Shown here piece by piece: positions 1 to 64,000 of a stretch of DNA of 64,000 bases. The notes below the pieces were generated by a model. It was not told the DNA's origin. It saw only the letters and a program-made list of their open reading frames with translations, and made no database searches. Within the stretch, counting starts at the first letter, position 1. Each line of letters starts with the position of its first letter. Origin of the DNA: Flammeovirgaceae bacterium SG7u.111 (GTDB taxonomy: Bacteria > Bacteroidota > Bacteroidia > Cytophagales > Flammeovirgaceae); assembly GCA_034044135.1 (NCBI GenBank), contig CP139021.1, positions 6,153,635 to 6,217,634 of the forward strand, in the 5' to 3' direction. Made by a program: the position numbers and the translations under genes.

Positions 1-2
1 AC

Positions 3-1469
3 TTCATCGGATTTTTTGCAGTACTGCTCATTTTCGGTCTAGCCCTTCCTCCTTTATTCATTCATTTTCTGAAAAAAGAGCTTTACAAACAAGCTGAGGA
101 AAATACTATATTCAATATTTCTCTGGGTGAAGTATCTGTTGAGCTTTTTCCATTAAGCATTCTCTTGGATGATGCCCGCATCACAACAAATCCAGCCGAT
201 TCTTCAAGTAGTTTCCCTCAGCTCGACGTGAAATTCCCAGCTATTTCGCTCAAACAGATCAGCTTATGGTCTTATCTTTTGGATGAACAAATCCAAGTTG
301 GAACACTCAACCTTTCCCCTGCCTCAGTTCAGGTAAACTTTACAGCGGATACTTCTTCCTTATTCGATTCGCTTTCTTGTCTCCTCAGCCTCCAAACAAG
401 CAACCTTTCTTTTGACAAAAAGCATCCTGAAAACATTCAGCTAGAAAACCACCAATTGTCTATAACCCAATTGAAAACCAACACTTCGGATGGGTTTTAT
501 TCCTTCACACTGGAAGAGCTAAAAAGTGAAGGGAAAGAACAATTACAACTAGAAATGAGTGGGCTCAACATGACTCCCAACTACTCAAAAGCCGAATTTG
601 CCCAACGGAAAAAGTACCAAACTGAACAAGCCAAGCTCTTCATAGAAAAAGCAATTTTTACCGATTTTAATCTTGCCAAAGCCATTAAGGAAAAGTATAT
701 TGACCTCAGCTCTATTCAATTTCAAGGACTTAACCTAGAACTGTTTAGAGACAAGCACTACCCTCGCAAACCTAATCAGTTCAAGCCCTTGCCCCAAGCC
801 ATCCTTCGCAACTTACCTTGGAAATTTGCCATCGGCAACACCGAATTTGCCAACTCTTTTCTACAATACGAAGAACTCATAAAGGAAGCTGAAAACCCGG
901 GCAGCTTGTTTTTTGAAAGCATAAATGCAAATATCTTGAATATAACCAACGATTCTCTCGTGAACCCTTCTGGAAAGTTTTCTATGAAGGCAAAAGCTGA
1001 TTTTATGGGAGAAGGGAAACTGGACGTAGCGTTCAACTTTGACATGTTCCGAGAAGATAATCAATTTGATTTTTCAGGAAGTCTCAGCACCATGTCCCTT
1101 ACCAGCATCAACCCTATTCTCGAAAATATCGCTTTGGTGCACATAGAAAGTGGTAAAATGGAAAAAATGGATTTTTTCATCACCGCTGACGAAAGCCAAA
1201 GCATCGGCAACCTCCACTTTTATTACTCCGACCTTAAAGCCAAGCACCTCCCTCCAACATCCCATGCAAATGCCAACATTTTCAAGAAAGTACTTTTCGA
1301 CCTAATGGAAAGCATGCTAATACCCAAAGAGAACCTTGCCGGTAAAAAATTTAGGAAAGGCAAAGTCAATTTCCAACGGGATAAAGAAAAATCAATAGTC
1401 AACTATTGGTGGAAATCTATTTTCAGCGGACTCAAATCAACCGTTGGCATTAAGAAACCTGCCCAATAG
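3..1469 (+). CDS. AsmA/DUF748-like membrane-anchored protein, 5' end outside window
   Basis: The reading frame is open from base 3, so the gene begins before the window; the first in-frame start-like codon inside (TTG at 165) is not the real start. The visible N-terminus is a hydrophobic stretch (FFAVLLIFGLALPPLFIHFL) followed by a short basic segment, which is a signal-anchor. The rest is soluble and beta-rich in pattern, with alternating hydrophobic residues and repeated 'NLSP..VQVNF', 'IQFQGLNLEL' type strands. This is the style of AsmA/DUF748 proteins, which sit in the inner membrane, project into the periplasm and are linked to envelope lipid transport or assembly. The next large gene (2085-3155) has the same architecture. 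The family call is by pattern only; no catalytic residues are expected. Confidence 0.6.
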   Translation, partial: FIGFFAVLLIFGLALPPLFIHFLKKELYKQAEENTIFNISLGEVSVELFPLSILLDDARITTNPADSSSSFPQLDVKFPAISLKQISLWSYLLDEQIQVGTLNLSPASVQVNFTADTSSLFDSLSCLLSLQTSNLSFDKKHPENIQLENHQLSITQLKTNTSDGFYSFTLEELKSEGKEQLQLEMSGLNMTPNYSKAEFAQRKKYQTEQAKLFIEKAIFTDFNLAKAIKEKYIDLSSIQFQGLNLELFRDKHYPRKPNQFKPLPQAILRNLPWKFAIGNTEFANSFLQYEELIKEAENPGSLFFESINANILNITNDSLVNPSGKFSMKAKADFMGEGKLDVAFNFDMFREDNQFDFSGSLSTMSLTSINPILENIALVHIESGKMEKMDFFITADESQSIGNLHFYYSDLKAKHLPPTSHANANIFKKVLFDLMESMLIPKENLAGKKFRKGKVNFQRDKEKSIVNYWWKSIFSGLKSTVGIKKPAQ

Positions 1470-1691
1470 GGAAAATATTTGCCCATTCGCCCGCCAAATG
1501 TGTGGCTTTTTTTCCTCAACAGTTCTTTTCTACAGGTAAGTCGTAAAATCATTAGATTTATTTCACACAAACATAACACCCTCATTTAAAGTAGAATAAC
1601 ACTTATAATCCACACATCCTGTAAGCCACTGACAACTTGTTGGTACAAATCTTACAAATAGGTAAGTACGTTTAACCAAACCAATCTTACC

Positions 1692-1844
1692 ATGTCAAAC
1701 ATACTCTATTTAATTGCAATTATTCTTGTTATAGGCTGGCTACTAGGATTCTTCGTACTCAACTTAGGTAGCCTCATCCATGTACTTCTTGTCATCGCAC
1801 TAGTGGCAGTTATTTTCAGGCTTATCAGAGGGCAGCGGATTTAG
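1692..1844 (+). CDS. Small lmo0937-like membrane protein, 50 residues
   Basis: ATG at 1692 opens a 50-codon frame ending in TAG at 1842-1844. It encodes MSNILYLIAIILVIGWLLGF, then FVLNLGSLIHVLLVIALVAV and a short basic tail IFRLIRGQRI. The two hydrophobic helices with G-W-L-G-F between them and the H in LIHVLLVIAL match the tiny two-helix lmo0937/DUF5670 family, usually about 50 residues and of unknown function, often linked to envelope stress. It stands alone, between two AsmA/DUF748-like genes on the same strand, about 220 bases after the first and 240 before the second. The fit to the family in both length and helix layout is good. Confidence 0.75.
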   Translation: MSNILYLIAIILVIGWLLGFFVLNLGSLIHVLLVIALVAVIFRLIRGQRI

Positions 1845-2084
1845 CGAAAACTCATATCCTTATTCAATATATAAGGGGAAAGAACCACGAAACCAACACT
1901 AAGCTCTAATTCTCAACAACTAACAACAATTAGAACACGTAATTGACACAACCAACTTCTTTCCCCGCTCATTTTTTAAACAGACTAACTGAACAACATA
2001 GCATTTAACAATTAAACCAAATACCCTTAAAACCAATCAACATATTAAACTATCAAACTTTCACATCACCTTATCCTTACCTCC

Positions 2085-3155
2085 ATGAAAAAGCGATATT
2101 ACATATTTATAGCAATTGCCCTCCTGCTCATAGTTGGACGATTGGTACTACCGCACTATGTGGCAAAATATGTGAATAAAACGCTCGATAATATAGAGGG
2201 ATATCATGGGCAAATTGAGGATGTTGACTTACACCTGTACCGTGGGGCTTACGTGATTAAGCAGCTAAAAATTGTAAAAACAGACGGCGACGCCCCCGTA
2301 CCTTTTGTAGATATTCCCACTACCGATTTGTCTGTAGAATGGAAGTCTTTGTTCAAAGGGTCTTTGGTGGGAGAAATTTCCTTTACCAACCCTGAGCTCA
2401 ACTTTATAGCGAGTGTAGAAAGTGAAAGCACTGAAAAGGCAAAGACCACGAAGCAGACGGGAGAAGAAGTGGACTGGACCGAACCGCTAAAAGAGCTTTT
2501 GCCCATAAAAATCAACCACCTAAAAATAGTAGATGGGAAAATCACCTTCCAAGACCTCATGGCAAAACCTCAGGTGGAACTATTCATAGACAGCCTATAC
2601 ATGGATGTTTCTAACCTGAGCAATGTGGTGAGAAACGACAAAAAGCTTCCCTCTGTGGTAGCGCTCACGGGTAGGTCGATAGGCGAAGGCTCACTAGACA
2701 TTTCGGGGAAAGCCAATTTCGTGAAACAAATTCCCGACCTCGATCTCAAAGTGAAATTTACGGAAGTAGAGCTAGTTGCCCTCAACAAGTTCTTTAATGC
2801 CTACGGGAATTTCGATGCCGAACGAGGGGAATTCAACTTGTTTTCGGAACTAACTATTGACAATAACAACATAGACGGATATTTAAAACCGTTTATGAGC
2901 AACGTAAAAATATTTAACCTCCAAAAGGACGTAGAGGAAAAGAACTTTTTCCAAGCTATGTGGGAGGGAATTACTGGAGTGGTTTCGGAAGTGGTGGAAA
3001 ACCCCAAAGAAGACAACATAGCCACTGAAATTCCACTACAGGGGGAAATTTCCGAACCTGAAACCAATGTGGCAAAAGCAGCAATCAATGTACTCAAACA
3101 CGCTTTTATAAAAGCTTACGACGAAAGTTTTAACGATAAAGGAAAGCCTGAATAA
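2085..3155 (+). CDS. DUF748/AsmA-like inner-membrane protein
   Basis: 356 residues starting MKKRYYIFIAIALLLIVGRL, a signal-anchor, followed by a periplasmic region. Motifs such as 'VDLHLYRGAYVIKQLKI', 'DLSVEWKSLFKGSLVGEI' and 'KINHLKIVDGKITFQD' are the repeated beta-strand units of DUF748 proteins (AsmA-like superfamily), thought to form elongated periplasmic structures for lipid transfer or envelope assembly. A Lys/Thr/Glu-rich loop lies near residues 110-130. The C-terminus (about 290-356) carries 'PLQGEISEPETNVAKAAINVLKHAF', a strand-plus-helix closing segment seen in this family. The upstream neighbour of the same kind suggests a shared envelope role. The ATG at 2085 directly precedes the signal-anchor and is a convincing start. 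Confidence 0.7.
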   Translation: MKKRYYIFIAIALLLIVGRLVLPHYVAKYVNKTLDNIEGYHGQIEDVDLHLYRGAYVIKQLKIVKTDGDAPVPFVDIPTTDLSVEWKSLFKGSLVGEISFTNPELNFIASVESESTEKAKTTKQTGEEVDWTEPLKELLPIKINHLKIVDGKITFQDLMAKPQVELFIDSLYMDVSNLSNVVRNDKKLPSVVALTGRSIGEGSLDISGKANFVKQIPDLDLKVKFTEVELVALNKFFNAYGNFDAERGEFNLFSELTIDNNNIDGYLKPFMSNVKIFNLQKDVEEKNFFQAMWEGITGVVSEVVENPKEDNIATEIPLQGEISEPETNVAKAAINVLKHAFIKAYDESFNDKGKPE

Positions 3156-3213
3156 CTAATTTTCGCCTTCCTACTATAACTGAATTGGGCACCTTATCCT
3201 TATTTACCAAACC

Positions 3214-3265
3214 GAAACCCCTTTCCTGTTTTCATCTCGGAATCAGATCAAGGGGTTTCTCTATT
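3214..3265 (+). terminator. Probable terminator after the DUF748-like gene
   Basis: GAAACCCCTT (3214-3223) pairs perfectly with AAGGGGTTTC (3250-3259) and is followed by tctattta. The 26-base loop is long and the T-run is weak, so this is only a moderate candidate, but it lies about 60 bases after the stop codon at 3155. Confidence 0.45.
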
Positions 3266-3296
3266 TAATACACTGTAAATGTATAATGAAGATCCG

Positions 3297-3342
3297 TGTG
3301 GCGCACAAATCACTTTTTAGAACAACAGGGCTATGCGCCACA
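3297..3342. repeat. Perfect 9-bp inverted repeat
   Basis: TGTGGCGCA (3297-3305) is inverted as TGCGCCACA (3334-3342) with 28 bases between. It is GC-rich relative to the surrounding spacer and has no T-run, so it is not an obvious terminator. It could be a REP-like element or part of the regulatory region of the prolyl isomerase gene at 3455. Confidence 0.4.
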
Positions 3343-3403
3343 GCTCTAGGGATAGTTGATTTCTTTTGGGCACGTACTTAATTACTTTTTGGGCAAATGA
3401 GTT

Positions 3404-3411
3404 TAACTTTG
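3404..3411 (+). promoter_or_regulatory. Possible Bacteroidota -7 box (TAACTTTG)
   Basis: TAACTTTG matches the TAnnTTTG consensus of the main sigma factor of Bacteroidota and lies 44 bases before the ATG at 3455. I see no properly spaced -33 TTTG, so the call is weak. Confidence 0.3.
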
Positions 3412-3454
3412 CTTCTCTTCCACATTGAACAAAAGCTCAAAAATTAAAATAAGC

Positions 3455-4243
3455 ATGAATTTCAACTATTTAAAGCTTCCAATCTATCTTTTGCTTATCT
3501 CACTCTTTACGTTTTCCTGCTCGGAACAAAAAAACAAAGAGGAAAAGAAAACGAAGGCAAAGGTGGAAGAGAAGAAAAAAGCAAAGGCAGCTGAAAAATT
3601 CATCAAGCTCGACAACTCAAATGCAGCGGCATTTTTGGAGGAGTATGGGAAGAAAAATAAGGAAACGATCCTCCTACTCAAAACCTCAAAAGGCGACATG
3701 AAGATCAGGTTGTATGAAAACACACCTTTGCACCGAGCCAATTTCCTGATGCTTTCCAAGCGGAAGTATTTCAACAAAACCCAGTTTTATAGAGTCATCA
3801 AAAACTTCATGGTGCAGGCTGGCGACTCGGACGATAGGGAGCTGGGCAGGGTCAAAAAGAACATCGGCAAATACCAAATTCCTGCTGAGTTCCGTGCAGG
3901 AAACTTCCACAAAAAAGGTGCGCTGGCCTTGGCTAGGGAATACGAGCAAAACCCCGAGAAGAAATCCTCTTCATTCGATTTTTACATTGTACAAGGAGAA
4001 AAATACAACAAACAATCGCTCGAAGCCTTGGAGATGGAAAACAACATCACTTTCAGCCCCGAACAGGTGCAAATCTACACTACCTTAGGCGGTACTCCCC
4101 ACCTCGACGGCGAGCATACTGTTTTTGGGGAAGTGATAGAAGGGCTCTCGGTCATTGATTCGATTGCTGCTGTGGAAGTGAGCGCTGAGGACAACTGGCC
4201 CGTGGATGAGGTCAATATCCTAGATGTGGTGGTACTTCAATAG
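3455..4243 (+). CDS. Exported cyclophilin-type peptidyl-prolyl isomerase, lipoprotein
   Basis: The frame is open from a TTG at 3425, but ATG 3455 directly precedes the signal peptide MNFNYLKLPIYLLLISLFTF and a cysteine at residue 22 (FSC|SEQ), so it is the better start (262 residues). After a Lys/Glu-rich linker the cyclophilin domain runs from about residue 70: 'LLLKTSKGDMKIRLYE', 'HRANFL', 'FYRVIKNFMVQAGD' and 'LDGEHTVFGEVIEG'. Cyclophilins catalyse cis-trans isomerisation of X-Pro bonds; this one would help fold periplasmic or outer-membrane proteins. The classical 'FHRV' is 'FYRV' here, the 'GNGG'-like region is altered, and an insertion separates 'FDFYIVQGEKY' from the last strand, so activity is plausible but not assured. 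A second exported cyclophilin lies 0.8 kb downstream. Confidence 0.85.
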   Translation: MNFNYLKLPIYLLLISLFTFSCSEQKNKEEKKTKAKVEEKKKAKAAEKFIKLDNSNAAAFLEEYGKKNKETILLLKTSKGDMKIRLYENTPLHRANFLMLSKRKYFNKTQFYRVIKNFMVQAGDSDDRELGRVKKNIGKYQIPAEFRAGNFHKKGALALAREYEQNPEKKSSSFDFYIVQGEKYNKQSLEALEMENNITFSPEQVQIYTTLGGTPHLDGEHTVFGEVIEGLSVIDSIAAVEVSAEDNWPVDEVNILDVVVLQ

Positions 4244-4288
4244 TTATAAGCAACTCCCCAAAGGTGCAGCCCTTACCAAGCATTTGAT

Positions 4289-4296
4289 TAACTTTG
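4289..4296 (+). promoter_or_regulatory. Possible -7 box upstream of the NeuD-like gene
   Basis: TAACTTTG matches TAnnTTTG and lies about 80 bases before the ATG at 4377. No convincing -33 element is visible. Confidence 0.3.
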
Positions 4297-4376
4297 CGCC
4301 TTGGATGGAACCGATCATCATTTTTGATCAGTAAGTCTTAACCAATTCTCAAAACATCTAATTATTTCGATATAAA

Positions 4377-5009
4377 ATGGAAAATCCAGTAATCATATTA
4401 GGAGCGAGCGGCATAGGAAAAGTTGCCCAAGATATTTTCAACAGCAGAGATATTATTGTTTATTGTTTCTTGGACGATGACAAGTCTCTCCACAATACAG
4501 AAATAAATGAAGTTAGTGTACTCGGAAGCACTAGCGACGATGGCTTTTTGAAGTACATTGGCAAAAAGTGCGAGGCTTTTGTGGCCATAGAGGAAAGGTC
4601 GGACAGGGCAGATGTGGTAAAAATGCTCAACACACGCCGAAAAGTGATGCCCGTAAATGCCATCCACGCCAATGCGGATATTTCTGAGAGTGCCATCTTG
4701 GGTTATGGCAACTTCATAAACGCAGGCGCAGTAGTGAACGCTAGTGCAACCCTTGGCAACCACATTATCATTCATTCCCTCGCTTTGGTGGAATACGATG
4801 CGGTAATCTCAGATTTTGTTCAGATTGGTGCTAGGGCTACCGTAGGGGCAAGGGTAGAAGTAGGTGAAGGTGCGTTGATAGGTGCCGGAGCCATTATTAC
4901 TTCTGGGGTTAAGATAGGCAAAAATGCCAGCGTAGCTCCTGGCTCGCTCGTAATGACCGATGTAGAAGAAGAAACTACCGTATTTGGCATTCCAGCAAAA
5001 GCAATTTAA
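4377..5009 (+). CDS. NeuD-like sugar O-acyltransferase (left-handed beta-helix)
   Basis: 210 residues. The N-terminal third is a small Rossmann-like domain beginning 'VIILGASGIGKVAQDIF' (glycine-rich loop), as in PglD/NeuD acetyltransferases. From about residue 95 the sequence becomes hexapeptide repeats ('SAILGYGNFINAGAVVNASA', 'IGARATVGARVEVGEGALIG', 'VKIGKNASVAPGSLVM') of a left-handed beta-helix, and it ends with 'VFGIPAKAI', the usual closing 'GIPAK' turn. The histidine in 'IIIHSLALVEYD' is in the place of the catalytic base of this family. The family acetylates amino or hydroxy groups on nucleotide-sugars for surface glycans. No glycan cluster is nearby; it sits between two exported cyclophilin genes, so the substrate is unknown. 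Confidence 0.85.
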   Translation: MENPVIILGASGIGKVAQDIFNSRDIIVYCFLDDDKSLHNTEINEVSVLGSTSDDGFLKYIGKKCEAFVAIEERSDRADVVKMLNTRRKVMPVNAIHANADISESAILGYGNFINAGAVVNASATLGNHIIIHSLALVEYDAVISDFVQIGARATVGARVEVGEGALIGAGAIITSGVKIGKNASVAPGSLVMTDVEEETTVFGIPAKAI

Positions 5010-5077
5010 GATACTGTAAATCACTTTTCAGTGTTTTAAGAAAAACCTATTTTCAATCACACAACCTAACTGTTTCC

Positions 5078-5719
5078 ATGAATAAACTGAAGCTTGCTTT
5101 ATGCTTTGTCTTGTTGGGACTTATCGCCTCGCCTTCTTTTGCCCAATCGAAAAAAAAGAAGAAAAGCAAAAAAGACGAGGTAGTTATGCTTTCGACTAGC
5201 TATGGCACTATCCATATTTTGCTGTACGATGAAACCCCCTTGCACAAGGCAAACTTTTTGAAACTTGCCAAGGAGGGCTTTTACGACAGCCTGATTTTCC
5301 ACCGAGTGCTCAAAGATTTTGTGGTACAAGGTGGCGACCCCAACTCTCGCCCAGGCACTGAAGGTGAAGTAGGAAAAGGAGGTCCCGGCTACACCGTTGA
5401 AGCAGAAATAGTGGAAAGCCTAAAACATGATTACGGAGCTATTGGAGCTGCAAGGCAAGGAGACAGGATGAATCCCGAACGCCGCTCTAGTGGAAGCCAA
5501 TTTTATATAGTCCAGGCCAAAGATGGCTCGCACCACCTCGACGATTCTTATACTGTGTTCGGTACGGTTATCAAAGGCATGGAAGCAGTGGATAAAATAG
5601 CGGAGCAAAACGTCCGCCGAGGAGGCAGGCCCGTGGAAGATATCCGCATGGCTATGAAAGTGGTGAAGCTCAGCAAAAAGAAAATTACTAAACTGTATGA
5701 ATATCAGTTTCCTGAGTAG
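5078..5719 (+). CDS. Exported cyclophilin-type peptidyl-prolyl isomerase
   Basis: 213 residues. A signal peptide (MNKLKLALCFVLLGLIASPSFAQ) is followed by a Lys-rich stretch (SKKKKKSKKDE) and a complete cyclophilin domain: 'TSYGTIHILLYDETPLHKANFL', 'FHRVLKDFVVQGGDP', 'PGYTVEAEI', 'GAIGAARQGD', 'SGSQFYIVQ' and 'LDDSYTVFGTVIKGMEAVDKI'. The catalytic Arg and Gln of 'FHRV..FVVQGGD' and the 'GSQFYI' strand are present, so it should be active in the periplasm. It is shorter and closer to the textbook enzyme than the cyclophilin at 3455. The gene ends at a strong hairpin shared with the convergent gene at 5809. Confidence 0.92.
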   Translation: MNKLKLALCFVLLGLIASPSFAQSKKKKKSKKDEVVMLSTSYGTIHILLYDETPLHKANFLKLAKEGFYDSLIFHRVLKDFVVQGGDPNSRPGTEGEVGKGGPGYTVEAEIVESLKHDYGAIGAARQGDRMNPERRSSGSQFYIVQAKDGSHHLDDSYTVFGTVIKGMEAVDKIAEQNVRRGGRPVEDIRMAMKVVKLSKKKITKLYEYQFPE

Positions 5720-5746
5720 GGTTGGTTTCTTTATGTGCTATTCATA

Positions 5747-5788
5747 AAAAGCCGATGGTCTTGTTATTAAGCAAAACCATCGGCTTTT
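5747..5788. terminator. Bidirectional terminator between convergent genes
   Basis: AAAAGCCGATGGT (5747-5759) pairs 13 of 13 with ACCATCGGCTTTT (5776-5788). A- and T-runs flank the stem on both sides, so it can end transcription from the cyclophilin gene and from the minus-strand gene ending at 5809. Confidence 0.85.
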
Positions 5789-5808
5789 GTACTTCTTTTA
5801 CAAACTCA

Positions 5809-7305
5809 TTACTCAAATTTCACCTTGCTTACAAAAAATACCTTCCGAGCTGTAGGTACCTTGTCATCCAATTTATTTTTGATTTTTTGCTCTCCGTAGG
5901 TCAAAAAATAATTATCGTACCAAAAATCGATATAGGTTCTTCCCCGCTTGGCATAATCCCCTTCATAGACTGTTTCTATCCTTTCAGATTCTTTCTCTTG
6001 AAGCACCGTTCCATCTATCCCTATCACCTTCGATACAATCTTGTTCATGTTGGGGAAAACCAACTTTAGCGTTTGCTTATTTTGTTCTTCAAGTGCTATA
6101 AATTTTTTGACCGTGAAAGGTTTATAGCTAGGCCTCAGTTCAAAGGTTTGGTCCCACAGAAGCTTTCCATCAAGCCCAAATTTAGCTATGACCGCATGGG
6201 TATAATAATAACCATCAAACTGCTGCACGTACCTGGTATTCCCACTTGCAGAGTAAACCGCTTGCGAGACATAAGTAGGATAATACACCTCACCCAACAT
6301 CACAAAACCATCTTCTTGCCTGATTATATCATGGTTCACTAGCTGGTAATTGTAGGTAAGCTCTTTCCCTTGCTGTTTTTTTCGCTCTTTTTTTCTGGCT
6401 ATTTTCTCCTGCTTTTTCTCAGGAAGGTAAGAAAGAAAATTGTCTAAATCGAGGAATTTATAAAACTCGATATGTCCTATTTCATCACCTATGGTGCTGC
6501 AAAAAAAGACTCCTTCTGAAGCTCTTCTCGTATTAGTAGTGTAAGTTCCTGTAAAAATATATTGGTCTTTGGCTATGTTAAAAGCCGAAATCCCGACCAC
6601 ACTTTCCTCCAACCCATCCGTTAGGCTGTACATGTCTATCTTCTCTCCCTTATCGTTCAGGCGGATGATAAATGTTTCTGTCCTCTTCGGCTCTACTTCT
6701 GCGCTGGCATACAAAAAGATTTCATTGGTACTTTTTAGCAGTTGAAAGTTGTCGAAAGATATTTTCTTTGGCTGTATGCCATAAACAGAAACTGGAATAG
6801 GTTTTTGCTGTCCAGTTTTCCAATTGATTGAAAATAGATAAGGATGCTTTTTAATGCGAGTTTTGAAATAGGCAAAATCACCCAAAACAGCCATTTCATT
6901 TATGCCTGCTTCCTTGGTCACCATCCCTTCCACGGTAAAAGTTTCCATGGTACTAATATTAATACTCACCACCGTAAACTGCCCTTTTTTAGTTTTGAAC
7001 AGTGTGTGAATATGTTGACCCAAAACCAGTGTTTCGGCAGCAAGGTACTTATGGTGGATATCTATCTGTTTGCTCTTAACTTGGGTAAGGTTAGTATCGT
7101 AAAAATCAAATTTCCACTCTCGCAAATTTTCTAGCCTGCTGCTCGCCTTCGTCCTAGCCACAAACCCATTTTTCCCCAATGGGAAAATCCTATGGTCTTC
7201 ATAGCCTTCCTTCAGCTTATGCTCTATCCTCTCCTCATAAGAAACTTGCGAAAAGCCTACCAAAGGAAGGGTAAACACTACTATATACAGGATAAGATTT
7301 TTCAT
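5809..7305 (-). CDS. Secreted protein of unknown function, 498 residues
   Basis: Begins MKNLILYIVVFTLPLVGFSQ, a clean signal peptide. The mature part is rich in beta-strand patterns separated by charged loops, for example 'VVSINISTMETFTV', 'IIRLNDKGEKIDMYSL', 'AVIAKFGLDGKLLWDQ' and 'FVMLGEVYYPTY'. The recurring 'x.FGLDGKLLWD'-like units suggest a beta-propeller, but I cannot count blades reliably. A very basic, coiled stretch (PEKKQEKIARKKERKKQQ) lies near residue 300. No catalytic motif is recognised. It is transcribed divergently from the VOC gene at 7406, with 100 bases between the starts. Confidence 0.75.
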   Translation of the reverse strand: MKNLILYIVVFTLPLVGFSQVSYEERIEHKLKEGYEDHRIFPLGKNGFVARTKASSRLENLREWKFDFYDTNLTQVKSKQIDIHHKYLAAETLVLGQHIHTLFKTKKGQFTVVSINISTMETFTVEGMVTKEAGINEMAVLGDFAYFKTRIKKHPYLFSINWKTGQQKPIPVSVYGIQPKKISFDNFQLLKSTNEIFLYASAEVEPKRTETFIIRLNDKGEKIDMYSLTDGLEESVVGISAFNIAKDQYIFTGTYTTNTRRASEGVFFCSTIGDEIGHIEFYKFLDLDNFLSYLPEKKQEKIARKKERKKQQGKELTYNYQLVNHDIIRQEDGFVMLGEVYYPTYVSQAVYSASGNTRYVQQFDGYYYTHAVIAKFGLDGKLLWDQTFELRPSYKPFTVKKFIALEEQNKQTLKLVFPNMNKIVSKVIGIDGTVLQEKESERIETVYEGDYAKRGRTYIDFWYDNYFLTYGEQKIKNKLDDKVPTARKVFFVSKVKFE

Positions 7306-7405
7306 TTATTTTTAGTTTTAAATTCATCAATAGTTAGCTCATTCCTTTTAAACTTTTTCCTTCTAAAACCTCTTATTTGTATGCATATCCAAACAAATAA
7401 GCAAC

Positions 7406-8074
7406 ATGAATTTCAAAAAACTCAAGCTCTTCACCACTAACCCCAACCAGCAAAAAGAGTTTTATCAACAAATACTAGGCCTACCTACCTTCGGCGGAGA
7501 AAAAGGTATTTCCTTCTCGGTAAACATAGGCTCCACAGAGCTAGAATTTATCTATGGTCAAAATGCTACGCCTTACCATTTTGCCATCAATATCCCTTCA
7601 TCTGATACCGAAAAAGCACTCGCTTGGCTCAAAGAACGGGTGGAAATCTTAAAATACGGCGATGCTGAAATAGCTGATTTTAAAAGTTGGAATGCAGCGT
7701 CCATTTACTTTTACGACCCAGATAAGAACATTGTTGAGCTTATTGCCAGAAAAAACTTGAAAACCCCAAGCCACAGCATATTCGACCAAAACTCTTTTCT
7801 GAATATTAGCGAAATAGGAATCCCAGTAACTGACATTAAGTTTCTCTACGACACCCTCCAAAGTATTCACCCAATCGAGATCTACGACGGTAACTTTGAG
7901 ATCTTCTGTGCCATGGGGGATGAAAATGGACTGTTCATTGCCATTGATATAAAGAAAAAGACATGGTTTCCAATAGGCGACACTCCCTACGCTTCAGAAT
8001 TTGATATAGAGCTGGAAACCAATGGTAAACCGTATCAATTAACTTTCAAAAATGGAGAGATTTGGAAGGTTTAG
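7406..8074 (+). CDS. VOC-family (glyoxalase/bleomycin-resistance fold) protein
   Basis: 222 residues. The first half (about 1-115) is a typical VOC module: 'KLKLFTTNPNQQKEFYQQIL', 'GSTELEFI', 'YHFAINIPSSDTEKALAWL', and 'IYFYDPDKNIVELIARK', with H and E in the usual metal-ligand places ('YHFAI', 'VELIA'). The second half (about 125-222) repeats the pattern in shorter form ('LNISEIGIPVTDIKFLYDTL', 'ENGLFIAIDI') and ends without the second metal-binding strand. So it looks like a fused two-module protein with a degenerate C-terminal half. VOC proteins include metal-dependent isomerases, dioxygenases and resistance proteins; the substrate here is unknown. Confidence 0.8.
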   Translation: MNFKKLKLFTTNPNQQKEFYQQILGLPTFGGEKGISFSVNIGSTELEFIYGQNATPYHFAINIPSSDTEKALAWLKERVEILKYGDAEIADFKSWNAASIYFYDPDKNIVELIARKNLKTPSHSIFDQNSFLNISEIGIPVTDIKFLYDTLQSIHPIEIYDGNFEIFCAMGDENGLFIAIDIKKKTWFPIGDTPYASEFDIELETNGKPYQLTFKNGEIWKV

Positions 8075-8102
8075 TGTGGTAGGGTTGGAAATTAATTAAA
8101 TT

Positions 8103-8132
8103 AAAAAAGAGACGCTCTAATAGAGCGTCTCT
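8103..8132 (-). terminator. Terminator of the SNF2 helicase gene
   Basis: AGAGACGCTCT (8108-8118) and AGAGCGTCTCT (8122-8132) form an 11-bp perfect stem with a 3-base loop. The A-run at 8103-8108 becomes a U-run on the minus strand, just after the helicase stop codon. Confidence 0.85.
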
Positions 8133-8137
8133 ACTTC

Positions 8138-11077
8138 CTAGCTCAACAGCGCCTCAATATCATTTTGACTTAGACTTTTGATGAAGGTGTCTTCGGTAGT
8201 AATCAGGTCTTGGGCGAGCTTCAGTTTGTTTTCTTGCAAAGCCAATATTTTCTCTTCTACAGTGTTACGAGTAATGAATTTATAGGTAAAGACTTTATTT
8301 TCCTGACCTATTCGGTGCGCTCTATCTACTGCCTGCGCTTCAATAGCCGGATTCCACCACGGATCTAAGATAAACACATAATCGGCTGCGGTGAGGTTCA
8401 GGCCAAGCCCACCTGCTTTCAGGGAAATAAGGAAAACACGCATGTCTTCATCCGACTGGAAATTATCTACTTCTTCTTGCCTGTTTTTAGTTGCCCCATC
8501 TAGGTAGGCGTATTTTACTTTCTCCTTGTCCAAGTATTCCTTGAATATGCCCAAATGCTTTACAAACTGGCTAAATATCAGTATTTTATGCTTTTCACTA
8601 ATAGCTGTTTCCAACATAGAAAGCACGCTTTGCATCTTGCCCGATTCACTATCCGACTCCACATTTACCATTTTGGGGTGGTTAGCCAATTGCCTAAGCA
8701 ACGTCAAGCCTTGCAAAAGCATGATTTGCGAGCGGGACACACCCTTCTGCTCTATGTGTTCCAGTATTTTATTTCGATAATATGACTTGGTTTCCTCGTA
8801 TTCTTTCTCTTGCTCAGCTGTCATATCGCAGTACTGAACCTTTTCTATTTTCTCAGGTAAGTCCTTTGCTACCTGCGACTTGTGTCTTCTCAACACAAAA
8901 GGTTTTATCAACGCATGAAGCCGCTGGCTCTTATCTGCATCGTTCTTTTTTTCAATCGGGATTTGATATTCCTGCTTGAAATATTTCATGCCACCCAGCA
9001 GCCCCGGATTCACAAAACTAAGCTGCGACCAAAGATCCAGCGTAGTATTTTCAATAGGCGTACCCGTCAGGATCAAGCGTTTTTTGGATTTCAACCTACT
9101 CACCGATTTGGCAATGATCGAATTCGGATTTTTAATGATCTGCGACTCATCCAAAATCACATAGTTGAAATAGTATTCCTCCAAAATATCCGAATCTATC
9201 CGGGCTATTCCGTAGGAAGTTAAGATGAGATCGTAGTCTTGAAAAATCTCCACATTTTTCTCCCTTGAAGAACCTGTGTAGCAAAATACTTTCAAGTTGG
9301 GGGTAAACTTTTTTGCCTCCATTTCCCAGTTATAAAGCAGGGAAGTGGGCATAATGAGCAAAGTTGCATTTTGTGCCCCTTGGTCTTTTTCATTTTGGAG
9401 CATAGCCAAGGTCTGCACGGTTTTACCCAAACCCATATCGTCGGCCAAACAGCCTCCAAAGTTGTATTGGCTCAAAAACTGTAGCCAATTATAACCCGCT
9501 TTTTGATAAGGGCGCAACACCCCGTTGAAATTGGGTGAAAGATCAAAATCATCTATTTGGGAAAAATCACGCAACTTTTCCAGCTTCCGACTCATAGTCA
9601 CTTGTGCCAGATTGTCCGTTTGGAGGTCTTGTACCAAGGCAACATGATGCTTCTTTAGCATCGAAGTTTCGTTGTCTTCGTCTACAAACTGGAACAAATC
9701 TGAATAGCGGGTGAACCACGATTCAGGAATTACCGCTGTTTCCCCATTGGGCAGGGTAAACTCGTTTTTGTTGGCAACTATCAGTTGCCTTAGTTTTATA
9801 AAAGGAATCTCGTAGTCCCCAAACTTTACAATGGCATTGATATCGAACCAGTCCTTATTTTCCGTGATCTCCACGTTGATAAACGATTGACCCAAAAAGT
9901 ATTTCTTCCCACTGCTTTCTACCTTCTGCTCTATTTGGAAACCGTCCCGTTCTAAGGCTTCGATGTGCTCTGAAATGAAGCTAAATGCCTTCGATTTATC
10001 AATAATAAGCTTTCCATTGTTGATCGGGAGCCCAAGTGATTTCAGCTTTTCCCTCGTTTTCGACTCAAAATCTATATCCCTTTTCACCTTATAAAAAGTG
10101 TAGGAATCTTGACTGCTATCGTGCTTCATTTTCACGCTAGCAGGGTTCGGCTGGTCTGCCGAGAACTTAAAATCCCCGTAGCGAAAAGAAAGCTTAAACA
10201 CCATTTTTGAATTATCCTTCGCACTTCCATTACTTTTTCCGTTCCCTTTACTTTCAAACAAATTGGCAGTATTGCTCTGCAACAGCTCCGTAATAGAAAG
10301 TCGAGGGCGTGCATCAGTCAATAAATTTTTTATGTCGAAGCCTTTTGCCGTTACATTGAACGACTCGATCATTTGGGAAATAAACTTCTTATAATATGTC
10401 CCCTCCATGCTCTTAGGGATGGCAATGAACTTTTTATTAAGAAAAGGCTTGAGCTTTTTCCCATCCAGCTTTTGGTGGAAACTGATCAGCTTTCCTTCCA
10501 GCATCATCCAAGCAGGCTCGTTGCACAAGATGATCGCATTTCTATACCTAAATTCTAATTTTTCGCCTTTGAACTTTATCGTTGGGAAGTAATGGGTATT
10601 CTCGTCATTTCTCCGGAAATGGAATAAAATAGATGCTTTTTCCTTCTCAACATTTATTTTTTTGTAAGTAGGGTCACCGTCGTTGCCCATCTCAAATACC
10701 ATTTTCCCCTCTAGCAACCCAAGTATTTTCGAGCGTTTTCTTTCGAGGTAAGAATCGATAATTTCAATCAGGGCATCATCTTTTTTGGTTTCATACACCG
10801 TTTCAAAAAACTGGGAAGGCAATACTTTTTTCTTATAAAACCTCTTCATTATCTCCTCTTGGCTGCATTCGTCCATCAGTTTGATCAGCTTGAAGTCGGT
10901 TTTGTCCAAGCCTTCGCCAAACTCATGAGCGTTCATCGAAGAAATATTCTGGTACTTGAGTGTCAGGTTATTCAGCTCGTTTACTTCCACCACAAACGAC
11001 TCAAACAAGTAGCCGAGATACTGGTGCTCGAAAAGAGAGTAAACAATTTGAAAAGGACTTTTAGTAGAGACTTTCAT
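8138..11077 (-). CDS. SNF2-family DEAD/DEAH-box ATPase/helicase
   Basis: The frame stays open to 11164, but ATG at 11077 (MKVSTKSPFQIVYSLFEHQY) is the more natural start, giving 979 residues. The C-terminal half is a complete SNF2 motor: Walker A 'DDMGLGKTVQTLA', the DEAH-box variant 'DESQ' in 'YVILDESQIIKNP', 'LTGTPIEN', 'LIFSQFVKHL', 'GGLGLNLTAADYV' and 'DPWWNPAIEAQAVDRAHRIGQ'-type motif VI. The N-terminal ~500 residues are not catalytic and resemble the SNF2-associated region of bacterial Snf2 proteins ('KDWFDINAIVKFGDYEIPFI'). Such proteins translocate on double-stranded DNA and remodel protein-DNA complexes or recycle RNA polymerase. No nuclease or methyltransferase lies beside it, so a defence role is not indicated. 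It is a single-gene unit. Confidence 0.9.
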   Translation of the reverse strand: MKVSTKSPFQIVYSLFEHQYLGYLFESFVVEVNELNNLTLKYQNISSMNAHEFGEGLDKTDFKLIKLMDECSQEEIMKRFYKKKVLPSQFFETVYETKKDDALIEIIDSYLERKRSKILGLLEGKMVFEMGNDGDPTYKKINVEKEKASILFHFRRNDENTHYFPTIKFKGEKLEFRYRNAIILCNEPAWMMLEGKLISFHQKLDGKKLKPFLNKKFIAIPKSMEGTYYKKFISQMIESFNVTAKGFDIKNLLTDARPRLSITELLQSNTANLFESKGNGKSNGSAKDNSKMVFKLSFRYGDFKFSADQPNPASVKMKHDSSQDSYTFYKVKRDIDFESKTREKLKSLGLPINNGKLIIDKSKAFSFISEHIEALERDGFQIEQKVESSGKKYFLGQSFINVEITENKDWFDINAIVKFGDYEIPFIKLRQLIVANKNEFTLPNGETAVIPESWFTRYSDLFQFVDEDNETSMLKKHHVALVQDLQTDNLAQVTMSRKLEKLRDFSQIDDFDLSPNFNGVLRPYQKAGYNWLQFLSQYNFGGCLADDMGLGKTVQTLAMLQNEKDQGAQNATLLIMPTSLLYNWEMEAKKFTPNLKVFCYTGSSREKNVEIFQDYDLILTSYGIARIDSDILEEYYFNYVILDESQIIKNPNSIIAKSVSRLKSKKRLILTGTPIENTTLDLWSQLSFVNPGLLGGMKYFKQEYQIPIEKKNDADKSQRLHALIKPFVLRRHKSQVAKDLPEKIEKVQYCDMTAEQEKEYEETKSYYRNKILEHIEQKGVSRSQIMLLQGLTLLRQLANHPKMVNVESDSESGKMQSVLSMLETAISEKHKILIFSQFVKHLGIFKEYLDKEKVKYAYLDGATKNRQEEVDNFQSDEDMRVFLISLKAGGLGLNLTAADYVFILDPWWNPAIEAQAVDRAHRIGQENKVFTYKFITRNTVEEKILALQENKLKLAQDLITTEDTFIKSLSQNDIEALLS

Positions 11078-11332
11078 TAGGTTAGTGAAGCTTGTTAAAA
11101 AAACGTTTTTTATTCTAAGAGTAGCAAGCTTGCTGTCAACGTGTCCAATTTGAGTTGCCAACAAATCAATTAAGACATGCTAGTAATTCGGTTAAGGCTG
11201 ATTTTACGCTCTTATCCAACTTTCCTGTTCTATTTTTAAGGAACCGCTGAACGAGCACAAAACAGTAAAAAATGCCCCATTAAATTTTGGGCAACTTTCA
11301 AAGGTAATGAAATAATCAGTTATAAAACAATG

Positions 11333-12379
11333 CTAAATGTCATATACGGTCTTTTTGCGTGTTGGCTCGCCAGCAAAGAAGAGGAGAAGGTAGAAACTAG
11401 GAACGATGAACACTGCATAAGGTCCATTGTCGTACACTAGGAGGTAAAATAAAATAACCGAGACGATGGAGAAAATGATCAAAGGATGGAAAAAATCTTT
11501 TTTGAGGCGAAGCATACCAATGAGCATGCTGGCAAATCCTGCCAAAATCAGCGGGTACTGCTGCTTAGGGATGTAATAAGGGTGCTCGCCCAAGCGCGTG
11601 TAGCCCACCATTTTTTGAGTGTAAAAGCTGATAAAATGCTCCCAATTTTCGAAGGCGTATAAATACCAAGCAAGGTAAGGAATAAGAATTGGCACAAGCC
11701 AAAGGGCAAATGCGGAAATGCTACGTTTTTTATTCCTGAAGAAAAATTGAAGCCAAAGCAGTCCGTAGCCAAAGAATAAAATACCTATCCGAGGGGTGGT
11801 AAGCACCGCCAGCCCCGTAAGCAACCCTGAGAATAAAATGGGCAACCAACTTTTCTCTTCATCGCTCTTTTCCTTTTGGGTAAACCTTAAAAACAACCAC
11901 AAGCTTCCGAGCAAAAAGGCGATGGTGGTAAGATCGTTCCGCCCTTCGTGCGTGCAGCGTAGGTAGAATGGATCGATAGCCATGAGGGCAAAAACCAAAA
12001 AGCCCCTTCCCTTCTTTTCGGTCTTGCTTTGGAAAAGCTTCATAGTAAGCCAGAGGACAAGCATTCCACTCAGCCAAGCGACCATGCGGTACTGAAACAC
12101 TCCAAAGCCAAAAAGCTGGTAAACTGTAGAAATAATCAGGAAAAATAAGGGACCATACACCAAATCCTCTTGCCCATCTACTGCATGATAGGCTACGCCA
12201 GGGGTAAATTTCCCCGTTTGGTTAAATTCCAGCGCAATGGACGCCATGTAGGTCTCGTCGTACCAAGGTAGCGGGCTATACACCAACGTACCTAAGCTAA
12301 TGGGCAGGTAAAGAAGCAAAAAACCGATAAAAAGCCGCTTTTGGTTGCGAGCCAAAAAATGATCGAGTTTGGAAAGCAT
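11333..12379 (-). CDS. GT39-like integral-membrane glycosyltransferase
   Basis: The open frame extends to 12451, but the upstream part overlaps an intergenic palindromic element and ATG 12379 (MLSKLDHFLARNQKRLFIGF) starts just before the first membrane helix; I prefer it (348 residues). There are about nine hydrophobic segments. The first periplasmic loop carries 'PWYDETYMASIALEF', where the Asp-Glu pair matches the catalytic acidic motif of GT39/ArnT-type transferases that use a polyprenyl-phosphate sugar donor. Later loops hold 'RCTHEGRNDLTTIAFLLG' and 'TRIGILFFGYGLLWLQ'. The acceptor is unknown. It is a lone gene between the helicase and dapD. Confidence 0.75.
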   Translation of the reverse strand: MLSKLDHFLARNQKRLFIGFLLLYLPISLGTLVYSPLPWYDETYMASIALEFNQTGKFTPGVAYHAVDGQEDLVYGPLFFLIISTVYQLFGFGVFQYRMVAWLSGMLVLWLTMKLFQSKTEKKGRGFLVFALMAIDPFYLRCTHEGRNDLTTIAFLLGSLWLFLRFTQKEKSDEEKSWLPILFSGLLTGLAVLTTPRIGILFFGYGLLWLQFFFRNKKRSISAFALWLVPILIPYLAWYLYAFENWEHFISFYTQKMVGYTRLGEHPYYIPKQQYPLILAGFASMLIGMLRLKKDFFHPLIIFSIVSVILFYLLVYDNGPYAVFIVPSFYLLLFFAGEPTRKKTVYDI

Positions 12380-12412
12380 GGATGGATAAAGCTTTCTTTT
12401 TTGGTGGGTATA

Positions 12413-12535
12413 AGTTTTGGCTAAAGCCTTTGTTTTACATTGAAATTTCACGGGGCTTAAAAGCCCCGCCTAGTGATATCAATAGATTTTTATCAATAGT
12501 ACAAATCAATAAAACAATTGGCTTTAGCCTAAACT
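12413..12535. repeat. Nested inverted-repeat intergenic element
   Basis: AGTTTTGGCTAAAGCC (12413-12428) is inverted with one mismatch as GGCTTTAGCCTAAACT (12520-12535). Inside lies a palindrome CGGGGCTT-AA-AAGCCCCG (12451-12468) followed by CCTAGTG. The 123-base unit therefore has terminal inverted repeats and a central GC-rich hairpin in otherwise AT-rich DNA, like a small non-autonomous (MITE-like) or REP/BIME element. No target-site duplication was established. Confidence 0.6.
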
Positions 12536-12587
12536 TTTATTTTCTAAAGCGCATCTCCAGTATTAAATGAAGACGATTCTAATACAC

Positions 12588-13400
12588 TTAAACCGAAACG
12601 TCGTTTTCCCTCAAAGCATCGTTGAGCGAAGTCTTCAAATCGGTGCTAGGCTTGCGCTGGCCAATGATCAAAGCAGCAGGGACTTGGAAATCGCCAGCAG
12701 GGTATTTTTTGGTGTACGTACCTGGGATTACTACTGAACGCTCAGGAACGTATCCTTTGTAAATAACTGGCTCATCACCTGTTACATCAATAATTTTTGA
12801 GCTACCCGTAATGGTTACATTCGCACCCAATACCGCTTCTTTTCCAACTCTCACGCCTTCTACCAAAATACACCTAGAGCCAATAAACGCTCCTTCTTCG
12901 ATGATAACTGGCGCAGCCTGAACTGGCTCTAATACACCACCAATACCTACTCCACCGCTTAGGTGAACATTTTTACCGATCTGAGCACAGCTACCTACCG
13001 TCGCCCAAGTATCTACCATAGTGCCGCCTTCCACGTACGCACCAATATTCACATACGAAGGCATCATCACCACGCCTTTCTCTACATACGAACCATAACG
13101 AGCGATGGCATGAGGCACTACCCTTACACCTAGCTTGTCGTAACCCGTTTTCAATTTTATCTTATCGTGGAACTCGAATGGGCCCACGGTCTGAACTTCC
13201 ATTTTTTGGGTAGGGAAATAAAGGATCACCGCTTTTTTCACCCACTCGTTCACTTTCCACCCGTCCTCAACTGGCTCAGCTACTCTCAACTCACCCTTGT
13301 CGAGCATTTCGATGATATCGTAAATGGCAGACAAAGTTGCCTCGTCTTTCAAAAGGCTTCTATCTTCCCACGCCTTTTCAATAATTTCCTGATATTCCAT
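12588..13400 (-). CDS. dapD: 2,3,4,5-tetrahydropyridine-2,6-dicarboxylate N-succinyltransferase
   Basis: 270 residues, the usual length of DapD. It succinylates tetrahydrodipicolinate in the lysine/meso-diaminopimelate pathway, supplying peptidoglycan. After an alpha-helical N-terminus ('IIEKAWEDRSLLKDEATL') come 'RVVPHAIARYGSYVEKGVVM', 'SYVNIGAYVEGGTMVDTWAT' and long hexapeptide repeats of the left-handed beta-helix ('GSCAQIGKNVHLSGGVGIGG'), then 'IIEEGAFIGSRCILVEGVRV'. These are signature stretches of DapD. The C-terminus 'PAALIIGQRKPSTDLKTSLN' is also typical. It starts at ATG 13400 and is a single gene; no other lysine genes are in the window. Confidence 0.97.
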   Translation of the reverse strand: MEYQEIIEKAWEDRSLLKDEATLSAIYDIIEMLDKGELRVAEPVEDGWKVNEWVKKAVILYFPTQKMEVQTVGPFEFHDKIKLKTGYDKLGVRVVPHAIARYGSYVEKGVVMMPSYVNIGAYVEGGTMVDTWATVGSCAQIGKNVHLSGGVGIGGVLEPVQAAPVIIEEGAFIGSRCILVEGVRVGKEAVLGANVTITGSSKIIDVTGDEPVIYKGYVPERSVVIPGTYTKKYPAGDFQVPAALIIGQRKPSTDLKTSLNDALRENDVSV

Positions 13401-13549
13401 TTTGTAATTTTAGGTTATGCCAAAAATAAGGTATTAAAAATCACGCAATAATACGGAACATTGGCTAGCTGGCAAAGCAAGAGGGCGTATGGTAAGTAGA
13501 AATTGTGGAAATTAGTGAGGTTTGCACGGTACAAATAAAGATATTTCTA

Positions 13550-15091
13550 TTAAGAGGTTAGGGAGTTATTGTTTTTGTATCTTCTGACTATATTAAACTT
13601 TTTGTGAATAGGGAGAATTGCATTTTTTTTTGAAAAAATCGAATAATATCCTTTTACTTCAAATATATCATTAAAGCTAATCTCTAAACTTAATTCTTCA
13701 CCGTGATTTAATGTTAAATTAGATATTTTGGTTATACCGTTAATTTTAATTTCTTGGATTACCGTTTTTTCATGTTCCAATTCTGCAATTATTATTTTAC
13801 TTATATCATGTTTAATTTTTATTCTGTGATAGTGCATTATATCAGGAATAGTATTGAATATTTCTCCTTGGTATAACAAGTCACCATTATTTTTTTGAAA
13901 AAACAAATGAGGGCACGATCCGCAATTCCAATATCCATCTATCCAATATAAATTGGAAAAGTCAAAGTCGTGAATGTCTTCATATTCTTGATTTTCATCA
14001 ATTTCATAATTAATTTTTAACGGAAAGTAATTCATTCCTAAGTATTCTATTTCTTCATCTTTTGAAGCAGAAGTATGATCTAGTACAATAGATCTATCTC
14101 CTTTTATTTCATTAAACCTTATGAAATCGTCAGCTTTTTCAAGGTCATCAAATTCGGTCAAGAACATTCCCAATGGTATAACCACGCTCTGATTAGGCTC
14201 GATTAGTATTGGTGGAAAATGTATAGCATTTTCACTGTTTATTGATTCGGCATGATAAAGTATTCCATTATATGACTTACAAATTAACTCTTTCAATTTG
14301 ATGTGTGCATTTGAAATATTTGTCACAACTAAAAATTTAAAATATACAGGTTTAAGTAGATAAAGTTCACCAAAAGAACCATTATGATCTCCACACCCTC
14401 CTGCTTCTGTATAAGTTAAAATTTTGGATATTTTTTCTGGTGGCACTTTATTATTTAACAAAAACTGTGTTAACCCATCATTTTTACAATTAATCGCGAC
14501 ATCTCTAACCATAGGCATTCTCTCATGATGATAAAAAGGATATTCATTTTCATCATATTGAAGAACTTCAACATCAGGGTATTTTGATAAGTATGCTTCA
14601 GGTGTACAATCTAGATTATTTTTAATTTCTAAATCTCTGTATTGTTGATTTTTAAATATTTTCCTAAAGTGTTTCAGCGAGTAGTTTTCAAGAAAAATGC
14701 AATTTGTTATAGGTATACCTGATAAATCTTTTTGTGAAATACCTTTTATTATATCAAACTCTTTCGTAATTAGGTATCTAGCGTGAATTCGATTCTCTTT
14801 CTTTTCAGGTATATTATTCTTTTTTACTATTTCAAACCACTCTTTCTTATGTTTTTTTAGCTCATTGATTGAAAACTTTGTACCCTTTGGATGCTGAGCA
14901 TGATAGTGTCCAGCATCAGAGTGGCAGTCAAAGCATAAAGGAATTGCATTTTCAAAAGTATCCTCGCCTCCTTGTTCTTTAGGTAAAATGTGGTGAATTT
15001 CAATTTTAACACCTTTGTACCTATGGCAGACACAACAATGCCTTGCGCTTGATACTAAAACTTCTTCTTTAACCTTTCTTGAGAACCCCAT
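13550..15091 (-). CDS. Orphan HNH endonuclease-like protein with large unknown C-terminal region
   Basis: 513 residues. The N-terminal ~90 form an HNH module: Zn-binding C19-x2-C22 and C53-x2-C56, histidines H33-H34 ('IEIHHILPKEQGG'), N48 ('ENAIPL') and H57 after the second Cys pair. All positions needed for a beta-beta-alpha-metal nuclease are present. The remaining ~400 residues match no family I recognise. They contain 'YTEAGGCGDHNGSFGEL' (about 227-243), a strand-rich part ('YFKFLVVTNISNAHIKL', 'ILIEPNQSVVIPLGMF') reminiscent of an Ig-like sandwich, and a Cys/His cluster CGSCPH (390-395). The gene is AT-rich: bases 13681-13740 hold 16 G/C of 60, against 30 of 60 in dapD at 12901-12960. 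No transposase, methyltransferase or helicase partner adjoins it. Origin by transfer and a DNA-targeting role are inferences. Confidence 0.75.
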   Translation of the reverse strand: MGFSRKVKEEVLVSSARHCCVCHRYKGVKIEIHHILPKEQGGEDTFENAIPLCFDCHSDAGHYHAQHPKGTKFSINELKKHKKEWFEIVKKNNIPEKKENRIHARYLITKEFDIIKGISQKDLSGIPITNCIFLENYSLKHFRKIFKNQQYRDLEIKNNLDCTPEAYLSKYPDVEVLQYDENEYPFYHHERMPMVRDVAINCKNDGLTQFLLNNKVPPEKISKILTYTEAGGCGDHNGSFGELYLLKPVYFKFLVVTNISNAHIKLKELICKSYNGILYHAESINSENAIHFPPILIEPNQSVVIPLGMFLTEFDDLEKADDFIRFNEIKGDRSIVLDHTSASKDEEIEYLGMNYFPLKINYEIDENQEYEDIHDFDFSNLYWIDGYWNCGSCPHLFFQKNNGDLLYQGEIFNTIPDIMHYHRIKIKHDISKIIIAELEHEKTVIQEIKINGITKISNLTLNHGEELSLEISFNDIFEVKGYYSIFSKKNAILPIHKKFNIVRRYKNNNSLTS

Positions 15092-15116
15092 GATTTGCTT
15101 TGTTTATAAAATAAAT

Positions 15117-15128
15117 ATAACATGTTAT
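15117..15128. promoter_or_regulatory. 12-bp palindrome upstream of the HNH gene
   Basis: ATAACATGTTAT is a perfect palindrome centred 31 bases before the HNH start codon (15091) and inside the divergent spacer with the gene at 15323. Its position fits an operator for a repressor, but AT-rich DNA gives such palindromes by chance. Confidence 0.3.
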
Positions 15129-15322
15129 GTAGGCTTAATCAAGTTTAAATAAATACACCTTATTTCCTTTAGAGGAATGATCACGTGATTTGGACATGAA
15201 TAGATGACTTTTATAAAAGCATCTTTTCACAACCTATCACAACTGTTTCTTCGTGCTTTTCTTTTGCAAACAACCCTTAGCCTCGGTAAATTGATCTCAT
15301 CTTTTAAATAATCGACCTTCAC

Positions 15323-15925
15323 ATGAAAAGTGAGTATATCTTTCAATCTCTTCTAATTTTCGCCAGCGTTTTTTTGGGGATAATGGCTAGCAACTGGAAC
15401 GATGACTTCAAGCAGAAAAGAAAAACGAAGCAATTTTTGGAAAGCCTGACCGCAGAGTTGGAATCTAACCATGCAAAAATTGAAAAAAGGCTCACCTACC
15501 ACATTGAACTTGGGGAAGTTGCGGACAGTGTCATGGATTCTATGAGCAAGGAAGAACTCCAATTACCAATTAGCGCATCTCCCTCCTTCGCAGACAGTGG
15601 GTTCTCCACTATCCCCAAATGGCAAGGGTTGGGCATCAGCCCGATTGAAACCGCTGTGTATGAGTCTGGTGTTACCAGTGGTGTATTTGAACATCTCCCC
15701 ATCGACCTGCTTACCAAAATATCTACGGTGAATTCAATGCAGAATGAATACATTCGATTTGGACAAATACTTTCGGAAAAACTGCTCAATTACAACTCTG
15801 ACACTAAAACCATTGAGTTTTTTATCATTATGAAAATACTAGGAGGCGATCAAGTTCACCTCGAAAAAGCAATGGTCAGTAATTACGAAAAACTCATTTC
15901 TGAGCTGAAGAAAAGGGATAAATGA
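15323..15925 (+). CDS. DUF6090-like membrane-anchored coiled-coil protein
   Basis: 200 residues. The start, 'EYIFQSLLIFASVFLGIMASNWND', is a single N-terminal membrane helix followed at once by 'DFKQKRKTKQFLESLTAELE', a charged amphipathic helix. This helix-W-N-(D/E)-xx-(K/R) junction is the hallmark of the DUF6090 family common in Bacteroidota, of unknown function. The remainder is mostly helical and soluble ('IDLLTKISTVNSMQNEYIRF'). The protein is a little shorter than the usual ~240-residue members and lacks their longer N-terminus. It is divergent from the HNH gene with a 231-base spacer. Confidence 0.65.
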   Translation: MKSEYIFQSLLIFASVFLGIMASNWNDDFKQKRKTKQFLESLTAELESNHAKIEKRLTYHIELGEVADSVMDSMSKEELQLPISASPSFADSGFSTIPKWQGLGISPIETAVYESGVTSGVFEHLPIDLLTKISTVNSMQNEYIRFGQILSEKLLNYNSDTKTIEFFIIMKILGGDQVHLEKAMVSNYEKLISELKKRDK

Positions 15926-16015
15926 CTTTAGAGGTGACAATAACCACACACACCGAAATACGTTCCCGTATTTTTTCATGTTCTATAAAAGAAAATCACA
16001 TCAAACTTTATAACT

Positions 16016-16138
16016 ATGATTACTTTATTATTAGGGCTAGTGGTTATCGTCGTAGCCGTACTTATAATTGCTAAAGTCACAAAAAGGAGTAGATCCGCCC
16101 ATGACGAAATCTTGGATGATCCTGAAGATTTTGAGTAG
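16016..16138 (+). CDS. Putative 40-residue single-helix membrane protein
   Basis: ATG 16016 opens a 40-codon frame ending in TAG 16136-16138. The product is MITLLLGLVVIVVAVLIIAK, then a basic and acidic tail with 'KRSRSAHDEILDDPEDFE'. One strongly hydrophobic N-terminal helix followed by a positive patch and an acidic tail would place the C-terminus in the cytoplasm. It follows the DUF6090-like gene by 90 bases. It has no recognised family. The clean amphipathic design argues for a real gene, but a frame this short could be chance. Confidence 0.5.
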   Translation: MITLLLGLVVIVVAVLIIAKVTKRSRSAHDEILDDPEDFE

Positions 16139-16178
16139 AAGACTCCGACTTTCGTGGGAATAGCGGATAGCTCCTTGC

Positions 16179-16946
16179 CTACATAAACTCTCCCAAAAAC
16201 TTATCGGAGTACTTTTCATTCAAAATGTGCTGGGTAACGAACTTTCCATTGTAAAAAATGGAATACATCGTATGAGGCACGAAATGATTTTGTGCCTCTT
16301 CCCTGCTCAGCTTTTTGGCAGTGAATTTCAGCCCTCTTTTTGCCGCCACCGATTTGAGCTCGGTATTCACATAGTACTCGGTGAAAGGGCAAGCATTGGT
16401 ATAATACACCGCAAGACCTTCTTTTATATCGCACTCAGCTTTTTGTGTAATTTCTTTGAATGTTGGGCTAAGGTTTCCCTCGGCAAAAGGCTTGTACCAA
16501 AGTTCGAAGTAGGGTGGAGCAGTATCACAAAGTTCAAAGCCTTGAAGCTTGAAAAACTTCTTCTCCGACATAAATGGCTGCTTTTTGCTTCCTGCCACTA
16601 GCACTATACCATCCATTCCTTTTTCCTTTGCCTCTGCTTCGCAGGCTTGAAAAAGCTGTTTGCCAAAGCCTTGCCCCTTATACTTTCCTGAGACCCAGAA
16701 GCAATTGATGAGCATGAAGTTGGGAGCATCAATCGGCAGCCAACCATTTTCCACAGGTACGTATTCGATGAATACTTTTCCCCGCACATCCATTTTCTTA
16801 AACACATAACCGTCGTCGAACTGCTCAGCTAGCCAGTCCTTTTTGGCTTGATAGCCTTCAGCACATTTCTTGTCTGAAAAAGCACCGCAGATGTGTTCGT
16901 CTTGAATATTCTCCTTGGTCAGGGTTTTCATTTCTAGCGCTTCCAT
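16179..16946 (-). CDS. GNAT N-acetyltransferase with C-terminal YoaP-like domain
   Basis: 255 residues. The N-terminal ~145 are a GNAT fold: 'MLINCFWVSGKYKGQGFGKQ' carries the acetyl-CoA-binding Q/R-x-x-G-x-G/A signature ('YKGQGFGKQL'), followed by 'ACEAEAKEKGMDGIVLVAG' and 'FFKLQGFELCDTAPPYFELW'. The C-terminal part ('GLAVYYTNACPFTEYYVNTE', 'FVPHTMYSIFYNGKFVTQHI') resembles the YoaP-like/thioredoxin-like domain that follows GNAT domains in some Bacillus and Bacteroidota proteins. The cysteine in 'NACPFTEYY' would be the key residue there. A second methionine at residue 6 (MKTLTKENI) is an equally good start. The substrate is unknown. Confidence 0.85.
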   Translation of the reverse strand: MEALEMKTLTKENIQDEHICGAFSDKKCAEGYQAKKDWLAEQFDDGYVFKKMDVRGKVFIEYVPVENGWLPIDAPNFMLINCFWVSGKYKGQGFGKQLFQACEAEAKEKGMDGIVLVAGSKKQPFMSEKKFFKLQGFELCDTAPPYFELWYKPFAEGNLSPTFKEITQKAECDIKEGLAVYYTNACPFTEYYVNTELKSVAAKRGLKFTAKKLSREEAQNHFVPHTMYSIFYNGKFVTQHILNEKYSDKFLGEFM

Positions 16947-17118
16947 TAGTGAGAGGTTTCCTTGAAAAATTGAAAGCTAGTAGTGGTGGATGTTGGAGTT
17001 GTTTTATGAAAGTTTAGCTTGTTTTGACAACAACCCAAGCAGATGCTTAATGTAGTCAACTTTAGAGTTTCAGTACTGCTAAAGCTGCATAAACTGGGAT
17101 GCTGAAGGTCATTTTAAA

Positions 17119-17282
17119 GCACGTGCGGACGCTCAATGTCGTTAACTTAAGAATGTTTTTGAAAGTTCAGCGAGACGCTGAACTTAATTTTAAGCACAAG
17201 GGAGACCCTTGCGCTATGTATTTCTAATTTAATTTGAAACACAAAAATGCTTAAGTTGACAGCATTGAGCGGACGCTCGCGC
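17119..17282. repeat. Imperfect 33-bp inverted repeat flanking small hairpins
   Basis: Arm 17119-17151 matches the reverse complement of 17250-17282 at 26 of 33 positions, with shared cores CGCTCAATG and AACTTAAG. Each arm itself contains a GC-rich hairpin (GAGCGTCCGCTC in the second arm, read on the minus strand). The 11 bases 17277-17287, read on the minus strand as CACTAGCGCGA, recur exactly at 30861-30871. This indicates a dispersed palindromic (REP-like) element. Confidence 0.55.
17163..17214. repeat. Two adjacent hairpins with AGA loops
   Basis: AAGTTCAGCG-AGA-CGCTGAACTT (17163-17185) is a perfect 10-bp stem. GCACAAGGG-AGA-CCCTTGCGC (17194-17214) is a 9-bp stem with one mismatch. The stems differ in sequence but share the AGA loop, and the second is bounded by GCAC/GCGC like the hairpin at 30866-30886. 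Confidence 0.6.
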
Positions 17283-17356
17283 TAGTGCAACCGAGATTTT
17301 GTAAAATGCCTTTGTATTTAAATATATGTCTTTTTTTACCTGTAACACGAAACCCG

Positions 17357-17929
17357 CTAAACTATTCCCGCAAAACCCATAAATGCCATGGAGAGCAAAC
17401 CTGCTACTACCAAGGCAGCGGGGACGCCTTTCATTCCTTTGGGGATGTTGGCAAATTCCATGTGCTCGCGAAGACCTGCAAAGGTGACGAGGGCTAAGCC
17501 AAAACCTGCAGCACTGGCAATGGAGAATACCACGCTTTCCATCAGGTTATAATCTTTTTGGATCACCAAGATGGCTACACCGAGGATGGCGCAGTTGGTG
17601 GTGATAAGTGGTAAGAATACACCCAAGGCTTGGTACAGCGCAGGGCTGACTTTTTTCAAAATGATTTCCACCATTTGCACCAAAGCGGCAATTACCAAAA
17701 TAAAAGTGATGGTCTGCAAGAAGGGCAAGCCCAAGGGAATAAGCACATAGTGCTGGATGAGGTAGGTAACAATGGTCGCTACGGTCATGACGAAGAGCAC
17801 CGCACCGCTCATACCCATGGAAGTGGATACTTTTCCCGAAACGCCAAGGAATGGGCAGATCCCAAGGAATTGGGCCAACACAATATTGTTGATGAAAATA
17901 GCCGAGATGACAATGATGATGTATTCCAT
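17357..17929 (-). CDS. rnfA: Rnf electron transport complex subunit RnfA
   Basis: 190 residues with six membrane helices, the normal size of RnfA. It begins 'MEYIIIVISAIFINNIVLAQ' followed by 'FLGICPFLGVSGKV', and has 'LPLITTNCAILGVAILV' and 'GFGLALVTFAGLREHMEFAN', all family signatures. RnfA and RnfE are inverted-topology paralogues that hold an intramembrane iron cluster through the Cys of 'GICPFLG' and 'TTNCAILG', on the electron path across the membrane. The complex couples ferredoxin:NAD+ electron transfer to Na+ or H+ pumping. It is the last gene of the cluster, 218 bases after rnfE, a gap that contains a hairpin element. Confidence 0.95.
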   Translation of the reverse strand: MEYIIIVISAIFINNIVLAQFLGICPFLGVSGKVSTSMGMSGAVLFVMTVATIVTYLIQHYVLIPLGLPFLQTITFILVIAALVQMVEIILKKVSPALYQALGVFLPLITTNCAILGVAILVIQKDYNLMESVVFSIASAAGFGLALVTFAGLREHMEFANIPKGMKGVPAALVVAGLLSMAFMGFAGIV

Positions 17930-18006
17930 AATTTTATTTGTTCAATATCAACAGATTAAAACCTGTTTGTGAAATCACTTTTTATAATAGCCAGCTTCTT
18001 AGGCTT

Positions 18007-18043
18007 GTTCCTTTACTTTTTGCTTGAACAAAAAGTAAAGAAC
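18007..18043. repeat. REP-like hairpin in the rnfE-rnfA gap
   Basis: CTTTACTTTTTG (18011-18022) pairs perfectly with CAAAAAGTAAAG (18029-18040) across CTTGAA, and GTT/AAC outside extends the stem with one bulge. From memory this CTTTACTTTTTG...CAAAAAGTAAAG palindrome is widespread in Bacteroidota spacers; I could not check this. It interrupts an otherwise tightly packed operon. Confidence 0.6.
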
Positions 18044-18147
18044 TGCAAATTCAAGGGTCGTATGGATAAATTATAATTTTTCTATCCATTTTTTAACTAG
18101 TAACCTGTAACAAGCAACCAGCAACCTTTTTTCAACTCGCAACCCGT

Positions 18148-18789
18148 TTACGCTTCCACTGCCTCTTCTTCTTTCTTTTTCCCCAACTTTATTGGGTTAT
18201 CGCGGAGGTGGTTGATGATGGCGATGAGGAAACCGAGTGCCAAGAAAGCGCCTGGTGCCAATACGAACACCAACATGCCGTCGGCATCAACGAACTTCCA
18301 GCCGAAGATGGACAAGCTTCCCAAAATCTCCCTCACCGAACCGAGCAGGGTAAGTGCAAAGGCAAAACCTAAGCCCATTCCCAAGCCATCGACCGCGGCG
18401 TAGGCAACGGTGTTTTTGGAAGCAAATGCTTCGGCACGACCAAGTACGATACAGTTCACCACAATGAGCGGAATAAACAAACCGAGTTGCTCGTGAAGTG
18501 CAGGTAAAAAGCCAGCCATCATCAAGTCTACCACGGTTACAAAAGTGGCGATGATGACGATAAAAGCCGGGATCCGTACCTTATCGGGTATAATGCTTTT
18601 TACAGTAGCAATTACCACGTTAGACATGAGCAAAACAAAGGTAGTTGCCAGCCCCATTCCGAGGCCGTTGATAGCGGTTGAAGTCACCCCAAGGGTTGGA
18701 CAAAGCCCAAGTAATAAGGCAAAAACAGGATTTTCACGAATAAATCCTTTAAAAAAATTATCTTTCTGCGTTAGCTTTTTCTTGCTCAT
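18148..18789 (-). CDS. rnfE: Rnf electron transport complex subunit RnfE
   Basis: The frame reaches 18840, but ATG 18789 ([20 protein letters not shown]) follows a perfect AAGGAGG ribosome-binding site and overlaps the rnfG stop as ATGA, so it is the start (213 residues). '[20 protein letters not shown]' and '[20 protein letters not shown]' are RnfE signatures and supply the two cysteines of the intramembrane iron site shared with RnfA. Six membrane helices are visible, plus a short charged tail ([10 protein letters not shown]). It is inserted in the cytoplasmic membrane as partner of RnfA. Confidence 0.95.
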
Positions 18790-19364
18790 TTCTGACCTCC
18801 TTCTTTGTAAATATCGTATGCCAATTGGACTGCTTCGCAAAACGCCCTAGAGGAAATAGTTGCACCAGAAATGGCATCAACTTCCCCACCGTCTTTGCCC
18901 ACGGTCATTTTGAACGTATCAGGATTTTTCTCTAAAAACTGGTTCAAGAATTTCTCGGTAGACATTTTAGAACCAAGCCCCGGTGTTTCTTTATGCTCAA
19001 GTACCACAATGTTGTTGATAGCTCCTTCGGGCGTAAACCCGACCATTATCCAGATATCGCCGCTGTAGCCCCTTGGCGATTTGGTTTTGATGGCTGTTCC
19101 CACCAATTCCCCACCTTGCTTGGCCGGGTAACACTCCAGGCTGTCCTTGCTATCGGGAATGGGCAATTTGTACATCTCTGTGAGCGGGTCACTATCGAAA
19201 GCGGGAACTACTCCTGCAATCGCTTTTTTCTGCTTCTCCAACTTAGCCAGGGCAATAGGCTCTTTGGTAAACTCGTACACAAAGCCGAGCAAAGCCGAAG
19301 AAATAAGCGTCACCAGCGTGAGGGTGATCACCATGTTTGCGAAGTTTGATTCTCTTTTAGCCAT
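18786..19364 (-). CDS. rnfG: Rnf electron transport complex subunit RnfG (FMN-binding)
   Basis: 192 residues: one N-terminal membrane helix ('[20 protein letters not shown]') and a periplasmic FMN-binding domain. '[19 protein letters not shown]' contains the SGATxS flavinylation motif whose Thr is linked to FMN. '[26 protein letters not shown]' is cut by the limit here but '[11 protein letters not shown]' is the family signature. RnfG passes electrons on the outer face of the membrane. It starts 8 bases inside the rnfD end and its stop overlaps the rnfE start, so the three genes are translationally coupled. Confidence 0.95.
18796..18802 (-). promoter_or_regulatory. Strong Shine-Dalgarno for rnfE
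   Basis: AAGGAGG on the minus strand, six bases before ATG 18789 and inside rnfG. It decides the rnfE start and is unusually strong for a bacterium whose other genes here lack clear Shine-Dalgarno signals. Confidence 0.8.
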
Positions 19365-20358
19365 TTTTTACCTCCTTTCCGAACCTTGCGGGTTTCACGT
19401 ATTTATTGAGTAATGGAACAAATGCATTCATGATGAGGATAGCGAAAGAAATCCCTTCTGGGTAAGAACCGAAGAATCGGATCATCATGGTAATAAACCC
19501 GATACCTATGGCATAAATGATCATGCCCTTAGCCGTCATGGGTGAAGTCACATAATCCGTAGCCATGAATATTGCGCCGAGCATCAGGCCACCTGTGAGC
19601 AAGTGGAAAATAGGGTCGGCAAATTGTTCGGGGTTTACCATCCAAAAAACAGTACTAATGGCTAGCACCGTACCGAAAATGGTAAATGGAATGTGCCAAG
19701 TGATTATCTTTTTATAAAGCATGTAGCCCAAGCCGAGCAACAGTGCCAAGGCTGAAATTTCACCCGTAGAGCCTCCTTGCAAGCCAAAGAAGAAATCGAG
19801 GTGGGAAGGAATTTCGCCCATGAGCTGGGAAACGCTGTCCCCGTTTTTCAAACCATCTTTTAACAAGCCTAGCGGAGTTGCACCTGTTTCCCCGTCTATA
19901 GCGAGCAGGCTTTCCCCAGCCTTGGGCCAGCTTGTCATTTGCACTGGGAAGGAAATGAGCAAAAACACCCGACCGACCAGCGCAGGGTTGAAGGGATTAT
20001 TTCCCAAGCCCCCGAAGGAAAGCTTTCCTATGCCGATAGCGACCAACGCTCCTATGAGGATAATCCACCAAGGAAGGTTGGAAGGAACGTTGAAGGCAAG
20101 CAACACCCCCGTGATGGCAGCAGAGCCGTCCATAATGGTGGGGGTTTTCTTCAACAAATATTTTACGATCAGGTATTCGAACATGATACAGAATGCCACG
20201 GACAGGGCTGTGACATACACCGCGCCCACACCGAAGTTATAGACCGAGACGGCAAAGGCGGGAATCATGGCGATGACCACTCCCCACATAATGCTGCTCA
20301 CCCCTTGGTTTTGGTGGATGTGCGGTGACGACGATACAGTTAATAATTTGGTGCTCAT
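19357..20358 (-). CDS. rnfD: Rnf electron transport complex subunit RnfD (FMN-binding, membrane)
   Basis: 333 residues, the usual size. It begins 'MSTKLLTVSSSPHIHQNQGV' with the typical 'SPH' segment, followed by many membrane helices. 'DGETGATPLGLL' holds the (S/T)GAT-type site where Thr carries covalent FMN, as in NqrB and RnfD. 'GGLGNNPFNPALVGRVFLLI' and 'MLGAIFMATDYVTSPMTAKG' are the other conserved stretches. It shares one base with the rnfC stop (TAATG), so it is translationally coupled to it. Confidence 0.95.
   Translation of the reverse strand: MSTKLLTVSSSPHIHQNQGVSSIMWGVVIAMIPAFAVSVYNFGVGAVYVTALSVAFCIMFEYLIVKYLLKKTPTIMDGSAAITGVLLAFNVPSNLPWWIILIGALVAIGIGKLSFGGLGNNPFNPALVGRVFLLISFPVQMTSWPKAGESLLAIDGETGATPLGLLKDGLKNGDSVSQLMGEIPSHLDFFFGLQGGSTGEISALALLLGLGYMLYKKIITWHIPFTIFGTVLAISTVFWMVNPEQFADPIFHLLTGGLMLGAIFMATDYVTSPMTAKGMIIYAIGIGFITMMIRFFGSYPEGISFAILIMNAFVPLLNKYVKPARFGKEVKNG
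19371..19377 (-). promoter_or_regulatory. Strong Shine-Dalgarno for rnfG
   Basis: AAGGAGG on the minus strand, six bases before ATG 19364 and inside rnfD. It has the same strength and spacing as the rnfE site. Confidence 0.8.
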
Positions 20359-21710
20359 TAGTTCTTTGCTCTTTCTTTACGAATAGTGTTCACTTTCACT
20401 TTGCTCAACCTTATCCAGTCTAGCAGTGGGCGGTTCGAAGGGCACTCGTACACACACGAGCCGCATTCTATGCAGTCCATCACTCGGTCGTTTTCCGACT
20501 CCTCAAACATGGCTTTTTCACCTTGGGTCATCAGCAAATAAGGCTCTAAGCCCATAGGGCAAACGCCCACACACTTGCTGCATCGGATACAAGCTTCTAC
20601 TACTCCCCTTCTCGATTCGTTTTCAGGAATAATCAATACACCAGAAGTTGCTTTGGCAACGGGAATGTCGGTGCTGGTGAGGGCTTTTCCCATCATAGGT
20701 CCACCGCTTATTATTTTGCCCGTATCTTCTGGCAAACCGCCAGCAGCTTCTATCAGCTCGCTTATTGGCGTTCCTATTCTCACCATAAAGTTGGAAGGCT
20801 TGCTTACCGATTTTCCAGTAAGGGTCACTACCCTTTCGAGCAAGGGCTTGTTTTTCTGAACTGCCTGGTACACCGCATAGGTCGTACCCACATTATGAAC
20901 CACTGCCCCAACATCGATGGGCAGCCCTCCCGAAGGAACTTCTCGGTTGATTACCGCTTTTATCAGTTGCTTTTCCCCTCCTTGCGGATATTGCACTTTT
21001 AGTGCTTGCACCGAAATGCCTTCGTAGTCTTTTGCCTTTTGGCTCATTACCTCTATGGCATCCAACTTATTATTTTCTATACCGACTATACATTTGGTCA
21101 CGTCCAGCGCTTTCATCAAAATTTGCGCCCCTACCATTATTTCATCCGCTTTTTCGAGCATCAGGCGATGATCGGCAGTGAGGTACGGTTCGCATTCTAC
21201 CCCGTTCAGTATCAAGTATTCGGCTTTTTTACCCCTCGGCACAGAAAGTTTTACATGAGAAGGAAATGCTGCACCCCCCAACCCTACTATTCCGTTATCC
21301 AATGTTTTTTGGATGATGTCTTTCGCTTCAATGGAGATTTCTTTCACCAAATCTGGGCTGCGGTCAATGCTTTCTTCCCAATCGTCGCCTTTTACCCTCA
21401 CAGAGATGACCGTGCGGACAAAACCGCTACTGTCGATCATGTTTTGGATTTTGGCAACTTTTCCCGAAACCGAAGAATGGATATTGGCAGAAACGAAGCC
21501 TGCACTTTTGGCAATGATTTGCCCCACTTTCACCGCTTCTCCTCGTTCAACTACTGGCTCAGAAGGAGCGCCTATATGTTGGGAAATAGGGATATGCACC
21601 ATTTTGGGCAATGGCAGTTCCTCTATGGCAGCTCCCGCCGAAAACTTGTTCTCGGGAGGATGGACACCGCCTTTGGGAAAGGTTTTTAAACTATCGAATA
21701 ACCTGAACAT
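20358..21710 (-). CDS. rnfC: Rnf electron transport complex subunit RnfC (NADH-binding, 4Fe-4S)
   Basis: 450 residues. The order is the RnfC N-terminal barrel-like domain ('TFPKGGVHPPENKFSAGAAI', 'GEAVKVGQIIAKSAGFVSAN', 'IHSSVSGKV'), a NuoF-like flavin and NAD(H) domain ('GIVGLGGAAFPSHVKLSVP', 'LILNGVECEPYLTADHRLML', 'GGEKQLIKAVINREVPSGGL', 'VHNVGTTYAVYQAV') and two 4Fe-4S motifs near the C-terminus ('CIRCSKCVGVCP', 'CIECGSCVYECP'). It is the peripheral cytoplasmic subunit that exchanges electrons with NAD(H). Its length is compact, without the Ala/Lys-rich tail of enterobacterial RsxC. It lies 141 bases after rnfB. Confidence 0.95.
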   Translation of the reverse strand: MFRLFDSLKTFPKGGVHPPENKFSAGAAIEELPLPKMVHIPISQHIGAPSEPVVERGEAVKVGQIIAKSAGFVSANIHSSVSGKVAKIQNMIDSSGFVRTVISVRVKGDDWEESIDRSPDLVKEISIEAKDIIQKTLDNGIVGLGGAAFPSHVKLSVPRGKKAEYLILNGVECEPYLTADHRLMLEKADEIMVGAQILMKALDVTKCIVGIENNKLDAIEVMSQKAKDYEGISVQALKVQYPQGGEKQLIKAVINREVPSGGLPIDVGAVVHNVGTTYAVYQAVQKNKPLLERVVTLTGKSVSKPSNFMVRIGTPISELIEAAGGLPEDTGKIISGGPMMGKALTSTDIPVAKATSGVLIIPENESRRGVVEACIRCSKCVGVCPMGLEPYLLMTQGEKAMFEESENDRVMDCIECGSCVYECPSNRPLLDWIRLSKVKVNTIRKERAKN

Positions 21711-21851
21711 GTGCTTATGTCTTATTGGTGGATTAAAAAAATCAACACCTTTGGTAAAAAGTAACTGGGTATTCCAACCTAGCTTATTGGTAAATAATTT
21801 AGTGTTATGTATAAAATAAACACCGCTTCAGGACAGTGCTTACCTAAAAAT

Positions 21852-22859
21852 TTATTCCTTATCTTTTTCGTCAGTCGAGTCTTTTTTCTCTTCTTTTTTG
21901 AGGTTTTCGGCAGCCATCGCTACCACGTCCACAGTGCCTGTAGCTTGAGCTGGTGCTTCAGTTGGTACCGCTTGGGCTTTTTCAGCACGAGATGCTCTTT
22001 CTCTTTTTGGTTTTTCCTCTTTTGGTGGGCGCACTTTTTTAGGTGGGAAGTTCACAGCTTGGATTACTTCCGAAGCACAGACATCCACACATTTTTGACA
22101 AAGTTTACACAGATCGGCATCTATATAAGCCAAGTTGTTTTCAACCGTAACCGCATCGTATTTACATACATCCTCACATTTGCTACAAGCTGTACATGCC
22201 GAAGAACAGTGCTTTTTGGCAACTCCACCTTTTTCCTCGTTCATACAAGAAACATAAATCCTCCTGTTCCTACGCCCCATCGGCCTAAGCTCCATAATGT
22301 CTTTCGGGCAAGCCGTTACGCAGGCATTACAGGCAGTACACTTGTCTTGGATTACTACAGGCAAACCCGTTTTTTCATCCATGTACATAGCATCGAAGGT
22401 ACAAGCATCCACACATTCGCCAAGCCCAAGGCAACCGTGGGCACAGCCCGTATCACCGCTGTAAAGCTGGGCCGCTATCGTACAAGAACTCACGCCATCG
22501 TACAAATTGGTTTTCTCTCGGTGCTCCACCGAACCCGAGCAACGGACTACCGCTACATACGGGTCTTTTTCCACCGCCTGAAGCCCCAAAATATCTGCAA
22601 CCTCGCTCATGGTCTCATTGCCACCAGGAGGGCAATGCAACCTATCGAGGTCTTGCTCCCTTACCAATGCTTCGGCAAAGCCGCGGCAACCAGGATAGCC
22701 ACAGCCACCGCAATTGGCACCGGGCAAAGCTGCCTCCACATCGTCGATGCGGGGATCTTCCACTACCTTAAACTTGGTGGATACAAAATATAAAATGAGG
22801 GCTGCTACAGCGCCTAGGCTGCTCACAACAGCGATGGTATAAAGAATGGTGGGGCTCAT
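21852..22859 (-). CDS. rnfB: Rnf electron transport complex subunit RnfB (ferredoxin-type)
   Basis: 335 residues. A membrane anchor ('AVVSSLGAVAALILYFVSTK') is followed by a four-Cys domain 'GANCGGCGYPGCRGFAEAL'. Next are several ferredoxin-like motifs: 'CAHGCLGLGECVDAC', 'CTACNACVTACP', 'CSSACTACSKCEDVC' and 'CKLCQKCVDVC'. It is the entry subunit taking electrons from soluble ferredoxin. The length and number of clusters fit the long RnfB form of anaerobes and Bacteroidota rather than the 192-residue RsxB. A charged tail of about 60 residues (from 'PPKKVRPPKEEKPKRERA' to the end) lacks cysteines and looks disordered. Confidence 0.95.
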   Translation of the reverse strand: MSPTILYTIAVVSSLGAVAALILYFVSTKFKVVEDPRIDDVEAALPGANCGGCGYPGCRGFAEALVREQDLDRLHCPPGGNETMSEVADILGLQAVEKDPYVAVVRCSGSVEHREKTNLYDGVSSCTIAAQLYSGDTGCAHGCLGLGECVDACTFDAMYMDEKTGLPVVIQDKCTACNACVTACPKDIMELRPMGRRNRRIYVSCMNEEKGGVAKKHCSSACTACSKCEDVCKYDAVTVENNLAYIDADLCKLCQKCVDVCASEVIQAVNFPPKKVRPPKEEKPKRERASRAEKAQAVPTEAPAQATGTVDVVAMAAENLKKEEKKDSTDEKDKE

Positions 22860-22919
22860 ATTAACTTTGTTCTATATCTGATCTATGTTTTCTTTTCATT
22901 TTCTACCTCAACAGAGGTA

Positions 22920-23342
22920 CTATACTACTCGGCTCACTCTGAAGCTAAATGAGCTTTTCATCATCTTCCTTGTAAGGTAAAGTCCTAAATAATACGGCAG
23001 CAAAACTGCAAGGGAAATCAATCCTGAAACTTCTTCTTTTAACTCAAGGCTAGTCCCAATAATAAGGGCAGACAATACCAATAAGAATGGAAGGAGGTAG
23101 CCATAAAAAAGGGCTTTGAAACCCGTAGCTTGGTTAAATTTCACTTCTACCTCTTCACCTACCTTATATTCCCCTTTGTTGGCTTGTACCTCAACCACTT
23201 TCGCTTCGGCATCGGCCACACCACAAGAAGATTTCACATGGCAAGCTGAGCAAGCGGAAACTTTCACTAAGCTTACCTCAATGCTTTTCTTCCCAACCGA
23301 CCGTACTATACCTCTGTGTGCTATTTCTTTGTCGAGTGACAT
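22920..23342 (-). CDS. RseC/SoxR-reducing-system-like membrane protein, first gene of the Rnf cluster
   Basis: 140 residues. The N-terminal half is a small OB-like domain with clustered cysteines: 'VSLVKVSACSACHVKSSCGV' matches the C-x5-C-type motif of RseC/MucC proteins ('SACSGCKASSSCG'-like). It is followed by 'VGEEVEVKFNQATGFKALFY' and two membrane helices. RseC is linked in enterobacteria to reduction of SoxR together with Rsx, the Rnf homologue. It leads the cluster 60 bases before rnfB, the usual place in Bacteroidota. Whether it assembles iron-sulfur centres or regulates the complex is not settled. Confidence 0.88.
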   Translation of the reverse strand: MSLDKEIAHRGIVRSVGKKSIEVSLVKVSACSACHVKSSCGVADAEAKVVEVQANKGEYKVGEEVEVKFNQATGFKALFYGYLLPFLLVLSALIIGTSLELKEEVSGLISLAVLLPYYLGLYLTRKMMKSSFSFRVSRVV

Positions 23343-23975
23343 TTTGATTCCTTTATGGGTTTTGATATCCGTAAAAATAAAGAAGCCAACACCCGTAAAA
23401 TATGATATTCATTAGCTTTTTCCTTGGCTTTTATCACCCGAAAAAACCGCCTTAAAAAGGGAAAAACAGCGATTTTAACGCACAAAAGCCATTGGGAATG
23501 TTTGCACTCAACCTATAGGGCAAACCTCTGTTTTTCCCCCGTCCAGACAACTACTTTGTTGAGAGCCCAAACATTTAGAACTAGTCTAAATAATGTTGTA
23601 AGAGTAAAGATTATTTGGGCGCACTCACGCAAGGCTCGCCCCGTGCAGCCAAGCCACCCAACGCACCAGCCATTTCGGTCTTGCCTTTGCCCTCTTTCCC
23701 CAGTGCGCTTTTGAAAGCCTGCCGTTGTATAGTAGCGGCACAGAAAACTCGAAAGACAACAGATAGTTTGATGATGTGCTAGGAATGAAGAAGTAAAAGA
23801 GCACTAGGGGTATATTGGTAAGAACAACTCTGCAAGTTGTGCGAAAAAATAGGCAAAAAAAAAATTGCCAGCCGATTTCGCCCGGACTGGCAACTACCTT
23901 TTGACTTTCCTGAATGATGAAACTGGCTAGCAGTTAAAGAGGTGCGTAAAAAAAATCGAGTCTGTAATTGGATTT
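23343..23975. other. 633-base spacer: Rnf promoter side, GC-rich patch and terminator
   Basis: The part next to 23342 should carry the promoter of the Rnf cluster. Bases 23641-23700 contain 37 G/C of 60, far above the flanks, and have no convincing gene on either strand; this patch may be a dispersed repeat or gene remnant. The far end holds the terminator at 23856-23893. The 96-codon frame at 23424 is rejected. Confidence 0.5.
23856..23893 (-). terminator. Terminator of the small gene at 23976
   Basis: TTGCCAG (23865-23871) pairs with CTGGCAA (23887-23893), with an inner CCG/CGG. The A-run 23856-23864 becomes a U-run on the minus strand. Confidence 0.75.
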
Positions 23976-24242
23976 CTATTGCTCCTTTAAAGCTTTTTCC
24001 AAATCCTCAATCAGCTTTTTCGAAACTTGACGTGGCTTTTGCTTTTTGTAAGCTGTTAATGAGCTAAGAGCAATGCCTCCTACTTCGTAAAGCCCTTCAG
24101 GGTTGCCATCGTTGGCATAGCTGCCTAGGACCCAGTCCAGTTTCCCTTTTACTTCACTAAAATCCTCACCCAGTTTTTCAAATTTGTCCCGGGCATTTAC
24201 ACAAGCTTTCTCGATTCTGTCATTTGTTGATACTTCACTCAT
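23976..24242 (-). CDS. Small helical protein of unknown function, 88 residues
   Basis: MSEVSTNDRIEKACVNARDK starts a highly charged, mostly helical protein with a repeated Lys/Glu/Asp pattern, no signal peptide and no membrane helix. 'GKLDWVLGSYANDGNPEGLY' breaks the helices in the middle and the tail 'SKKLIEDLEKALKEQ' is a coiled-coil-like helix. It ends at a clear terminator, which supports it as a real monocistronic gene. I do not recognise a family. A helix-hairpin-helix bundle that binds a partner protein is a guess only. Confidence 0.7.
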   Translation of the reverse strand: MSEVSTNDRIEKACVNARDKFEKLGEDFSEVKGKLDWVLGSYANDGNPEGLYEVGGIALSSLTAYKKQKPRQVSKKLIEDLEKALKEQ

Positions 24243-24433
24243 ACGATCTATGATTAGGTTTAAAATTACAGAAACAGAATTGTTTGTTAGAAGCTGTCTA
24301 AAGTTGTTACCTCATGCCACAAATGGTCTATTTTCGCTAATAAACTAAAACATTAGATAGCTTCTTTTCTTGCTACAAAAGAAACAATGATTCGGAATTA
24401 AAAAAATGTTTTTGATAGAATACTTCGGAAAAA

Positions 24434-25816
24434 TTACTCGAATAGCCGATTATGCCTAATTTTCCCCCATATCCTCATAAAAAAACTTACTATTTCCGCT
24501 TTTTCCTTACCAATATTAAGGTATACCACGACTTCGTAACATAGCCAAGCGTAAACTATAATATATTCAGCACCCACCAACCATAGGTTTTCCGCATAAC
24601 TAGAGGAACGGTAAGCCGCATAGGAAAACAAGGCTAAAAATGACCACATTAGCCCAAAGCGGAATTGGGTAAAGACACAAAGTAACATTACGCCAGTAAC
24701 ATACCAAGGATGGACGATGGTAGCCAAAAAGAAGTAAACGCTCAAGGAAAGCAGCATTTTGAGTAACAAGTCCTTGAAACTATTGCGCTGGTTTACCATC
24801 AACACTAAGATGAAAACTAAGGTTGCCAACGATAGACGCGGACCTGCGGTCTGGATAATATTATAGCCCCTCACATGATATCCTATCCACCTCACCACAT
24901 AATAGATACTGGCATTGAACTCAAATTTTCGGAAGTACAAATCGACGCTATTCCCTATGTGCTCCACAAGCTCTACGCTTAGAAATGGCAAAAAAGCTAG
25001 GAGGGTAAAAAAGCCTGTAATAAAATAAAACTTGATGCTTTTCTTCCATCCCAAGTAAAAGAAGAAGAGTGGAAGGAACATTAAAGGAACCAGCTTTGCA
25101 GTGATTGAAAGTGCCATAAAAACTGCTGAAAGGAGGATTTTTTCCTTTTGAATGAAATACAACGCAAACAGCAAAAAGCAAATCATAAGTGCCTCGAAAT
25201 GCAGGTTGCCTACCAACTCTACTACCACCAAAGGGTTCAAGGCATAGAATAAAATATTCCGCTGAGGCTGCCCCACTACTTGAAGCAATTTAGGAATGAC
25301 CCAAAGCGTAGCTATCTCAGCCAAGACTATCGTAAGCCGCATAGCTACTACGCCAGGCAATAAATCCCCTAAGGGACTGGCAACTGCTCCTATAAAAAAC
25401 ACCCCTTGCAGCACTGGAGGATAGATGGTAAAATACTCGGGAGAGTTGAGTTGGGAAAAGAGAGATGCGTCAATTCCTTGCACTGAAATGTTGGAGCCCA
25501 TCAATTCAGAAGGAAGGTACACGTACGGATTCATCCCGGCAAGGCTCAAGCGACCGTCCCAAAGAAAGCGAAAGTAATCGTCGGAAAGGTTGGGGAGAAC
25601 AAATAGCAACAAGAGCCTGAAAAACACACCGACATAAATGAGCTTTTTGGTAGACAGACTACTGCGATAAAGTGCAAAAGTTAAGGCAAACAGCAAGGAA
25701 AAAAGCACCATCATCGCTCCAAAGTCTGATCTTTGGTGGAAATACCCGAGCTTCACATAAATAACTACTGAAAGGGTAACTCCTAGTGCGGGAAGGTACT
25801 TTTTTATAGAATCCAT
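24434..25816 (-). CDS. Polytopic GT-C-type (mannosyltransferase-like) glycosyltransferase
   Basis: 460 residues with about eleven membrane helices. The first large loop holds 'NLSDDYFRFLWDGRLSLAGM' with an Asp-Asp motif in the place of the catalytic acidic residues of GT-C enzymes, then 'NPYVYLPSELMG' and 'EYFTIYPPVLQGVF'. The 'DDYFRFLWDGR...NPY' pattern is shared with MptA/MptB-like and GT87-type polyprenyl-phosphate-dependent mannosyltransferases. It would transfer a sugar on the outer face of the inner membrane. It lies 14 bases from bshB1 on the same strand, so the two may be co-transcribed. The acceptor is unknown. Confidence 0.75.
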   Translation of the reverse strand: MDSIKKYLPALGVTLSVVIYVKLGYFHQRSDFGAMMVLFSLLFALTFALYRSSLSTKKLIYVGVFFRLLLLFVLPNLSDDYFRFLWDGRLSLAGMNPYVYLPSELMGSNISVQGIDASLFSQLNSPEYFTIYPPVLQGVFFIGAVASPLGDLLPGVVAMRLTIVLAEIATLWVIPKLLQVVGQPQRNILFYALNPLVVVELVGNLHFEALMICFLLFALYFIQKEKILLSAVFMALSITAKLVPLMFLPLFFFYLGWKKSIKFYFITGFFTLLAFLPFLSVELVEHIGNSVDLYFRKFEFNASIYYVVRWIGYHVRGYNIIQTAGPRLSLATLVFILVLMVNQRNSFKDLLLKMLLSLSVYFFLATIVHPWYVTGVMLLCVFTQFRFGLMWSFLALFSYAAYRSSSYAENLWLVGAEYIIVYAWLCYEVVVYLNIGKEKAEIVSFFMRIWGKIRHNRLFE

Positions 25817-25829
25817 AGGATGGTTCTAT

Positions 25830-26552
25830 TTATACAAAATCAAATAAATCTTTCATGACCAAGGGAAGTTCTTTGGTAAAACCCTCAGCGTATTCTACTC
25901 CGCCGAGCTGACCGTATTCCCTCGCTCTCGATTCTATAAACTTCATAAACTTAGGTGTGGAAATAAAGGTTTGTGCTCCTTCTGTACTTTTATCTCCTAC
26001 AAAAAACTGACTTTGGAAAGCCTTGATCGATGCAACTTTGGTTTCCCAAAAATCACTAATATCCACTACAAAATCTGGCTCAATATATTTGCTCTGCACA
26101 TAATGAAACACTTTAGAAGGTCTCCAAGCTTGTTGGATTTCTCCTTCGAGCCTTGTTTCTACTTTAGCTAGCCCGCTAATAAAACAAGCATCTGTTGCTA
26201 AGCGAGCTCCTTTTCCATGGTCAGGATGGCGGTCATCTACGGCATTGGCAAGCACAATTTCTGGCTGATACTTTCTAACCATTTTGGCTACTTCTAGCTG
26301 ATGCTCTTTATCGTTTGTATAAAATACATCGCTGAACCCCAAGTTTTCCCTCGCCGAAAGCCCGAGCACTTTTGCCGCTGCTGCTGCTTCTTCCATCCTG
26401 AGCTGCGGAGTTCCTCGTGTGCCCATTTCTCCTTTGGTAAAATCAACAATCCCTACTTTTTTGCCTTGTGCTACATGGCGAGCAATGGTTCCTGAACAAG
26501 AAAGCTCTGCATCGTCGGGATGAGCAGCCAATACCAATATGTCTAATTTCAT
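25830..26552 (-). CDS. bshB1: Bacillithiol biosynthesis deacetylase BshB1
   Basis: 240 residues. It is a PIG-L/LmbE-type zinc deacetylase: 'AAHPDDAEL' (H11, D13-D14) and 'RHPDH' (H109-H112) give the zinc ligands and base. 'GEMGTRGTPQLRMEEAAAAA' and 'ARENLGFSD' are the segments that mark the BshB1 branch. It removes the acetyl group from GlcNAc-malate to make GlcN-malate in bacillithiol synthesis, the low-molecular-weight thiol of many Bacteroidota. BshA and BshC are not in this window. The start ATG 26552 gives the exact family N-terminus. Confidence 0.93.
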   Translation of the reverse strand: MKLDILVLAAHPDDAELSCSGTIARHVAQGKKVGIVDFTKGEMGTRGTPQLRMEEAAAAAKVLGLSARENLGFSDVFYTNDKEHQLEVAKMVRKYQPEIVLANAVDDRHPDHGKGARLATDACFISGLAKVETRLEGEIQQAWRPSKVFHYVQSKYIEPDFVVDISDFWETKVASIKAFQSQFFVGDKSTEGAQTFISTPKFMKFIESRAREYGQLGGVEYAEGFTKELPLVMKDLFDFV

Positions 26553-26648
26553 TTGTAGTTGATTTGAAAAGTTTGATGTTTAGCCAAGAGAAACTTCATT
26601 TGGAGCAGCAAAGTTCGTTTGGCCATCTTTTGCAGAAGAGTTACTAGG

Positions 26649-27323
26649 TTATTTGTTGTACTTGTTATAAAACTCCTTCACCATTATCTCCCCTTTCTTA
26701 ATGGTCTTTTCTGCCCAATCGGCTTTCAAATCCCATATTTCCTCTTCACTGAGCTGCCAGTCGAGGTTCGATTTGTGCAATTTGGTAACCATATGATTAA
26801 GGCAAATAGCCGCACTTACCGATATATTGAAACTTTCGGTAAAGCCAAACATGGGGATTTTGATACTGACATCTGCTGCGGCTGCAACCTTTTCACTTAT
26901 TCCAGTTTGTTCTGTACCAAAAACCACAGCTACTTTATGGTCGATAGGAAGCTCGTCGAGAGAAATAGAAGCTTTGCCTGGCGTAGTAGCAGCTATCAAA
27001 TAACCATTGCCTTTCAGCGCAGAAATGGCTTCATCTGCGGTTTCGTACTTGTGGATATCCACCCAGTTGGCAGCTCCCCTCACCACATCTCGGTTGATCA
27101 CGTACTCATTTTGGTTTTCTATCACATGCACATCTTGAATACCAAAACAATCACAAGTACGAACCACCGCACTTGCATTTTGCGATTGGTAAATATCTTC
27201 CATCACTACGGTAATATGACGGGTACGCTTGGAGGAAATCTCCTCGAACATGACTCGTTTATGCTCGGTGATGTATTCCGAAAGGAATTGGTATAATTCT
27301 TTACTCAACTTCTTCTTTTCCAT
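26649..27323 (-). CDS. trmH: TrmH-type tRNA/rRNA 2'-O-methyltransferase (SpoU family)
   Basis: 224 residues with the SPOUT trefoil-knot motifs: motif 1 'NASAVVRTCDCFGIQDVHVI' (Asn and Arg), motif 2 'VAVVFGTEQTGISEKV' and motif 3 'IPMFGFTESFNISVSAAI'. The short N-terminal extension 'SEYITEHKRVMFEEISSKRT' and the FGF in motif 3 are typical of TrmH, which methylates G18 in the tRNA D-loop using S-adenosylmethionine. It lies 28 bases downstream of the stop of the gene at 27351 on the same strand. Within SpoU the exact substrate is less certain than the chemistry. Confidence 0.85.
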   Translation of the reverse strand: MEKKKLSKELYQFLSEYITEHKRVMFEEISSKRTRHITVVMEDIYQSQNASAVVRTCDCFGIQDVHVIENQNEYVINRDVVRGAANWVDIHKYETADEAISALKGNGYLIAATTPGKASISLDELPIDHKVAVVFGTEQTGISEKVAAAADVSIKIPMFGFTESFNISVSAAICLNHMVTKLHKSNLDWQLSEEEIWDLKADWAEKTIKKGEIMVKEFYNKYNK

Positions 27324-27350
27324 ACTCCAGTTATTTTGCGAATAAGGTGT

Positions 27351-29066
27351 TTATTCGTTCGGGCTTTCTTCTTCCTCAGTTGGTTGAGGGTAATTCACAA
27401 TTTTCAAAAGCCCTTCTTCAAATTTCAAGATAGTCACAAACTGATTGTCGTTTCCTCCTTCATAATCAAAGCCTGTCAAAATATGACCAGGCACAAATTT
27501 TTGCGTATGAAGGTCGGCATAAAAACCTGTGCCGTATTTATGCAGCATTTTCCCAAAGAAATACATGGTTTCGTAACCCATATAGGCATATGCCGATGGA
27601 ATCAGGTTGTTTTTGTTCACATAGCGGCGTTCAAAATCCTTGGTAAGTGGCTTACTCGAATCTACATACCTTGGGTAGATAAAATGAACCTTGTTCCTCT
27701 CCATTTGCTTATAGGTCAATTGCCTAAAATCCAGCCATTCGGATGGAGCAATAATGTTGATATTGGCTTGGAGGTTTTGCAAAGCGCTTACCGTGTTTAC
27801 TGCTACAACAGGATCGGAACTACTTACAAAAACATGTGGAAGGCTGTCTTCTGCCAGCGGCTCAAAATCCTTTAACATCATCTCAAAACCTTCTTTGCTG
27901 TAATCGAAATACTGCTTGAGCACAACCTTCCCTCCTTTGCTTTCAAAATGGCGGGCATACACATCTGCCATGGCGGCATCGGTAGCCGAAAGCCCAGAAA
28001 TAATATATACTTCTTGGCTAGCCAAAGAATCGAAAGCATAATCTGCGGCACGGCGAGCCTGTGTCGCTTTGGTAGAAGAAGTTAAAAATGCATATGGATT
28101 TCCCGTGATAATTTTCTCGTTAGAAGAAACAGGATTTATCATTACCTTACCAAACGTACCTGCATAATCGGCTACTACAGGGATGGTATTGCCATAAAGT
28201 GGGCCAATGAACATATCTACATTCCTAAAACCAGGATCGGTAAGAAGATCGATGGTTTTTAAGCTATCCTTTTCGGTATCGAAAGCAAGCAGTTCTATTT
28301 GAATATTTTCCTCGGCAAGTTTTTCTTGGGCTACGGCTATACCTTGGTAAATATCCAGCACAGCTTGATTTTTTCTGTCAAAAGACTCGACGTTTGTTTC
28401 TTTTTCAAAAAAAGGAAGCACAACCGCTACCGAATATACTTCTCTTTTGATAGATTTTATTTCGGTAGCCATTCCAGAAGAATCGGCTAATCCAAGCTCT
28501 TCTTGCAGCAACTCATAAATTTCTTTGTGGTTTGGGTATACTTCTACTTTTTGGAGGGCATCCCAAGTGATTTTGGCGAGCTTATCGGAGGGATAATTCA
28601 TATAAAGGTTGCCCAATGTAGAAACAGGCTGGTTTGCCAAACCGTTATTGATCAAGTTTTCAACATCATCGGCAAATTTTGGGTCGGTAATCTTTTTAAG
28701 ATGTTCATAGCCTTGGATAAAATTTTCTTCTTTGAACTCTATCAACGCCAATACATAATAGGCATCTTGGATTTTATCCCACTGCGGATGTTTGAAGGCT
28801 AGCTCTAGCAGCGCATTTTTTGCCACATCATTTTTTCCCGACTGATAGGCACTATACCCAAAGAAATATAGGGCATGCTCCAAATAAGGGTTTTCGGTTT
28901 GAACCGAAGCCAAAGAACGGAAAACTTCCATGGCTTGGAGGTATTGTTCATTATTTAGCAATGATTTTCCGTACTCGTATTTCTTGAAGTTAGCCTTGTT
29001 AGATTGGGCGAACGAAATAGAGCATAACGCAAAAATTGCTACAAAAAGCGTAAATATTTTTTTCAT
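27351..29066 (-). CDS. Secreted protein: TPR-like N-terminus plus periplasmic-binding domain (LpoA-like layout)
   Basis: 571 residues. A signal peptide (MKKIFTLFVAIFALCSISFAQ) precedes about 170 residues of helical tetratricopeptide-type repeats ('FKKYEYGKSLLNNEQYLQAM', 'YFFGYSAYQSGKNDVAKNAL', 'IQDAYYVLALIEFKEENFIQ'). From about residue 205 a type I periplasmic-binding domain begins: 'YSVAVVLPFFEKE', 'MFIGPLYGNTIPVVADYAG', 'YIISGLSATDAAMADVYARH' and 'SAYAYMGYETMYFFGKML'. TPR followed by Peripla_BP_6 is the layout of LpoA-type activators of cell-wall synthases, and also of other Bacteroidota exported proteins. No ABC transporter genes are nearby, which argues against a transport role. Confidence 0.8.
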   Translation of the reverse strand: MKKIFTLFVAIFALCSISFAQSNKANFKKYEYGKSLLNNEQYLQAMEVFRSLASVQTENPYLEHALYFFGYSAYQSGKNDVAKNALLELAFKHPQWDKIQDAYYVLALIEFKEENFIQGYEHLKKITDPKFADDVENLINNGLANQPVSTLGNLYMNYPSDKLAKITWDALQKVEVYPNHKEIYELLQEELGLADSSGMATEIKSIKREVYSVAVVLPFFEKETNVESFDRKNQAVLDIYQGIAVAQEKLAEENIQIELLAFDTEKDSLKTIDLLTDPGFRNVDMFIGPLYGNTIPVVADYAGTFGKVMINPVSSNEKIITGNPYAFLTSSTKATQARRAADYAFDSLASQEVYIISGLSATDAAMADVYARHFESKGGKVVLKQYFDYSKEGFEMMLKDFEPLAEDSLPHVFVSSSDPVVAVNTVSALQNLQANINIIAPSEWLDFRQLTYKQMERNKVHFIYPRYVDSSKPLTKDFERRYVNKNNLIPSAYAYMGYETMYFFGKMLHKYGTGFYADLHTQKFVPGHILTGFDYEGGNDNQFVTILKFEEGLLKIVNYPQPTEEEESPNE

Positions 29067-29268
29067 TGTATTAGCTGATTTCCCTGTTTAAACCACTTTG
29101 TCGGCATAGACACGAAACTACATTTATGTTGCCAAAATAGCCTAGAATGGGGCAAAGATAGGGGATGTAAAGAGGATTATTGACTTTTAACAGAAATTAT
29201 CAAAACCCTTTCCTCATTTTCGGGCTTATTGATTCAGTTGTTTTTTTTAGCTAATCAAAGAATTTACT

Positions 29269-29276
29269 TAATTTTG
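29269..29276 (+). promoter_or_regulatory. Possible -7 box before cysS
   Basis: TAATTTTG matches TAnnTTTG but lies only four bases before ATG 29281, which would give an almost leaderless transcript. No spaced -33 box is clear. Confidence 0.25.
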
Positions 29277-29280
29277 CCCG

Positions 29281-30783
29281 ATGCAACAAGAACTGAAAAT
29301 ATACAATACCTTATCAAGGGAAAAAGAGGTGTTTACCCCAATAAGTGCTCCTTACGTGGGCATGTACGTATGCGGACCTACGGTCTATAGCGATGTGCAT
29401 TTGGGCAACTGCCGTACTTTTACCGCTTTTGATATCATGTATAGGTACTTGCTGCACAGCGGGTACAAGGTGAGGTATGTCCGTAATATCACAGATGTGG
29501 GGCACTTGGTAGGCGATGCCGACGAAGGAGAAGACAAGATTGGGAAGAAAGCAAAGCTGGAAAACTTGGAACCGATGGAGATAGCGCAACGCTATACCAC
29601 GGACTTCCACCGAGTGATGGAAAAGCTCAATAACTTACCTCCTAGCATCGAACCTTCGGCTACTGGTCATATCCTAGAGCAAATTGAACTGGTACAAACG
29701 CTTTTGGAAAAAGGCTTGGCCTATGAAATAAACGGATCGGTTTATTTTGATGTACGCAAGTACAACGAAGGCAACGACTACGGCAAGCTTTCGGGAAGAG
29801 TGTTAGATGAATTGATGGCTGGAGCAGGAACACGAGAACTAGACGGACAAGAAGAGAAGCGTGACAGCATCGATTTTGCCCTTTGGAAAAAAGCTTCGCC
29901 CGAACATATCATGCGCTGGGACTCGCCTTGGGGCGTAGGCTTCCCAGGCTGGCACCTTGAGTGCTCTGTGATGAGCAACAAATACCTTGGAAAGACTTTC
30001 GATATCCACGGCGGCGGAATGGATTTGAAATTCCCACACCACGAATGCGAAATAGCCCAAGGAACTGCTGCAAATGGGCAAGATCCTGTTAAATATTGGA
30101 TGCACACCAACATGCTCACCATCAACGGTCAGCGAATGGGCAAATCTGTGGGAAATGCTGTTTTACCTAACGAACTTTTTACTGGTTCGCACGACTTGCT
30201 CGACCAAGCATATAGCCCTATGACCTTGCGCTTCTTCATGTTGCAAACGCATTACCGCAGCACTATGGACCTCTCCAACGAAGCATTGAAAGCAGCTTCA
30301 AAAGGTTATTTGAAATTGATGAATGGCTTGAGAACAGCTCAAAAACTGACTTATGTTGAAGAAGAAGGAGTAGAAATCAATGAGAAAGCTGCAAAGCAAG
30401 TCGAGAGCATAGTCAACGGAATTTACCGAGGAATGAACGACGATTTGAATACGGCTGTAGCTATTGCAGGCTTGTTCAACTTGCTTAAGAAAATCAACTC
30501 TGTTCACTTGGGGCAACTGAAACCTGCCGAGTTGGGCAAAGAGTTGTTCGATAAAATGATAAACACCCTTCAAGTATTTACCACCGAAGTGTTGGGCCTA
30601 AAAGAGGAAAAACCAAGTGGGTTTGAAAAAATGTTGGGCTTGGTGTTGAAAGAATATAAGGTTGCCAAAGAAGCCAAGGACTACGGAAAAGTAGATGAGA
30701 TAAGGGCAAACTGCAAAGAACTCGGCATCGCCATCAAAGATATGAAAGACAAAATCGACTGGGCTTACGATGAGCAGATTTAG
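29281..30783 (+). CDS. cysS: Cysteinyl-tRNA synthetase
   Basis: 500 residues. Class I features are complete: the N-terminal 'YVCGPTVYSDVHLGNCRTF' with the HIGH-type motif (HLGN) and first zinc Cys, the zinc site in 'WHLECSVMSNKYLG' and 'HHECEIAQ', and the KMSKS loop as 'GQRMGKSVGN'. The KMSKS loop differs (MGKS) as in other Bacteroidota enzymes. The C-terminal helices ('MNDDLNTAVAIAGLFNLLKK') are the DALR anticodon region. It attaches cysteine to tRNA-Cys in the cytoplasm. Single gene, ending at a strong terminator. Confidence 0.97.
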   Translation: MQQELKIYNTLSREKEVFTPISAPYVGMYVCGPTVYSDVHLGNCRTFTAFDIMYRYLLHSGYKVRYVRNITDVGHLVGDADEGEDKIGKKAKLENLEPMEIAQRYTTDFHRVMEKLNNLPPSIEPSATGHILEQIELVQTLLEKGLAYEINGSVYFDVRKYNEGNDYGKLSGRVLDELMAGAGTRELDGQEEKRDSIDFALWKKASPEHIMRWDSPWGVGFPGWHLECSVMSNKYLGKTFDIHGGGMDLKFPHHECEIAQGTAANGQDPVKYWMHTNMLTINGQRMGKSVGNAVLPNELFTGSHDLLDQAYSPMTLRFFMLQTHYRSTMDLSNEALKAASKGYLKLMNGLRTAQKLTYVEEEGVEINEKAAKQVESIVNGIYRGMNDDLNTAVAIAGLFNLLKKINSVHLGQLKPAELGKELFDKMINTLQVFTTEVLGLKEEKPSGFEKMLGLVLKEYKVAKEAKDYGKVDEIRANCKELGIAIKDMKDKIDWAYDEQI

Positions 30784-30806
30784 GGTTGCAAGTAAAAAAT
30801 AAACTC

Positions 30807-30852
30807 AAAAAAGTACGGGGCATCTCTCATGAGGGATGCCCCGTACTTTTTT
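30807..30852 (+). terminator. Strong terminator after cysS
   Basis: AAAAAAGTACGGGGCATC (30807-30824) pairs 18 of 18 with 30835-30852, which ends in TTTTTT. The A-run at the other side also allows termination of minus-strand transcripts from the esterase gene. Confidence 0.9.
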
Positions 30853-30860
30853 ATTGTCTT

Positions 30861-30886
30861 CACTAGCGCGAACCTCCGGTTCGTGC
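30861..30886. repeat. REP-like hairpin related to the 17.2-kb element
   Basis: GCGCGAACC-TCC-GGTTCGTGC (30866-30886) has a 9-bp stem with one mismatch and is preceded by CACTA. CACTAGCGCGA (30861-30871) is identical to the minus strand of 17277-17287. In the other copy the stem reads GAGCG/CGCTC instead of GAACC/GGTTC, so both sides changed together. Confidence 0.55.
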
Positions 30887-30915
30887 CCTATTTGAAAAAG
30901 CAGCACATATCTTTC

Positions 30916-31770
30916 TTACTCAGCAACCACTTCTACCGAAATTTCTCGCTGGTATTGGAACATCCAATCGTAGATACTTACGCTGAAAGCATCGTACTCG
31001 GCACTTTCCGTTCCCATGCCTGTTCCATCATAGGTTTTTGACCATGAATTGTGGCCAACACCCGGATAGATAGTAAGCTTGGCTGGAACTTTTGGAGTAA
31101 GTTCATTTATTTTTGAAATCATGTTCATGGCGCTGCCCGGCTTCACCGTCGTATCTTTATCGCCGTGGAACGTCCAAACGGGGATATGTTTCATGCCCTC
31201 AGCCTTGTTGGCATTTGCCCAACCGCAAATTGGAACTGCCGCAGCCACATACGCTTCGCTTCCTTTTTCGGTGAGGTAGGTAAATGTTCCGCCACCGCCC
31301 ATGCTCAAACCTGTGAGGTAAATCCGCGATTCATTTACTTGGTAGGTCTTCACCAAGAATTCTATAAATTCATGGAGTTTATCAGCATTCCAACCACCAT
31401 CGTGGCACTGAGGGGAAACTACCAATGCAGGATATGTTGGATTCCATTTTTCTTTTTTGATCATCATAGGTGGGCCATTTCTCAATACCAAATCCAACTT
31501 CGCTTGGTCTGTTTGGCTATTTCCTCGCTCACCCGACCCGTGTAGAAAAATAATGAGGGGAAACTCTGCACCATCGGCAGTGTAGCTGCTTGGGGTGTAC
31601 GCATAAAACCCATAAGGAGAGGTGGTGCTTCCAAGGTAAAAAGGTTTCTGGATGCCACCCGTATCCGCAGGTAAATTGCTCAAAATATTAAAGTCGGTTG
31701 GGTCAACATCATTGCTGCTGCACGATGCAAAAACTACAAGTACGGCAATGGCTAAAATCAAGTTTTTCAT
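30916..31770 (-). CDS. Exported alpha/beta-hydrolase lipoprotein (esterase-like)
   Basis: 284 residues starting MKNLILAIAVLVVFASCSSN, a lipoprotein signal with lipobox 'FASC'. The fold motifs are 'LIIFLHGSGERGNSQTDQ' (oxyanion HGSG), the nucleophile elbow 'GLSMGGGG', 'WTFHGDKDTTVKPG' (acid loop) and 'GVGHNSW' (catalytic His). Together they form a Ser-Asp-His triad of the prolyl-oligopeptidase/PHB-depolymerase-like hydrolases. Similar lipoproteins act on esters of plant or algal polysaccharides, but the substrate cannot be told here. It is a single gene convergent with cysS. Confidence 0.85.
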   Translation of the reverse strand: MKNLILAIAVLVVFASCSSNDVDPTDFNILSNLPADTGGIQKPFYLGSTTSPYGFYAYTPSSYTADGAEFPLIIFLHGSGERGNSQTDQAKLDLVLRNGPPMMIKKEKWNPTYPALVVSPQCHDGGWNADKLHEFIEFLVKTYQVNESRIYLTGLSMGGGGTFTYLTEKGSEAYVAAAVPICGWANANKAEGMKHIPVWTFHGDKDTTVKPGSAMNMISKINELTPKVPAKLTIYPGVGHNSWSKTYDGTGMGTESAEYDAFSVSIYDWMFQYQREISVEVVAE

Positions 31771-31921
31771 TTGTTTGTGTTTGGTTGAAAAGATTGGATA
31801 GAACCTTTAAAAAATACTGAAGACTGTTACCAGCTTTGTGTTAACACTTGCAAACACAACGCCAAAACCATCCCAATTCGTCTAATTGACTTCCTTCAGA
31901 CCAACACAATTAACAAAAGAC

Positions 31922-32335
31922 CTACTCTTCTAACTCATACCATTCTACATTTTCTAGTGGAACTCTCCTTCCCGTTTGCTCAGGCGCATAATTTTTTGCC
32001 AAATAATCTAAGATTTTATCTTCGTTAGGTCCCAAATCCCATAACTTTTGCTCTTTCTGCATCCAGCGAATCATACTTTTCCAGCCATCGCGTGTTGCCC
32101 TATTTTGGGTCACCAAATTCAGAGAATGGCAGCTGATGCAATTTGTCCGAACCAATAAGTAACCATCGTCTACAATTAGCCCCTGTTCATCTACACTATC
32201 GGGCTTCGTAACTTCTTCGGCTAGCGCAATAGGAATTTCTGTTTGGCTTTCCTCCGTTTTGGAGCTGCAGGAAATAGCTATCGCTCCCAGAAGGGCGATG
32301 GCTAGCCATAAGGTGATATTTTTAACTAAAACCAT
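31922..32335 (-). CDS. Lipoprotein c-type cytochrome, partner of the sulfite dehydrogenase
   Basis: The frame extends to 32386, but ATG 32335 (MVLVKNITLWLAIALLGAIA) sits at the signal peptide and gives 137 residues with lipobox 'AISC'. One heme site CxxCH appears as 'CISCH' after 'YLLVRTN'. 'RDGWKSMIRWMQKEQKLWDL' supplies methionines for an axial ligand. The gene directly follows the molybdenum enzyme on the same strand, 62 bases after its stop, so it is the probable electron acceptor (SorB-like) in periplasmic sulfite oxidation. Confidence 0.8.
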   Translation of the reverse strand: MVLVKNITLWLAIALLGAIAISCSSKTEESQTEIPIALAEEVTKPDSVDEQGLIVDDGYLLVRTNCISCHSLNLVTQNRATRDGWKSMIRWMQKEQKLWDLGPNEDKILDYLAKNYAPEQTGRRVPLENVEWYELEE

Positions 32336-32397
32336 TGGTTTAAATATTTGATAATCAATGTAAATGACATATTGTGCAAAACGCAATGCATTATATT

Positions 32398-33708
32398 TTA
32401 CACAACTTTTACCGCAATACGGTGGCAGGCATTATTAAGATAGCCCCGTGGGTTCCAGCCCGGAACTACCATTGGTTGAGATTTGCCTTGGCTGTCTGTT
32501 GCTTTTGCCCATACCTCGTAATATCCCTTGGCGGGGAACTTGATTTTTGCTTCCCAATGTTGCCAAGCTAAGCGGTTGACAGGCTTTTCCAAGCTGCATT
32601 TTTGCCAAGTAGCCCCAAAGTCGATCGACACTTCCATGCCGCTCACTTCAAAGTCACCAGCCCACGCATGCCCCCGGACTTCTAGCACTCGTTCAGGCTT
32701 AATCACCGCCCCAGATTTTGGGTAGGTTATCAGCGATTTTACAGGCATCGATTCTATAATACACATTTCATCTTCGGGAACTTCCGTGCCTGGCGCTACG
32801 GACTTGCAAGGTACTCGGTACGACATCCCTGTCATCTTTGTACCGTCATGTTCCTTGTTTCTGATTACTATTCTTTCCAGCCACTTGCCCGAAACCGAGG
32901 CAGGCCAACCGCCCATTACCAAACGCAGCGGGTATCCGTTCATCAGGGGCAGATCCTCCCCATTCAGTGCCCAAGCAATCAGCGATTCTTCTTCCAAGGC
33001 TTTTTCAATAGGTACACCCCTCGAAATAGTCACTTTCTTCGGATCACCGCTCAGGTGCGTATCCTTTCCATAATAACCAATGTACACTGCATCCTCTTTT
33101 ATCCCCACATCCATCAGCACATCTTTGAGTTTTACGCCAGTCCATTCGGGGCAGCCGACTGCGCCTGTAGTCCACTGGTTTCCCTTGGCAGGAGGGTTAA
33201 ATTCACTCCTACCATTCCCTCCACATTCGATAGTAAGTTGGAAGGTATGATGCTCAAATTTTTCCTTAAGCTCTTTGAAAGTATAGGTCTTTTTTTGCTT
33301 GGCAGATTCGCCCTCAATGGTCAGCGTCCACGTTTCAGGGTCGGGCTTTTTAGGAACAACTCCATTGTTTCGGATGAAAAGCTTATCGCCAGGCGTTTTT
33401 TTGTCATCAAGTAGGTGGGGAGGGGTTTCCACGTTCCAAGGTCTGTCGTTGAGGATGGTGAGTCCTTCGTGCTTTCCTATTAGTTTGAAAGGCTCATCGG
33501 TTTGGGCAAGTGCTGCGGGAATAAGCCCAGCGGGCATCAGGTCGGCATAGGCTACCTTTGCCCCCAATACACTTCCCATCAGAGCCAAAGCCCCTTTTTT
33601 CAAAAATCCCCTTCGGGTATTTGGGTCACTTTCCCTACCCCAAAGTTGGCGGTCGGCTTCTATCGGATCTTCTCTGTAAAGCTCGTGGATGCCTTTTTCA
33701 TTTTTCAT
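32398..33708 (-). CDS. Tat-exported sulfite oxidase-family molybdopterin enzyme
   Basis: The frame is open to 33816; ATG 33708 (MKNEKGIHELYREDPIEADR) gives 436 residues and keeps the twin-arginine signal 'NTRRGFLKKGALALMGSVLG'. The molybdenum domain has the cofactor cysteine in 'TIECGGNGRS', then 'WTTGAVGCPEWTGVKLKDVL', 'YGKDTHLSGDPKKVTISRGV', 'LIAWALNGEDLPLMNGYPLR' and 'GWPASVSGKWLERI'. The C-terminal dimerisation domain ('VRGHAWAGDFEVSGMEVSID', 'WQHWEAKIKFPAKGYYEV') is complete. It oxidises sulfite to sulfate in the periplasm, passing electrons to the adjacent cytochrome c. A cytochrome b5 domain is absent, as in bacterial SorA. Confidence 0.9.
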   Translation of the reverse strand: MKNEKGIHELYREDPIEADRQLWGRESDPNTRRGFLKKGALALMGSVLGAKVAYADLMPAGLIPAALAQTDEPFKLIGKHEGLTILNDRPWNVETPPHLLDDKKTPGDKLFIRNNGVVPKKPDPETWTLTIEGESAKQKKTYTFKELKEKFEHHTFQLTIECGGNGRSEFNPPAKGNQWTTGAVGCPEWTGVKLKDVLMDVGIKEDAVYIGYYGKDTHLSGDPKKVTISRGVPIEKALEEESLIAWALNGEDLPLMNGYPLRLVMGGWPASVSGKWLERIVIRNKEHDGTKMTGMSYRVPCKSVAPGTEVPEDEMCIIESMPVKSLITYPKSGAVIKPERVLEVRGHAWAGDFEVSGMEVSIDFGATWQKCSLEKPVNRLAWQHWEAKIKFPAKGYYEVWAKATDSQGKSQPMVVPGWNPRGYLNNACHRIAVKVV

Positions 33709-34047
33709 ACGTTCCTGCTCTTTTCCTATTTGAGTTGAATGATTCTGAAAAATAAGCGAATGAAACCGAGAAAGGCAAAAAGGGAGGGGGAAATATATCC
33801 TTGCAATAAATATCAAAGGCTATTTATGAACTTGCTTATCAAATTAAGGTAGTGTTGAAGCACCCTTGGACACGAGCAGTTTGAAAAATGTACTGGCTTG
33901 GATAGTGGGATTAACGCCGTTACTCCTTGATTAACAGAAAAGCTTTTGTATCCACTTGCTGACCTTGTCTAAAGATCATAACCCAAGACAGGAAACATGA
34001 AAAAACTTATACTTATACCCATACCTTTAAACAGTGAGACAGCCGGA
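33709..34047. other. 339-base spacer upstream of the sulfite dehydrogenase
   Basis: It contains the region between the molybdenum enzyme start and the stop of the next minus-strand gene. Nothing gene-like is convincing. A 29-codon frame from 33997 resembles the start of a signal peptide but runs into the neighbouring gene and is rejected. Confidence 0.5.
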
Positions 34048-34638
34048 CTACTTTTTACTACCAAAAACATGATTTGGCTGTTTTAAACAAGACTTAGGAG
34101 TAATTCTTCCATTTTTAAAAAAATAAACATTGGAACAAGCAAAGCCTAATGAGGTTCTGTAAAAATCCATATGAAAAAGGTCATTACTTCCCGCAGGAAC
34201 AAAACCAATATCTGCAACCTTATTTGTTTTAGTGAAAATATTATTGAAGTAGTAAAAAGGGTATGAAGATAAAGAATATTGCACAGTCGGGTGTTTTATC
34301 AAAATAATATGGCTTTCAAATTTGACAATCCCTATACCAGCTTCATTTGTATCCCAAAACACTTCATTATCAAAATCTTCCCATTCTGTCCCAATGATAT
34401 TATAGAAAGTTGTATCGCCCTTAACTTTGTAGAAATCAAGTGCCCAAATAGTGTTTTTCTTTCTACCGAATACTTTATTGCTGTAATATGAACACATCTC
34501 ACAAATAGATAGAAAACTACTGTCTTTTATTTCATATGTTGGCAGTGTTAAGTATTGTTTTTCTTTTTTTTGAGAAAAAACAATATTTGAAAAAAACAAA
34601 CAACAAATTATCAAAATGGTGATTGTATTTACCTTCAT
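34048..34638 (-). CDS. Secreted protein of unknown function, 196 residues
   Basis: MKVNTITILIICCLFFSNIV is the start of a signal peptide ending at 'FSQ'. The mature part is rich in Phe, Tyr, Lys and Asn, with four or more cysteines ('SICEMCSYYSNK', 'FACSNVYFFKN', 'PKSCLKQ') that could form disulfides. I recognise no family. The AT-rich coding and lack of operon partners are compatible with recent transfer, but codon evidence from one gene is weak. Confidence 0.6.
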   Translation of the reverse strand: MKVNTITILIICCLFFSNIVFSQKKEKQYLTLPTYEIKDSSFLSICEMCSYYSNKVFGRKKNTIWALDFYKVKGDTTFYNIIGTEWEDFDNEVFWDTNEAGIGIVKFESHIILIKHPTVQYSLSSYPFYYFNNIFTKTNKVADIGFVPAGSNDLFHMDFYRTSLGFACSNVYFFKNGRITPKSCLKQPNHVFGSKK

Positions 34639-34744
34639 TATCTTATTCCAGTTTTAACTTTTGTTCATCCCCCTCGACCTGAGCATATCGCTCAAACCTT
34701 GCTGACATCGACTTTCCCACAAACCTACTCCCAACTAACAAAAA

Positions 34745-34768
34745 AAGCCACCCAAACTTGGATGGCTT
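34745..34768 (-). terminator. Terminator of the NtrC-like gene
   Basis: AAGCCACCCAA (34745-34755) pairs with TTGGATGGCTT (34758-34768) with one mismatch. The A-run to the left gives a minus-strand U-run about 25 bases after the stop codon. Confidence 0.8.
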
Positions 34769-34791
34769 CAATTTTACTAGTAGGAATTCTC

Positions 34792-35943
34792 TTACAAATA
34801 CTTCACTACATCATCACCTGAAATCTCTTCTTGGCTCATGATGATGAGTCTTTCTATCACATTTCGGAGTTCCCGAATATTCCCCGACCAGTCGTAGGCT
34901 TTTAGTTTTTCAATTGCCTCTTCGCTTACCGTCTTTTTTGCAGCGCCATACTCGTTGGCTATGTCTTGCAAGAATTTATCTACCAAAAGAGGGACATCGT
35001 CGCGCCTGTCGTTGAGTGCAGGGACTTTCACCACTATTACGCTAAGGCGGTGGTACAAATCTTCCCTAAATTCCCCATCAGCTATTTCTTTCCTTAAATC
35101 TTTGTTGGTTGCGGCGAACACCCTCACATTTACCTTTATCTCTTTATCACCTCCTACTCGTGTGATCTTGTGCTCCTGCAAAGCTCTCAGCACTTTCGAC
35201 TGAGCCGAAAGGCTCATATCGCCAATTTCGTCCAGAAAGAGCGTGCCTCCATTGGCTTGCTCAAACTTGCCTATTCTTTGTTTGTGAGCTGAGGTAAATG
35301 CTCCTTTTTCGTGGCCAAAAAGCTCGCTTTCTATTAGCTCCGCGGGAATAGCAGCACAGTTTACTTCAACCAAAGGAGCTTTAGAACGGTTACTTTTAGC
35401 ATGTAGCCACTTGGCAACCAATTCTTTTCCCGAGCCGTTTGGTCCTGTTATTAACACCCTTGCTTCGGTTGGGGCAACTTTATCTATTGTCTCTTTCACC
35501 TCCAAAATAGCAGGCGATTCGCCCACTATATCGTGAGCTTTATAAATCTTTTTCTTGAGCACTTTGGTTTCTTGTACCAAGTCCGATTTGTCGAGCGCAT
35601 TGCGAACCGCTAAGAGCAAACGGTTCAAATCTGGAGGCTTGGGAATAAAATCGTATGCCCCTTTTTTGGTAGCCTCTACTGCTTGGTCTATGGTGCCAAA
35701 AGCAGAAATCATGATAAACTGAAGCTCTTTGCCCAGCTCCATTGCCTTATCCAACAGCTCTATTCCGTCCAACTTTGGCATTTTTATATCGCAAAGCACT
35801 ACATCATAATTTCCTTTTTGGATCATTTCGAAGCCTTCTTCGCCATCTTTTGCTTCGTCAACTTCATACTTTTCGTATTCCAAAATATCCCTTAAGGTGT
35901 ATCGGATGCTCTTTTCGTCATCAACTATGAGGATTTTCGCCAT
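34792..35943 (-). CDS. NtrC-type response regulator lacking the DNA-binding domain
   Basis: 383 residues. Receiver domain 1-120: acidic pair D8-D9, phospho-acceptor D52 ('VVLCDIKMPKLDG'), K102. AAA+ sigma-54 activation domain 135-375: Walker A 'GPNGSGKE' (167-174), the sigma-54 contact loop 'GAFTSA' (214-219; the consensus is GAFTGA), Walker B 'TLFLDEIGD' (234-242), sensor 'FREDLYHRLSVIVVKVP' and 'WSGNIRELRNVIERL'. The protein then ends at 'ISGDDVVKYL'; the usual C-terminal Fis-type HTH (~45 residues) is missing. The terminator just after the stop makes a frameshift at the end less likely. It would activate sigma-54 transcription without binding a specific enhancer, or act through a partner. 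The cognate kinase is not adjacent. Confidence 0.93.
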   Translation of the reverse strand: MAKILIVDDEKSIRYTLRDILEYEKYEVDEAKDGEEGFEMIQKGNYDVVLCDIKMPKLDGIELLDKAMELGKELQFIMISAFGTIDQAVEATKKGAYDFIPKPPDLNRLLLAVRNALDKSDLVQETKVLKKKIYKAHDIVGESPAILEVKETIDKVAPTEARVLITGPNGSGKELVAKWLHAKSNRSKAPLVEVNCAAIPAELIESELFGHEKGAFTSAHKQRIGKFEQANGGTLFLDEIGDMSLSAQSKVLRALQEHKITRVGGDKEIKVNVRVFAATNKDLRKEIADGEFREDLYHRLSVIVVKVPALNDRRDDVPLLVDKFLQDIANEYGAAKKTVSEEAIEKLKAYDWSGNIRELRNVIERLIIMSQEEISGDDVVKYL

Positions 35944-36021
35944 AATATGATTTTAAAAAAAATTGGTTTCTTGTTTTAAATATAACCGTTTGTCTAGCAA
36001 ATGGAGTGCATTAAAAAAACA

Positions 36022-36428
36022 AATACGGGCATATAAGCCGGGTTCTGTACTCCCTAGGGAGTCCTTATCATTTATCTGGGCCAGCAGTTGCCCACTGGCT
36101 CAATCAACCTACCCACTATACTCTCCTTTCGGATTTTGGACGAGCCGCCCTTCTATCCCGCCGGGTGGCGAACCACCAAGGCGGAAAAAAGCAAAGCCTA
36201 TTTGGTCTTTCAGCCCGTAAGGTTTACCATGCCCCTGTTGTCACCAACAGAGCGGTGAGCTCTTACCTCGCCATTTCACCCTTACCCCACCGAAGCGAGG
36301 CGGTATTTTTTCTGCTGCACTTTCTGTCACTAGCCTAAGCCAGTGCCTTCCTGTTAGGAAGTACGGTGCCCTGTGCTGCCCGGACTTTCCTCACCGGCTT
36401 GCGCCGGAGCGATAAGGCTGCCCGTATC
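36022..36428 (-). ncRNA. rnpB: RNase P RNA, class A
   Basis: The minus strand carries the universal rnpB landmarks. GAGGAAAGTCCGGGC lies at 36378-36392, and ACAGAACCCGGCTTATA lies near the 3' end at 36032-36048. The first helix is closed by ATACGGGC at the 5' end (36420-36427) pairing with GCCCGTAT at the 3' end (36023-36030). The total length of about 405 nucleotides is normal. RNase P RNA is the catalytic part that trims tRNA 5' leaders. End positions are set by helix P1 and may be off by a few bases. A plus-strand frame through it is spurious. Confidence 0.97.
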
Positions 36429-36696
36429 TGTTTCTATGTAAAAATAGCACAAATTGCTTTCATGTTCAGGCTTTGAGAGCCATTTCCGAGCCAAAGAATC
36501 TTTGGTTGCTAACTCTATTACACATAAAACGTTATTTTAAAGCTTAGAATTGAAGATGAGGGCGATAAAATATAGTTGGTAACTATAAAAGTTATCAGCT
36601 TTTTTTTAGAAATTCCGACCCCTCCAATTTGCAATTGAAATCTTCTTCTTCCTAACTTCCCGTTTCTTTTTTTACCAAAAGACAACAAAAACGATC

Positions 36697-37692
36697 ATGA
36701 AGATAAAATGGGGAATTATCAGTACTGCCAAAATAGGACGCACCCGAGTGATACCTGCCATGCAGCAAGGTGACTATTGTGAAATAACAGCCATTGCCTC
36801 GCGCAACCTTGCCCAAGCAGAAGAAGCCGCCAAAGAATTAGGGATTCCAAAGGCTTATGGCTCTTACGATGAGCTTTTGGCTGATCCAGAAATTGATGCG
36901 ATTTACAATCCTCTCCCTAACCACTTGCACCTAGAATGGACAACCAAAGCCATGGAAGCAGGAAAACATGTGCTATGTGAAAAGCCTTTGGCACTGACCA
37001 TAGCCGAAGTGGAAAAAATGATAGAAGTGCGGGATAAGTGTGGTGTGAAGGCAGGGGAAGCCTTTATGGTAAAATCACATCCGCAGTGGAAAAAGGCGAG
37101 GGAAATGGCGCAAAGTGGAGAACTGGGAGACCTCCGGTTTATCCATGCTGTTTTTTCATATTACAATGACGATCCGCAAAATATCCGAAACATCAAAGAG
37201 TATGGCGGTGGCGGTGTGTGGGATATTGGCTGCTATCCAGTTACCACCACGAGGTATGTATTTGGGGAAGAGCCCATCCGTTTGGTCGCTACTCTCGATA
37301 ATGACCCAAAAATGGGAACAGACCGCTTGGCAAGTGTGATCATGGAGTTTTCTGGTGGGAAACAAGCCATTTTTACCGTAAGTACCCAAGCGAGTGGGCA
37401 TCAGTTTTTCTCCGTTTCGGGTACAAAAGCCCGTCTGGAATTCCAAACCTCTTTCACGCCAGACAAGCGCCTTATCAAGCTTTTCCTAGACAAAGGAGAC
37501 ATTTTCAGAGAGACTTGGGAAACCATAGCGTTTGATGCAGGCGACCAGTACAAGCTCCAAGGCGATGCTTTCTCCAAAGCGATATTGGACGACACAGAAG
37601 TACCTGTCACTTTCGAAGACGCCCTCAAAAACACCAAAGTCTTGCTCGCTATTTTCAAATCAGCCGAGACCGGTGGCTGGGTTGAAGTTTGA
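36697..37692 (+). CDS. Gfo/Idh/MocA-family NAD(P)-dependent oxidoreductase
   Basis: 331 residues. The N-terminal Rossmann domain begins 'IKWGIISTAKIGRTRVIPAM' (a G-x-x-x-x-G variant, GIISTAKIG, of the dinucleotide loop), followed by 'DAIYNPLPNHLHLEWTTKAM' and the family signature 'EAGKHVLCEKPLAL' with the catalytic Lys of EKP. The C-terminal alpha/beta domain contains 'GGGGVWDIGCYPVTTTRYVF', where D and the following histidine-like position shape the active site. Family members oxidise sugars or related polyols such as glucose, inositol and xylose. The substrate cannot be told. It is a single gene with its own terminator. Confidence 0.88.
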   Translation: MKIKWGIISTAKIGRTRVIPAMQQGDYCEITAIASRNLAQAEEAAKELGIPKAYGSYDELLADPEIDAIYNPLPNHLHLEWTTKAMEAGKHVLCEKPLALTIAEVEKMIEVRDKCGVKAGEAFMVKSHPQWKKAREMAQSGELGDLRFIHAVFSYYNDDPQNIRNIKEYGGGGVWDIGCYPVTTTRYVFGEEPIRLVATLDNDPKMGTDRLASVIMEFSGGKQAIFTVSTQASGHQFFSVSGTKARLEFQTSFTPDKRLIKLFLDKGDIFRETWETIAFDAGDQYKLQGDAFSKAILDDTEVPVTFEDALKNTKVLLAIFKSAETGGWVEV

Positions 37693-37722
37693 AAGTAGCA
37701 ATCATGCATTAGAAGAACATAA

Positions 37723-37765
37723 AAAATCCCTTTCGGTAGCAAACCTCGCTATGGAAAGGGATTTT
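37723..37765 (+). terminator. Terminator after the Gfo/Idh/MocA gene
   Basis: AAAATCCCTTTC (37723-37734) pairs 12 of 12 with GAAAGGGATTTT (37754-37765), with GTAGC/GCTAT continuing the stem inside. Confidence 0.85.
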
Positions 37766-37864
37766 CTATAATACAGGGATTCAATAATTTAATGTCACGA
37801 GCCCTTATTCGAAAGGACTTAGTACTTATATTTACCAATAACGCTGAAACTAAAACCTAATACT

Positions 37865-40033
37865 ATGAGATTTTTTGTATTGCGAATACTTCCCCTGCTC
37901 ATATTTGCCCTCTCGTTTGCTAGCTATGCACAAGAATTCAAGTATGAGTGGCCGAAAGAGATAGATACTAAAGATGGCCTTATCACTTTATACCAGCCAC
38001 AGCTAGATGCCTTTGAAAATAACATCATTGATGCCCGAATGGCAATTTCCATCAATCTTCCTGACAGCAACCTTGTTTTTGGGGCTATCTGGTTTAAAGC
38101 AACCATGGCTACCGACAAAGAGTTAAGAACTGCAACGCTTGAAAAGATTGATATTATCCGTGTGCATTTTCCCGAACTTGAAGATAAAACCCAACTAGAT
38201 AAATTAGAACAGTTCCTCACCAAAGAGTTTGAAACCTGGGATTTGGAGATGTCGCTCGACCGCCTTATTGCCAGCATGGAAGAAATAGAAGGGCTCAAGC
38301 ACACCTCTGACAAATTGAACAATACGCCTCCTGAGCTATATTTTAGAACGTCCCCTTCTGTGCTTATTTCCATAGATGGAGAACCACAATTTAAAACAGA
38401 TGAAAATTCAAAAATAGAGTTTGTGTTGAACAGCCCTTTTTTGATTGTAAAAGAAGCCAACAAAAAGAAATACTACCTGAAGGGCGGAAAGTTTTGGTAC
38501 ACTTCTGCTAATATAATATCTGGCTGGGAAGCAACTGAACAAGTACCTGCTACCATCGAAAAGTTTGCCACTGAAAACATAGAAGAAGGAGAACTGGATT
38601 CTATAAGTGCCCAAGCTATCGAACCTCCGGCTATCATAGTTTCTACCAAACCTTCGGAACTGGTTATCACCGATGGCAAACCTGAATATGCTTCTATAGA
38701 AGGAACAACTTTACTTTATGTAAAAAACACAGAAAGTGATATCATTATGGAAATTGATTCCCAAAACCATTATGTGCTTTTGGGAGGCCGTTGGTATTAC
38801 TCTAAATCCTTGGCAGATGGCGATTGGAAATTTATGGAACCAGAGGATTTGCCAGCGGAGTTCAGTAAAATCCCATCCGAGTCGCAAATGAGCACAGTGC
38901 TGGCTAGCGTTCCGGGTACGCCCGAAGCTACCGATGCTGCCTTGGAGCAAAGCATTCCCCAAACTGCCACAGTAAGCAGAAAGGAAACAACTGTAGAAGT
39001 AAAGTATGATGGAGAGCCCAAGTTCGAAAAAATTCCAAATACAGATGTCTCTTATGCGCCCAATACAGACAAAACAGTCCTTCTTATCAAAGGGAAATAC
39101 TACTGCGTTGATGATGGGATTTGGTTCATATCAGACAAGGCCACGGGCCCATGGGCAGTTTCTGACACCCGCCCTAGCGAGGTAGATCAGCTACCTGCAG
39201 ATTCACCCGTTTATAATGTAAAATACGTTTATATCTACGATTCTACACCTGAGGTAGTCTATGTTGGCTACACTCCTGGTTATACTTATTCTTATATGTA
39301 TAGTGGTGTGGTTGTATACGGAACAGGCTACTACTATCGCCCTTGGTACGGGCATTATTACTATCCTCGCCCATGCACTTGGGGTTATGGCGTTCACTAC
39401 AATCCCTGGACAGGTTGGGGGTTTTCCATTAGCTTCGGCTATGGTTGGATAGGTTGGAGTTGCCATCCTTACCACTACGGTTACTGGGGCCCAAGAGGCT
39501 ATTACCGAGGCTACCGACATGGTTATCACAGAGGATACCACGCTGGATATAGAGCGGGGTATCGTGCCGGGTACAGAGCTGGGCAACGCAACCCGTCCCC
39601 TAATCTTTATGCTAGAAGACCAAAAGGGGTAGCCACTAGGGATATAAGAAAAGGGAATCTCCCAAACAAAAATGTGAATAGCAAGGCAAGGCCTTCTACT
39701 CGGCAAAATAATGTTTATACAGATAGGAATGGAAATGTGTACCAGCGAAACAAACAGGGAGGTTGGGACAAAAAAACTAACAAGGCAACCCGTCCGCAAA
39801 ATAATACGCCAAGTACACGGCCATCTTCGCCAAGCACACGACCATCTTCGCCAAATACACGGCCTTCTACCAAACCGAATACTACAAGACCTGCAACCAA
39901 GCCATCTACTCGTCCTTCAACGGGGCAAAGTAGACCTGATCTAAATCGATCTTACCAAAACAGGAGCAGAGGAGCGCAAAACTACAACCGCTCAAGATCT
40001 GGCGGAGGCGGAAGACGTGGAGGTAGGTTTTAA
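37865..40033 (+). CDS. Large secreted protein: three internal repeats and aromatic/basic low-complexity tail
   Basis: 722 residues with signal peptide (MRFFVLRILPLLIFALSFAS, cut near YAQ). After a helical region (30-150) come three related units of about 80 residues at 158-236, 256-336 and 375-450. Each has 'DGEP.F' or 'DGKPEY', a hydrophobic strand, 'YYLKGGKFWYTS' / 'HYVLLGGRWYYSK' / 'YYCVDDGIWFIS', and a 'GPW' or 'GDWK' turn. Residues 460-545 are packed with Tyr, Trp, Gly and His ('YGTGYYYRPWYGHYYYPRP'), followed by GYRAG repeats (560-573) and a 150-residue Arg/Ser/Thr/Pro/Asn tail. Databases call similar proteins 'carbohydrate-binding family V/XII', a label I cannot confirm. It lies 143 bases before a two-component system. 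A surface-binding or matrix protein is the most reasonable inference. Confidence 0.8.
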   Translation: MRFFVLRILPLLIFALSFASYAQEFKYEWPKEIDTKDGLITLYQPQLDAFENNIIDARMAISINLPDSNLVFGAIWFKATMATDKELRTATLEKIDIIRVHFPELEDKTQLDKLEQFLTKEFETWDLEMSLDRLIASMEEIEGLKHTSDKLNNTPPELYFRTSPSVLISIDGEPQFKTDENSKIEFVLNSPFLIVKEANKKKYYLKGGKFWYTSANIISGWEATEQVPATIEKFATENIEEGELDSISAQAIEPPAIIVSTKPSELVITDGKPEYASIEGTTLLYVKNTESDIIMEIDSQNHYVLLGGRWYYSKSLADGDWKFMEPEDLPAEFSKIPSESQMSTVLASVPGTPEATDAALEQSIPQTATVSRKETTVEVKYDGEPKFEKIPNTDVSYAPNTDKTVLLIKGKYYCVDDGIWFISDKATGPWAVSDTRPSEVDQLPADSPVYNVKYVYIYDSTPEVVYVGYTPGYTYSYMYSGVVVYGTGYYYRPWYGHYYYPRPCTWGYGVHYNPWTGWGFSISFGYGWIGWSCHPYHYGYWGPRGYYRGYRHGYHRGYHAGYRAGYRAGYRAGQRNPSPNLYARRPKGVATRDIRKGNLPNKNVNSKARPSTRQNNVYTDRNGNVYQRNKQGGWDKKTNKATRPQNNTPSTRPSSPSTRPSSPNTRPSTKPNTTRPATKPSTRPSTGQSRPDLNRSYQNRSRGAQNYNRSRSGGGGRRGGRF
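39807..39869 (+). repeat. 21-bp tandem repeat, three copies, coding
   Basis: Three in-frame 21-base units (39807-39827, 39828-39848, 39849-39869) differ at a few positions and encode the repeat SxTRPSS in the C-terminal tail of the secreted protein. Copy number may vary by slippage. Confidence 0.8.
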
Positions 40034-40053
40034 CATAAATACCACTTCTTTGT

Positions 40054-40098
40054 AGCCTGAAATAGCTTTGGATGGATCAATGTTGTTTCAGGCTTTTC
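40054..40098 (+). terminator. Probable terminator after the 722-residue gene
   Basis: AGCCTGAAA (40054-40062) pairs with TTTCAGGCT (40086-40094), followed by TTTTC. The loop is 23 bases. It separates this gene from the response regulator that follows. Confidence 0.6.
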
Positions 40099-40175
40099 TA
40101 TGGGTTGGACTAAAAAGCATCACAAACCACTTTCTCTTCAAAATCTCTTCAGAATGTATTGGTAACTTAGCCGCA

Positions 40176-40859
40176 ATGAAGATTTTAATAGTAGAAGACA
40201 ACTACGAGCTATCCGAAACCGTCCAAAACTACATGGAACAGGAAGGGGCAGTCTGTACCACCGCATACAGCAAGAGCGATGCTATGGAGGCATTGGGAGC
40301 TTTTGTTTATGACTTGGTGGTGCTTGATATCATGCTGCCTGACGGAAGCGGGCTGGATATTCTTACCCACATAAAAAAAGTAATGCACGAAACCGGTGTG
40401 TTGGTTGTCTCTGCAAAGGATTCTCTGGACGATAAGCTGGACGGGCTCAACCTCGGTGCAGATGACTACATTACCAAGCCTTTCCACCTTTCTGAGCTAA
40501 ATGCCCGCCTCAAATCAATCTATCGGCGCCGAAACTTTGGTGGGAAAAACGAAATTATTTTCAACGAGATCAGCATTAATGTAGATACTTTTGAAGTACA
40601 GGTTTTGGAAAAGTCCTTGGTGCTCACCAAAAAAGAATACGAACTGTTGATTTACTTTTTGGCCAACAAAGACAGGGCACTTACGAAGCAATCGATAGCC
40701 GAACACCTCTGGGGCGACCATGTGGACTTGTACGACTCCTTTGATTTTATCTACCAACACATCAAAAATCTCCGCCGGAAAATAACAGCTGCGGGTAGCC
40801 GAGATTACATTACCACCATTTATGGCGTAGGCTACAGGTTCAATACTTCGGTTTCATAA
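40176..40859 (+). CDS. OmpR/PhoB-type response regulator
   Basis: The frame opens at 40068, but ATG 40176 (MKILIVEDNYELSETVQNYM) is the family N-terminus and gives 227 residues. Receiver domain: E7-D8 acidic site, D51 phospho-acceptor ('LVVLDIMLPDGSG'), 'VVSAKDS' and 'DYITKPFHLSELNARLKSI' with the conserved Lys. The winged-helix DNA-binding domain follows ('LTKKEYELLIYFLANKDRAL', 'SFDFIYQHIKNLRRKI', 'TIYGVGYRF'). The histidine kinase starts 11 bases after its stop, so the two are one operon. The target genes are not known; the outer-membrane receptor downstream is a natural candidate. Confidence 0.95.
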   Translation: MKILIVEDNYELSETVQNYMEQEGAVCTTAYSKSDAMEALGAFVYDLVVLDIMLPDGSGLDILTHIKKVMHETGVLVVSAKDSLDDKLDGLNLGADDYITKPFHLSELNARLKSIYRRRNFGGKNEIIFNEISINVDTFEVQVLEKSLVLTKKEYELLIYFLANKDRALTKQSIAEHLWGDHVDLYDSFDFIYQHIKNLRRKITAAGSRDYITTIYGVGYRFNTSVS

Positions 40860-40870
40860 ACATTTCATAC

Positions 40871-42136
40871 ATGAGGTTACTCGTAAAAACAACTATCTAT
40901 TTTCTGGGTATTTCCCTTGTGGTGTTTGGGGTAGGGTTTTTTACTACTTTTTACGTGCTCAAATCGGACCTAGACAGGGAGACGGACTTCTTCATTTGGG
41001 AGCAAATGAAGTTTATAGAAGAGGGGTTGAAAAAAGGCGTGGATGCCGAACAAATTGCCAACTATAAAATCCATATAGAAGAACTAGAGGGGGAATACGA
41101 AAAGCAAAGACCTGTTTTTGTAGACACGCTAATGGAGCACCGCTGGATAAAACGCTTGGAGCCTCACCGCAAAATGACGGCAATTAGGCAAGTGGGCGAC
41201 CAGTATTACCGCATCGTGATCACAGATGTGATTATTGAAGAAGACGATATTTTTGAAGGGACATTTTTCTCTCTAGCTACGCTTTTTATTTTGCTTGCAG
41301 TGGTATTGGTAGCATCTAGTTTGCTCGTCTCCAAAATCCTTCTCCGCCCTTTTGAAACCACACTAGAGCGAATAGAAAATTTTAAAATACAAGAAAACAA
41401 GGCATTTGAGCCTGTAAAATCGAAAATAAAAGAGTTTAATGTACTAAATTCTTTTATCAAAAGCATGACCGATAAGATTCGGCATGATTACAAAACCCTA
41501 AAAGAGTTTTCGGAAAATGCCTCTCATGAAATGCAAACACCTTTGGCCATAGCCAAGGGAAAAATGGAACTTCTGCTAGAGTCGCCCAACTTGGACGATG
41601 GGCAGGCTAAGTTGGTTGGCTCTGCTTTTGATGCTGTCGGCAAACTTTCAAAATTAGGCAGAACCTTAGCGCTTCTTACCAAAATAGAAAACCAAGAATT
41701 TGCCAAAAAAGAAGAACTGGATTTTACTCTACTGCTAGAAGACTCTATTTATAATTTTAAAGAACTGACAGAGCTAAAAAACATTACGGTCTCTAAAAAC
41801 CTTGCCCCAGATGTACGGCTGTTTATCAACCCGATGGAAGTAAATATTGTGATATCCAACCTCCTCCAAAATGCGATAAGGCACAATATAGAAAATGGGA
41901 AAATAGACATAGCTCTTGATGCTAATTCCTTGGTGATAAAAAATACAGGAGAAGTCCCCACGCTTCCCCTCGAACAAATGTTTGAGCGATTTAAAAAGAA
42001 CAACCAAAGCCAAAACTCTTTTGGACTTGGGCTATCTATTGTCAAAAAAATCTGCGATCAGAACCATTATGGTGTTCATTATTTCTTCAGAAATGGTCTC
42101 CACGAACTACAAATCAATTTCGTGAAACCAGAATAA
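40871..42136 (+). CDS. Sensor histidine kinase
   Basis: 421 residues. Two membrane helices (about 8-30 and 131-155) enclose a ~100-residue periplasmic sensor region with no recognised fold. A HAMP-like linker follows, then the H-box 'FSENASHEMQTPLAIAKGKM' with phospho-acceptor H219. The catalytic domain has the N-box 'NLLQNAIRHN', a G1 box in the short form 'VIKNTGEVPTLP' (N instead of D), 'MFERFKK' and G2 'FGLGLSIVKKIC'. The HEMQTPL and IKNTG variants are common in Bacteroidota kinases. It pairs with the OmpR-type regulator just upstream. Confidence 0.93.
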   Translation: MRLLVKTTIYFLGISLVVFGVGFFTTFYVLKSDLDRETDFFIWEQMKFIEEGLKKGVDAEQIANYKIHIEELEGEYEKQRPVFVDTLMEHRWIKRLEPHRKMTAIRQVGDQYYRIVITDVIIEEDDIFEGTFFSLATLFILLAVVLVASSLLVSKILLRPFETTLERIENFKIQENKAFEPVKSKIKEFNVLNSFIKSMTDKIRHDYKTLKEFSENASHEMQTPLAIAKGKMELLLESPNLDDGQAKLVGSAFDAVGKLSKLGRTLALLTKIENQEFAKKEELDFTLLLEDSIYNFKELTELKNITVSKNLAPDVRLFINPMEVNIVISNLLQNAIRHNIENGKIDIALDANSLVIKNTGEVPTLPLEQMFERFKKNNQSQNSFGLGLSIVKKICDQNHYGVHYFFRNGLHELQINFVKPE

Positions 42137-42349
42137 CCCTGTCGTTTGGATGCTTAAAACTGCTTTTGAGCGAAAAACAATAACCGAAGCCCCCAACTTC
42201 AGATTCTCTACAAAATTGGCTACTAGTTTTGAAGCATAAATAAACTAGACTTATGTACATACATAATAGTAAGCCTAGAATGTTGGTACTGTTTCCAGCA
42301 TATACAACAAATACCCATACCTTTTTTTACATTAACCCAAACGATTAAC

Positions 42350-44821
42350 ATGAAACAATTACGCAACTATCTACTAGTAGTAGGCTTCGTTATTGCATTA
42401 ACTACCATGTCCATTGCCCAAGTGAAACACGGAGGAGGGGCAGCTTCACAAGATGCCGAAACAATGATAGTGGGTCAAGTGATCGACTCAGAAACCAAAG
42501 AACCCATCGAATTTGCCACGGTTTCCGTATTCAACCCAAGTGACAACTCGCTCATGGGTGGCTCCATCACCAATGAAAAGGGGAAATTTAAGGTTATAGT
42601 GCCTTTAGGTACTTACAAGGTAAAAGTAAGCTTTGTGTCTTTTGAAGACCTTGAAATAAGTAACGTAACCGTTGGTCAAGGTAAAAAAATAGCAAACCTT
42701 GGGGAAATAAGCCTTTCGGAGTCAGCAGAAATGTTGAGTGAAGTGGAAGTAGTGGCGAAAAAGGGGCTGATGCAAATAGAAATGGACAAGAAGGTGTTTA
42801 ATGCCGGGCAAGACGTTTCGAACATAGGCGGAACGGCTGCAGATTTACTTGATAACATTCCATCTGTCACGGTAGATGTAGAAGGGAATGTAGAGCTAAG
42901 AGGAAGTAGCAATGTTCGGATCTTGATAGATGGACAGCAATCAGGTCTGATTGGTATCGACGGATCAAGCGGGCTTCAAAACATCCCTTCCAACCTTATT
43001 GACAAAGTAGAAGTGGTAACCAATCCCTCGGCAAGGTACGATGCAGAAGGCATGGGTGGAATTATCAATATCGTATTGAAAAAAGACAAGAAAAATGGAG
43101 TGAACGGCACGTTTGATATGAACCTTGGTATTCCGCATAACCATAATGCCTCTATCAATATGAACTACAGAAGAGAAAAGCTAAACTTCTTTGGACTATA
43201 TGGTATCAGGTATAGGGAAAGCCCGGGCTCTGGTTACACAAAAAGGTCTCTTTTTGATGAGAACGGAGAGTTGACTTCTCGCCTAGACCAACTGAGTGAT
43301 TTTTCTCGTAATGAACTTTCTCATACTTTCCGTTTTGGTGCGGACTATAATATTGATTCTAAAAATACGCTAACAGGCTCTTTCCTTTACAAACTCGGAG
43401 ACCAAAACTCTCTTTCACATGTTGACTACTATGACTATGACAATAGTGGTAACCTTACAAGCGCTAGTATTAGAGATAGTGATGAGACAGCAGATGACAA
43501 TAACTTAGACTATTCATTGGTCTATAGAAGAACTTTTGATACGAAGGGCAAGGAATTCACTGCAAATGTACAATACACAAGCAATTGGGAAAATGAGTTT
43601 TCCGATATCGTAGAAAAACCACTAATCGATTTAATAGCTAGCGATGAAGACCCTATTTTTCAACGGTCAACAAATGACGAAAGCCAGAGCAATTTGGTAT
43701 TCCAAGCCGATTATGAACAGAAAATAGGTGAGACGGGTATATTTGAGGCAGGGTACAAAGGAAGCATTCGTGAGATCAGCAATGACTATATTGTGGAAGA
43801 AAACATAGATGGTAGCTGGGGAGAGATAGATGGTGTAAGCAATGAATTTGTTTACAATGAAGACATCCATGCAGTCTATGGGATTTATGGGAATAAAATA
43901 AAGAAGCTTTCTTACCAAATAGGATTGAGGGCAGAAACCACTGAAATAGCAACCAACCTCATCCGTACAGATGATTACAACACAAAGACCTATACCAATT
44001 TCTTCCCAAGTGGCCATTTGTCGTACAGCTTGCCTAAGAGCAACCAAGTACAACTAAGCTATAGTCGCAGGCTACGCAGACCACGTTTCAGGTATCTGGC
44101 TCCATTTTGGAACTACAGCAATCCATGGAGTATCCGTAGTGGAAACCCAGACCTAGATCCTGAATTTACCGACTCGTATGAGATTGGGCATTTGAAAGAT
44201 TGGGAAAATGTATCTATAAGCTCTAGCATCTATTACCGTTATGCCACTGGTGTGATCCAATGGGTGAGCGAAGTGGATGAAGATGGTGTAACCTATAGCA
44301 GGCCCGAAAACCTTGCTACTGGCCAAAACTTTGGAGCTGAACTGGTCACTTCGTCCAACATTACCAAATGGTGGAAACTAAATGCGAATTTCAATTTCTT
44401 TAGGAACATTACCGATGGAGGAAACTTAGGGGAGGAATATTATGCAGACTCTTATACCTGGACTGCTGGTGCCAACTCAAAAATGACGCTGTTCGAAAGC
44501 TTAGATTTCCAAGTAATGTTCAACTACCGTGCTCCACAAGAGACCGTACAGGGAAAGCGTTTGGCATATTCTTACCTTGATCTTGCTTTTAGTAAAGATG
44601 TAATGAAGGGAAAAGCAACCACCTTCTTGAGGGTAAGCGATGTGTTCAACACCCGAAAATATAGTTCAGAGACTTTTGGAGAGAGCTTCTTTACGGAAAC
44701 CCAATTCCAACGCAGATCTAGACAAGTGATATTTGGTTTTTCATACAGACTAAACCAAAAGAAAAAACGAGGCGGTGGCGGTAGGCGTGAATATGACGGT
44801 GACGGAGGCGATATGTTCTAA
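42350..44821 (+). CDS. TonB-dependent-receptor-like outer-membrane beta-barrel protein
   Basis: 823 residues. The signal peptide ends near residue 24 (MSIAQ). Next come a carboxypeptidase-regulatory-like domain ('MIVGQVIDSETKEPIEFATV', 'YKVKVSFVSFEDLEISNVTV') and a plug domain ('DLLDNIPSVTVDVEGNVELR', 'NVRILIDGQQSGL', 'IDKVEVVTNPSARYDAEGMG', 'GIINIVLKK'). The barrel from about residue 250 is of the OMP_b-brl_3 type, ending 'QVIFGFSYRLN' plus a Lys/Arg/Gly/Asp tail (KKKRGGGGRREYDGDGGDMF). No SusD partner or TonB box is evident, so the substrate may be a peptide, metal or polymer; these receptors often act outside glycan uptake. It follows a two-component system by 213 bases. Confidence 0.9.
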   Translation: MKQLRNYLLVVGFVIALTTMSIAQVKHGGGAASQDAETMIVGQVIDSETKEPIEFATVSVFNPSDNSLMGGSITNEKGKFKVIVPLGTYKVKVSFVSFEDLEISNVTVGQGKKIANLGEISLSESAEMLSEVEVVAKKGLMQIEMDKKVFNAGQDVSNIGGTAADLLDNIPSVTVDVEGNVELRGSSNVRILIDGQQSGLIGIDGSSGLQNIPSNLIDKVEVVTNPSARYDAEGMGGIINIVLKKDKKNGVNGTFDMNLGIPHNHNASINMNYRREKLNFFGLYGIRYRESPGSGYTKRSLFDENGELTSRLDQLSDFSRNELSHTFRFGADYNIDSKNTLTGSFLYKLGDQNSLSHVDYYDYDNSGNLTSASIRDSDETADDNNLDYSLVYRRTFDTKGKEFTANVQYTSNWENEFSDIVEKPLIDLIASDEDPIFQRSTNDESQSNLVFQADYEQKIGETGIFEAGYKGSIREISNDYIVEENIDGSWGEIDGVSNEFVYNEDIHAVYGIYGNKIKKLSYQIGLRAETTEIATNLIRTDDYNTKTYTNFFPSGHLSYSLPKSNQVQLSYSRRLRRPRFRYLAPFWNYSNPWSIRSGNPDLDPEFTDSYEIGHLKDWENVSISSSIYYRYATGVIQWVSEVDEDGVTYSRPENLATGQNFGAELVTSSNITKWWKLNANFNFFRNITDGGNLGEEYYADSYTWTAGANSKMTLFESLDFQVMFNYRAPQETVQGKRLAYSYLDLAFSKDVMKGKATTFLRVSDVFNTRKYSSETFGESFFTETQFQRRSRQVIFGFSYRLNQKKKRGGGGRREYDGDGGDMF

Positions 44822-44864
44822 ACTTTCTCAACATATATTTATAACCACAAAAAACACTACAACA

Positions 44865-44898
44865 AAACCCTGGGCAAAATACTCAGGGTTTCTTTTTT
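44865..44898. terminator. Terminator between the receptor gene and the gene at 44903
   Basis: AAACCCTG (44865-44872) pairs with CAGGGTTT (44884-44891), followed by CTTTTTTT on the plus strand. The genes on either side converge. Confidence 0.8.
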
Positions 44899-44902
44899 TA
44901 CG

Positions 44903-45391
44903 CTACTTTTTACTAAAAATGCTTTTTACTATCAGCCGGTTACTCACTTGCTCGCTTGGCAACACATTTTTGATATTTTCAAACAAGGTATTCAATTTGC
45001 CTTTTGACCAATCCCCTACTCTTTGGTATTGAGCCATAACCAATTTGGAACCTTCTTTTATCTCAAACTTATACAATCTGCCACGCCCAGCAGCCATGCG
45101 GAAGCTTACATGGAGGTCTTTATCATCAATTTCTTTTTCCATCAAGGTATTATACGAATAATACACTAGCTTCCATTTCCCATCTTTCTTTGACAAATCG
45201 ACCAAATAATGCTTTGCCCTATTAATAAAGAAATACAGGTTGACACATAAAGCAAAGCCAAACAATACAACCAAGGGATAGAGTTCCATATAAATGATCA
45301 TGGCAATGGGAAGAAGTTGTACGGTAATACCCAACCAGAAAACACCGTTAAATAATCTGTTTGTAAAAATTGAATAGTCCTTATTACTCAT
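44903..45391 (-). CDS. Membrane protein with two helices and a PH-like soluble part
   Basis: The frame reaches a TTG at 45415; ATG 45391 (MSNKDYSIFTNRLFNGVFWL) is preferred, giving 162 residues. Two membrane helices ('GVFWLGITVQLLPIAMIIYM', 'LVVLFGFALCVNLYFFI') are followed by about 90 cytoplasmic residues of strand-like segments ('WKLVYYSYNTLMEKEIDD', 'GRLYKFEIKEGSKLVMAQYQ') and a final helix. This resembles bacterial pleckstrin-homology-like membrane proteins, but I would not name a family. Single gene. Confidence 0.6.
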   Translation of the reverse strand: MSNKDYSIFTNRLFNGVFWLGITVQLLPIAMIIYMELYPLVVLFGFALCVNLYFFINRAKHYLVDLSKKDGKWKLVYYSYNTLMEKEIDDKDLHVSFRMAAGRGRLYKFEIKEGSKLVMAQYQRVGDWSKGKLNTLFENIKNVLPSEQVSNRLIVKSIFSKK

Positions 45392-45530
45392 GTTTATTTT
45401 AATGTTTGAACCCAAATGTCGTCATAAATAGATTAACTGCATATGACCTTGGTAAAACCGAAAGAATGATTTTCAAACGCTTCTGATTCTATGACCAATA
45501 TTGAGAAGGCTAGAATTAAGTTACTTAACA

Positions 45531-45558
45531 AAAAAAGCAGCCCTTTTGGGGCTGCTTT
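45531..45558 (-). terminator. Terminator of the phosphate module
   Basis: AAAGCAGCCC (45534-45543) pairs perfectly with GGGCTGCTTT (45549-45558). The A-run 45531-45536 gives a minus-strand U-run just after the Na/Pi gene stop. Confidence 0.85.
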
Positions 45559-45586
45559 AGGTCTTGTCTTAAAAAACTAACTATTG

Positions 45587-46783
45587 CTAGTTCGAGGTTT
45601 GGTTTACCGGTACTTGTTCAACCTGTTCCACTTTTGGTGCAGGAATATCGCCCGAACCATTATTTGCTGTAATGTAGATCAGTACAAACGGTACTAAAAA
45701 GAAGGTAACCAACACATAAGCAAATCCTGTAATTCTATGTTTCACAGTAGCTTTACCTAAAGATTCTGCCAAGAATATTGGGATTTTCCTCAAAATAGGG
45801 ATTGGGAATAAAATTACTACGCCAATAAGGTTGAACAACAAGTGGCACAAAGCAATACTAAGAGCTGCTTCAGTCTGTGAAGCAGCAGCTATCAAAGCAG
45901 TTACCGTTGTTCCAATATTTGCACCCATTAGGAAAGGAAATGCTTTTTCAAGGCTTAGCTTGTTTGTAGCTACCAATGGTACAGTTACCGAAGTTGTTAC
46001 TGAGCTAGATTGTACGGCAGCGGTAAGGCCAGCACCCCACAAAAGGGATTGTAATGGCTTACTAAATACATACTGCTCCATTTTCTTCTGCGAATCGCCA
46101 ATCAAAAGCTTTTTGAGCAATACGGTGAAGCTTCTCAATGAGAAGAATAAAATCACGATAGAAACACCAATTACAAGCCAGCCATTACTACCTAACAAAG
46201 AAATAATAGCTTTGGCAGTAGGCTTTACAGTAACACCCATGATGCTGAACATTTTTACACCTTCATCAGCAGATCCACTGTACAAGAAACTTCCGATAGT
46301 ACCACCTATAGTAGATAGAAAACCAAAGAAATATTCGAGAGGGAAAAGAACCAAAACTACGATAAGGTTAAAAAAATCATGAACCGTAGCCGCCGAAATC
46401 GCTTTGCCTATTTCCGCCTTACGGGTAAGGTGACCTAAAGCTACAATCGTACTTGTTACACTAGTGCCAATATTTGCACCCATAATCATAGGGACAGCAT
46501 TTTCCAGCGTAATTGCTCCAGAAGCAACAATGGCAACAATCATAGAAGTAGTAGTAGAGCTACTTTGCACAAGTGCTGTAGCCAAAAGACCTACAAAAAG
46601 CCCTATAAATGGATTAGATGTAGCTAGCATTATTTCTTCAGCGACTCCTTTACCCAACAATTTAAAGCCTCCGCTCATTAGGCTAAGAGAAACTAAAAAC
46701 ACAAATAGCACTAACAACACCATGAGAACTCTCTTAATTATCTCGTTCACGTTTGGTGCTTTTTTTAATTCTGCAATTGCCAT
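45587..46783 (-). CDS. Na+/phosphate cotransporter family protein (NptA-like)
   Basis: 398 residues with eight or more membrane helices arranged as two inverted repeats. Each repeat has a QSSS motif ('ALVQSSSTTTSMIVAI', 'AAVQSSSVTTSVTVPL') and a 'MGANIGT(S/T)VT' motif ('IMGANIGTSVTSTIVAL', 'LMGANIGTTVTALIAAA'), the hallmarks of the PF02690 transporters. The C-terminal PhoU-like domain found in longer YjbB members is absent, and the tail is short ('APKVEQVEQVPVNQTSN'). It moves phosphate with Na+ across the inner membrane. It lies 46 bases after the porin gene on the same strand, so both are probably one operon. Confidence 0.92.
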   Translation of the reverse strand: MAIAELKKAPNVNEIIKRVLMVLLVLFVFLVSLSLMSGGFKLLGKGVAEEIMLATSNPFIGLFVGLLATALVQSSSTTTSMIVAIVASGAITLENAVPMIMGANIGTSVTSTIVALGHLTRKAEIGKAISAATVHDFFNLIVVLVLFPLEYFFGFLSTIGGTIGSFLYSGSADEGVKMFSIMGVTVKPTAKAIISLLGSNGWLVIGVSIVILFFSLRSFTVLLKKLLIGDSQKKMEQYVFSKPLQSLLWGAGLTAAVQSSSVTTSVTVPLVATNKLSLEKAFPFLMGANIGTTVTALIAAASQTEAALSIALCHLLFNLIGVVILFPIPILRKIPIFLAESLGKATVKHRITGFAYVLVTFFLVPFVLIYITANNGSGDIPAPKVEQVEQVPVNQTSN

Positions 46784-46829
46784 TACTTTAAAATTTGAAT
46801 TGTTTTAGGTGATTTTTTATTAAATGCTG

Positions 46830-48107
46830 TTAGAAAGAAAGTTCAAGTTGTAGCCTATATATCAGTGCTTCTTGCTCCGCTTCTTCTTTTTGATAGCTAA
46901 TATCAGTTTGGGCTTTTACCTTATGCCCTATAATATACTTGGAAAGCCCTAGCGTATATTCGGTTATTTCATTACTCCTTATCTCGTCTTGTGGGTCTAT
47001 AAAAGTGTACCTACCTGCTATTTCCCAATTATTCTTGAACAAATACCCAACTTGCATATTAAGCCCTGTTCCTACATAAAACGTCTCCAAGTCTCCATCA
47101 GAAGTTTGGCTTACAATAGGACTCACCTCAGAGGTACTTCTAGTAGTATACTCTCCCATAAAAGAGAATCCATTATATTTGAACATCGCATCTACATACC
47201 ATGAAGAAAGGTCTGTAGGTCTTGATAACAAATCACCTCTTTGCCCCTGAGCTCTAATCGCATTATCGTTATAATCGAAACTCACACCTACTGAAAGCTT
47301 AGGCGTTTTTTCACGAGCTAGGTCCGAGCCAGAATAATCTCCTTTGCCACTGAACTTTCCGAAAGGCAAAAATTCCAACCTTCCTGTGTATCCATACCCT
47401 TCGTGGGAAACACCTTCTTTATTATTTGAGAAATTTTTCCCTTCCCCTCTCGATACCGATAAAATTTCTCTTACCACAAACTCGCCAATATTAAAATGGT
47501 GGCGGAGCTGTAAACCTAAATCACGATCTATATTATATTTCTTATTGAGCAATGATCTATCTACCAATTGTAGATTGGCAGAAGAAATCACCCTTTCTCT
47601 ATTCCCTGGCAATTTAGTTTGCCCTGCCCATAGGGTAAAATTCCCTATAAAATTGTATTTCAATACGGCATCTAATATCTGCCCTCCTAATACATCCGCT
47701 TCAAACTTGAAACCTACTCTAGGGTTAAACAAATAACCATCGGCTTTCACCCTAGCTCTCCTTACATACATATCCCTTGAAAACCCATTGTTTTCCGAGC
47801 CATTCATCAGCCGCTTGGCATCAAATCGAGTTTGCACCCTAGCCCCATATTTTACTACTGATTTCGATTTACCAGCAATAAACTCTATTTGCCTTCCCGT
47901 AACTGAATTCTTGTGCAAAAAACGCTTTTCTACTGATGTAGCCGAATCTGGCTTTAAAGCAAGTGCTGCGGTAGGATGAATAGTTTTTGAGGTAGATAAT
48001 GCTCCTAATAGTGGACTTGAGCTTTCCGTTTGTTGAACAACAGAATCGGTTTGAGCTAAAACTCCAAACGCTGCAAAATTAAAAAATAAGACCGCTAAAA
48101 ACTTCAC
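46830..48107 (-). CDS. OprP/OprO-type (phosphate-selective) porin
   Basis: 425 residues starting with signal peptide MKFLAVLFFNFAAFGVLAQ. After an N-terminal low-complexity part (about 20-75) the barrel begins with 'KYGARVQTRFDAKRLM' and continues with alternating strands typical of the O/P porin family: 'MYVRRARVKADGYLFNPRVG', 'AVLKYNFIGNFTLWAGQTKL', 'GYTGRLEFLPFGKFSGKGDY', ending in the terminal Phe of 'YRLQLELSF'. Family members let phosphate or polyphosphate through the outer membrane. The adjacent Na/Pi carrier supports this substrate. Phosphate regulation is likely, but I see no clear PhoB box. Confidence 0.88.
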   Translation of the reverse strand: MKFLAVLFFNFAAFGVLAQTDSVVQQTESSSPLLGALSTSKTIHPTAALALKPDSATSVEKRFLHKNSVTGRQIEFIAGKSKSVVKYGARVQTRFDAKRLMNGSENNGFSRDMYVRRARVKADGYLFNPRVGFKFEADVLGGQILDAVLKYNFIGNFTLWAGQTKLPGNRERVISSANLQLVDRSLLNKKYNIDRDLGLQLRHHFNIGEFVVREILSVSRGEGKNFSNNKEGVSHEGYGYTGRLEFLPFGKFSGKGDYSGSDLAREKTPKLSVGVSFDYNDNAIRAQGQRGDLLSRPTDLSSWYVDAMFKYNGFSFMGEYTTRSTSEVSPIVSQTSDGDLETFYVGTGLNMQVGYLFKNNWEIAGRYTFIDPQDEIRSNEITEYTLGLSKYIIGHKVKAQTDISYQKEEAEQEALIYRLQLELSF

Positions 48108-48847
48108 TATATTGTAAACTGAATGTTTAATTATACCATACTTACCATTAAGTAATGGTGCAATGATCAGTTTTAAAATTCAACTAAAATTGAATATATA
48201 TTGAACCTATTGTTAAGTATTTGAAACACCAGCAATATTTATCTACAACAAAAAACTAAATAAACAAAAATAAAAATCTAAAATAAAATTAATATATAAA
48301 ATATTATTCTTAAAAAATTATAATAAAAGAATTTTAAATAACCTTAAGTATAAAAAACAAAATAATCAATAAAAATCAAATTCTTTGTTATGTAACATGT
48401 TTATTCTAAAAAGCAACTATTAAACATCTTAATTTTATGTTAACTAATTAATCACAAAGATTCTATTATTAATAAGATTATTGATAGTTAGTATCTATAA
48501 AATAACATCGCTAAGAATTATCAACAAAATTCGATATTACACTAAAACAGTTTAAAATGATCTTAAAGTCATTTTTTGGAAATTTCATAAACACTAAAAA
48601 AAACATTTGACAATTTTATTTATTAAATTAATTGTACTTTTCAGTGAATAAATACAAAATCCTATATTAAATTTTAACATTAAATTTTATTTAGGTTAAT
48701 ATTAAAACATATTAATTCATATTAAATTAACTAACCAAACACATAACATGTAAAAAAACACGCCACTAATGGCTGTTAACTTCGGTTTAAAACAAAAAAA
48801 ACCAGAACAAAGATGTTCTGGCTTATAAATTACGCTGGGGTAATCAG
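48108..48847. other. 740-base very AT-rich spacer
   Basis: No gene is visible on either strand. Bases 48241-48360 contain 12 G/C of 120. Two near-consensus DnaA boxes occur, TTATCTACA (48239-48247) and TTATCAACA (48518-48526), each one mismatch from TTATCCACA. The end near 48847 holds the terminator of the aldo/keto reductase gene, and the end near 48108 must hold the porin promoter. Confidence 0.55.
48793..48821 (-). terminator. Terminator of the aldo/keto reductase gene
   Basis: CCAGAACA (48802-48809) pairs with TGTTCTGG (48814-48821); the A-run before it gives a minus-strand U-run. Confidence 0.8.
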
Positions 48848-49750
48848 TTAAGGCATTGGAAAACCTTGTGCTGCTACCAATATTTTATACCACATTTCTC
48901 TGGTCAACTCTAATTTTTCTGCCTCTATCGCCACTCTCAACCTTTCCAATTTTCCCGAACCTACTATGGGCATTATCTTAGCCGGGTGCATAAGTAGCCA
49001 AGCATAAGCTACTTCATCTATACCTGTAGCCTCTACTTGTTTTGCCACTTGTTCAAGCTGGGCTTTCACCCTTATCCCCTTCGCATCTTTAGGTTTAAAA
49101 ATCTGCCCTCCTGCTAGCGGTGACCAAGCCATGGGCTTAATTCCTTCTTTAAGAAAAAACTCAATGTTTTCATTTTGGAAATGTTCCACGCAATAAGGTG
49201 ATATCTCGACCTGGTTGGTAACTAATTTTCCAGAAAAATGGCATGCAAGCATCTCGTACTGCATAGGAGTGAAATTAGACACACCAAAGTTGAGCACCTT
49301 ACCCGATTGCGATAGGTCATCGAAGGCCTTTGCAACTTCAGCAGGATCCATCAATGGGTCTGGTCGGTGAATCAATAATAAGTCGATCCGGTCTGTCTTG
49401 AGCTTTTTGAGGGATTCTTCGGCACTACCTATTATATGAGCGTAGCTTGTATCATAATGATTCATTTCTCGCTTAGGATATTTCCCTGAAGTAAGCTTAA
49501 TACCACACTTAGTAATCACCTCTAGCTTGTCCCTAAGGCTAGGATCGTGGCTAAGGGCATCACCAAACAAATTCTCACATTCATAGTCCCCATATATGTC
49601 AGCCAAGTCCATAGAGCTTACGCCCATTTCCAAAGCCTGATTGATATAAGTAGATAAATCTTTGGGAGATATCCCCCAGTCTGTCACGCGCCATAAACCT
49701 AGCACAATGCGAGAAAGATGTAAGTTTTCGGATAAGGTTATTTTCTCCAT
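48848..49750 (-). CDS. Aldo/keto reductase
   Basis: The frame opens at 49834; ATG 49750 (MEKITLSENLHLSRIVLGLW) gives the family N-terminus, 300 residues. It is a TIM barrel with the catalytic residues in place: D and Y in 'MDLADIYGDYECENLFGDAL', K in 'VITKCGIKL', H in 'DLLLIHRPDPLMDPAEV'. 'VLNFGVSNFTPMQYEML' and 'AWSPLAGGQIF' bind NAD(P)H with 'PIVGSGKLERLRVAIEA'. It resembles the YdhF branch of AKRs. The substrate is unknown. Confidence 0.92.
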   Translation of the reverse strand: MEKITLSENLHLSRIVLGLWRVTDWGISPKDLSTYINQALEMGVSSMDLADIYGDYECENLFGDALSHDPSLRDKLEVITKCGIKLTSGKYPKREMNHYDTSYAHIIGSAEESLKKLKTDRIDLLLIHRPDPLMDPAEVAKAFDDLSQSGKVLNFGVSNFTPMQYEMLACHFSGKLVTNQVEISPYCVEHFQNENIEFFLKEGIKPMAWSPLAGGQIFKPKDAKGIRVKAQLEQVAKQVEATGIDEVAYAWLLMHPAKIMPIVGSGKLERLRVAIEAEKLELTREMWYKILVAAQGFPMP

Positions 49751-49904
49751 GTTTTCAAATCTGTTAATTAGCAAAACTGTATCTGCCACAAGATAGTGAT
49801 ACAAATGACTTTGCCCAACGCTTTGGCAAATCATCTTCTGAAGCTAACACTTAGGGCATTATTCAAAAAACAGGAAGCTTCCCCCTTTTAGATTGCTTAT
49901 TCCT

Positions 49905-49912
49905 TATTTTTG
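49905..49912 (+). promoter_or_regulatory. Possible -7 box upstream of the yehS-like gene
   Basis: TATTTTTG matches TAnnTTTG and lies 24 bases before ATG 49937, a plausible distance for a short leader. No certain -33 element is seen. Confidence 0.35.
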
Positions 49913-49936
49913 CAGTTCACAATCTTTTTATACCAT

Positions 49937-50407
49937 ATGAACAACAATGATATTCTTCGACGTGTCCGCTACACCTTTGACTTTAGCGACTCCAAAATGA
50001 TTGCACTTTTTGCCCTTGCTGATAAACAAGTTACAAGGGAAGAAGTGAGCAACTGGCTGAAAAGAGAAGAAGATCCTGACTTTGTTGCTTTGTATGATAA
50101 GGATTTGGCTATCTTCCTGAACGGACTGATAAATGACAAACGGGGCAAGCGTGATGGGGAGCAGCCTAAACCTGAGAAAACCCTCAACAACAATCTTATC
50201 CTGAGAAAGTTGAAAATTGCTTTAAACTTGAGAGACGACGATATGTTGGAAATTCTTTCCCTTGCCGATTTCAAACTAGGCAAACACGAGCTTAGCGCCT
50301 TTTTCAGAAAACCTACCCAAAGCCAGTATCGCCTTTGTAAAGACCAAGTCCTTAGAAACTTCTTGCACGGTTTGCAACTCAAGTATAGAGAAGCAAACCC
50401 ATCCTAG
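49937..50407 (+). CDS. DUF1456 (YehS-like) protein
   Basis: ATG 49937 (MNNNDILRRVRYTFDFSDSK) is chosen over the upstream in-frame start because it gives the family N-terminus; 156 residues. The protein consists of two similar halves: 'NNNDILRRVRYTFDFSDSKM...KEEVSNWLK' and 'NNNLILRKLKIALNLRDDDM...KHELSAFFR'. Each ends with 'LA.FLNGLI' or 'LRNFLHGLQ'. This tandem DUF1456 layout is that of E. coli YehS. The function is unknown; it is a soluble helical protein. It is followed by rdgB on the same strand after 191 bases. Confidence 0.92.
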   Translation: MNNNDILRRVRYTFDFSDSKMIALFALADKQVTREEVSNWLKREEDPDFVALYDKDLAIFLNGLINDKRGKRDGEQPKPEKTLNNNLILRKLKIALNLRDDDMLEILSLADFKLGKHELSAFFRKPTQSQYRLCKDQVLRNFLHGLQLKYREANPS

Positions 50408-50598
50408 TAACACTAAGTATAATTGCACCAAACCAATAAAAACTACATAATCTTATAACAAACATGACTAATGCCCTGTGCTTTTAGCCTTTAAGGTTTT
50501 AACTTTGGTAACCAATAACTTACTAACTAAAAAGCTCCTGCCTGAAAAGGGTGGACGATAGCTATAAAAAATTTGATTTCACCTAAAATGTTACAAAA

Positions 50599-51192
50599 AT
50601 GAAAATTTGCTTTGCAACAAACAATCGACACAAAATCGATGAAATTCAGAAAATTCTAGGAGATAGTTTTGAAATATTGAGCCTAGATGATATTGGTTGC
50701 ACAGACGAGCTTCCCGAAACTACCGATACATTGGAAGGTAACTCCAAGCAAAAAGCCGAATATGTATGGAAAAACTTTGGCATCGACTGCTTCGCCGACG
50801 ATACTGGACTTGAAGTGAGAGAGCTTAATAATGCCCCTGGTGTTTTTTCTGCCAGGTATGCTGGCCCTAGTAGAAATGATGACAAGAACATGGATTTACT
50901 GCTCCAAAGGCTTCATAATACGCCTGACAGAAAAGCAAGGTTCCGTACCGTGGTAACGCTCGTGATTGATGGAGAATTTACCCAGTTTGAAGGAATAGTA
51001 AACGGACACATCACCCATGAAAGAATTGGGAATGGTGGTTTTGGCTATGATCCTATCTTCACCCCTGATGGTTTTGAAGGTACTTTTGCACAAATGAGCA
51101 CGGAAGAAAAAAATAGTGTAAGCCACCGAGGAAGAGCTATAAGGCAGCTGGTGAACTACCTAGAAAAAAGTACTGCCGACCTAGAGCAATAG
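50599..51192 (+). CDS. rdgB: dITP/XTP (non-canonical purine NTP) pyrophosphatase
   Basis: 197 residues of the HAM1/RdgB family. 'CFATNNRHKIDEIQKIL' is the nucleotide-binding start, 'DETLEGNSKQKA'-type region reads 'DTLEGNSKQKAEYVWKNFGI', 'CFADDTGLEVRELNNAPGVF' holds the catalytic Asp pair, 'SARYAGP' follows, then 'GNGGFGYDPIFTPDG' and the closing 'SVSHRGRAIRQL'. It hydrolyses dITP, ITP and XTP to monophosphates, keeping deaminated purines out of DNA and RNA. Length and all motifs are standard. Confidence 0.97.
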   Translation: MKICFATNNRHKIDEIQKILGDSFEILSLDDIGCTDELPETTDTLEGNSKQKAEYVWKNFGIDCFADDTGLEVRELNNAPGVFSARYAGPSRNDDKNMDLLLQRLHNTPDRKARFRTVVTLVIDGEFTQFEGIVNGHITHERIGNGGFGYDPIFTPDGFEGTFAQMSTEEKNSVSHRGRAIRQLVNYLEKSTADLEQ

Positions 51193-51215
51193 ACATCTAC
51201 TTTTTAGGAAACAAA

Positions 51216-51247
51216 AAAATCCCCATGCTGTAAGACGTGGGGATTTT
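51216..51247. terminator. Bidirectional terminator between rdgB and asnS
   Basis: AAAATCCCCA (51216-51225) pairs with TGGGGATTTT (51238-51247) between two convergent genes. Confidence 0.85.
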
Positions 51248-51272
51248 GCATATAAATAGTTTATTTTCTCCT

Positions 51273-52703
51273 CTAAAACTCTGCACTTTTTGGTGCTCTT
51301 GGAAATGGGATTACGTCTCTGATATTACCCATACCCGTCACGAATAATACCATACGCTCGAAGCCCATACCAAAGCCGCTATGCGGTGCAGTACCAAACT
51401 TCCTCAACTCCAAGAACCACCACAAGTCTTCTTCTGGCACATCCATTTCCGCCATTCTTTTCGAGAGCTTTTCATAGTTCTCCTCACGCTGCGAACCGCC
51501 AATTATCTCACCTATGCCTGGGAAAAGAACATCCATAGCACCAACTGTTTTCCCATCCTCATTTTGCTTCATATAAAAAGCTTTAATGTCTTTAGGATAA
51601 TCAGTCAAGATCACTGGCTTTTTGTAGTGTTTCTCTACCAAGTAGCGCTCATGCTCCGACTGCAAGTCAATCCCCCACTCCACAGGATATTGGAATTTCT
51701 TCTTCTTATTTGGCTTCGAATTCACCAAAACCTCAACAGCCTCTGTATAAGTCAATCGCTCAAAATCATTTTCAACAACAAACTTCAAGCGCTCTATCAA
51801 GCCCATTTCGCTCCGCTGATTTTGCGGCTTGCTTTTCTCTTCCTTCTCAGCTCGCTGATCGAGGAAAGCTAAATCGTCGGCACAGTTATCCAGCGCATAT
51901 TTAATAAGGTACTTTGAGAATTCTTCCGCTAAGTCCATGTTGTCTTTCAGCTCGTAAAAAGCCATTTCCGGCTCTATCATCCAGAACTCAGCCAAGTGCC
52001 TAGCCGTGTTTGAATTTTCCGCTCTAAATGTAGGTCCAAAAGTATAGACCTCGCCCAAAGCCATAGCGCCTACTTCAGCTTCCAGTTGCCCAGAAACGGT
52101 AAGGTTGGTCTCTTTTCCAAAGAAATCTTCTTTATAATCTACCTCTCCTTCCTCTGTAGTTGGCGGGTTCTGAGGGTCTAAAGTACTTACCCTGAACATT
52201 TCACCTGCACCCTCGGCATCCGATCCCGTGATGATGGGCGTGTGCATATAATAAAACCCCTTATCATTAAAAAATTTGTGGATGGCAAAAGCTAACGAAT
52301 GCCTAATTCGCATCACAGCGCTTATAGTATTCGTTCTGAAGCGCAAGTGCGCTTTTTCCCTCAAAAACTCCAAAGAATGCTGCTTAGGCTGCAAAGGATA
52401 AACATTTGGGTCTGAATCACCATAAATATGAATATCCTCGGCAATGAGCTCGACTTTTTGCCCTTTACCCATTGATTCTACCAACTTTCCCTTTGCCATA
52501 ATACAAGCACTGGTGGTAATCCTCTTTAGCAAAGTATCATCGAATTGCTCAAAATCTACTACTACTTGCAAATTATTGATACTCGATCCATCATTTAATT
52601 GTATAAACCTATTGCTCCTGAAAGTTTTTACCCACCCTTTCACAAGCACTTCTGTTCCAATTTTTCCAGATTCTAATAGTGAACCAATCTTTGTCCTTTC
52701 CAC
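51273..52703 (-). CDS. asnS: Asparaginyl-tRNA synthetase
   Basis: 476 residues. The N-terminal OB-fold anticodon-binding domain ('[20 protein letters not shown]') is followed by the class II catalytic domain. Motif 2 is '[20 protein letters not shown]' and motif 3 is '[20 protein letters not shown]'. '[18 protein letters not shown]' and 'DAEGAGEMF' are AsnS-type; the '[15 protein letters not shown]' C-terminus is that of AsnRS. An insertion of about 70 residues lies in the middle ('[20 protein letters not shown]'), common to Bacteroidota AsnRS. It charges tRNA-Asn directly. Single gene. Confidence 0.96.
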
Positions 52704-52790
52704 TGCTCTCTGTTTTTTTAATGTGATGTTAAAAAGTATCTTTTTACAAGTTTGTCATATTCTTCCAAGCTTTATTTTTGGTTATTGACA

Positions 52791-52819
52791 AAAATAAAAC
52801 CCTCGATAAAATCGAGGGT
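52791..52819 (-). terminator. Terminator-like hairpin between asnS and the DUF3298-like gene
   Basis: ACCCTCGAT (52799-52807) and ATCGAGGGT (52811-52819) form a perfect 9-bp stem with a AAA loop. On the minus strand it is followed by a T-rich run and serves the gene ending at 52872. Confidence 0.8.
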
Positions 52820-52871
52820 AAGGAAGCATCTCACAAAAAAACTGTTTTTTATTTTTTAATCAAAGCATATC

Positions 52872-53603
52872 CTATTTTGTGTGGGTATTTAGATGCGCCC
52901 CAATAGCATTTTCATCTAAAATATCGGATAAGTCGCTCCATTTGATCTTGAAAGATTCTGGGCAATCCTCACGATTCCCATTTGAATTATTCAATGTCAA
53001 TACCAAATGCTCGTCTTCAATGCAGAAGTTGCCTAAAAACTTAGCTTTTTTGATTTTGCAATAATCAGGATTCGAATTGATCTTGTCCATTAAAATGGTT
53101 TTGTAATCAATTCCTTCTTTGAAAATATCTTTCAGAAAAATAAAATCTTTTTTCTCAAGGTCATAATTGAGGGTAAGGTATAAAAGAGAAGGATGGTCGA
53201 TGCCTACAAAGTGGGTGATTTTAACAAACCTAACACTTACCACAGTTTCTAACTGCCTGCATACATCATAATCGAGTGTGAGGTAGCTATAGCCCTCTTT
53301 TTCGTTCGCTTTCTCAGTATATATTTTACTTTGAAAATCAGAAATAGCTCCACTCATGATTTCCTGAATCGCCATGTTTAATTCATAGTCGATATCAGGC
53401 TCATCAATTCTTACTACAGGGTAGCTTATATTCAGCTGATAATTATAAAGAAGGTTTTCTTTATTAAAGCCTTCTTTCGTGATTTTCAGACTTTTCTCAG
53501 CTAAACTATAGTTACTTGCAGTGTTGGTAGGCTTTGAGAAATCAACTCCCAAAAAACCTGACCATGCCCATAAAAATCCAGTTACTAATAATAATATCCT
53601 CAT
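52872..53603 (-). CDS. Secreted DUF3298/RsiV-like protein
   Basis: 243 residues with an N-terminal hydrophobic stretch (MRILLLVTGFLWAWSGFLGV) as signal peptide. 'NYQLNISYPVVRIDEPDIDY' and the following 'ELNMAIQEIMSG' match a DUF4163-type start. 'GYSYLTLDYDVCRQLETVVS', 'GIDHPSLLYLTLNYDLEKKD' and 'LKDIFKEGIDYKTILMDKIN' are DUF3298-type, as in the C-terminal domain of anti-sigma factor RsiV. Such proteins occur outside signalling too; no sigma factor gene is nearby. The function is unknown. Confidence 0.8.
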   Translation of the reverse strand: MRILLLVTGFLWAWSGFLGVDFSKPTNTASNYSLAEKSLKITKEGFNKENLLYNYQLNISYPVVRIDEPDIDYELNMAIQEIMSGAISDFQSKIYTEKANEKEGYSYLTLDYDVCRQLETVVSVRFVKITHFVGIDHPSLLYLTLNYDLEKKDFIFLKDIFKEGIDYKTILMDKINSNPDYCKIKKAKFLGNFCIEDEHLVLTLNNSNGNREDCPESFKIKWSDLSDILDENAIGAHLNTHTK

Positions 53604-53831
53604 CCGTATTGAATGAATAGGTAAACATTACGTAAAAAACTTGTGGATTATTAAGGAAATTATGGTATTGTAGGAATGGTAGTTTGTTAGTGAACGTAGG
53701 AGAGAAAGCAAAAATTGCTATTGTTTTATATGCTTAAAAATACATGAAGTTTCGCAATTATGTTATAAAAGGTCTCCTTTTTTTACAAATATAACGTCAT
53801 AAAAGTTTGTAAGGTGCAAATAAATCTTAAT

Positions 53832-54947
53832 TTATATCATAAACAACCTCCACACCGCACTTGCGATAATCATAACTAGTGAAATTGGTATCAAATACTT
53901 CCAACACAATGACATAAGCTGGTCAACCCGAAGTCTTGGGTAAGTCCATCTTGCCCACATCTGCAAGAAAATTAATCCAAAAGCTTTTGTAAATAACCAG
54001 AAAACGCCCCAAATATTACTTATTATAGAGCCTGGTTCTCCACTTGTGAGTTCTGCCAGCTTCCACTCCCCTATATTTGGTAGTGGAGTATTCCAGCCTC
54101 CAAAAAATAGCACGGCAGCCAAAAGGCTTACCAGTAGCATCACTGCATATTCGGACAACATAAAAAGTGCCCATTTAAAACCAGAGTACTCAGTATGATA
54201 CCCTCCTATCAGCTCTGACTCCGATTCTGGCAAATCGAAAGGTGCTCGGTTAGCCTCAGCCAAAGAAGAAATAAAAAAAATGATGAACACAAAAATCATA
54301 TGAGGAGCACGGAATATATTCCATGTGAAAAAACCTCCCCAAACAGTAGTCTCTATACCTAAGCTTTTTATTCCGAACAAGTAGTTTTGTGCATCTCCTG
54401 TAGCTGTTGCATTTTCATAACTTCCAAACCAAACTCCCTGCTGAAAACACATTTCTTGCAAGTTGAGTGTTTGGCTGATCATTACCACAGCCAAGACCGA
54501 CAAGCCTAGTGGAATCTCATATGAAACAATTTGAGCTACAGAACGCATTGCTCCAAAAAGCGAATACTTGTTGTTAGATGCCCAGCCTGCCATTAATACG
54601 CCTATTACATCCAATGAAATGATAGCCATGAGGTAAAACACACCTATGGGAGCATCAGACCCAACTACGTTCATATTGACCGGCATTACAGCAAAACCTG
54701 CGAAAATAGATGTAAAGATGACAATGGGTGCCAAAGCAAACAAAAGCTTATCTGCCGACTTTGGTATTACATCTTCTTTTTGAAGCAATTTTAGCAAATC
54801 TGCCACAGTCTGGATCAATCCATATTTGCCAGTTTCCATAGGACCTAACCTATCTTGCATAAATGCAGAAACTTTCCTCTCTGCATACACTACAAATACG
54901 GTATAGGTCAGAATAAAGGGTAAAAAGAACAAAAATGCTATAACCAT
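53832..54947 (-). CDS. nuoH: NADH-quinone oxidoreductase subunit H, orphan
   Basis: 371 residues with eight membrane helices. The N-terminus 'AERKVSAFMQDRLGPMETGK' holds the conserved ERK and Q-x-R-x-GP, followed by 'GLIQTVADLLKLLQKEDVIP', 'SLFGAMRSVAQIVSYEIPLG' and 'ANRAPFDLPESESELIGGYH', the NuoH signatures with the quinone-site acidic residues. The C-terminus has 'RWTYPRLRVDQLMSLCWKYL'. It is the membrane subunit that links the peripheral arm to the proton pumps. No other nuo gene adjoins it: the neighbours are a DUF3298-like gene and an acyltransferase. Confidence 0.95.
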   Translation of the reverse strand: MVIAFLFFLPFILTYTVFVVYAERKVSAFMQDRLGPMETGKYGLIQTVADLLKLLQKEDVIPKSADKLLFALAPIVIFTSIFAGFAVMPVNMNVVGSDAPIGVFYLMAIISLDVIGVLMAGWASNNKYSLFGAMRSVAQIVSYEIPLGLSVLAVVMISQTLNLQEMCFQQGVWFGSYENATATGDAQNYLFGIKSLGIETTVWGGFFTWNIFRAPHMIFVFIIFFISSLAEANRAPFDLPESESELIGGYHTEYSGFKWALFMLSEYAVMLLVSLLAAVLFFGGWNTPLPNIGEWKLAELTSGEPGSIISNIWGVFWLFTKAFGLIFLQMWARWTYPRLRVDQLMSLCWKYLIPISLVMIIASAVWRLFMI

Positions 54948-55035
54948 TGGAGATTTTTTTATCCTTCCCAGACTAGGAAGGAAATACCTACTTCAGACAA
55001 GCAGCAATATTACAATTTTTTTTCCATTTCAAGCT

Positions 55036-56187
55036 TTATTTACCCCTATAGCCTTTAATGAGCATTGGGATCCACCCAACTACAGGGATGAAATAAGTAA
55101 GCAAGAATGGGTTTTGTAAAAAAATTCTGAACACGGAAAGGAAACCTAGTTTCATTTTAACTTTACCAGCTCCATTTTTCTTGTACTGTCTCATAAAATC
55201 GGAGAAAAGTAAAGGCCAGCCAAAGGGGAGATAGTAGGGAAAGTACTGTAAATTGACCCAAGCTTTTTTTACAAGCTCTCTGAGCTTATAATGCTTTTGT
55301 CCATACTCTTTTACAGCCGTATCCAATTGCGCTTGCATTATAGACTGAACCTTATCACGAAGCATTTCTAAATCTTCCCTTGTTACTTCTTCAAATGGCT
55401 TTTGAAGCATCTTATATGGCTTGATTCTTTTACCTCGCACATAAATCAACTTTGCAGGCATGGCAAAATAAAAAAGCCAAGGCTGCAACAAAAGTATAAT
55501 TGTAAGATAACCAAGAGGCAAAAATGGGATACCAATTTTATTGATAAGCTTATTTATGAAAGCATTACTATAATGGAGAGGGTTGATATACTCTCCATTA
55601 ACCGTCGCTACGGGGATGATATCCGTTTTATATTTCAAGCTCATCCGCAGCGAAGAGGTTGAAAAACGCTGCAATTGATATTTTTTATCGAACCCTTTCC
55701 CAATGCCTGGCACCCCTTCTGGGTAGATGAGCAAGTTATAATCCGTTTGCTGCATCATTGTTTCAAAATTGAGTGTGGTGGCATCTATACTTCCTACCCT
55801 TTTCCATAGGTTTTTAGTTAGAAAGGGGTTCATCAATGCCGTTTGTGAGAGCATAGGCGAAGTAAGTGGGCGACAAGCATTTTCGCCATAACCAGCAATA
55901 TGAAAAAAAGCTGCAGCCATTACAATCCCATCCCAAGGGAAAGCCATACCAGAATGGTTACTAGCAAAAATCAAGGGGCAGTCTACCCTATTTCTTTTAG
56001 GAAAAGTATCAAAACCAATAAACTCTGGACGGAAATAAACACGCAAAATCAAGTCCATCACATGCTTGTAAAGCTCTTTCAGAAAGTCTTTATCGAAGTA
56101 CTCGTCATAAATTCCCACATTCGCCTTAATGTACTCTTGCAACTGCTCTTCTGTGAGCGTCCTCAGATTAACTTTTCGATTTTGCAT
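55036..56187 (-). CDS. PlsC-like 1-acyl-glycerol-3-phosphate acyltransferase family protein
   Basis: 383 residues. The acyltransferase core starts with 'CPLIFASNHSGMAFPWDGIV', where NH..D is a variant of the NHx4D motif with a longer spacing, followed by 'KRVGSIDAT' and 'NLLIYPEGVPGIGKGFDKKY' (the second substrate-binding motif, YPEG). 'DIIPVATVNGEYINPLHY' is motif III. There is one hydrophobic helix near 'LGYLTIILLLQPWLFYFAMP'. It is longer than PlsC (about 245) and has extra C-terminal helices. The acceptor may be a lysophospholipid or another lipid. Confidence 0.82.
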   Translation of the reverse strand: MQNRKVNLRTLTEEQLQEYIKANVGIYDEYFDKDFLKELYKHVMDLILRVYFRPEFIGFDTFPKRNRVDCPLIFASNHSGMAFPWDGIVMAAAFFHIAGYGENACRPLTSPMLSQTALMNPFLTKNLWKRVGSIDATTLNFETMMQQTDYNLLIYPEGVPGIGKGFDKKYQLQRFSTSSLRMSLKYKTDIIPVATVNGEYINPLHYSNAFINKLINKIGIPFLPLGYLTIILLLQPWLFYFAMPAKLIYVRGKRIKPYKMLQKPFEEVTREDLEMLRDKVQSIMQAQLDTAVKEYGQKHYKLRELVKKAWVNLQYFPYYLPFGWPLLFSDFMRQYKKNGAGKVKMKLGFLSVFRIFLQNPFLLTYFIPVVGWIPMLIKGYRGK

Positions 56188-56630
56188 AATTGAAGGACTT
56201 CTTCTGCTATTTGTATCTACCTTCCTATTTCTCTTTCACATAAGAAGTAAAAAATCAATATCGTTTTGCGCTCAAACAAGTCGCTTCTTTAGCTCTTTTA
56301 ATCCTAAATCTATTACCAGCTTTGAGCTTGTTTCATTTCCATAATTAATGGATAATCATTAAACTAGCAGATTCACAATTGATAAATTAACATAAGGGGA
56401 CTTGACTTGGATACAAACCAATTGACTTGGTCAAGTATAAAAACAATCGTCGGTATTTTCAGTATTCAACTAACATTTTTCACCTGACCATGTTAATTTC
56501 GTGAATTTTAAAGGCAATCAATAATGCCTCAAAACCAAATGCACCTATTTAGCCGTAAGACATTGGTTTGTAAAGTAAAATTTAATTTCAAAAAAATAGC
56601 ACTAGTGCTTACATCACATACACTTATAAA
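56188..56630. other. 443-base divergent spacer
   Basis: It separates the acyltransferase (-) and the ABC ATPase gene (+), so it must hold both promoters. A 12-bp palindrome near 56598 is the only structure seen. No gene or strong repeat is found. Confidence 0.5.
56598..56609. promoter_or_regulatory. 12-bp palindrome before the ABC ATPase gene
   Basis: AGCACTAGTGCT is perfectly palindromic, 21 bases before ATG 56631, and could be an operator or part of the leader. Confidence 0.3.
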
Positions 56631-57287
56631 ATGTTAAAAGCTGTTGGGCTCACAAAGCAGTACGGAGAACTGCCTGTTTTAAAAGGGATTGATATCCATG
56701 TAAAAAAATCTGAGGTTGTATCAATAGTAGGCGCCTCTGGAGCTGGAAAAAGCACCTTGCTCCATATTTTAGGAACATTGGACACTCCCGATACAGGCAA
56801 AATGAGCATTGCCGATACAGACGTATTTTCCCTTTCGGGAAATGAACTGGCGCAGTACCGAAACCAACGTATTGGTTTTGTGTTTCAATTCCACAACCTC
56901 TTACCTGAATTCACCGCACTCGAAAATGTCTGCCTACCTGGCTACATCAGCGGAAAAGATAAAACAGAGGTGGAAAAAAGAGGGAAAGAATTATTGAAAC
57001 TGCTAAACATCTCCTCGCGCGAAGGGCATAAGCCTTCCCAGATGTCGGGTGGAGAACAGCAAAGAGCTGCCGTAGCAAGATCATTGGTCAATAACCCCTC
57101 TATTGTATTTGCAGATGAGCCAAGTGGCAACCTCGACTCTAAAAATGCAGATGAACTCCACAACTTGTTCTTCAAACTACGGGACGAGCTGGGGCAAACT
57201 TTTGTAATAGTGACCCACAATTCTTCTTTTGCCCAAATGGCAAATAGGATGTTGGAAATAAAAGATGGTGTAATGGTAGTAGAATAA
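56631..57287 (+). CDS. ABC transporter ATP-binding protein, LolD-like
   Basis: 218 residues. Walker A 'GASGAGKSTLLHILGTLDTP', Q-loop 'FVFQFHNLLPEFTALENVCL', ABC signature 'MSGGEQQRAAVARSLVNNPS', Walker B 'IVFADEPSGNLDS' and switch His 'VIVTHNSSF' are all present. The 'SGEQQRVAIARAL'-type motif and the QFHxLLPEFTALENV segment put it in the LolD/MacB branch (lipoprotein release or export). No LolC/E-type permease gene is adjacent, so the partner lies elsewhere. Confidence 0.88.
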   Translation: MLKAVGLTKQYGELPVLKGIDIHVKKSEVVSIVGASGAGKSTLLHILGTLDTPDTGKMSIADTDVFSLSGNELAQYRNQRIGFVFQFHNLLPEFTALENVCLPGYISGKDKTEVEKRGKELLKLLNISSREGHKPSQMSGGEQQRAAVARSLVNNPSIVFADEPSGNLDSKNADELHNLFFKLRDELGQTFVIVTHNSSFAQMANRMLEIKDGVMVVE

Positions 57288-57316
57288 AAAAAGAGCTTGC
57301 CAAAACTGGCAAGCTC
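57287..57316 (-). terminator. Terminator between the ABC ATPase gene and pdhB
   Basis: GAGCTTGCCA (57293-57302) pairs perfectly with TGGCAAGCTC (57307-57316). The A-run before it serves the minus-strand pdhB, and the convergent plus-strand gene may also end here. Confidence 0.85.
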
Positions 57317-57344
57317 ACTTTATATAAGAATAGGTAAAACCTAA

Positions 57345-58325
57345 TTACTTCACGTACATTACAGATTTCACTGCCTCTATAGTCCTTTTTACGTTTGGTA
57401 ATGCAGCCTCGATAAGCGTAGGCGCATATGGCAAAGGAACATCCAAGTTGTTGATTTTGATAACTGGAGCATCCAAATAATCAAAAGCATATTTTTGAAC
57501 ATGGTAAGAGATCTCAGAGGCAATAGAAGCCAATGGCCAAGATTCTTCCACTATCACCAACCTATTTGTTTTCTTCACAGATTCCAAAATAGCTGGGTAA
57601 TCAATTGGTCTTACCGACTGCAAGTCGATCAGCTCTACCGAAATATTATCTTTTGCAAGCTCAGCAGCAGCTTCCTTGGCAACTTTCAAAAGCTTACCAT
57701 AAGAAATCATAGTAACATCTGTTCCTTCTTGTACAAGGTCAGCTTTACCTATTGGAATTAAATATTCACTCTCAGGAACCTCTCCCTTATCGCCGTACAT
57801 CACTTCCGACTCCATGAAAATAACCGGGTCGTTATCACGAATAGCAGATTTCAAAAGCCCTTTGGCATTGTAAGGAGTAGAAGCAACTACTACTTTCAAA
57901 CCAGGTGTATTAGCATACCAGTTTTCGAAGTTCTGAGAGTGCTGTGCACCCAACATACCTGCGTTACCTGTTGGACCTCTAAATACTATAGGAATATTAA
58001 ATTGCCCGCCAGACATTGACTTCATTTTAGCTGCGCCATTGATGATTTGGTCAATAGCTACAAGCGAAAAGTTAAACGTCATGAACTCAATAACAGGCCT
58101 AAGATCGTTCATTGCTGCACCAACTCCTATCCCTCCAAAACCTAACTCTGCAATTGGCGTATCAATAACTCTTTCAGGACCAAACTCATCGAGCATGCCT
58201 TGGCTCACCTTATAAGCTCCATTGTATTCAGCAACCTCTTCACCCATCAAAAAGACATTCTTGTCTCTGCGCATTTCCTCAGACATTGCTTCTCTGAGCG
58301 CTTCTCTAAATTGAATTTCTCTCAT
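57345..58325 (-). CDS. pdhB: Pyruvate dehydrogenase complex E1 component, beta subunit
   Basis: 326 residues. 'FREALREAMSEEMRRDKNVF' opens the family, followed by 'LMGEEVAEYNGAYKVSQGML', 'RVIDTPIAELGFGGIGVGAA' and 'FMTFNFSLVAIDQIINGAAK', which carry the thiamine diphosphate and subunit-contact residues (E in 'MGEEV'). The C-terminal transketolase domain has 'VIVEESWPLASIASEISYHV'. It pairs with an E1-alpha subunit to decarboxylate pyruvate and feed acetyl-CoA. Alpha, E2 and E3 genes are not in the window. A branched-chain 2-oxoacid E1 is less likely given the PdhB-type segments. Confidence 0.93.
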   Translation of the reverse strand: MREIQFREALREAMSEEMRRDKNVFLMGEEVAEYNGAYKVSQGMLDEFGPERVIDTPIAELGFGGIGVGAAMNDLRPVIEFMTFNFSLVAIDQIINGAAKMKSMSGGQFNIPIVFRGPTGNAGMLGAQHSQNFENWYANTPGLKVVVASTPYNAKGLLKSAIRDNDPVIFMESEVMYGDKGEVPESEYLIPIGKADLVQEGTDVTMISYGKLLKVAKEAAAELAKDNISVELIDLQSVRPIDYPAILESVKKTNRLVIVEESWPLASIASEISYHVQKYAFDYLDAPVIKINNLDVPLPYAPTLIEAALPNVKRTIEAVKSVMYVK

Positions 58326-58391
58326 TTGTACTTAGTATATATCGTTGGCGTCAGCTATTTAAAAATTTATTAACGCTGCAAATTTATTACA

Positions 58392-58429
58392 AAAAAAACA
58401 AAGCCTGCTTTATTTTGTTAAAGCAGGCT
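58392..58429 (-). terminator. Terminator of the OmpA/TPR lipoprotein gene
   Basis: AGCCTGCTTTA (58402-58412) pairs 11 of 11 with TAAAGCAGGCT (58419-58429). The A-run 58391-58398 gives a minus-strand U-run. Confidence 0.85.
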
Positions 58430-58460
58430 CTGAAAATTTATAATTTTTTTATCAAATCCC

Positions 58461-60284
58461 TTATTTGGTAGCTTCAGCTACTGCAGATTGGAACTTAATA
58501 AACTCAAGATCTTTAACAGCCATTTCCTTCAAGCTTCCATCAGCCTCAATAGCTTTAGCAAGATTAGAAGTCAATTTTTCAGCATCGCCTACTCTTGCAG
58601 CAGTTATAGCAGCACCGTAGTAAGCCAAAGCGTTTTTGCTGTCAGCAGCGATTGCATCTTCAAAAGCACTCATTGCTTTAGGATAAGAATCAGCATCCAT
58701 CTCTTTGCTAGCTTTCAACAAGATAGCCAAACCTTTGTTGTAAAGAGTTTCTGAGCTGTTTCCACCTTTTTCAAGATCGCTGATCGCAGAAGCGTAGCTA
58801 GCTTTTGTGATGTTTACATAACCTTTCAAAGCACTAATTGAAGCAGCAAGTTCTGGAGAAGAAGCTCCTGATACTTTACCGATAGTAGAGAACGCTTCGT
58901 CTTTTTCATCTAACAATAGTTGAGCACTCGCCAAGTTAGCATAAGCCTCAGTAGACTCTTGCTTTTGAAGGCTAAGCTTGAAGTTAGAAGCAGCATCCTT
59001 GATAAGTTTTGTTTTTTTGCTTTCGCTGCTAGCGTTAGCAGCCATTTCCATATAAACAGCACCAAGGTTGTTGTATGCAGCATAGCTGTCGCTCATTTTG
59101 ATAGCAGACTGATAGATTTTTTCTTTCTCAGCCAAATCAGGAGTCATAGAAGCAGCGTAGCTCATTTGAAGTGCGTTAAGCTCTTCAGTTTCGTCACCGT
59201 TAGCAATTTTCTTTGCACGTACCATGATCTCAGCATCAGTTGGCTTGTCTTTGATCTCAAGGATCTCAGCTTTAGCAGCTCTCAATGGAGGATAAACATC
59301 TCTGAAGATCATTTTGTAGAAAGAAAGTGTTTGCAATTTCAATTCTTTAGAAACGAAATCACCAGGACCGTTCAAGATATCAAGAACTTCGCTTTTTTGA
59401 GCATCAGTCAATCTATCGTAAGCACTAAGAGCAGCTTTGAAAGTAGACCAATCTTCTACTACTGGCTTCAATTGGAAGTTGATACTATCAACAGCATCTT
59501 CGTAATCGTGTTTTTTAGCAAGTTTCTTGTAGAAATCCTCAACTACAGCAGCTCTTTCGTTAGCAAGTTTGCTGTTTACGTCAGTAGGGCCTTCAGGAGA
59601 GTGCATACCTGATACATTAATTGTGCGAACAGGTTTGTTAGCTTGAACATAAGAGTCCAATTCTTTACCTCTTTCGCCTCTTCTTTCGCTGTAGCGAAGA
59701 TCTGAACGACCTTGCAAGAAGAAGAAGTCAACGTTAGTTGGGATATACTCTTCAGAGTTGTCATAACCGTGAGGAGCATAGTTAGCCAACAGAGGAGCTT
59801 GAACCAACAAAGAAGTAGTAATTACTCCTTTTGCTGCATCACCTACTGGAGGGAATGGAGTCAACTCGCTCGCTTTTACTTTCTCTGGCTTAGTTTTTTT
59901 GTAAGCTCTTCCTATGAAAGCAACATTACCTTCCTTGTATTTCTCATCGTAAATAAAGCCGAAATACTGCTCTGCAGATGGAGCTGGGTTTTTGGCTAAA
60001 GCATCCCCATCAAATTCCATTTTGCCAAGAGACAAAGGCTCATTGTCTGGAGTAGCATAGAACATCTCTACTTCATACATGATCTTTGGCTTAAGAACAT
60101 TTTCTGGCAATGTAGCAGAAGCTACAAATGCAACCGAGTCTCCGTGTAATTCTACTGGAGAAGGTTTTACAACAAATTGACCACCACCCGCTTTTTTAAG
60201 CATTGGTGTCAATGAATCACAGCTTGCAAAAAATAGTGTAGCTGATAGTAAAATAAATGATAACGCCCGTTTGTACATATTCAT
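58461..60284 (-). CDS. Lipoprotein with OmpA-like and tetratricopeptide regions
   Basis: 607 residues. The signal peptide MYKRALSFILLSATLFFASC ends with a lipobox 'FASC'; a second Met two codons in (MYKRA) is also possible as the start. Residues about 35-170 are a beta-rich domain. An OmpA-like region follows ('NVDFFFLQGRSDLRYSERRG', 'RTINVSGMHSPEGPTDVNSK', 'LANERAAVVEDFYKKL'), with the NxxL...R of peptidoglycan-binding proteins. Residues 375-607 are TPR-like helices ('AYNNLGAVYMEMAA', 'STEAYANLASAQLLLDEKDE', 'LAYYGAAITAARVGDAEKL'). It probably sits in the periplasm bound to the outer membrane and touches the cell wall. Confidence 0.82.
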   Translation of the reverse strand: MNMYKRALSFILLSATLFFASCDSLTPMLKKAGGGQFVVKPSPVELHGDSVAFVASATLPENVLKPKIMYEVEMFYATPDNEPLSLGKMEFDGDALAKNPAPSAEQYFGFIYDEKYKEGNVAFIGRAYKKTKPEKVKASELTPFPPVGDAAKGVITTSLLVQAPLLANYAPHGYDNSEEYIPTNVDFFFLQGRSDLRYSERRGERGKELDSYVQANKPVRTINVSGMHSPEGPTDVNSKLANERAAVVEDFYKKLAKKHDYEDAVDSINFQLKPVVEDWSTFKAALSAYDRLTDAQKSEVLDILNGPGDFVSKELKLQTLSFYKMIFRDVYPPLRAAKAEILEIKDKPTDAEIMVRAKKIANGDETEELNALQMSYAASMTPDLAEKEKIYQSAIKMSDSYAAYNNLGAVYMEMAANASSESKKTKLIKDAASNFKLSLQKQESTEAYANLASAQLLLDEKDEAFSTIGKVSGASSPELAASISALKGYVNITKASYASAISDLEKGGNSSETLYNKGLAILLKASKEMDADSYPKAMSAFEDAIAADSKNALAYYGAAITAARVGDAEKLTSNLAKAIEADGSLKEMAVKDLEFIKFQSAVAEATK

Positions 60285-60784
60285 AATATTTAAAATAGAT
60301 TAATATCTTCGATAAACACAAAAATATCTTGATAAGATCATTATTCCAAAATCTCAGCTTTAAAAGACTGCTTTAATTTTAGGCGTGAAGCTAATAATAA
60401 TTCTTCACATCATCAGTAAGTAGCATAAAGTTATTGTTAACACCCATTAAACTTTATACCTCACTTATTGTTTCTAACAATAGGAATAGCGAGCATTGCG
60501 AATAAAAAATACTACCTCACAAAAAACAATACAGCTTTTAAAGAAGAATTAAATTTAATAAAAGTCTAGGTCAGTACAAATAAAAGATATGGATTGTTTG
60601 CCTGATCTATAATTTCTACCCAAAATATACTACTTAGGCAAAACTTGCAGCTTGTGTCGCAGAGCAGTTTACCCCACGAGAGATAAAAGAGTATATATAA
60701 TAAATCTTAAAGGAGGGAACTAGCATTCATAGGAAACCGTAATAATTGAAACGGTTTAAAAATTTCTAAATTCAATTGATACAA
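60285..60784. other. 500-base divergent spacer
   Basis: It lies between the OmpA/TPR gene (-) and the PspC-like gene (+). AAACCGT (60734-60740) and ACGGTTT (60751-60757) form a 7-bp hairpin about 30 bases before the PspC-like start. A Shine-Dalgarno-like AAAGGAGGG lies near 60710 without a start codon at the right distance. Nothing else is recognised. Confidence 0.5.
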
Positions 60785-61015
60785 ATGTTATTTAAAATGA
60801 AAAAGCTTCAATTTTTTCTCGAAAAGCGTGCATTTGGCGTCTGTAGTGTTATTGGTGAAACGGTTGGAATCTCCAGTGGTGTAATTAGAATGTATTTTAT
60901 TTATACCTCTTTTCTTACCTTCGGATCACCTGTTATTGTTTACCTCGCCCTCGCCTTTTGGCTCAATATCCAAAAATATATGCGTCGCCGCGCCATGATC
61001 AAAGACCTGATCTAG
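60785..61015 (+). CDS. Small PspC-domain-like membrane protein
   Basis: The frame begins at a TTG (60776); ATG 60785 (MLFKMKKLQFFLEKRAFGVC) or 60797 are likelier, giving 76 or 72 residues. 'RAFGVCSVIGETVGISSGVI' followed by 'RMYFIYTSFLTFGSPVIVYL' and 'ALAFWLNIQKYMRRR' match the G-V-x-x-G-x-x-x-x-x-x-x-x-x-x-R-x-x-(F/Y) pattern of PspC, a membrane stress-response module. Here the domain stands alone without coiled coil or PspA partner. The charged tail 'RRRAMIKDLI' ends it. Confidence 0.7.
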   Translation: MLFKMKKLQFFLEKRAFGVCSVIGETVGISSGVIRMYFIYTSFLTFGSPVIVYLALAFWLNIQKYMRRRAMIKDLI

Positions 61016-62076
61016 AAGTCTCTATATGTTTTTTTTCCCAATACAAAATGCTGCCACACAATACTTTTTTTGCAGACTTCTTGAAACGTTAAAAAACTCT
61101 TTTTCCCTTCTACCATCTTTCTTTTCTGTAGTAGCAAAAAAATATTTTTGTAAATAGAAAGGTGCGCCTTTGCAATTGCCCAGCAATGCTTTCCTTCACC
61201 CAGCATCAGGAACCGAAGCCCTGCTACGCCATCAAGAACTAGCCGAATAAACATAATAGGCACTAGCCTAAAAAATGGTAGATTTTTCACCAAAATCACC
61301 AAAGCATTCCGAAAATTGAAAAAGGTCTTCCGCGGACTCGACTTGCTAAGCGTCCCACCACCAATATGAAACACCTCACTTTTGGAAGTATAGCACACCC
61401 TATAACCCGCATTTTTCAACCTCCAGCACAAGTCTATTTCCTCCATATGGGCAAAAAAGAATTCATCAAACCCTTTAAACGATTTGAACAAATCAGCCCT
61501 GATGAGCAAACTAGCGCCCGTAGCCCAAAAAATATCAGCAGAACCCTCGTACTGACCTTTATCTACCTCCAATTCGTCAAACACCCTTCCTCTGCTAAAT
61601 GGATATCCCAAGAAATCGATCATCCCACCAGCAGCCCCGGCATACTCAAATTTTTCTTTCTCCGAATACGATTTTATTTTCGGTTGGCAACAAGCAATCG
61701 TTTCGTCACTTTCCATCAGCTCGTACATAGGTTCTAGCCAGTTTGGCGTAACCTCAATGTCGGAATTGAGGAGTAAAAAATACTTGTTTTCCAGAAGAGA
61801 TAGGGAGTAATTGTACCCTGCACAAAAACCTAGGTTTTCAGGGTTATTGACGAGTTGAACATCGGGGTGGTGGGTCTCGATAAAAGCAGCTGAACCATCA
61901 TCCGAACAATTGTCCGCCACTACTATTTTGGCATCCTCACTATAGGCTTTTACCAAGGGCAAAAACTGCTCAAGATACTGCTTGGTGTTGTAGTTGAGGA
62001 TAACGACGGAAATATCTTGAAATCTGCCCAAAAGGATGTGGTTGTTTAAAACTGGTTTTGTAAAAAGTGAAATCAA
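61012..62076 (-). CDS. Glycosyltransferase family 2
   Basis: 354 residues. GT-A fold: 'DISVVILNYNTKQYLEQFLP', 'AKIVVADNCSDDGSAAFIET', 'NPENLGFCAGYNYSLSLLEN' and the metal-binding DxD site as 'LLLNSDIEV', then 'ASLLIRADLFKSFKGFDEFF' and 'HMEEIDLCWRLKNAGYRVCY'. It resembles rhamnosyl/hexosyltransferases of wall or capsule assembly. The C-terminus has hydrophobic helices ('LVPIMFIRLVLDGVAGLRFL'). No ATG precedes the conserved start; the frame opens from a TTG (62076) with no stop back to 62118, so the start codon is uncertain. It is convergent with the PspC-like gene, overlapping by four bases. Confidence 0.87.
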   Translation of the reverse strand: MISLFTKPVLNNHILLGRFQDISVVILNYNTKQYLEQFLPLVKAYSEDAKIVVADNCSDDGSAAFIETHHPDVQLVNNPENLGFCAGYNYSLSLLENKYFLLLNSDIEVTPNWLEPMYELMESDETIACCQPKIKSYSEKEKFEYAGAAGGMIDFLGYPFSRGRVFDELEVDKGQYEGSADIFWATGASLLIRADLFKSFKGFDEFFFAHMEEIDLCWRLKNAGYRVCYTSKSEVFHIGGGTLSKSSPRKTFFNFRNALVILVKNLPFFRLVPIMFIRLVLDGVAGLRFLMLGEGKHCWAIAKAHLSIYKNIFLLLQKRKMVEGKKSFLTFQEVCKKSIVWQHFVLGKKTYRDF

Positions 62077-62118
62077 AAATACAGTTTCTTCTCTAAAACA
62101 ATGAGGGTTTCGCTATTA

Positions 62119-62160
62119 AAAAAAAGCATCCTACCCATAATTATTTTAGGCAGGATGCTT
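62119..62160 (-). terminator. Terminator of ybaB
   Basis: AAGCATCCT (62124-62132) pairs with AGGATGCTT (62152-62160), and CC/GG inside. The A-run before it gives a minus-strand U-run. Confidence 0.8.
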
Positions 62161-62180
62161 TACTAAAAACTTGCTAACAA

Positions 62181-62507
62181 TTAAAGGTTTCCGAAATCGA
62201 AACCGGGGATATTTGGTATAAACCCTTGGGTTGATTTCTTCATTTCCTCTTTTGCTTTATCGTCCACATCGGTCATAGCTTTGTTCACCGCCGCTATAAT
62301 CAAATCTTGGAGCATATCTTTGTCATCTTTAGTAAGAAGGGAATCGTCTAATTCCAGCTCAACCACTTGCTTCAGTCCATTCACCGTAGCTTTTACCATA
62401 CCTGCACCAGACTCTGCAGTAGTAGTCACATTTACGAGGTTTGATTGGGCTTCTTTTAGTTTAGCTTGAACATCTTTCAGCTTCCCCATCATGTCCATCA
62501 TATCCAT
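62181..62507 (-). CDS. ybaB: YbaB/EbfC-family nucleoid-associated protein
   Basis: 108 residues. 'MDMMDMMGKLKDVQAKLKEA' is the N-terminal helix, 'GMVKATVNGLKQVVELELDD' the core strands, 'DKDMLQDLIIAAVNKAMTDV' the central helix, and 'QGFIPNIPGFDFGNL' the tail with the G-x-x-P-G motif. These match YbaB/EbfC proteins that bind DNA as dimers and are often beside dnaX/recR. Here it stands downstream of clpX, so the link to recombination genes is absent. Confidence 0.93.
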   Translation of the reverse strand: MDMMDMMGKLKDVQAKLKEAQSNLVNVTTTAESGAGMVKATVNGLKQVVELELDDSLLTKDDKDMLQDLIIAAVNKAMTDVDDKAKEEMKKSTQGFIPNIPGFDFGNL

Positions 62508-62569
62508 AGGTACTCTTTTTTAGTAGTTAAATAATGAATTTGAAGCTATGTTTCCAAACAGCTTCTAAG

Positions 62570-63796
62570 TTAGGCAACTTTTAAGTTCTTTGCCTGAGCA
62601 GAACGCTCAAAGTTTTTGGCAGCAAACTCTCTGTCTATCACCAGCTCTTTTACCCTCACATTAGAAGGCATTTCAAACATAGGTTCTAGCATAATAGCTT
62701 CACAAATAGACCTCAAACCCCTAGCACCCAAACTATATTCCATGGCTTTTTCAACCACATAGTCTAGCGCTCCGTCAGTAAAAGACAACTTAACATCCTC
62801 CATCTCAAACAGCTTTTTATACTGTTTAGTGATCGAGTTTTTGGGCTCGGTAAGGATTCTTCTCAATGCATCTTTCTTGAGCGGGTCGAGGTGGGCAACA
62901 ACAGGAAGCCTACCTATCAGTTCGGGAATCAACCCAAAAGCTTTCAAGTCTTGAGCGGTGATGTATTGAAGCAAGTCTTGCTTTTCAAGCTCTGCCAGCG
63001 CATTGGCATCTCCTGAAAAACCGATTGGCCTAGTGTTTAGCCTAGAAGAAATCCTATCTTGAATTCCGTCGAAAGCACCACCACATATAAACAATACATT
63101 CTCCGTATTGATCGCTATCATTTTCTGCTCAGGGTGCTTACGACCACCTTGAGGTGGAACGTTCACCACCGAACCTTCTAATAATTTCAATAACGCTTGC
63201 TGAACACCTTCGCCACTTACGTCGCGAGTAATGGAAGGATTGTCAGACTTACGTGCTATTTTGTCAATTTCGTCAATATAAACGATGCCCCTTTCGGCAG
63301 CTTCTTGGTCATAATCGGCTGCTTGGAGCAATCTGGTCAAAATAGTTTCCACATCTTCGCCCACATAGCCCGCCTCGGTAATCACCGTAGCATCGGCAAT
63401 ACAGAAAGGAACTTGAAGTTGCTTGGCAAGGGTTTTCGCCAACAAGGTTTTCCCCGTTCCTGTCTCTCCTACCAATATAATATTTGACTTTTCGATGTTC
63501 ACATTATCTTTCCCATCGTCCTGCATGAGTCGCTTGTAGTGGTTATAAACCGCCACCGAAAGCACTTTTTTCGCCTTTTCTTGCCCGATCACATATTCAT
63601 CCAGCCTTTTCTTCATGTCAACCGGCTTGATCAACTTGAAAACTGGGCTTCCTGCTTGCCTCGGCTTCCTTTCCTCGTTCAAAATTCGCCAAGTCTGCTC
63701 TATACATTTATTACATATATGAGCATTCAAACCTGACACCATCAGTTCTACCTGATCTTTCTTTGCCCCACAAAATGAACAAACAATATCTTTCAT
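62570..63796 (-). CDS. clpX: ATP-dependent Clp protease ATPase subunit ClpX
   Basis: 408 residues. The zinc-binding N-terminal domain has C6, C9, C28 and C31 ('[14 protein letters not shown]' ... 'ICNKC'). The AAA+ module follows with Walker A 'GETGTGKT' (110-117), '[18 protein letters not shown]' (pore loop), Walker B '[12 protein letters not shown]', '[12 protein letters not shown]', '[14 protein letters not shown]' and '[11 protein letters not shown]' (sensor 2 Arg). ClpX unfolds tagged proteins and feeds them to ClpP. It starts at ATG 63796 and follows clpP on the same strand, with a hairpin between. Confidence 0.98.
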
Positions 63797-63829
63797 CTAA
63801 AAACTATTTAAGCACGTTGTGCTAATTAA

Positions 63830-63874
63830 AAAAAACAATCCTTGGTTGGCGGGATTTACATCCCGCCAACCAAG
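63830..63874 (-). terminator. Perfect hairpin between clpP and clpX
   Basis: CTTGGTTGGCGGGAT (63841-63855) pairs 15 of 15 with ATCCCGCCAACCAAG (63860-63874) across TTAC. The A-run on its left gives a U-run on the minus strand, so it can end part of the clpP transcripts before clpX. Confidence 0.75.
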
Positions 63875-63921
63875 GAAACATCAACAACTAGGATTGATTG
63901 TATAATATATTATACTCAAAA

Positions 63922-64000
63922 TTAAGATACATGGTGTTCCAATACTTCATCAATAATTCCATATTCTTTAGCTTCGGCAGCAATCATCCAGTAATCACGA
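63922..64000 (-). CDS. clpP: ATP-dependent Clp protease proteolytic subunit, C-terminal end only
   Basis: The minus strand at the window edge reads RDYWMIAAEAKEYGIIDEVL, then EHHVS and a stop (TAA, 63924-63922). This is the conserved ClpP C-terminus ('DRDxWMxAxEAxEYGxIDEV'). The body of the gene lies beyond the window. ClpP forms the proteolytic chamber that works with the ClpX encoded just downstream. Confidence 0.93.
   Translation of the reverse strand, partial: RDYWMIAAEAKEYGIIDEVLEHHVS

Follow-up and report, generated by a model that had tools for sequence, protein, structure and literature searches.

A rare HNH protein with a conserved C-terminal region of no matched family, a candidate single-gene defence protein of a Flammeovirgaceae bacterium

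In the genome of Flammeovirgaceae bacterium SG7u.111, an AT-rich gene encodes an HNH module followed by a long C-terminal region, and the question raised by this locus is what such a protein might do for the cell that carries it. An initial annotation, made from the DNA letters, regarded it as a candidate for an undescribed single-gene defence or mobile-DNA function. The gene was analysed here within a stretch of 64,000 nucleotides of contig CP139021.1 (positions 6,153,635 to 6,217,634, forward strand; hereafter the window), in which it forms an intact open reading frame with an ATG start (Table 1).

Table 1. Features of the HNH gene and its upstream gap, in window coordinates
Feature	Position	Strand	Basis or remark
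Gene for HNH module plus unmatched region	13550..15091	-	Intact, 513 aa; full-length relatives
HNH module, aa 1-95	14807..15091	-	Pfam PF01844; Cys pairs C19/C22 and C53/C56; H34, N48, H57
Conserved C-terminal part (aa 96-513), the proposed recognition or sensor region	13553..14806	-	Three full-length relatives and a fragment
Predicted beta domain, aa 389-483, eight strands	13643..13927	-	AlphaFold2 model mf692f3cd915e
Invariant CPHL motif, aa 393-396	13904..13915	-	5/5 sequences
Perfect 12-bp palindrome ATAACATGTTAT	15117..15128	.	26-37 bp upstream of the start codon

The N-terminal module matched the Pfam HNH family over residues 19-60 (E 2e-8, 34.7 bits, cut-off 21.4), and H34, N48, H57 and both cysteine pairs were invariant in all eight aligned HNH modules, which bears out the intact HNH module with two Cys pairs of the initial annotation; H33 was not invariant. 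On these sequence features, the protein can be assigned to the HNH endonuclease superfamily (PF01844). The best sequence match of the module in the PDB was McrA (6ghc, E 3.2e-4), whose matched HNH occupies residues 235-268 of the 287-residue chain, i.e., a place at the C-terminal end. The PADLOC model mREase_IV matched the module weakly (16.4-24.7 bits), and the scores with the IscB model (33.4-44.4 bits) were far under its cut-off of 175. In addition, PADLOC gave short HNH-region matches only (11.5-25.9 bits) for the window protein and its three full-length relatives, and none of the four proteins had a full-length match to any PADLOC model.

The C-terminal part of about 418 residues had no accepted match in Pfam, NCBIfam or PADLOC (E <= 1), and all 25 listed of the 30 PHROGs matches were located at the HNH end, none being on the C-terminus; the large region of no known architecture that had been described at first is thus still without an accepted match in these four libraries. 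DUF5578 matched this part below threshold (E 0.089, 12.7 bits, cut-off 25.7). A known housekeeping domain at this end, which had been named as speaking against a defence or mobile-DNA role, was looked for, and no such match appeared in the libraries searched.

Whole-genome searches recovered three full-length relatives, L016 in genome G626, L019 in G854 and L022 in G1108, from genomes that we take to belong to the phylum Bacteroidota. The window protein shares 36% identity with L019, 29% with L016 (over 492 aa) and 26% with L022, while its C-terminal region alone matches the three at 24-29% identity (E 6e-36 to 4e-28). A scan of a species-genome collection added one further relative, the 171-codon fragment L009, with a C-terminal match at 59%. 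At L009:800-1518, the C-terminal core follows unrelated coding-like sequence and ends ahead of two genes that we take to be IS21-like; this copy, which comes from a metagenome assembly, is broken or chimeric. The weaker HNH matches L003-L008 and L013, the last being the same place as L005, were excluded from the full-length counts. L011, which came from the C-terminal search, was dropped as spurious, as it is presumably an RND pump (this label and a HIRAN label were assigned by eye), and L014, where a short stretch of a viral contig matches the HNH amid replication genes, falls outside this family.

Across the relatives and the fragment, the motifs W..G.CPHL and II.ELE.E are invariant, with W388, G391, C393-P394-H395-L396, E437, L438, E439 and E441 conserved in 5/5 rows (fragment included). 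The Cys/His cluster CGSCPH that the initial annotation had pointed to does not stand as a cluster, since C390 varies, and it is the stretch from C393 to L396 that is kept in every sequence. Between the C-termini of L016 and L022, identity at codon positions 1, 2 and 3 is 0.63, 0.73 and 0.29, so that third positions diverge most. The alignments indicate that the C-terminal region is conserved as a family, and the codon patterns point to purifying selection. Among the literature matches listed, the portions of the sources at hand describe no HNH module joined to this C-terminal family.

Structure prediction was attempted for the same region. With a two-sequence input, AlphaFold2 modelled the whole C-terminus at a mean pLDDT of 30.8, and this model was set aside. 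For residues 280-490 (211 residues), the mean pLDDT was 47.0 in the best model and 27-33 in the other four; in the best of the five models only, eight strands are predicted between residues 395 and 483, with 10-residue blocks at pLDDT 50-85 over residues 390-479, and a ninth strand at residues 373-377 has low confidence. Foldseek found nothing at E <= 0.001 in the PDB or in viral models, and a profile of the C-terminus matched no PDB chain below E 0.44. The best VIA-align match (Z 6.9) was to the C-terminal, receptor-binding-type domains of two clostridial proteins; this value lies within the noise stated for the tool, and therefore no function was drawn from it. The AlphaFold and Foldseek check that had been suggested for this region accordingly ended in low-confidence models and no fold match above noise.

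The McrA match brings in modification-dependent (type IV) restriction, a special case of a defence role with a DNA trigger, in which the C-terminus would read a modified base and the HNH module would cut nearby. Both the McrA and the weak mREase_IV matches agree with this, and a single-gene design is compatible with it. According to the parts of the literature available, TagI (SRA-HNH) and VcaM4I (EVE-HNH) are modification-dependent enzymes with domain orders other than that of the window protein, and an E. coli HNH gene beside a restriction-modification system, whose protein was missed by prediction tools, restricted phage and plasmids (PMC12409345, as far as the portion seen reports). Like TagI, VcaM4I and McrA, the window protein would unite an HNH cutter and a proposed recognition domain in a single polypeptide. 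However, its C-terminus matches none of their recognition domains: by sequence profiles, Pfam, NCBIfam and PADLOC gave no SRA, EVE, PUA or winged-helix match there. The McrA and mREase_IV matches, moreover, span the HNH alone, and the HNH of McrA 6ghc is C-terminal rather than N-terminal. Type IV restriction is therefore regarded here as an unlikely form of the defence role.

The HNH module has a history of its own. At 63%, the window module is about as close to that of L017, a protein with an unrelated C-terminus of 250 aa, as to that of L019 (61%), which has the same C-terminus. In a seven-row tree, the window protein, L017, L019, L016 and L022 form one clade with support 100/99, and L017 showed neither BLAST similarity to the window-type C-terminus at E 0.05 nor a profile relation (probability 0.2%). 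One HNH clade thus bears two unrelated C-termini, and therefore the module has changed partners. A single origin of the common C-terminus on the HNH tree occurred in 5% of 200 bootstrap trees and was not rejected (p-AU 0.158), so no direction was assigned to the swap; in a ten-row tree with long branches, L017 was placed weakly. More widely, L017, L015, L025 and L026 resemble the window protein in an N-terminal HNH that is 37-63% identical to its module, but differ in C-termini of 215-288 aa without BLAST match to the window type at E 0.05; profile comparison of the C-termini of L017 and L026 with the window type likewise found no relation. A 42-aa match (E 0.003) links the C-termini of L017 and L025. 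L060 and L061 are weaker HNH proteins with other C-termini, and at L060:452-1737 (G1185) two neighbouring HNH-like open reading frames share a strand; on visual inspection, the HNH histidines are missing from the downstream frame.

The exchange of C-termini within one HNH clade would suit interchangeable sensors, and hence an infection-triggered effector that degrades cell and phage DNA upon a protein or nucleotide ligand, which is also a special case of the defence role. Such an effector is Cap5 of CBASS, reported in the part of its description available to have an N-terminal HNH and a C-terminal sensor that activates the nuclease (PMC8568899); the window protein has the same order, with a larger C-terminal part behind its N-terminal HNH. 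The family differs from Cap5 in that no SAVED match was found by sequence profiles (Pfam for the window protein, L016, L019 and L022, NCBIfam for the window protein; a remote fold is possible) and no cyclase was present in the subset of neighbouring open reading frames scanned. A Cap5-like triggered effector is thus improbable, too, as the specific form that defence would take.

The family is rare and sporadic in the genome draws, which overlap, so that their counts are not to be summed. Among 390 genomes of the order to which the window genome belongs, a full-length copy was present in two, the window genome and G854, and the HNH alone in G014. In the order of G626, whose draw does not hold the window genome, 2/45 genomes carried a full-length copy. 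The class draw, with the HNH as query (E <= 1e-12), gave 2/395 (the window genome and G626), and the phylum draw gave one full-length copy in 395, that of the window genome itself, plus two more genomes with the HNH only; the family of G854 had one full-length copy in 225 genomes, with the HNH only in two more. With the C-terminal protein alone as the query, 2/395 genomes were matched, one of them through the spurious pump. Leaving out the window genome, these counts become 1/389 for its order, 2/45 for the order of G626, 1/394 for the class and 0/394 for the phylum. Among 72,556 plasmid records and 50,697 phage records, none matched the C-terminus of the window protein, and that of L016 likewise went unmatched in the plasmids. 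A search with the full L022 protein gave three plasmids, all through the HNH end alone, and no phage, and no relative of the C-terminus emerged from pattern-seeded scans of viral contigs either.

The window copy has a GC content of 29.7% and a GC3 of 22.8%, the latter the lowest and the former the second-lowest among the window's 49 open reading frames with 150 aa or more; 46.2% GC was obtained for the flanking gene, which we take to be dapD, and these recomputed values replace the sampled 27% and 50% given earlier. Two further AT-rich places were noted in the window: an open reading frame of 196 aa at 34048-34638 (GC 29.6%) without PADLOC match, and the most AT-rich kilobase (48001-49000, 25.1% GC), which lies mostly between two open reading frames. 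Low GC is not general in the family: gene and locus GC are 31.7% and 39.5% in G854, 51.3% and 60.0% in G626, and 63.0% and 60.6% in G1108. Composition therefore backs a recent arrival only unevenly, the G1108 copy being contrary.

On its two sides, the gene is flanked by dapD and by a 200-aa open reading frame without accepted family match, followed by a GNAT/YoaP-like gene, and the absence of partner genes that had been noted at first holds for this copy as far as was looked. No accepted defence or mobile neighbour was found. An SNF2-type helicase three genes away (8138-11164) matched DpdE with 473.9 bits at model positions 675-1170 of 1176, and also the ZorD model, but both matches are limited to helicase parts, and it was not counted as a defence neighbour. 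The palindrome upstream of the gene, to which the initial annotation had drawn attention, does exist, yet a perfect 12-bp palindrome turns up in 11.8% of the sequences obtained by mononucleotide shuffling of the 231-bp gap (probability 0.118), and the window holds 21 such palindromes; at this chance-level frequency it carries no evidential weight and was discarded as an operator or mobile end. Direct repeats of at least 8 bp between the two flanks were not found. In none of the 16 family relatives with a matched dapD does the gene adjoin it, and in an empty-site comparison of the 16 loci (about 1.5 kb of flank) only dapD was matched among the genes of the window. Comparisons of the window, G626 and G1108 loci revealed no island boundaries.

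Since the window copy sits amid what appear to be housekeeping genes, it might be an ordinary accessory protein, for example of DNA repair or competence, that carries an HNH by chance. The very sparse occurrence, the absence beside dapD in 16/16 relatives and the different neighbours of each copy read argue against such a protein, which is considered quite unlikely.

The three full-length relatives share no common neighbourhood. In G1108, the copy is divergent from a 1224-aa match of the defence sirtuin Dsr1, with 408 bp between the two open reading frames; the PADLOC match covers model positions 1-1267 of 1275 at 1072.6 bits. In G626, the copy begins 138 bp past a gene termed u460 (L018:6980-8359), the gene upstream of which scored 43.5 bits with the PADLOC candidate family PDC-M03B. 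Homologues of u460 occur in 5/72,556 plasmid records, of which two (L062 and L063) were examined: in one, the homologue has type III Mod/Res on one side, separated from it by a DUF2384 gene, and GajA/GajB (Gabija) on the opposite side, while in the second record it adjoins an OLD-like ATPase. The u460 family is thus a second candidate defence gene. It is unannotated, has no PADLOC match and carries an RN...HG motif. At L015:8001-10048, on Candidatus Manganitrophus plasmid CP114559, about 30 bp separate an HNH gene with another C-terminus from a downstream gene that is unmatched and likewise carries RN...HG; three plasmid records under that organism name contain the HNH gene, and one of them was examined. 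The motif in both neighbours presumably resembles that of HEPN proteins, and the two neighbours are not alike.

As a control, open reading frames near a gene that we take to be ygiD-like were scanned in G1108 and G1106 (10 of the 18 listed), and three of the ten matched PADLOC at E <= 1e-10: mad3 twice (101 and 89 bits) and DndA/SspA once (393 bits). Because ordinary genes also match PADLOC, a nearby match is weak evidence unless it is as strong and specific as that of Dsr1, and since the control was not clean, the argument from context leans mainly on Dsr1 and the u460 islands and is uncalibrated. A conserved non-defence neighbourhood, the other finding that had been named as contrary to a defence role, was looked for and was not seen among the three relatives, one of them at a contig end. 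When ten genes of the G626 locus were sought in relatives, only the ygiD-like gene was matched, in three of them, and a gene near the G1108 copy that is presumably PilB-like had no match at E <= 1e-80 in eight relatives.

The copy in G854 has a different setting. The stretch L024:1-2937 holds a tyrosine recombinase, the HNH gene on the same strand and an attC-like hairpin with the core GTTGTAA. The recombinase, upstream of the copy, matched Phage_integrase with 140.5 bits; its best NCBIfam model was NF040815, which covers tyrosine recombinases and integron integrases in general (220.6 bits against a cut-off of 220), and it scored 209.7 bits with the integron integrase model TIGR02249, below the cut-off of 265. 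The 8-base core CGTTGTAA has two copies on the gene strand in 9 kb of G854 and none on the other strand, one being 22 bp ahead of the ATG and the other 3' of the gene. In the 3' flank, the hairpin has outer arms TTACAAC and GTTGTAA and then a second long stem, and the stop codon lies inside this site, directly after the first arm. Folded as single-stranded DNA, the site has z -4.64, with 0/200 shuffles as good, and 0/200 shuffles were as good in a custom attC-like scan as well; the contig stops about 20 bp beyond the point at which the 3' core site begins. In the 3' flank of the window copy, no attC-like site was found (fold z 0.24, 112/200 shuffles as good; custom scan, 62/200), and at the six other HNH genes, among them the copies in G626 and G1108, the results of the scan did not rise above those of the shuffles.

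The G854 copy thus has an attC-like site at its 3' end and an identical core at both ends, as a gene cassette would. The consensus of integron core sites is GTTRRRY, from which the core GTTGTAA departs, and the copy is therefore termed integron-cassette-like; the locus is possibly an integron-like system with a non-canonical integrase. Chromosomal integrons have been described as reservoirs of antiphage cassettes (PMC12409362, in the portion of that paper available). In its core site, open reading frame and attC-like hairpin, the G854 relative resembles a first cassette of such an array; it differs in that the recombinase is under the integron-integrase cut-off and the core is off the consensus, and the window, G626 and G1108 copies differ further in showing no attC-like site.

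HNH modules are common in selfish and mobile elements, and the cassette-like unit could be read as carrying an HNH of the free-standing homing type that has a specificity region and brings the host no advantage, to which the scores of the module with the IscB model would also lend themselves, though they fall far below the cut-off. At the copies read, however, no interrupted gene was found, and the C-terminus was without match in the plasmid and phage records and in the pattern-seeded scans of viral contigs mentioned above. A selfish nuclease is accordingly held to be a decidedly unlikely explanation.

Considering these observations together, the favoured reading, with a probability of roughly one half, is that this rare gene moves horizontally and provides, on its own, a defence protein directed at DNA, in which the N-terminal HNH module would act as the effector and the C-terminal region as a sensor of a type that, judging from sequence comparison, has not been described. 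It may be an undescribed one-gene defence because three intact relatives adjoin defence-linked or gene-capture genes. The single-gene defence or mobile-DNA function first suggested therefore gains indirect support from the relatives beside Dsr1 and u460 or in a cassette-like unit with a recombinase; the window copy has no accepted defence neighbour. We infer a DNase activity, a sensor role, a trigger and defence itself along the following lines. The HNH module would be the effector, a metal-dependent DNase that is held off or untargeted in the healthy cell. Residues 96-513, whose final third, around the invariant motifs CPHL and ELExE, is predicted to be rich in beta strands, would be the recognition part, which might respond to some cue from an invader (for example, a phage protein, a small ligand or modified DNA). 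Recognition of the cue would then bring or switch on the HNH module, potentially leading to DNA cutting.

More tentatively, and with rather less likelihood than the defence role itself, the gene might belong to a modular, mobile one-gene defence family, in which one HNH effector clade is combined with interchangeable C-terminal sensors, the sensor of 418 residues being of no described kind, and which passes from one chromosome of the phylum to another, in part within cassette-like units that a non-canonical tyrosine recombinase moves by means of attC-like sites. An HNH effector joined to a sensor is a known design of immunity, while the C-terminal region of this family matches no family library searched. 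If these proposals are true, the region would be a compact new sensor, and the cassette-like vehicle would help to account for the arrival of single defence genes, outside any island, in unrelated chromosomes.
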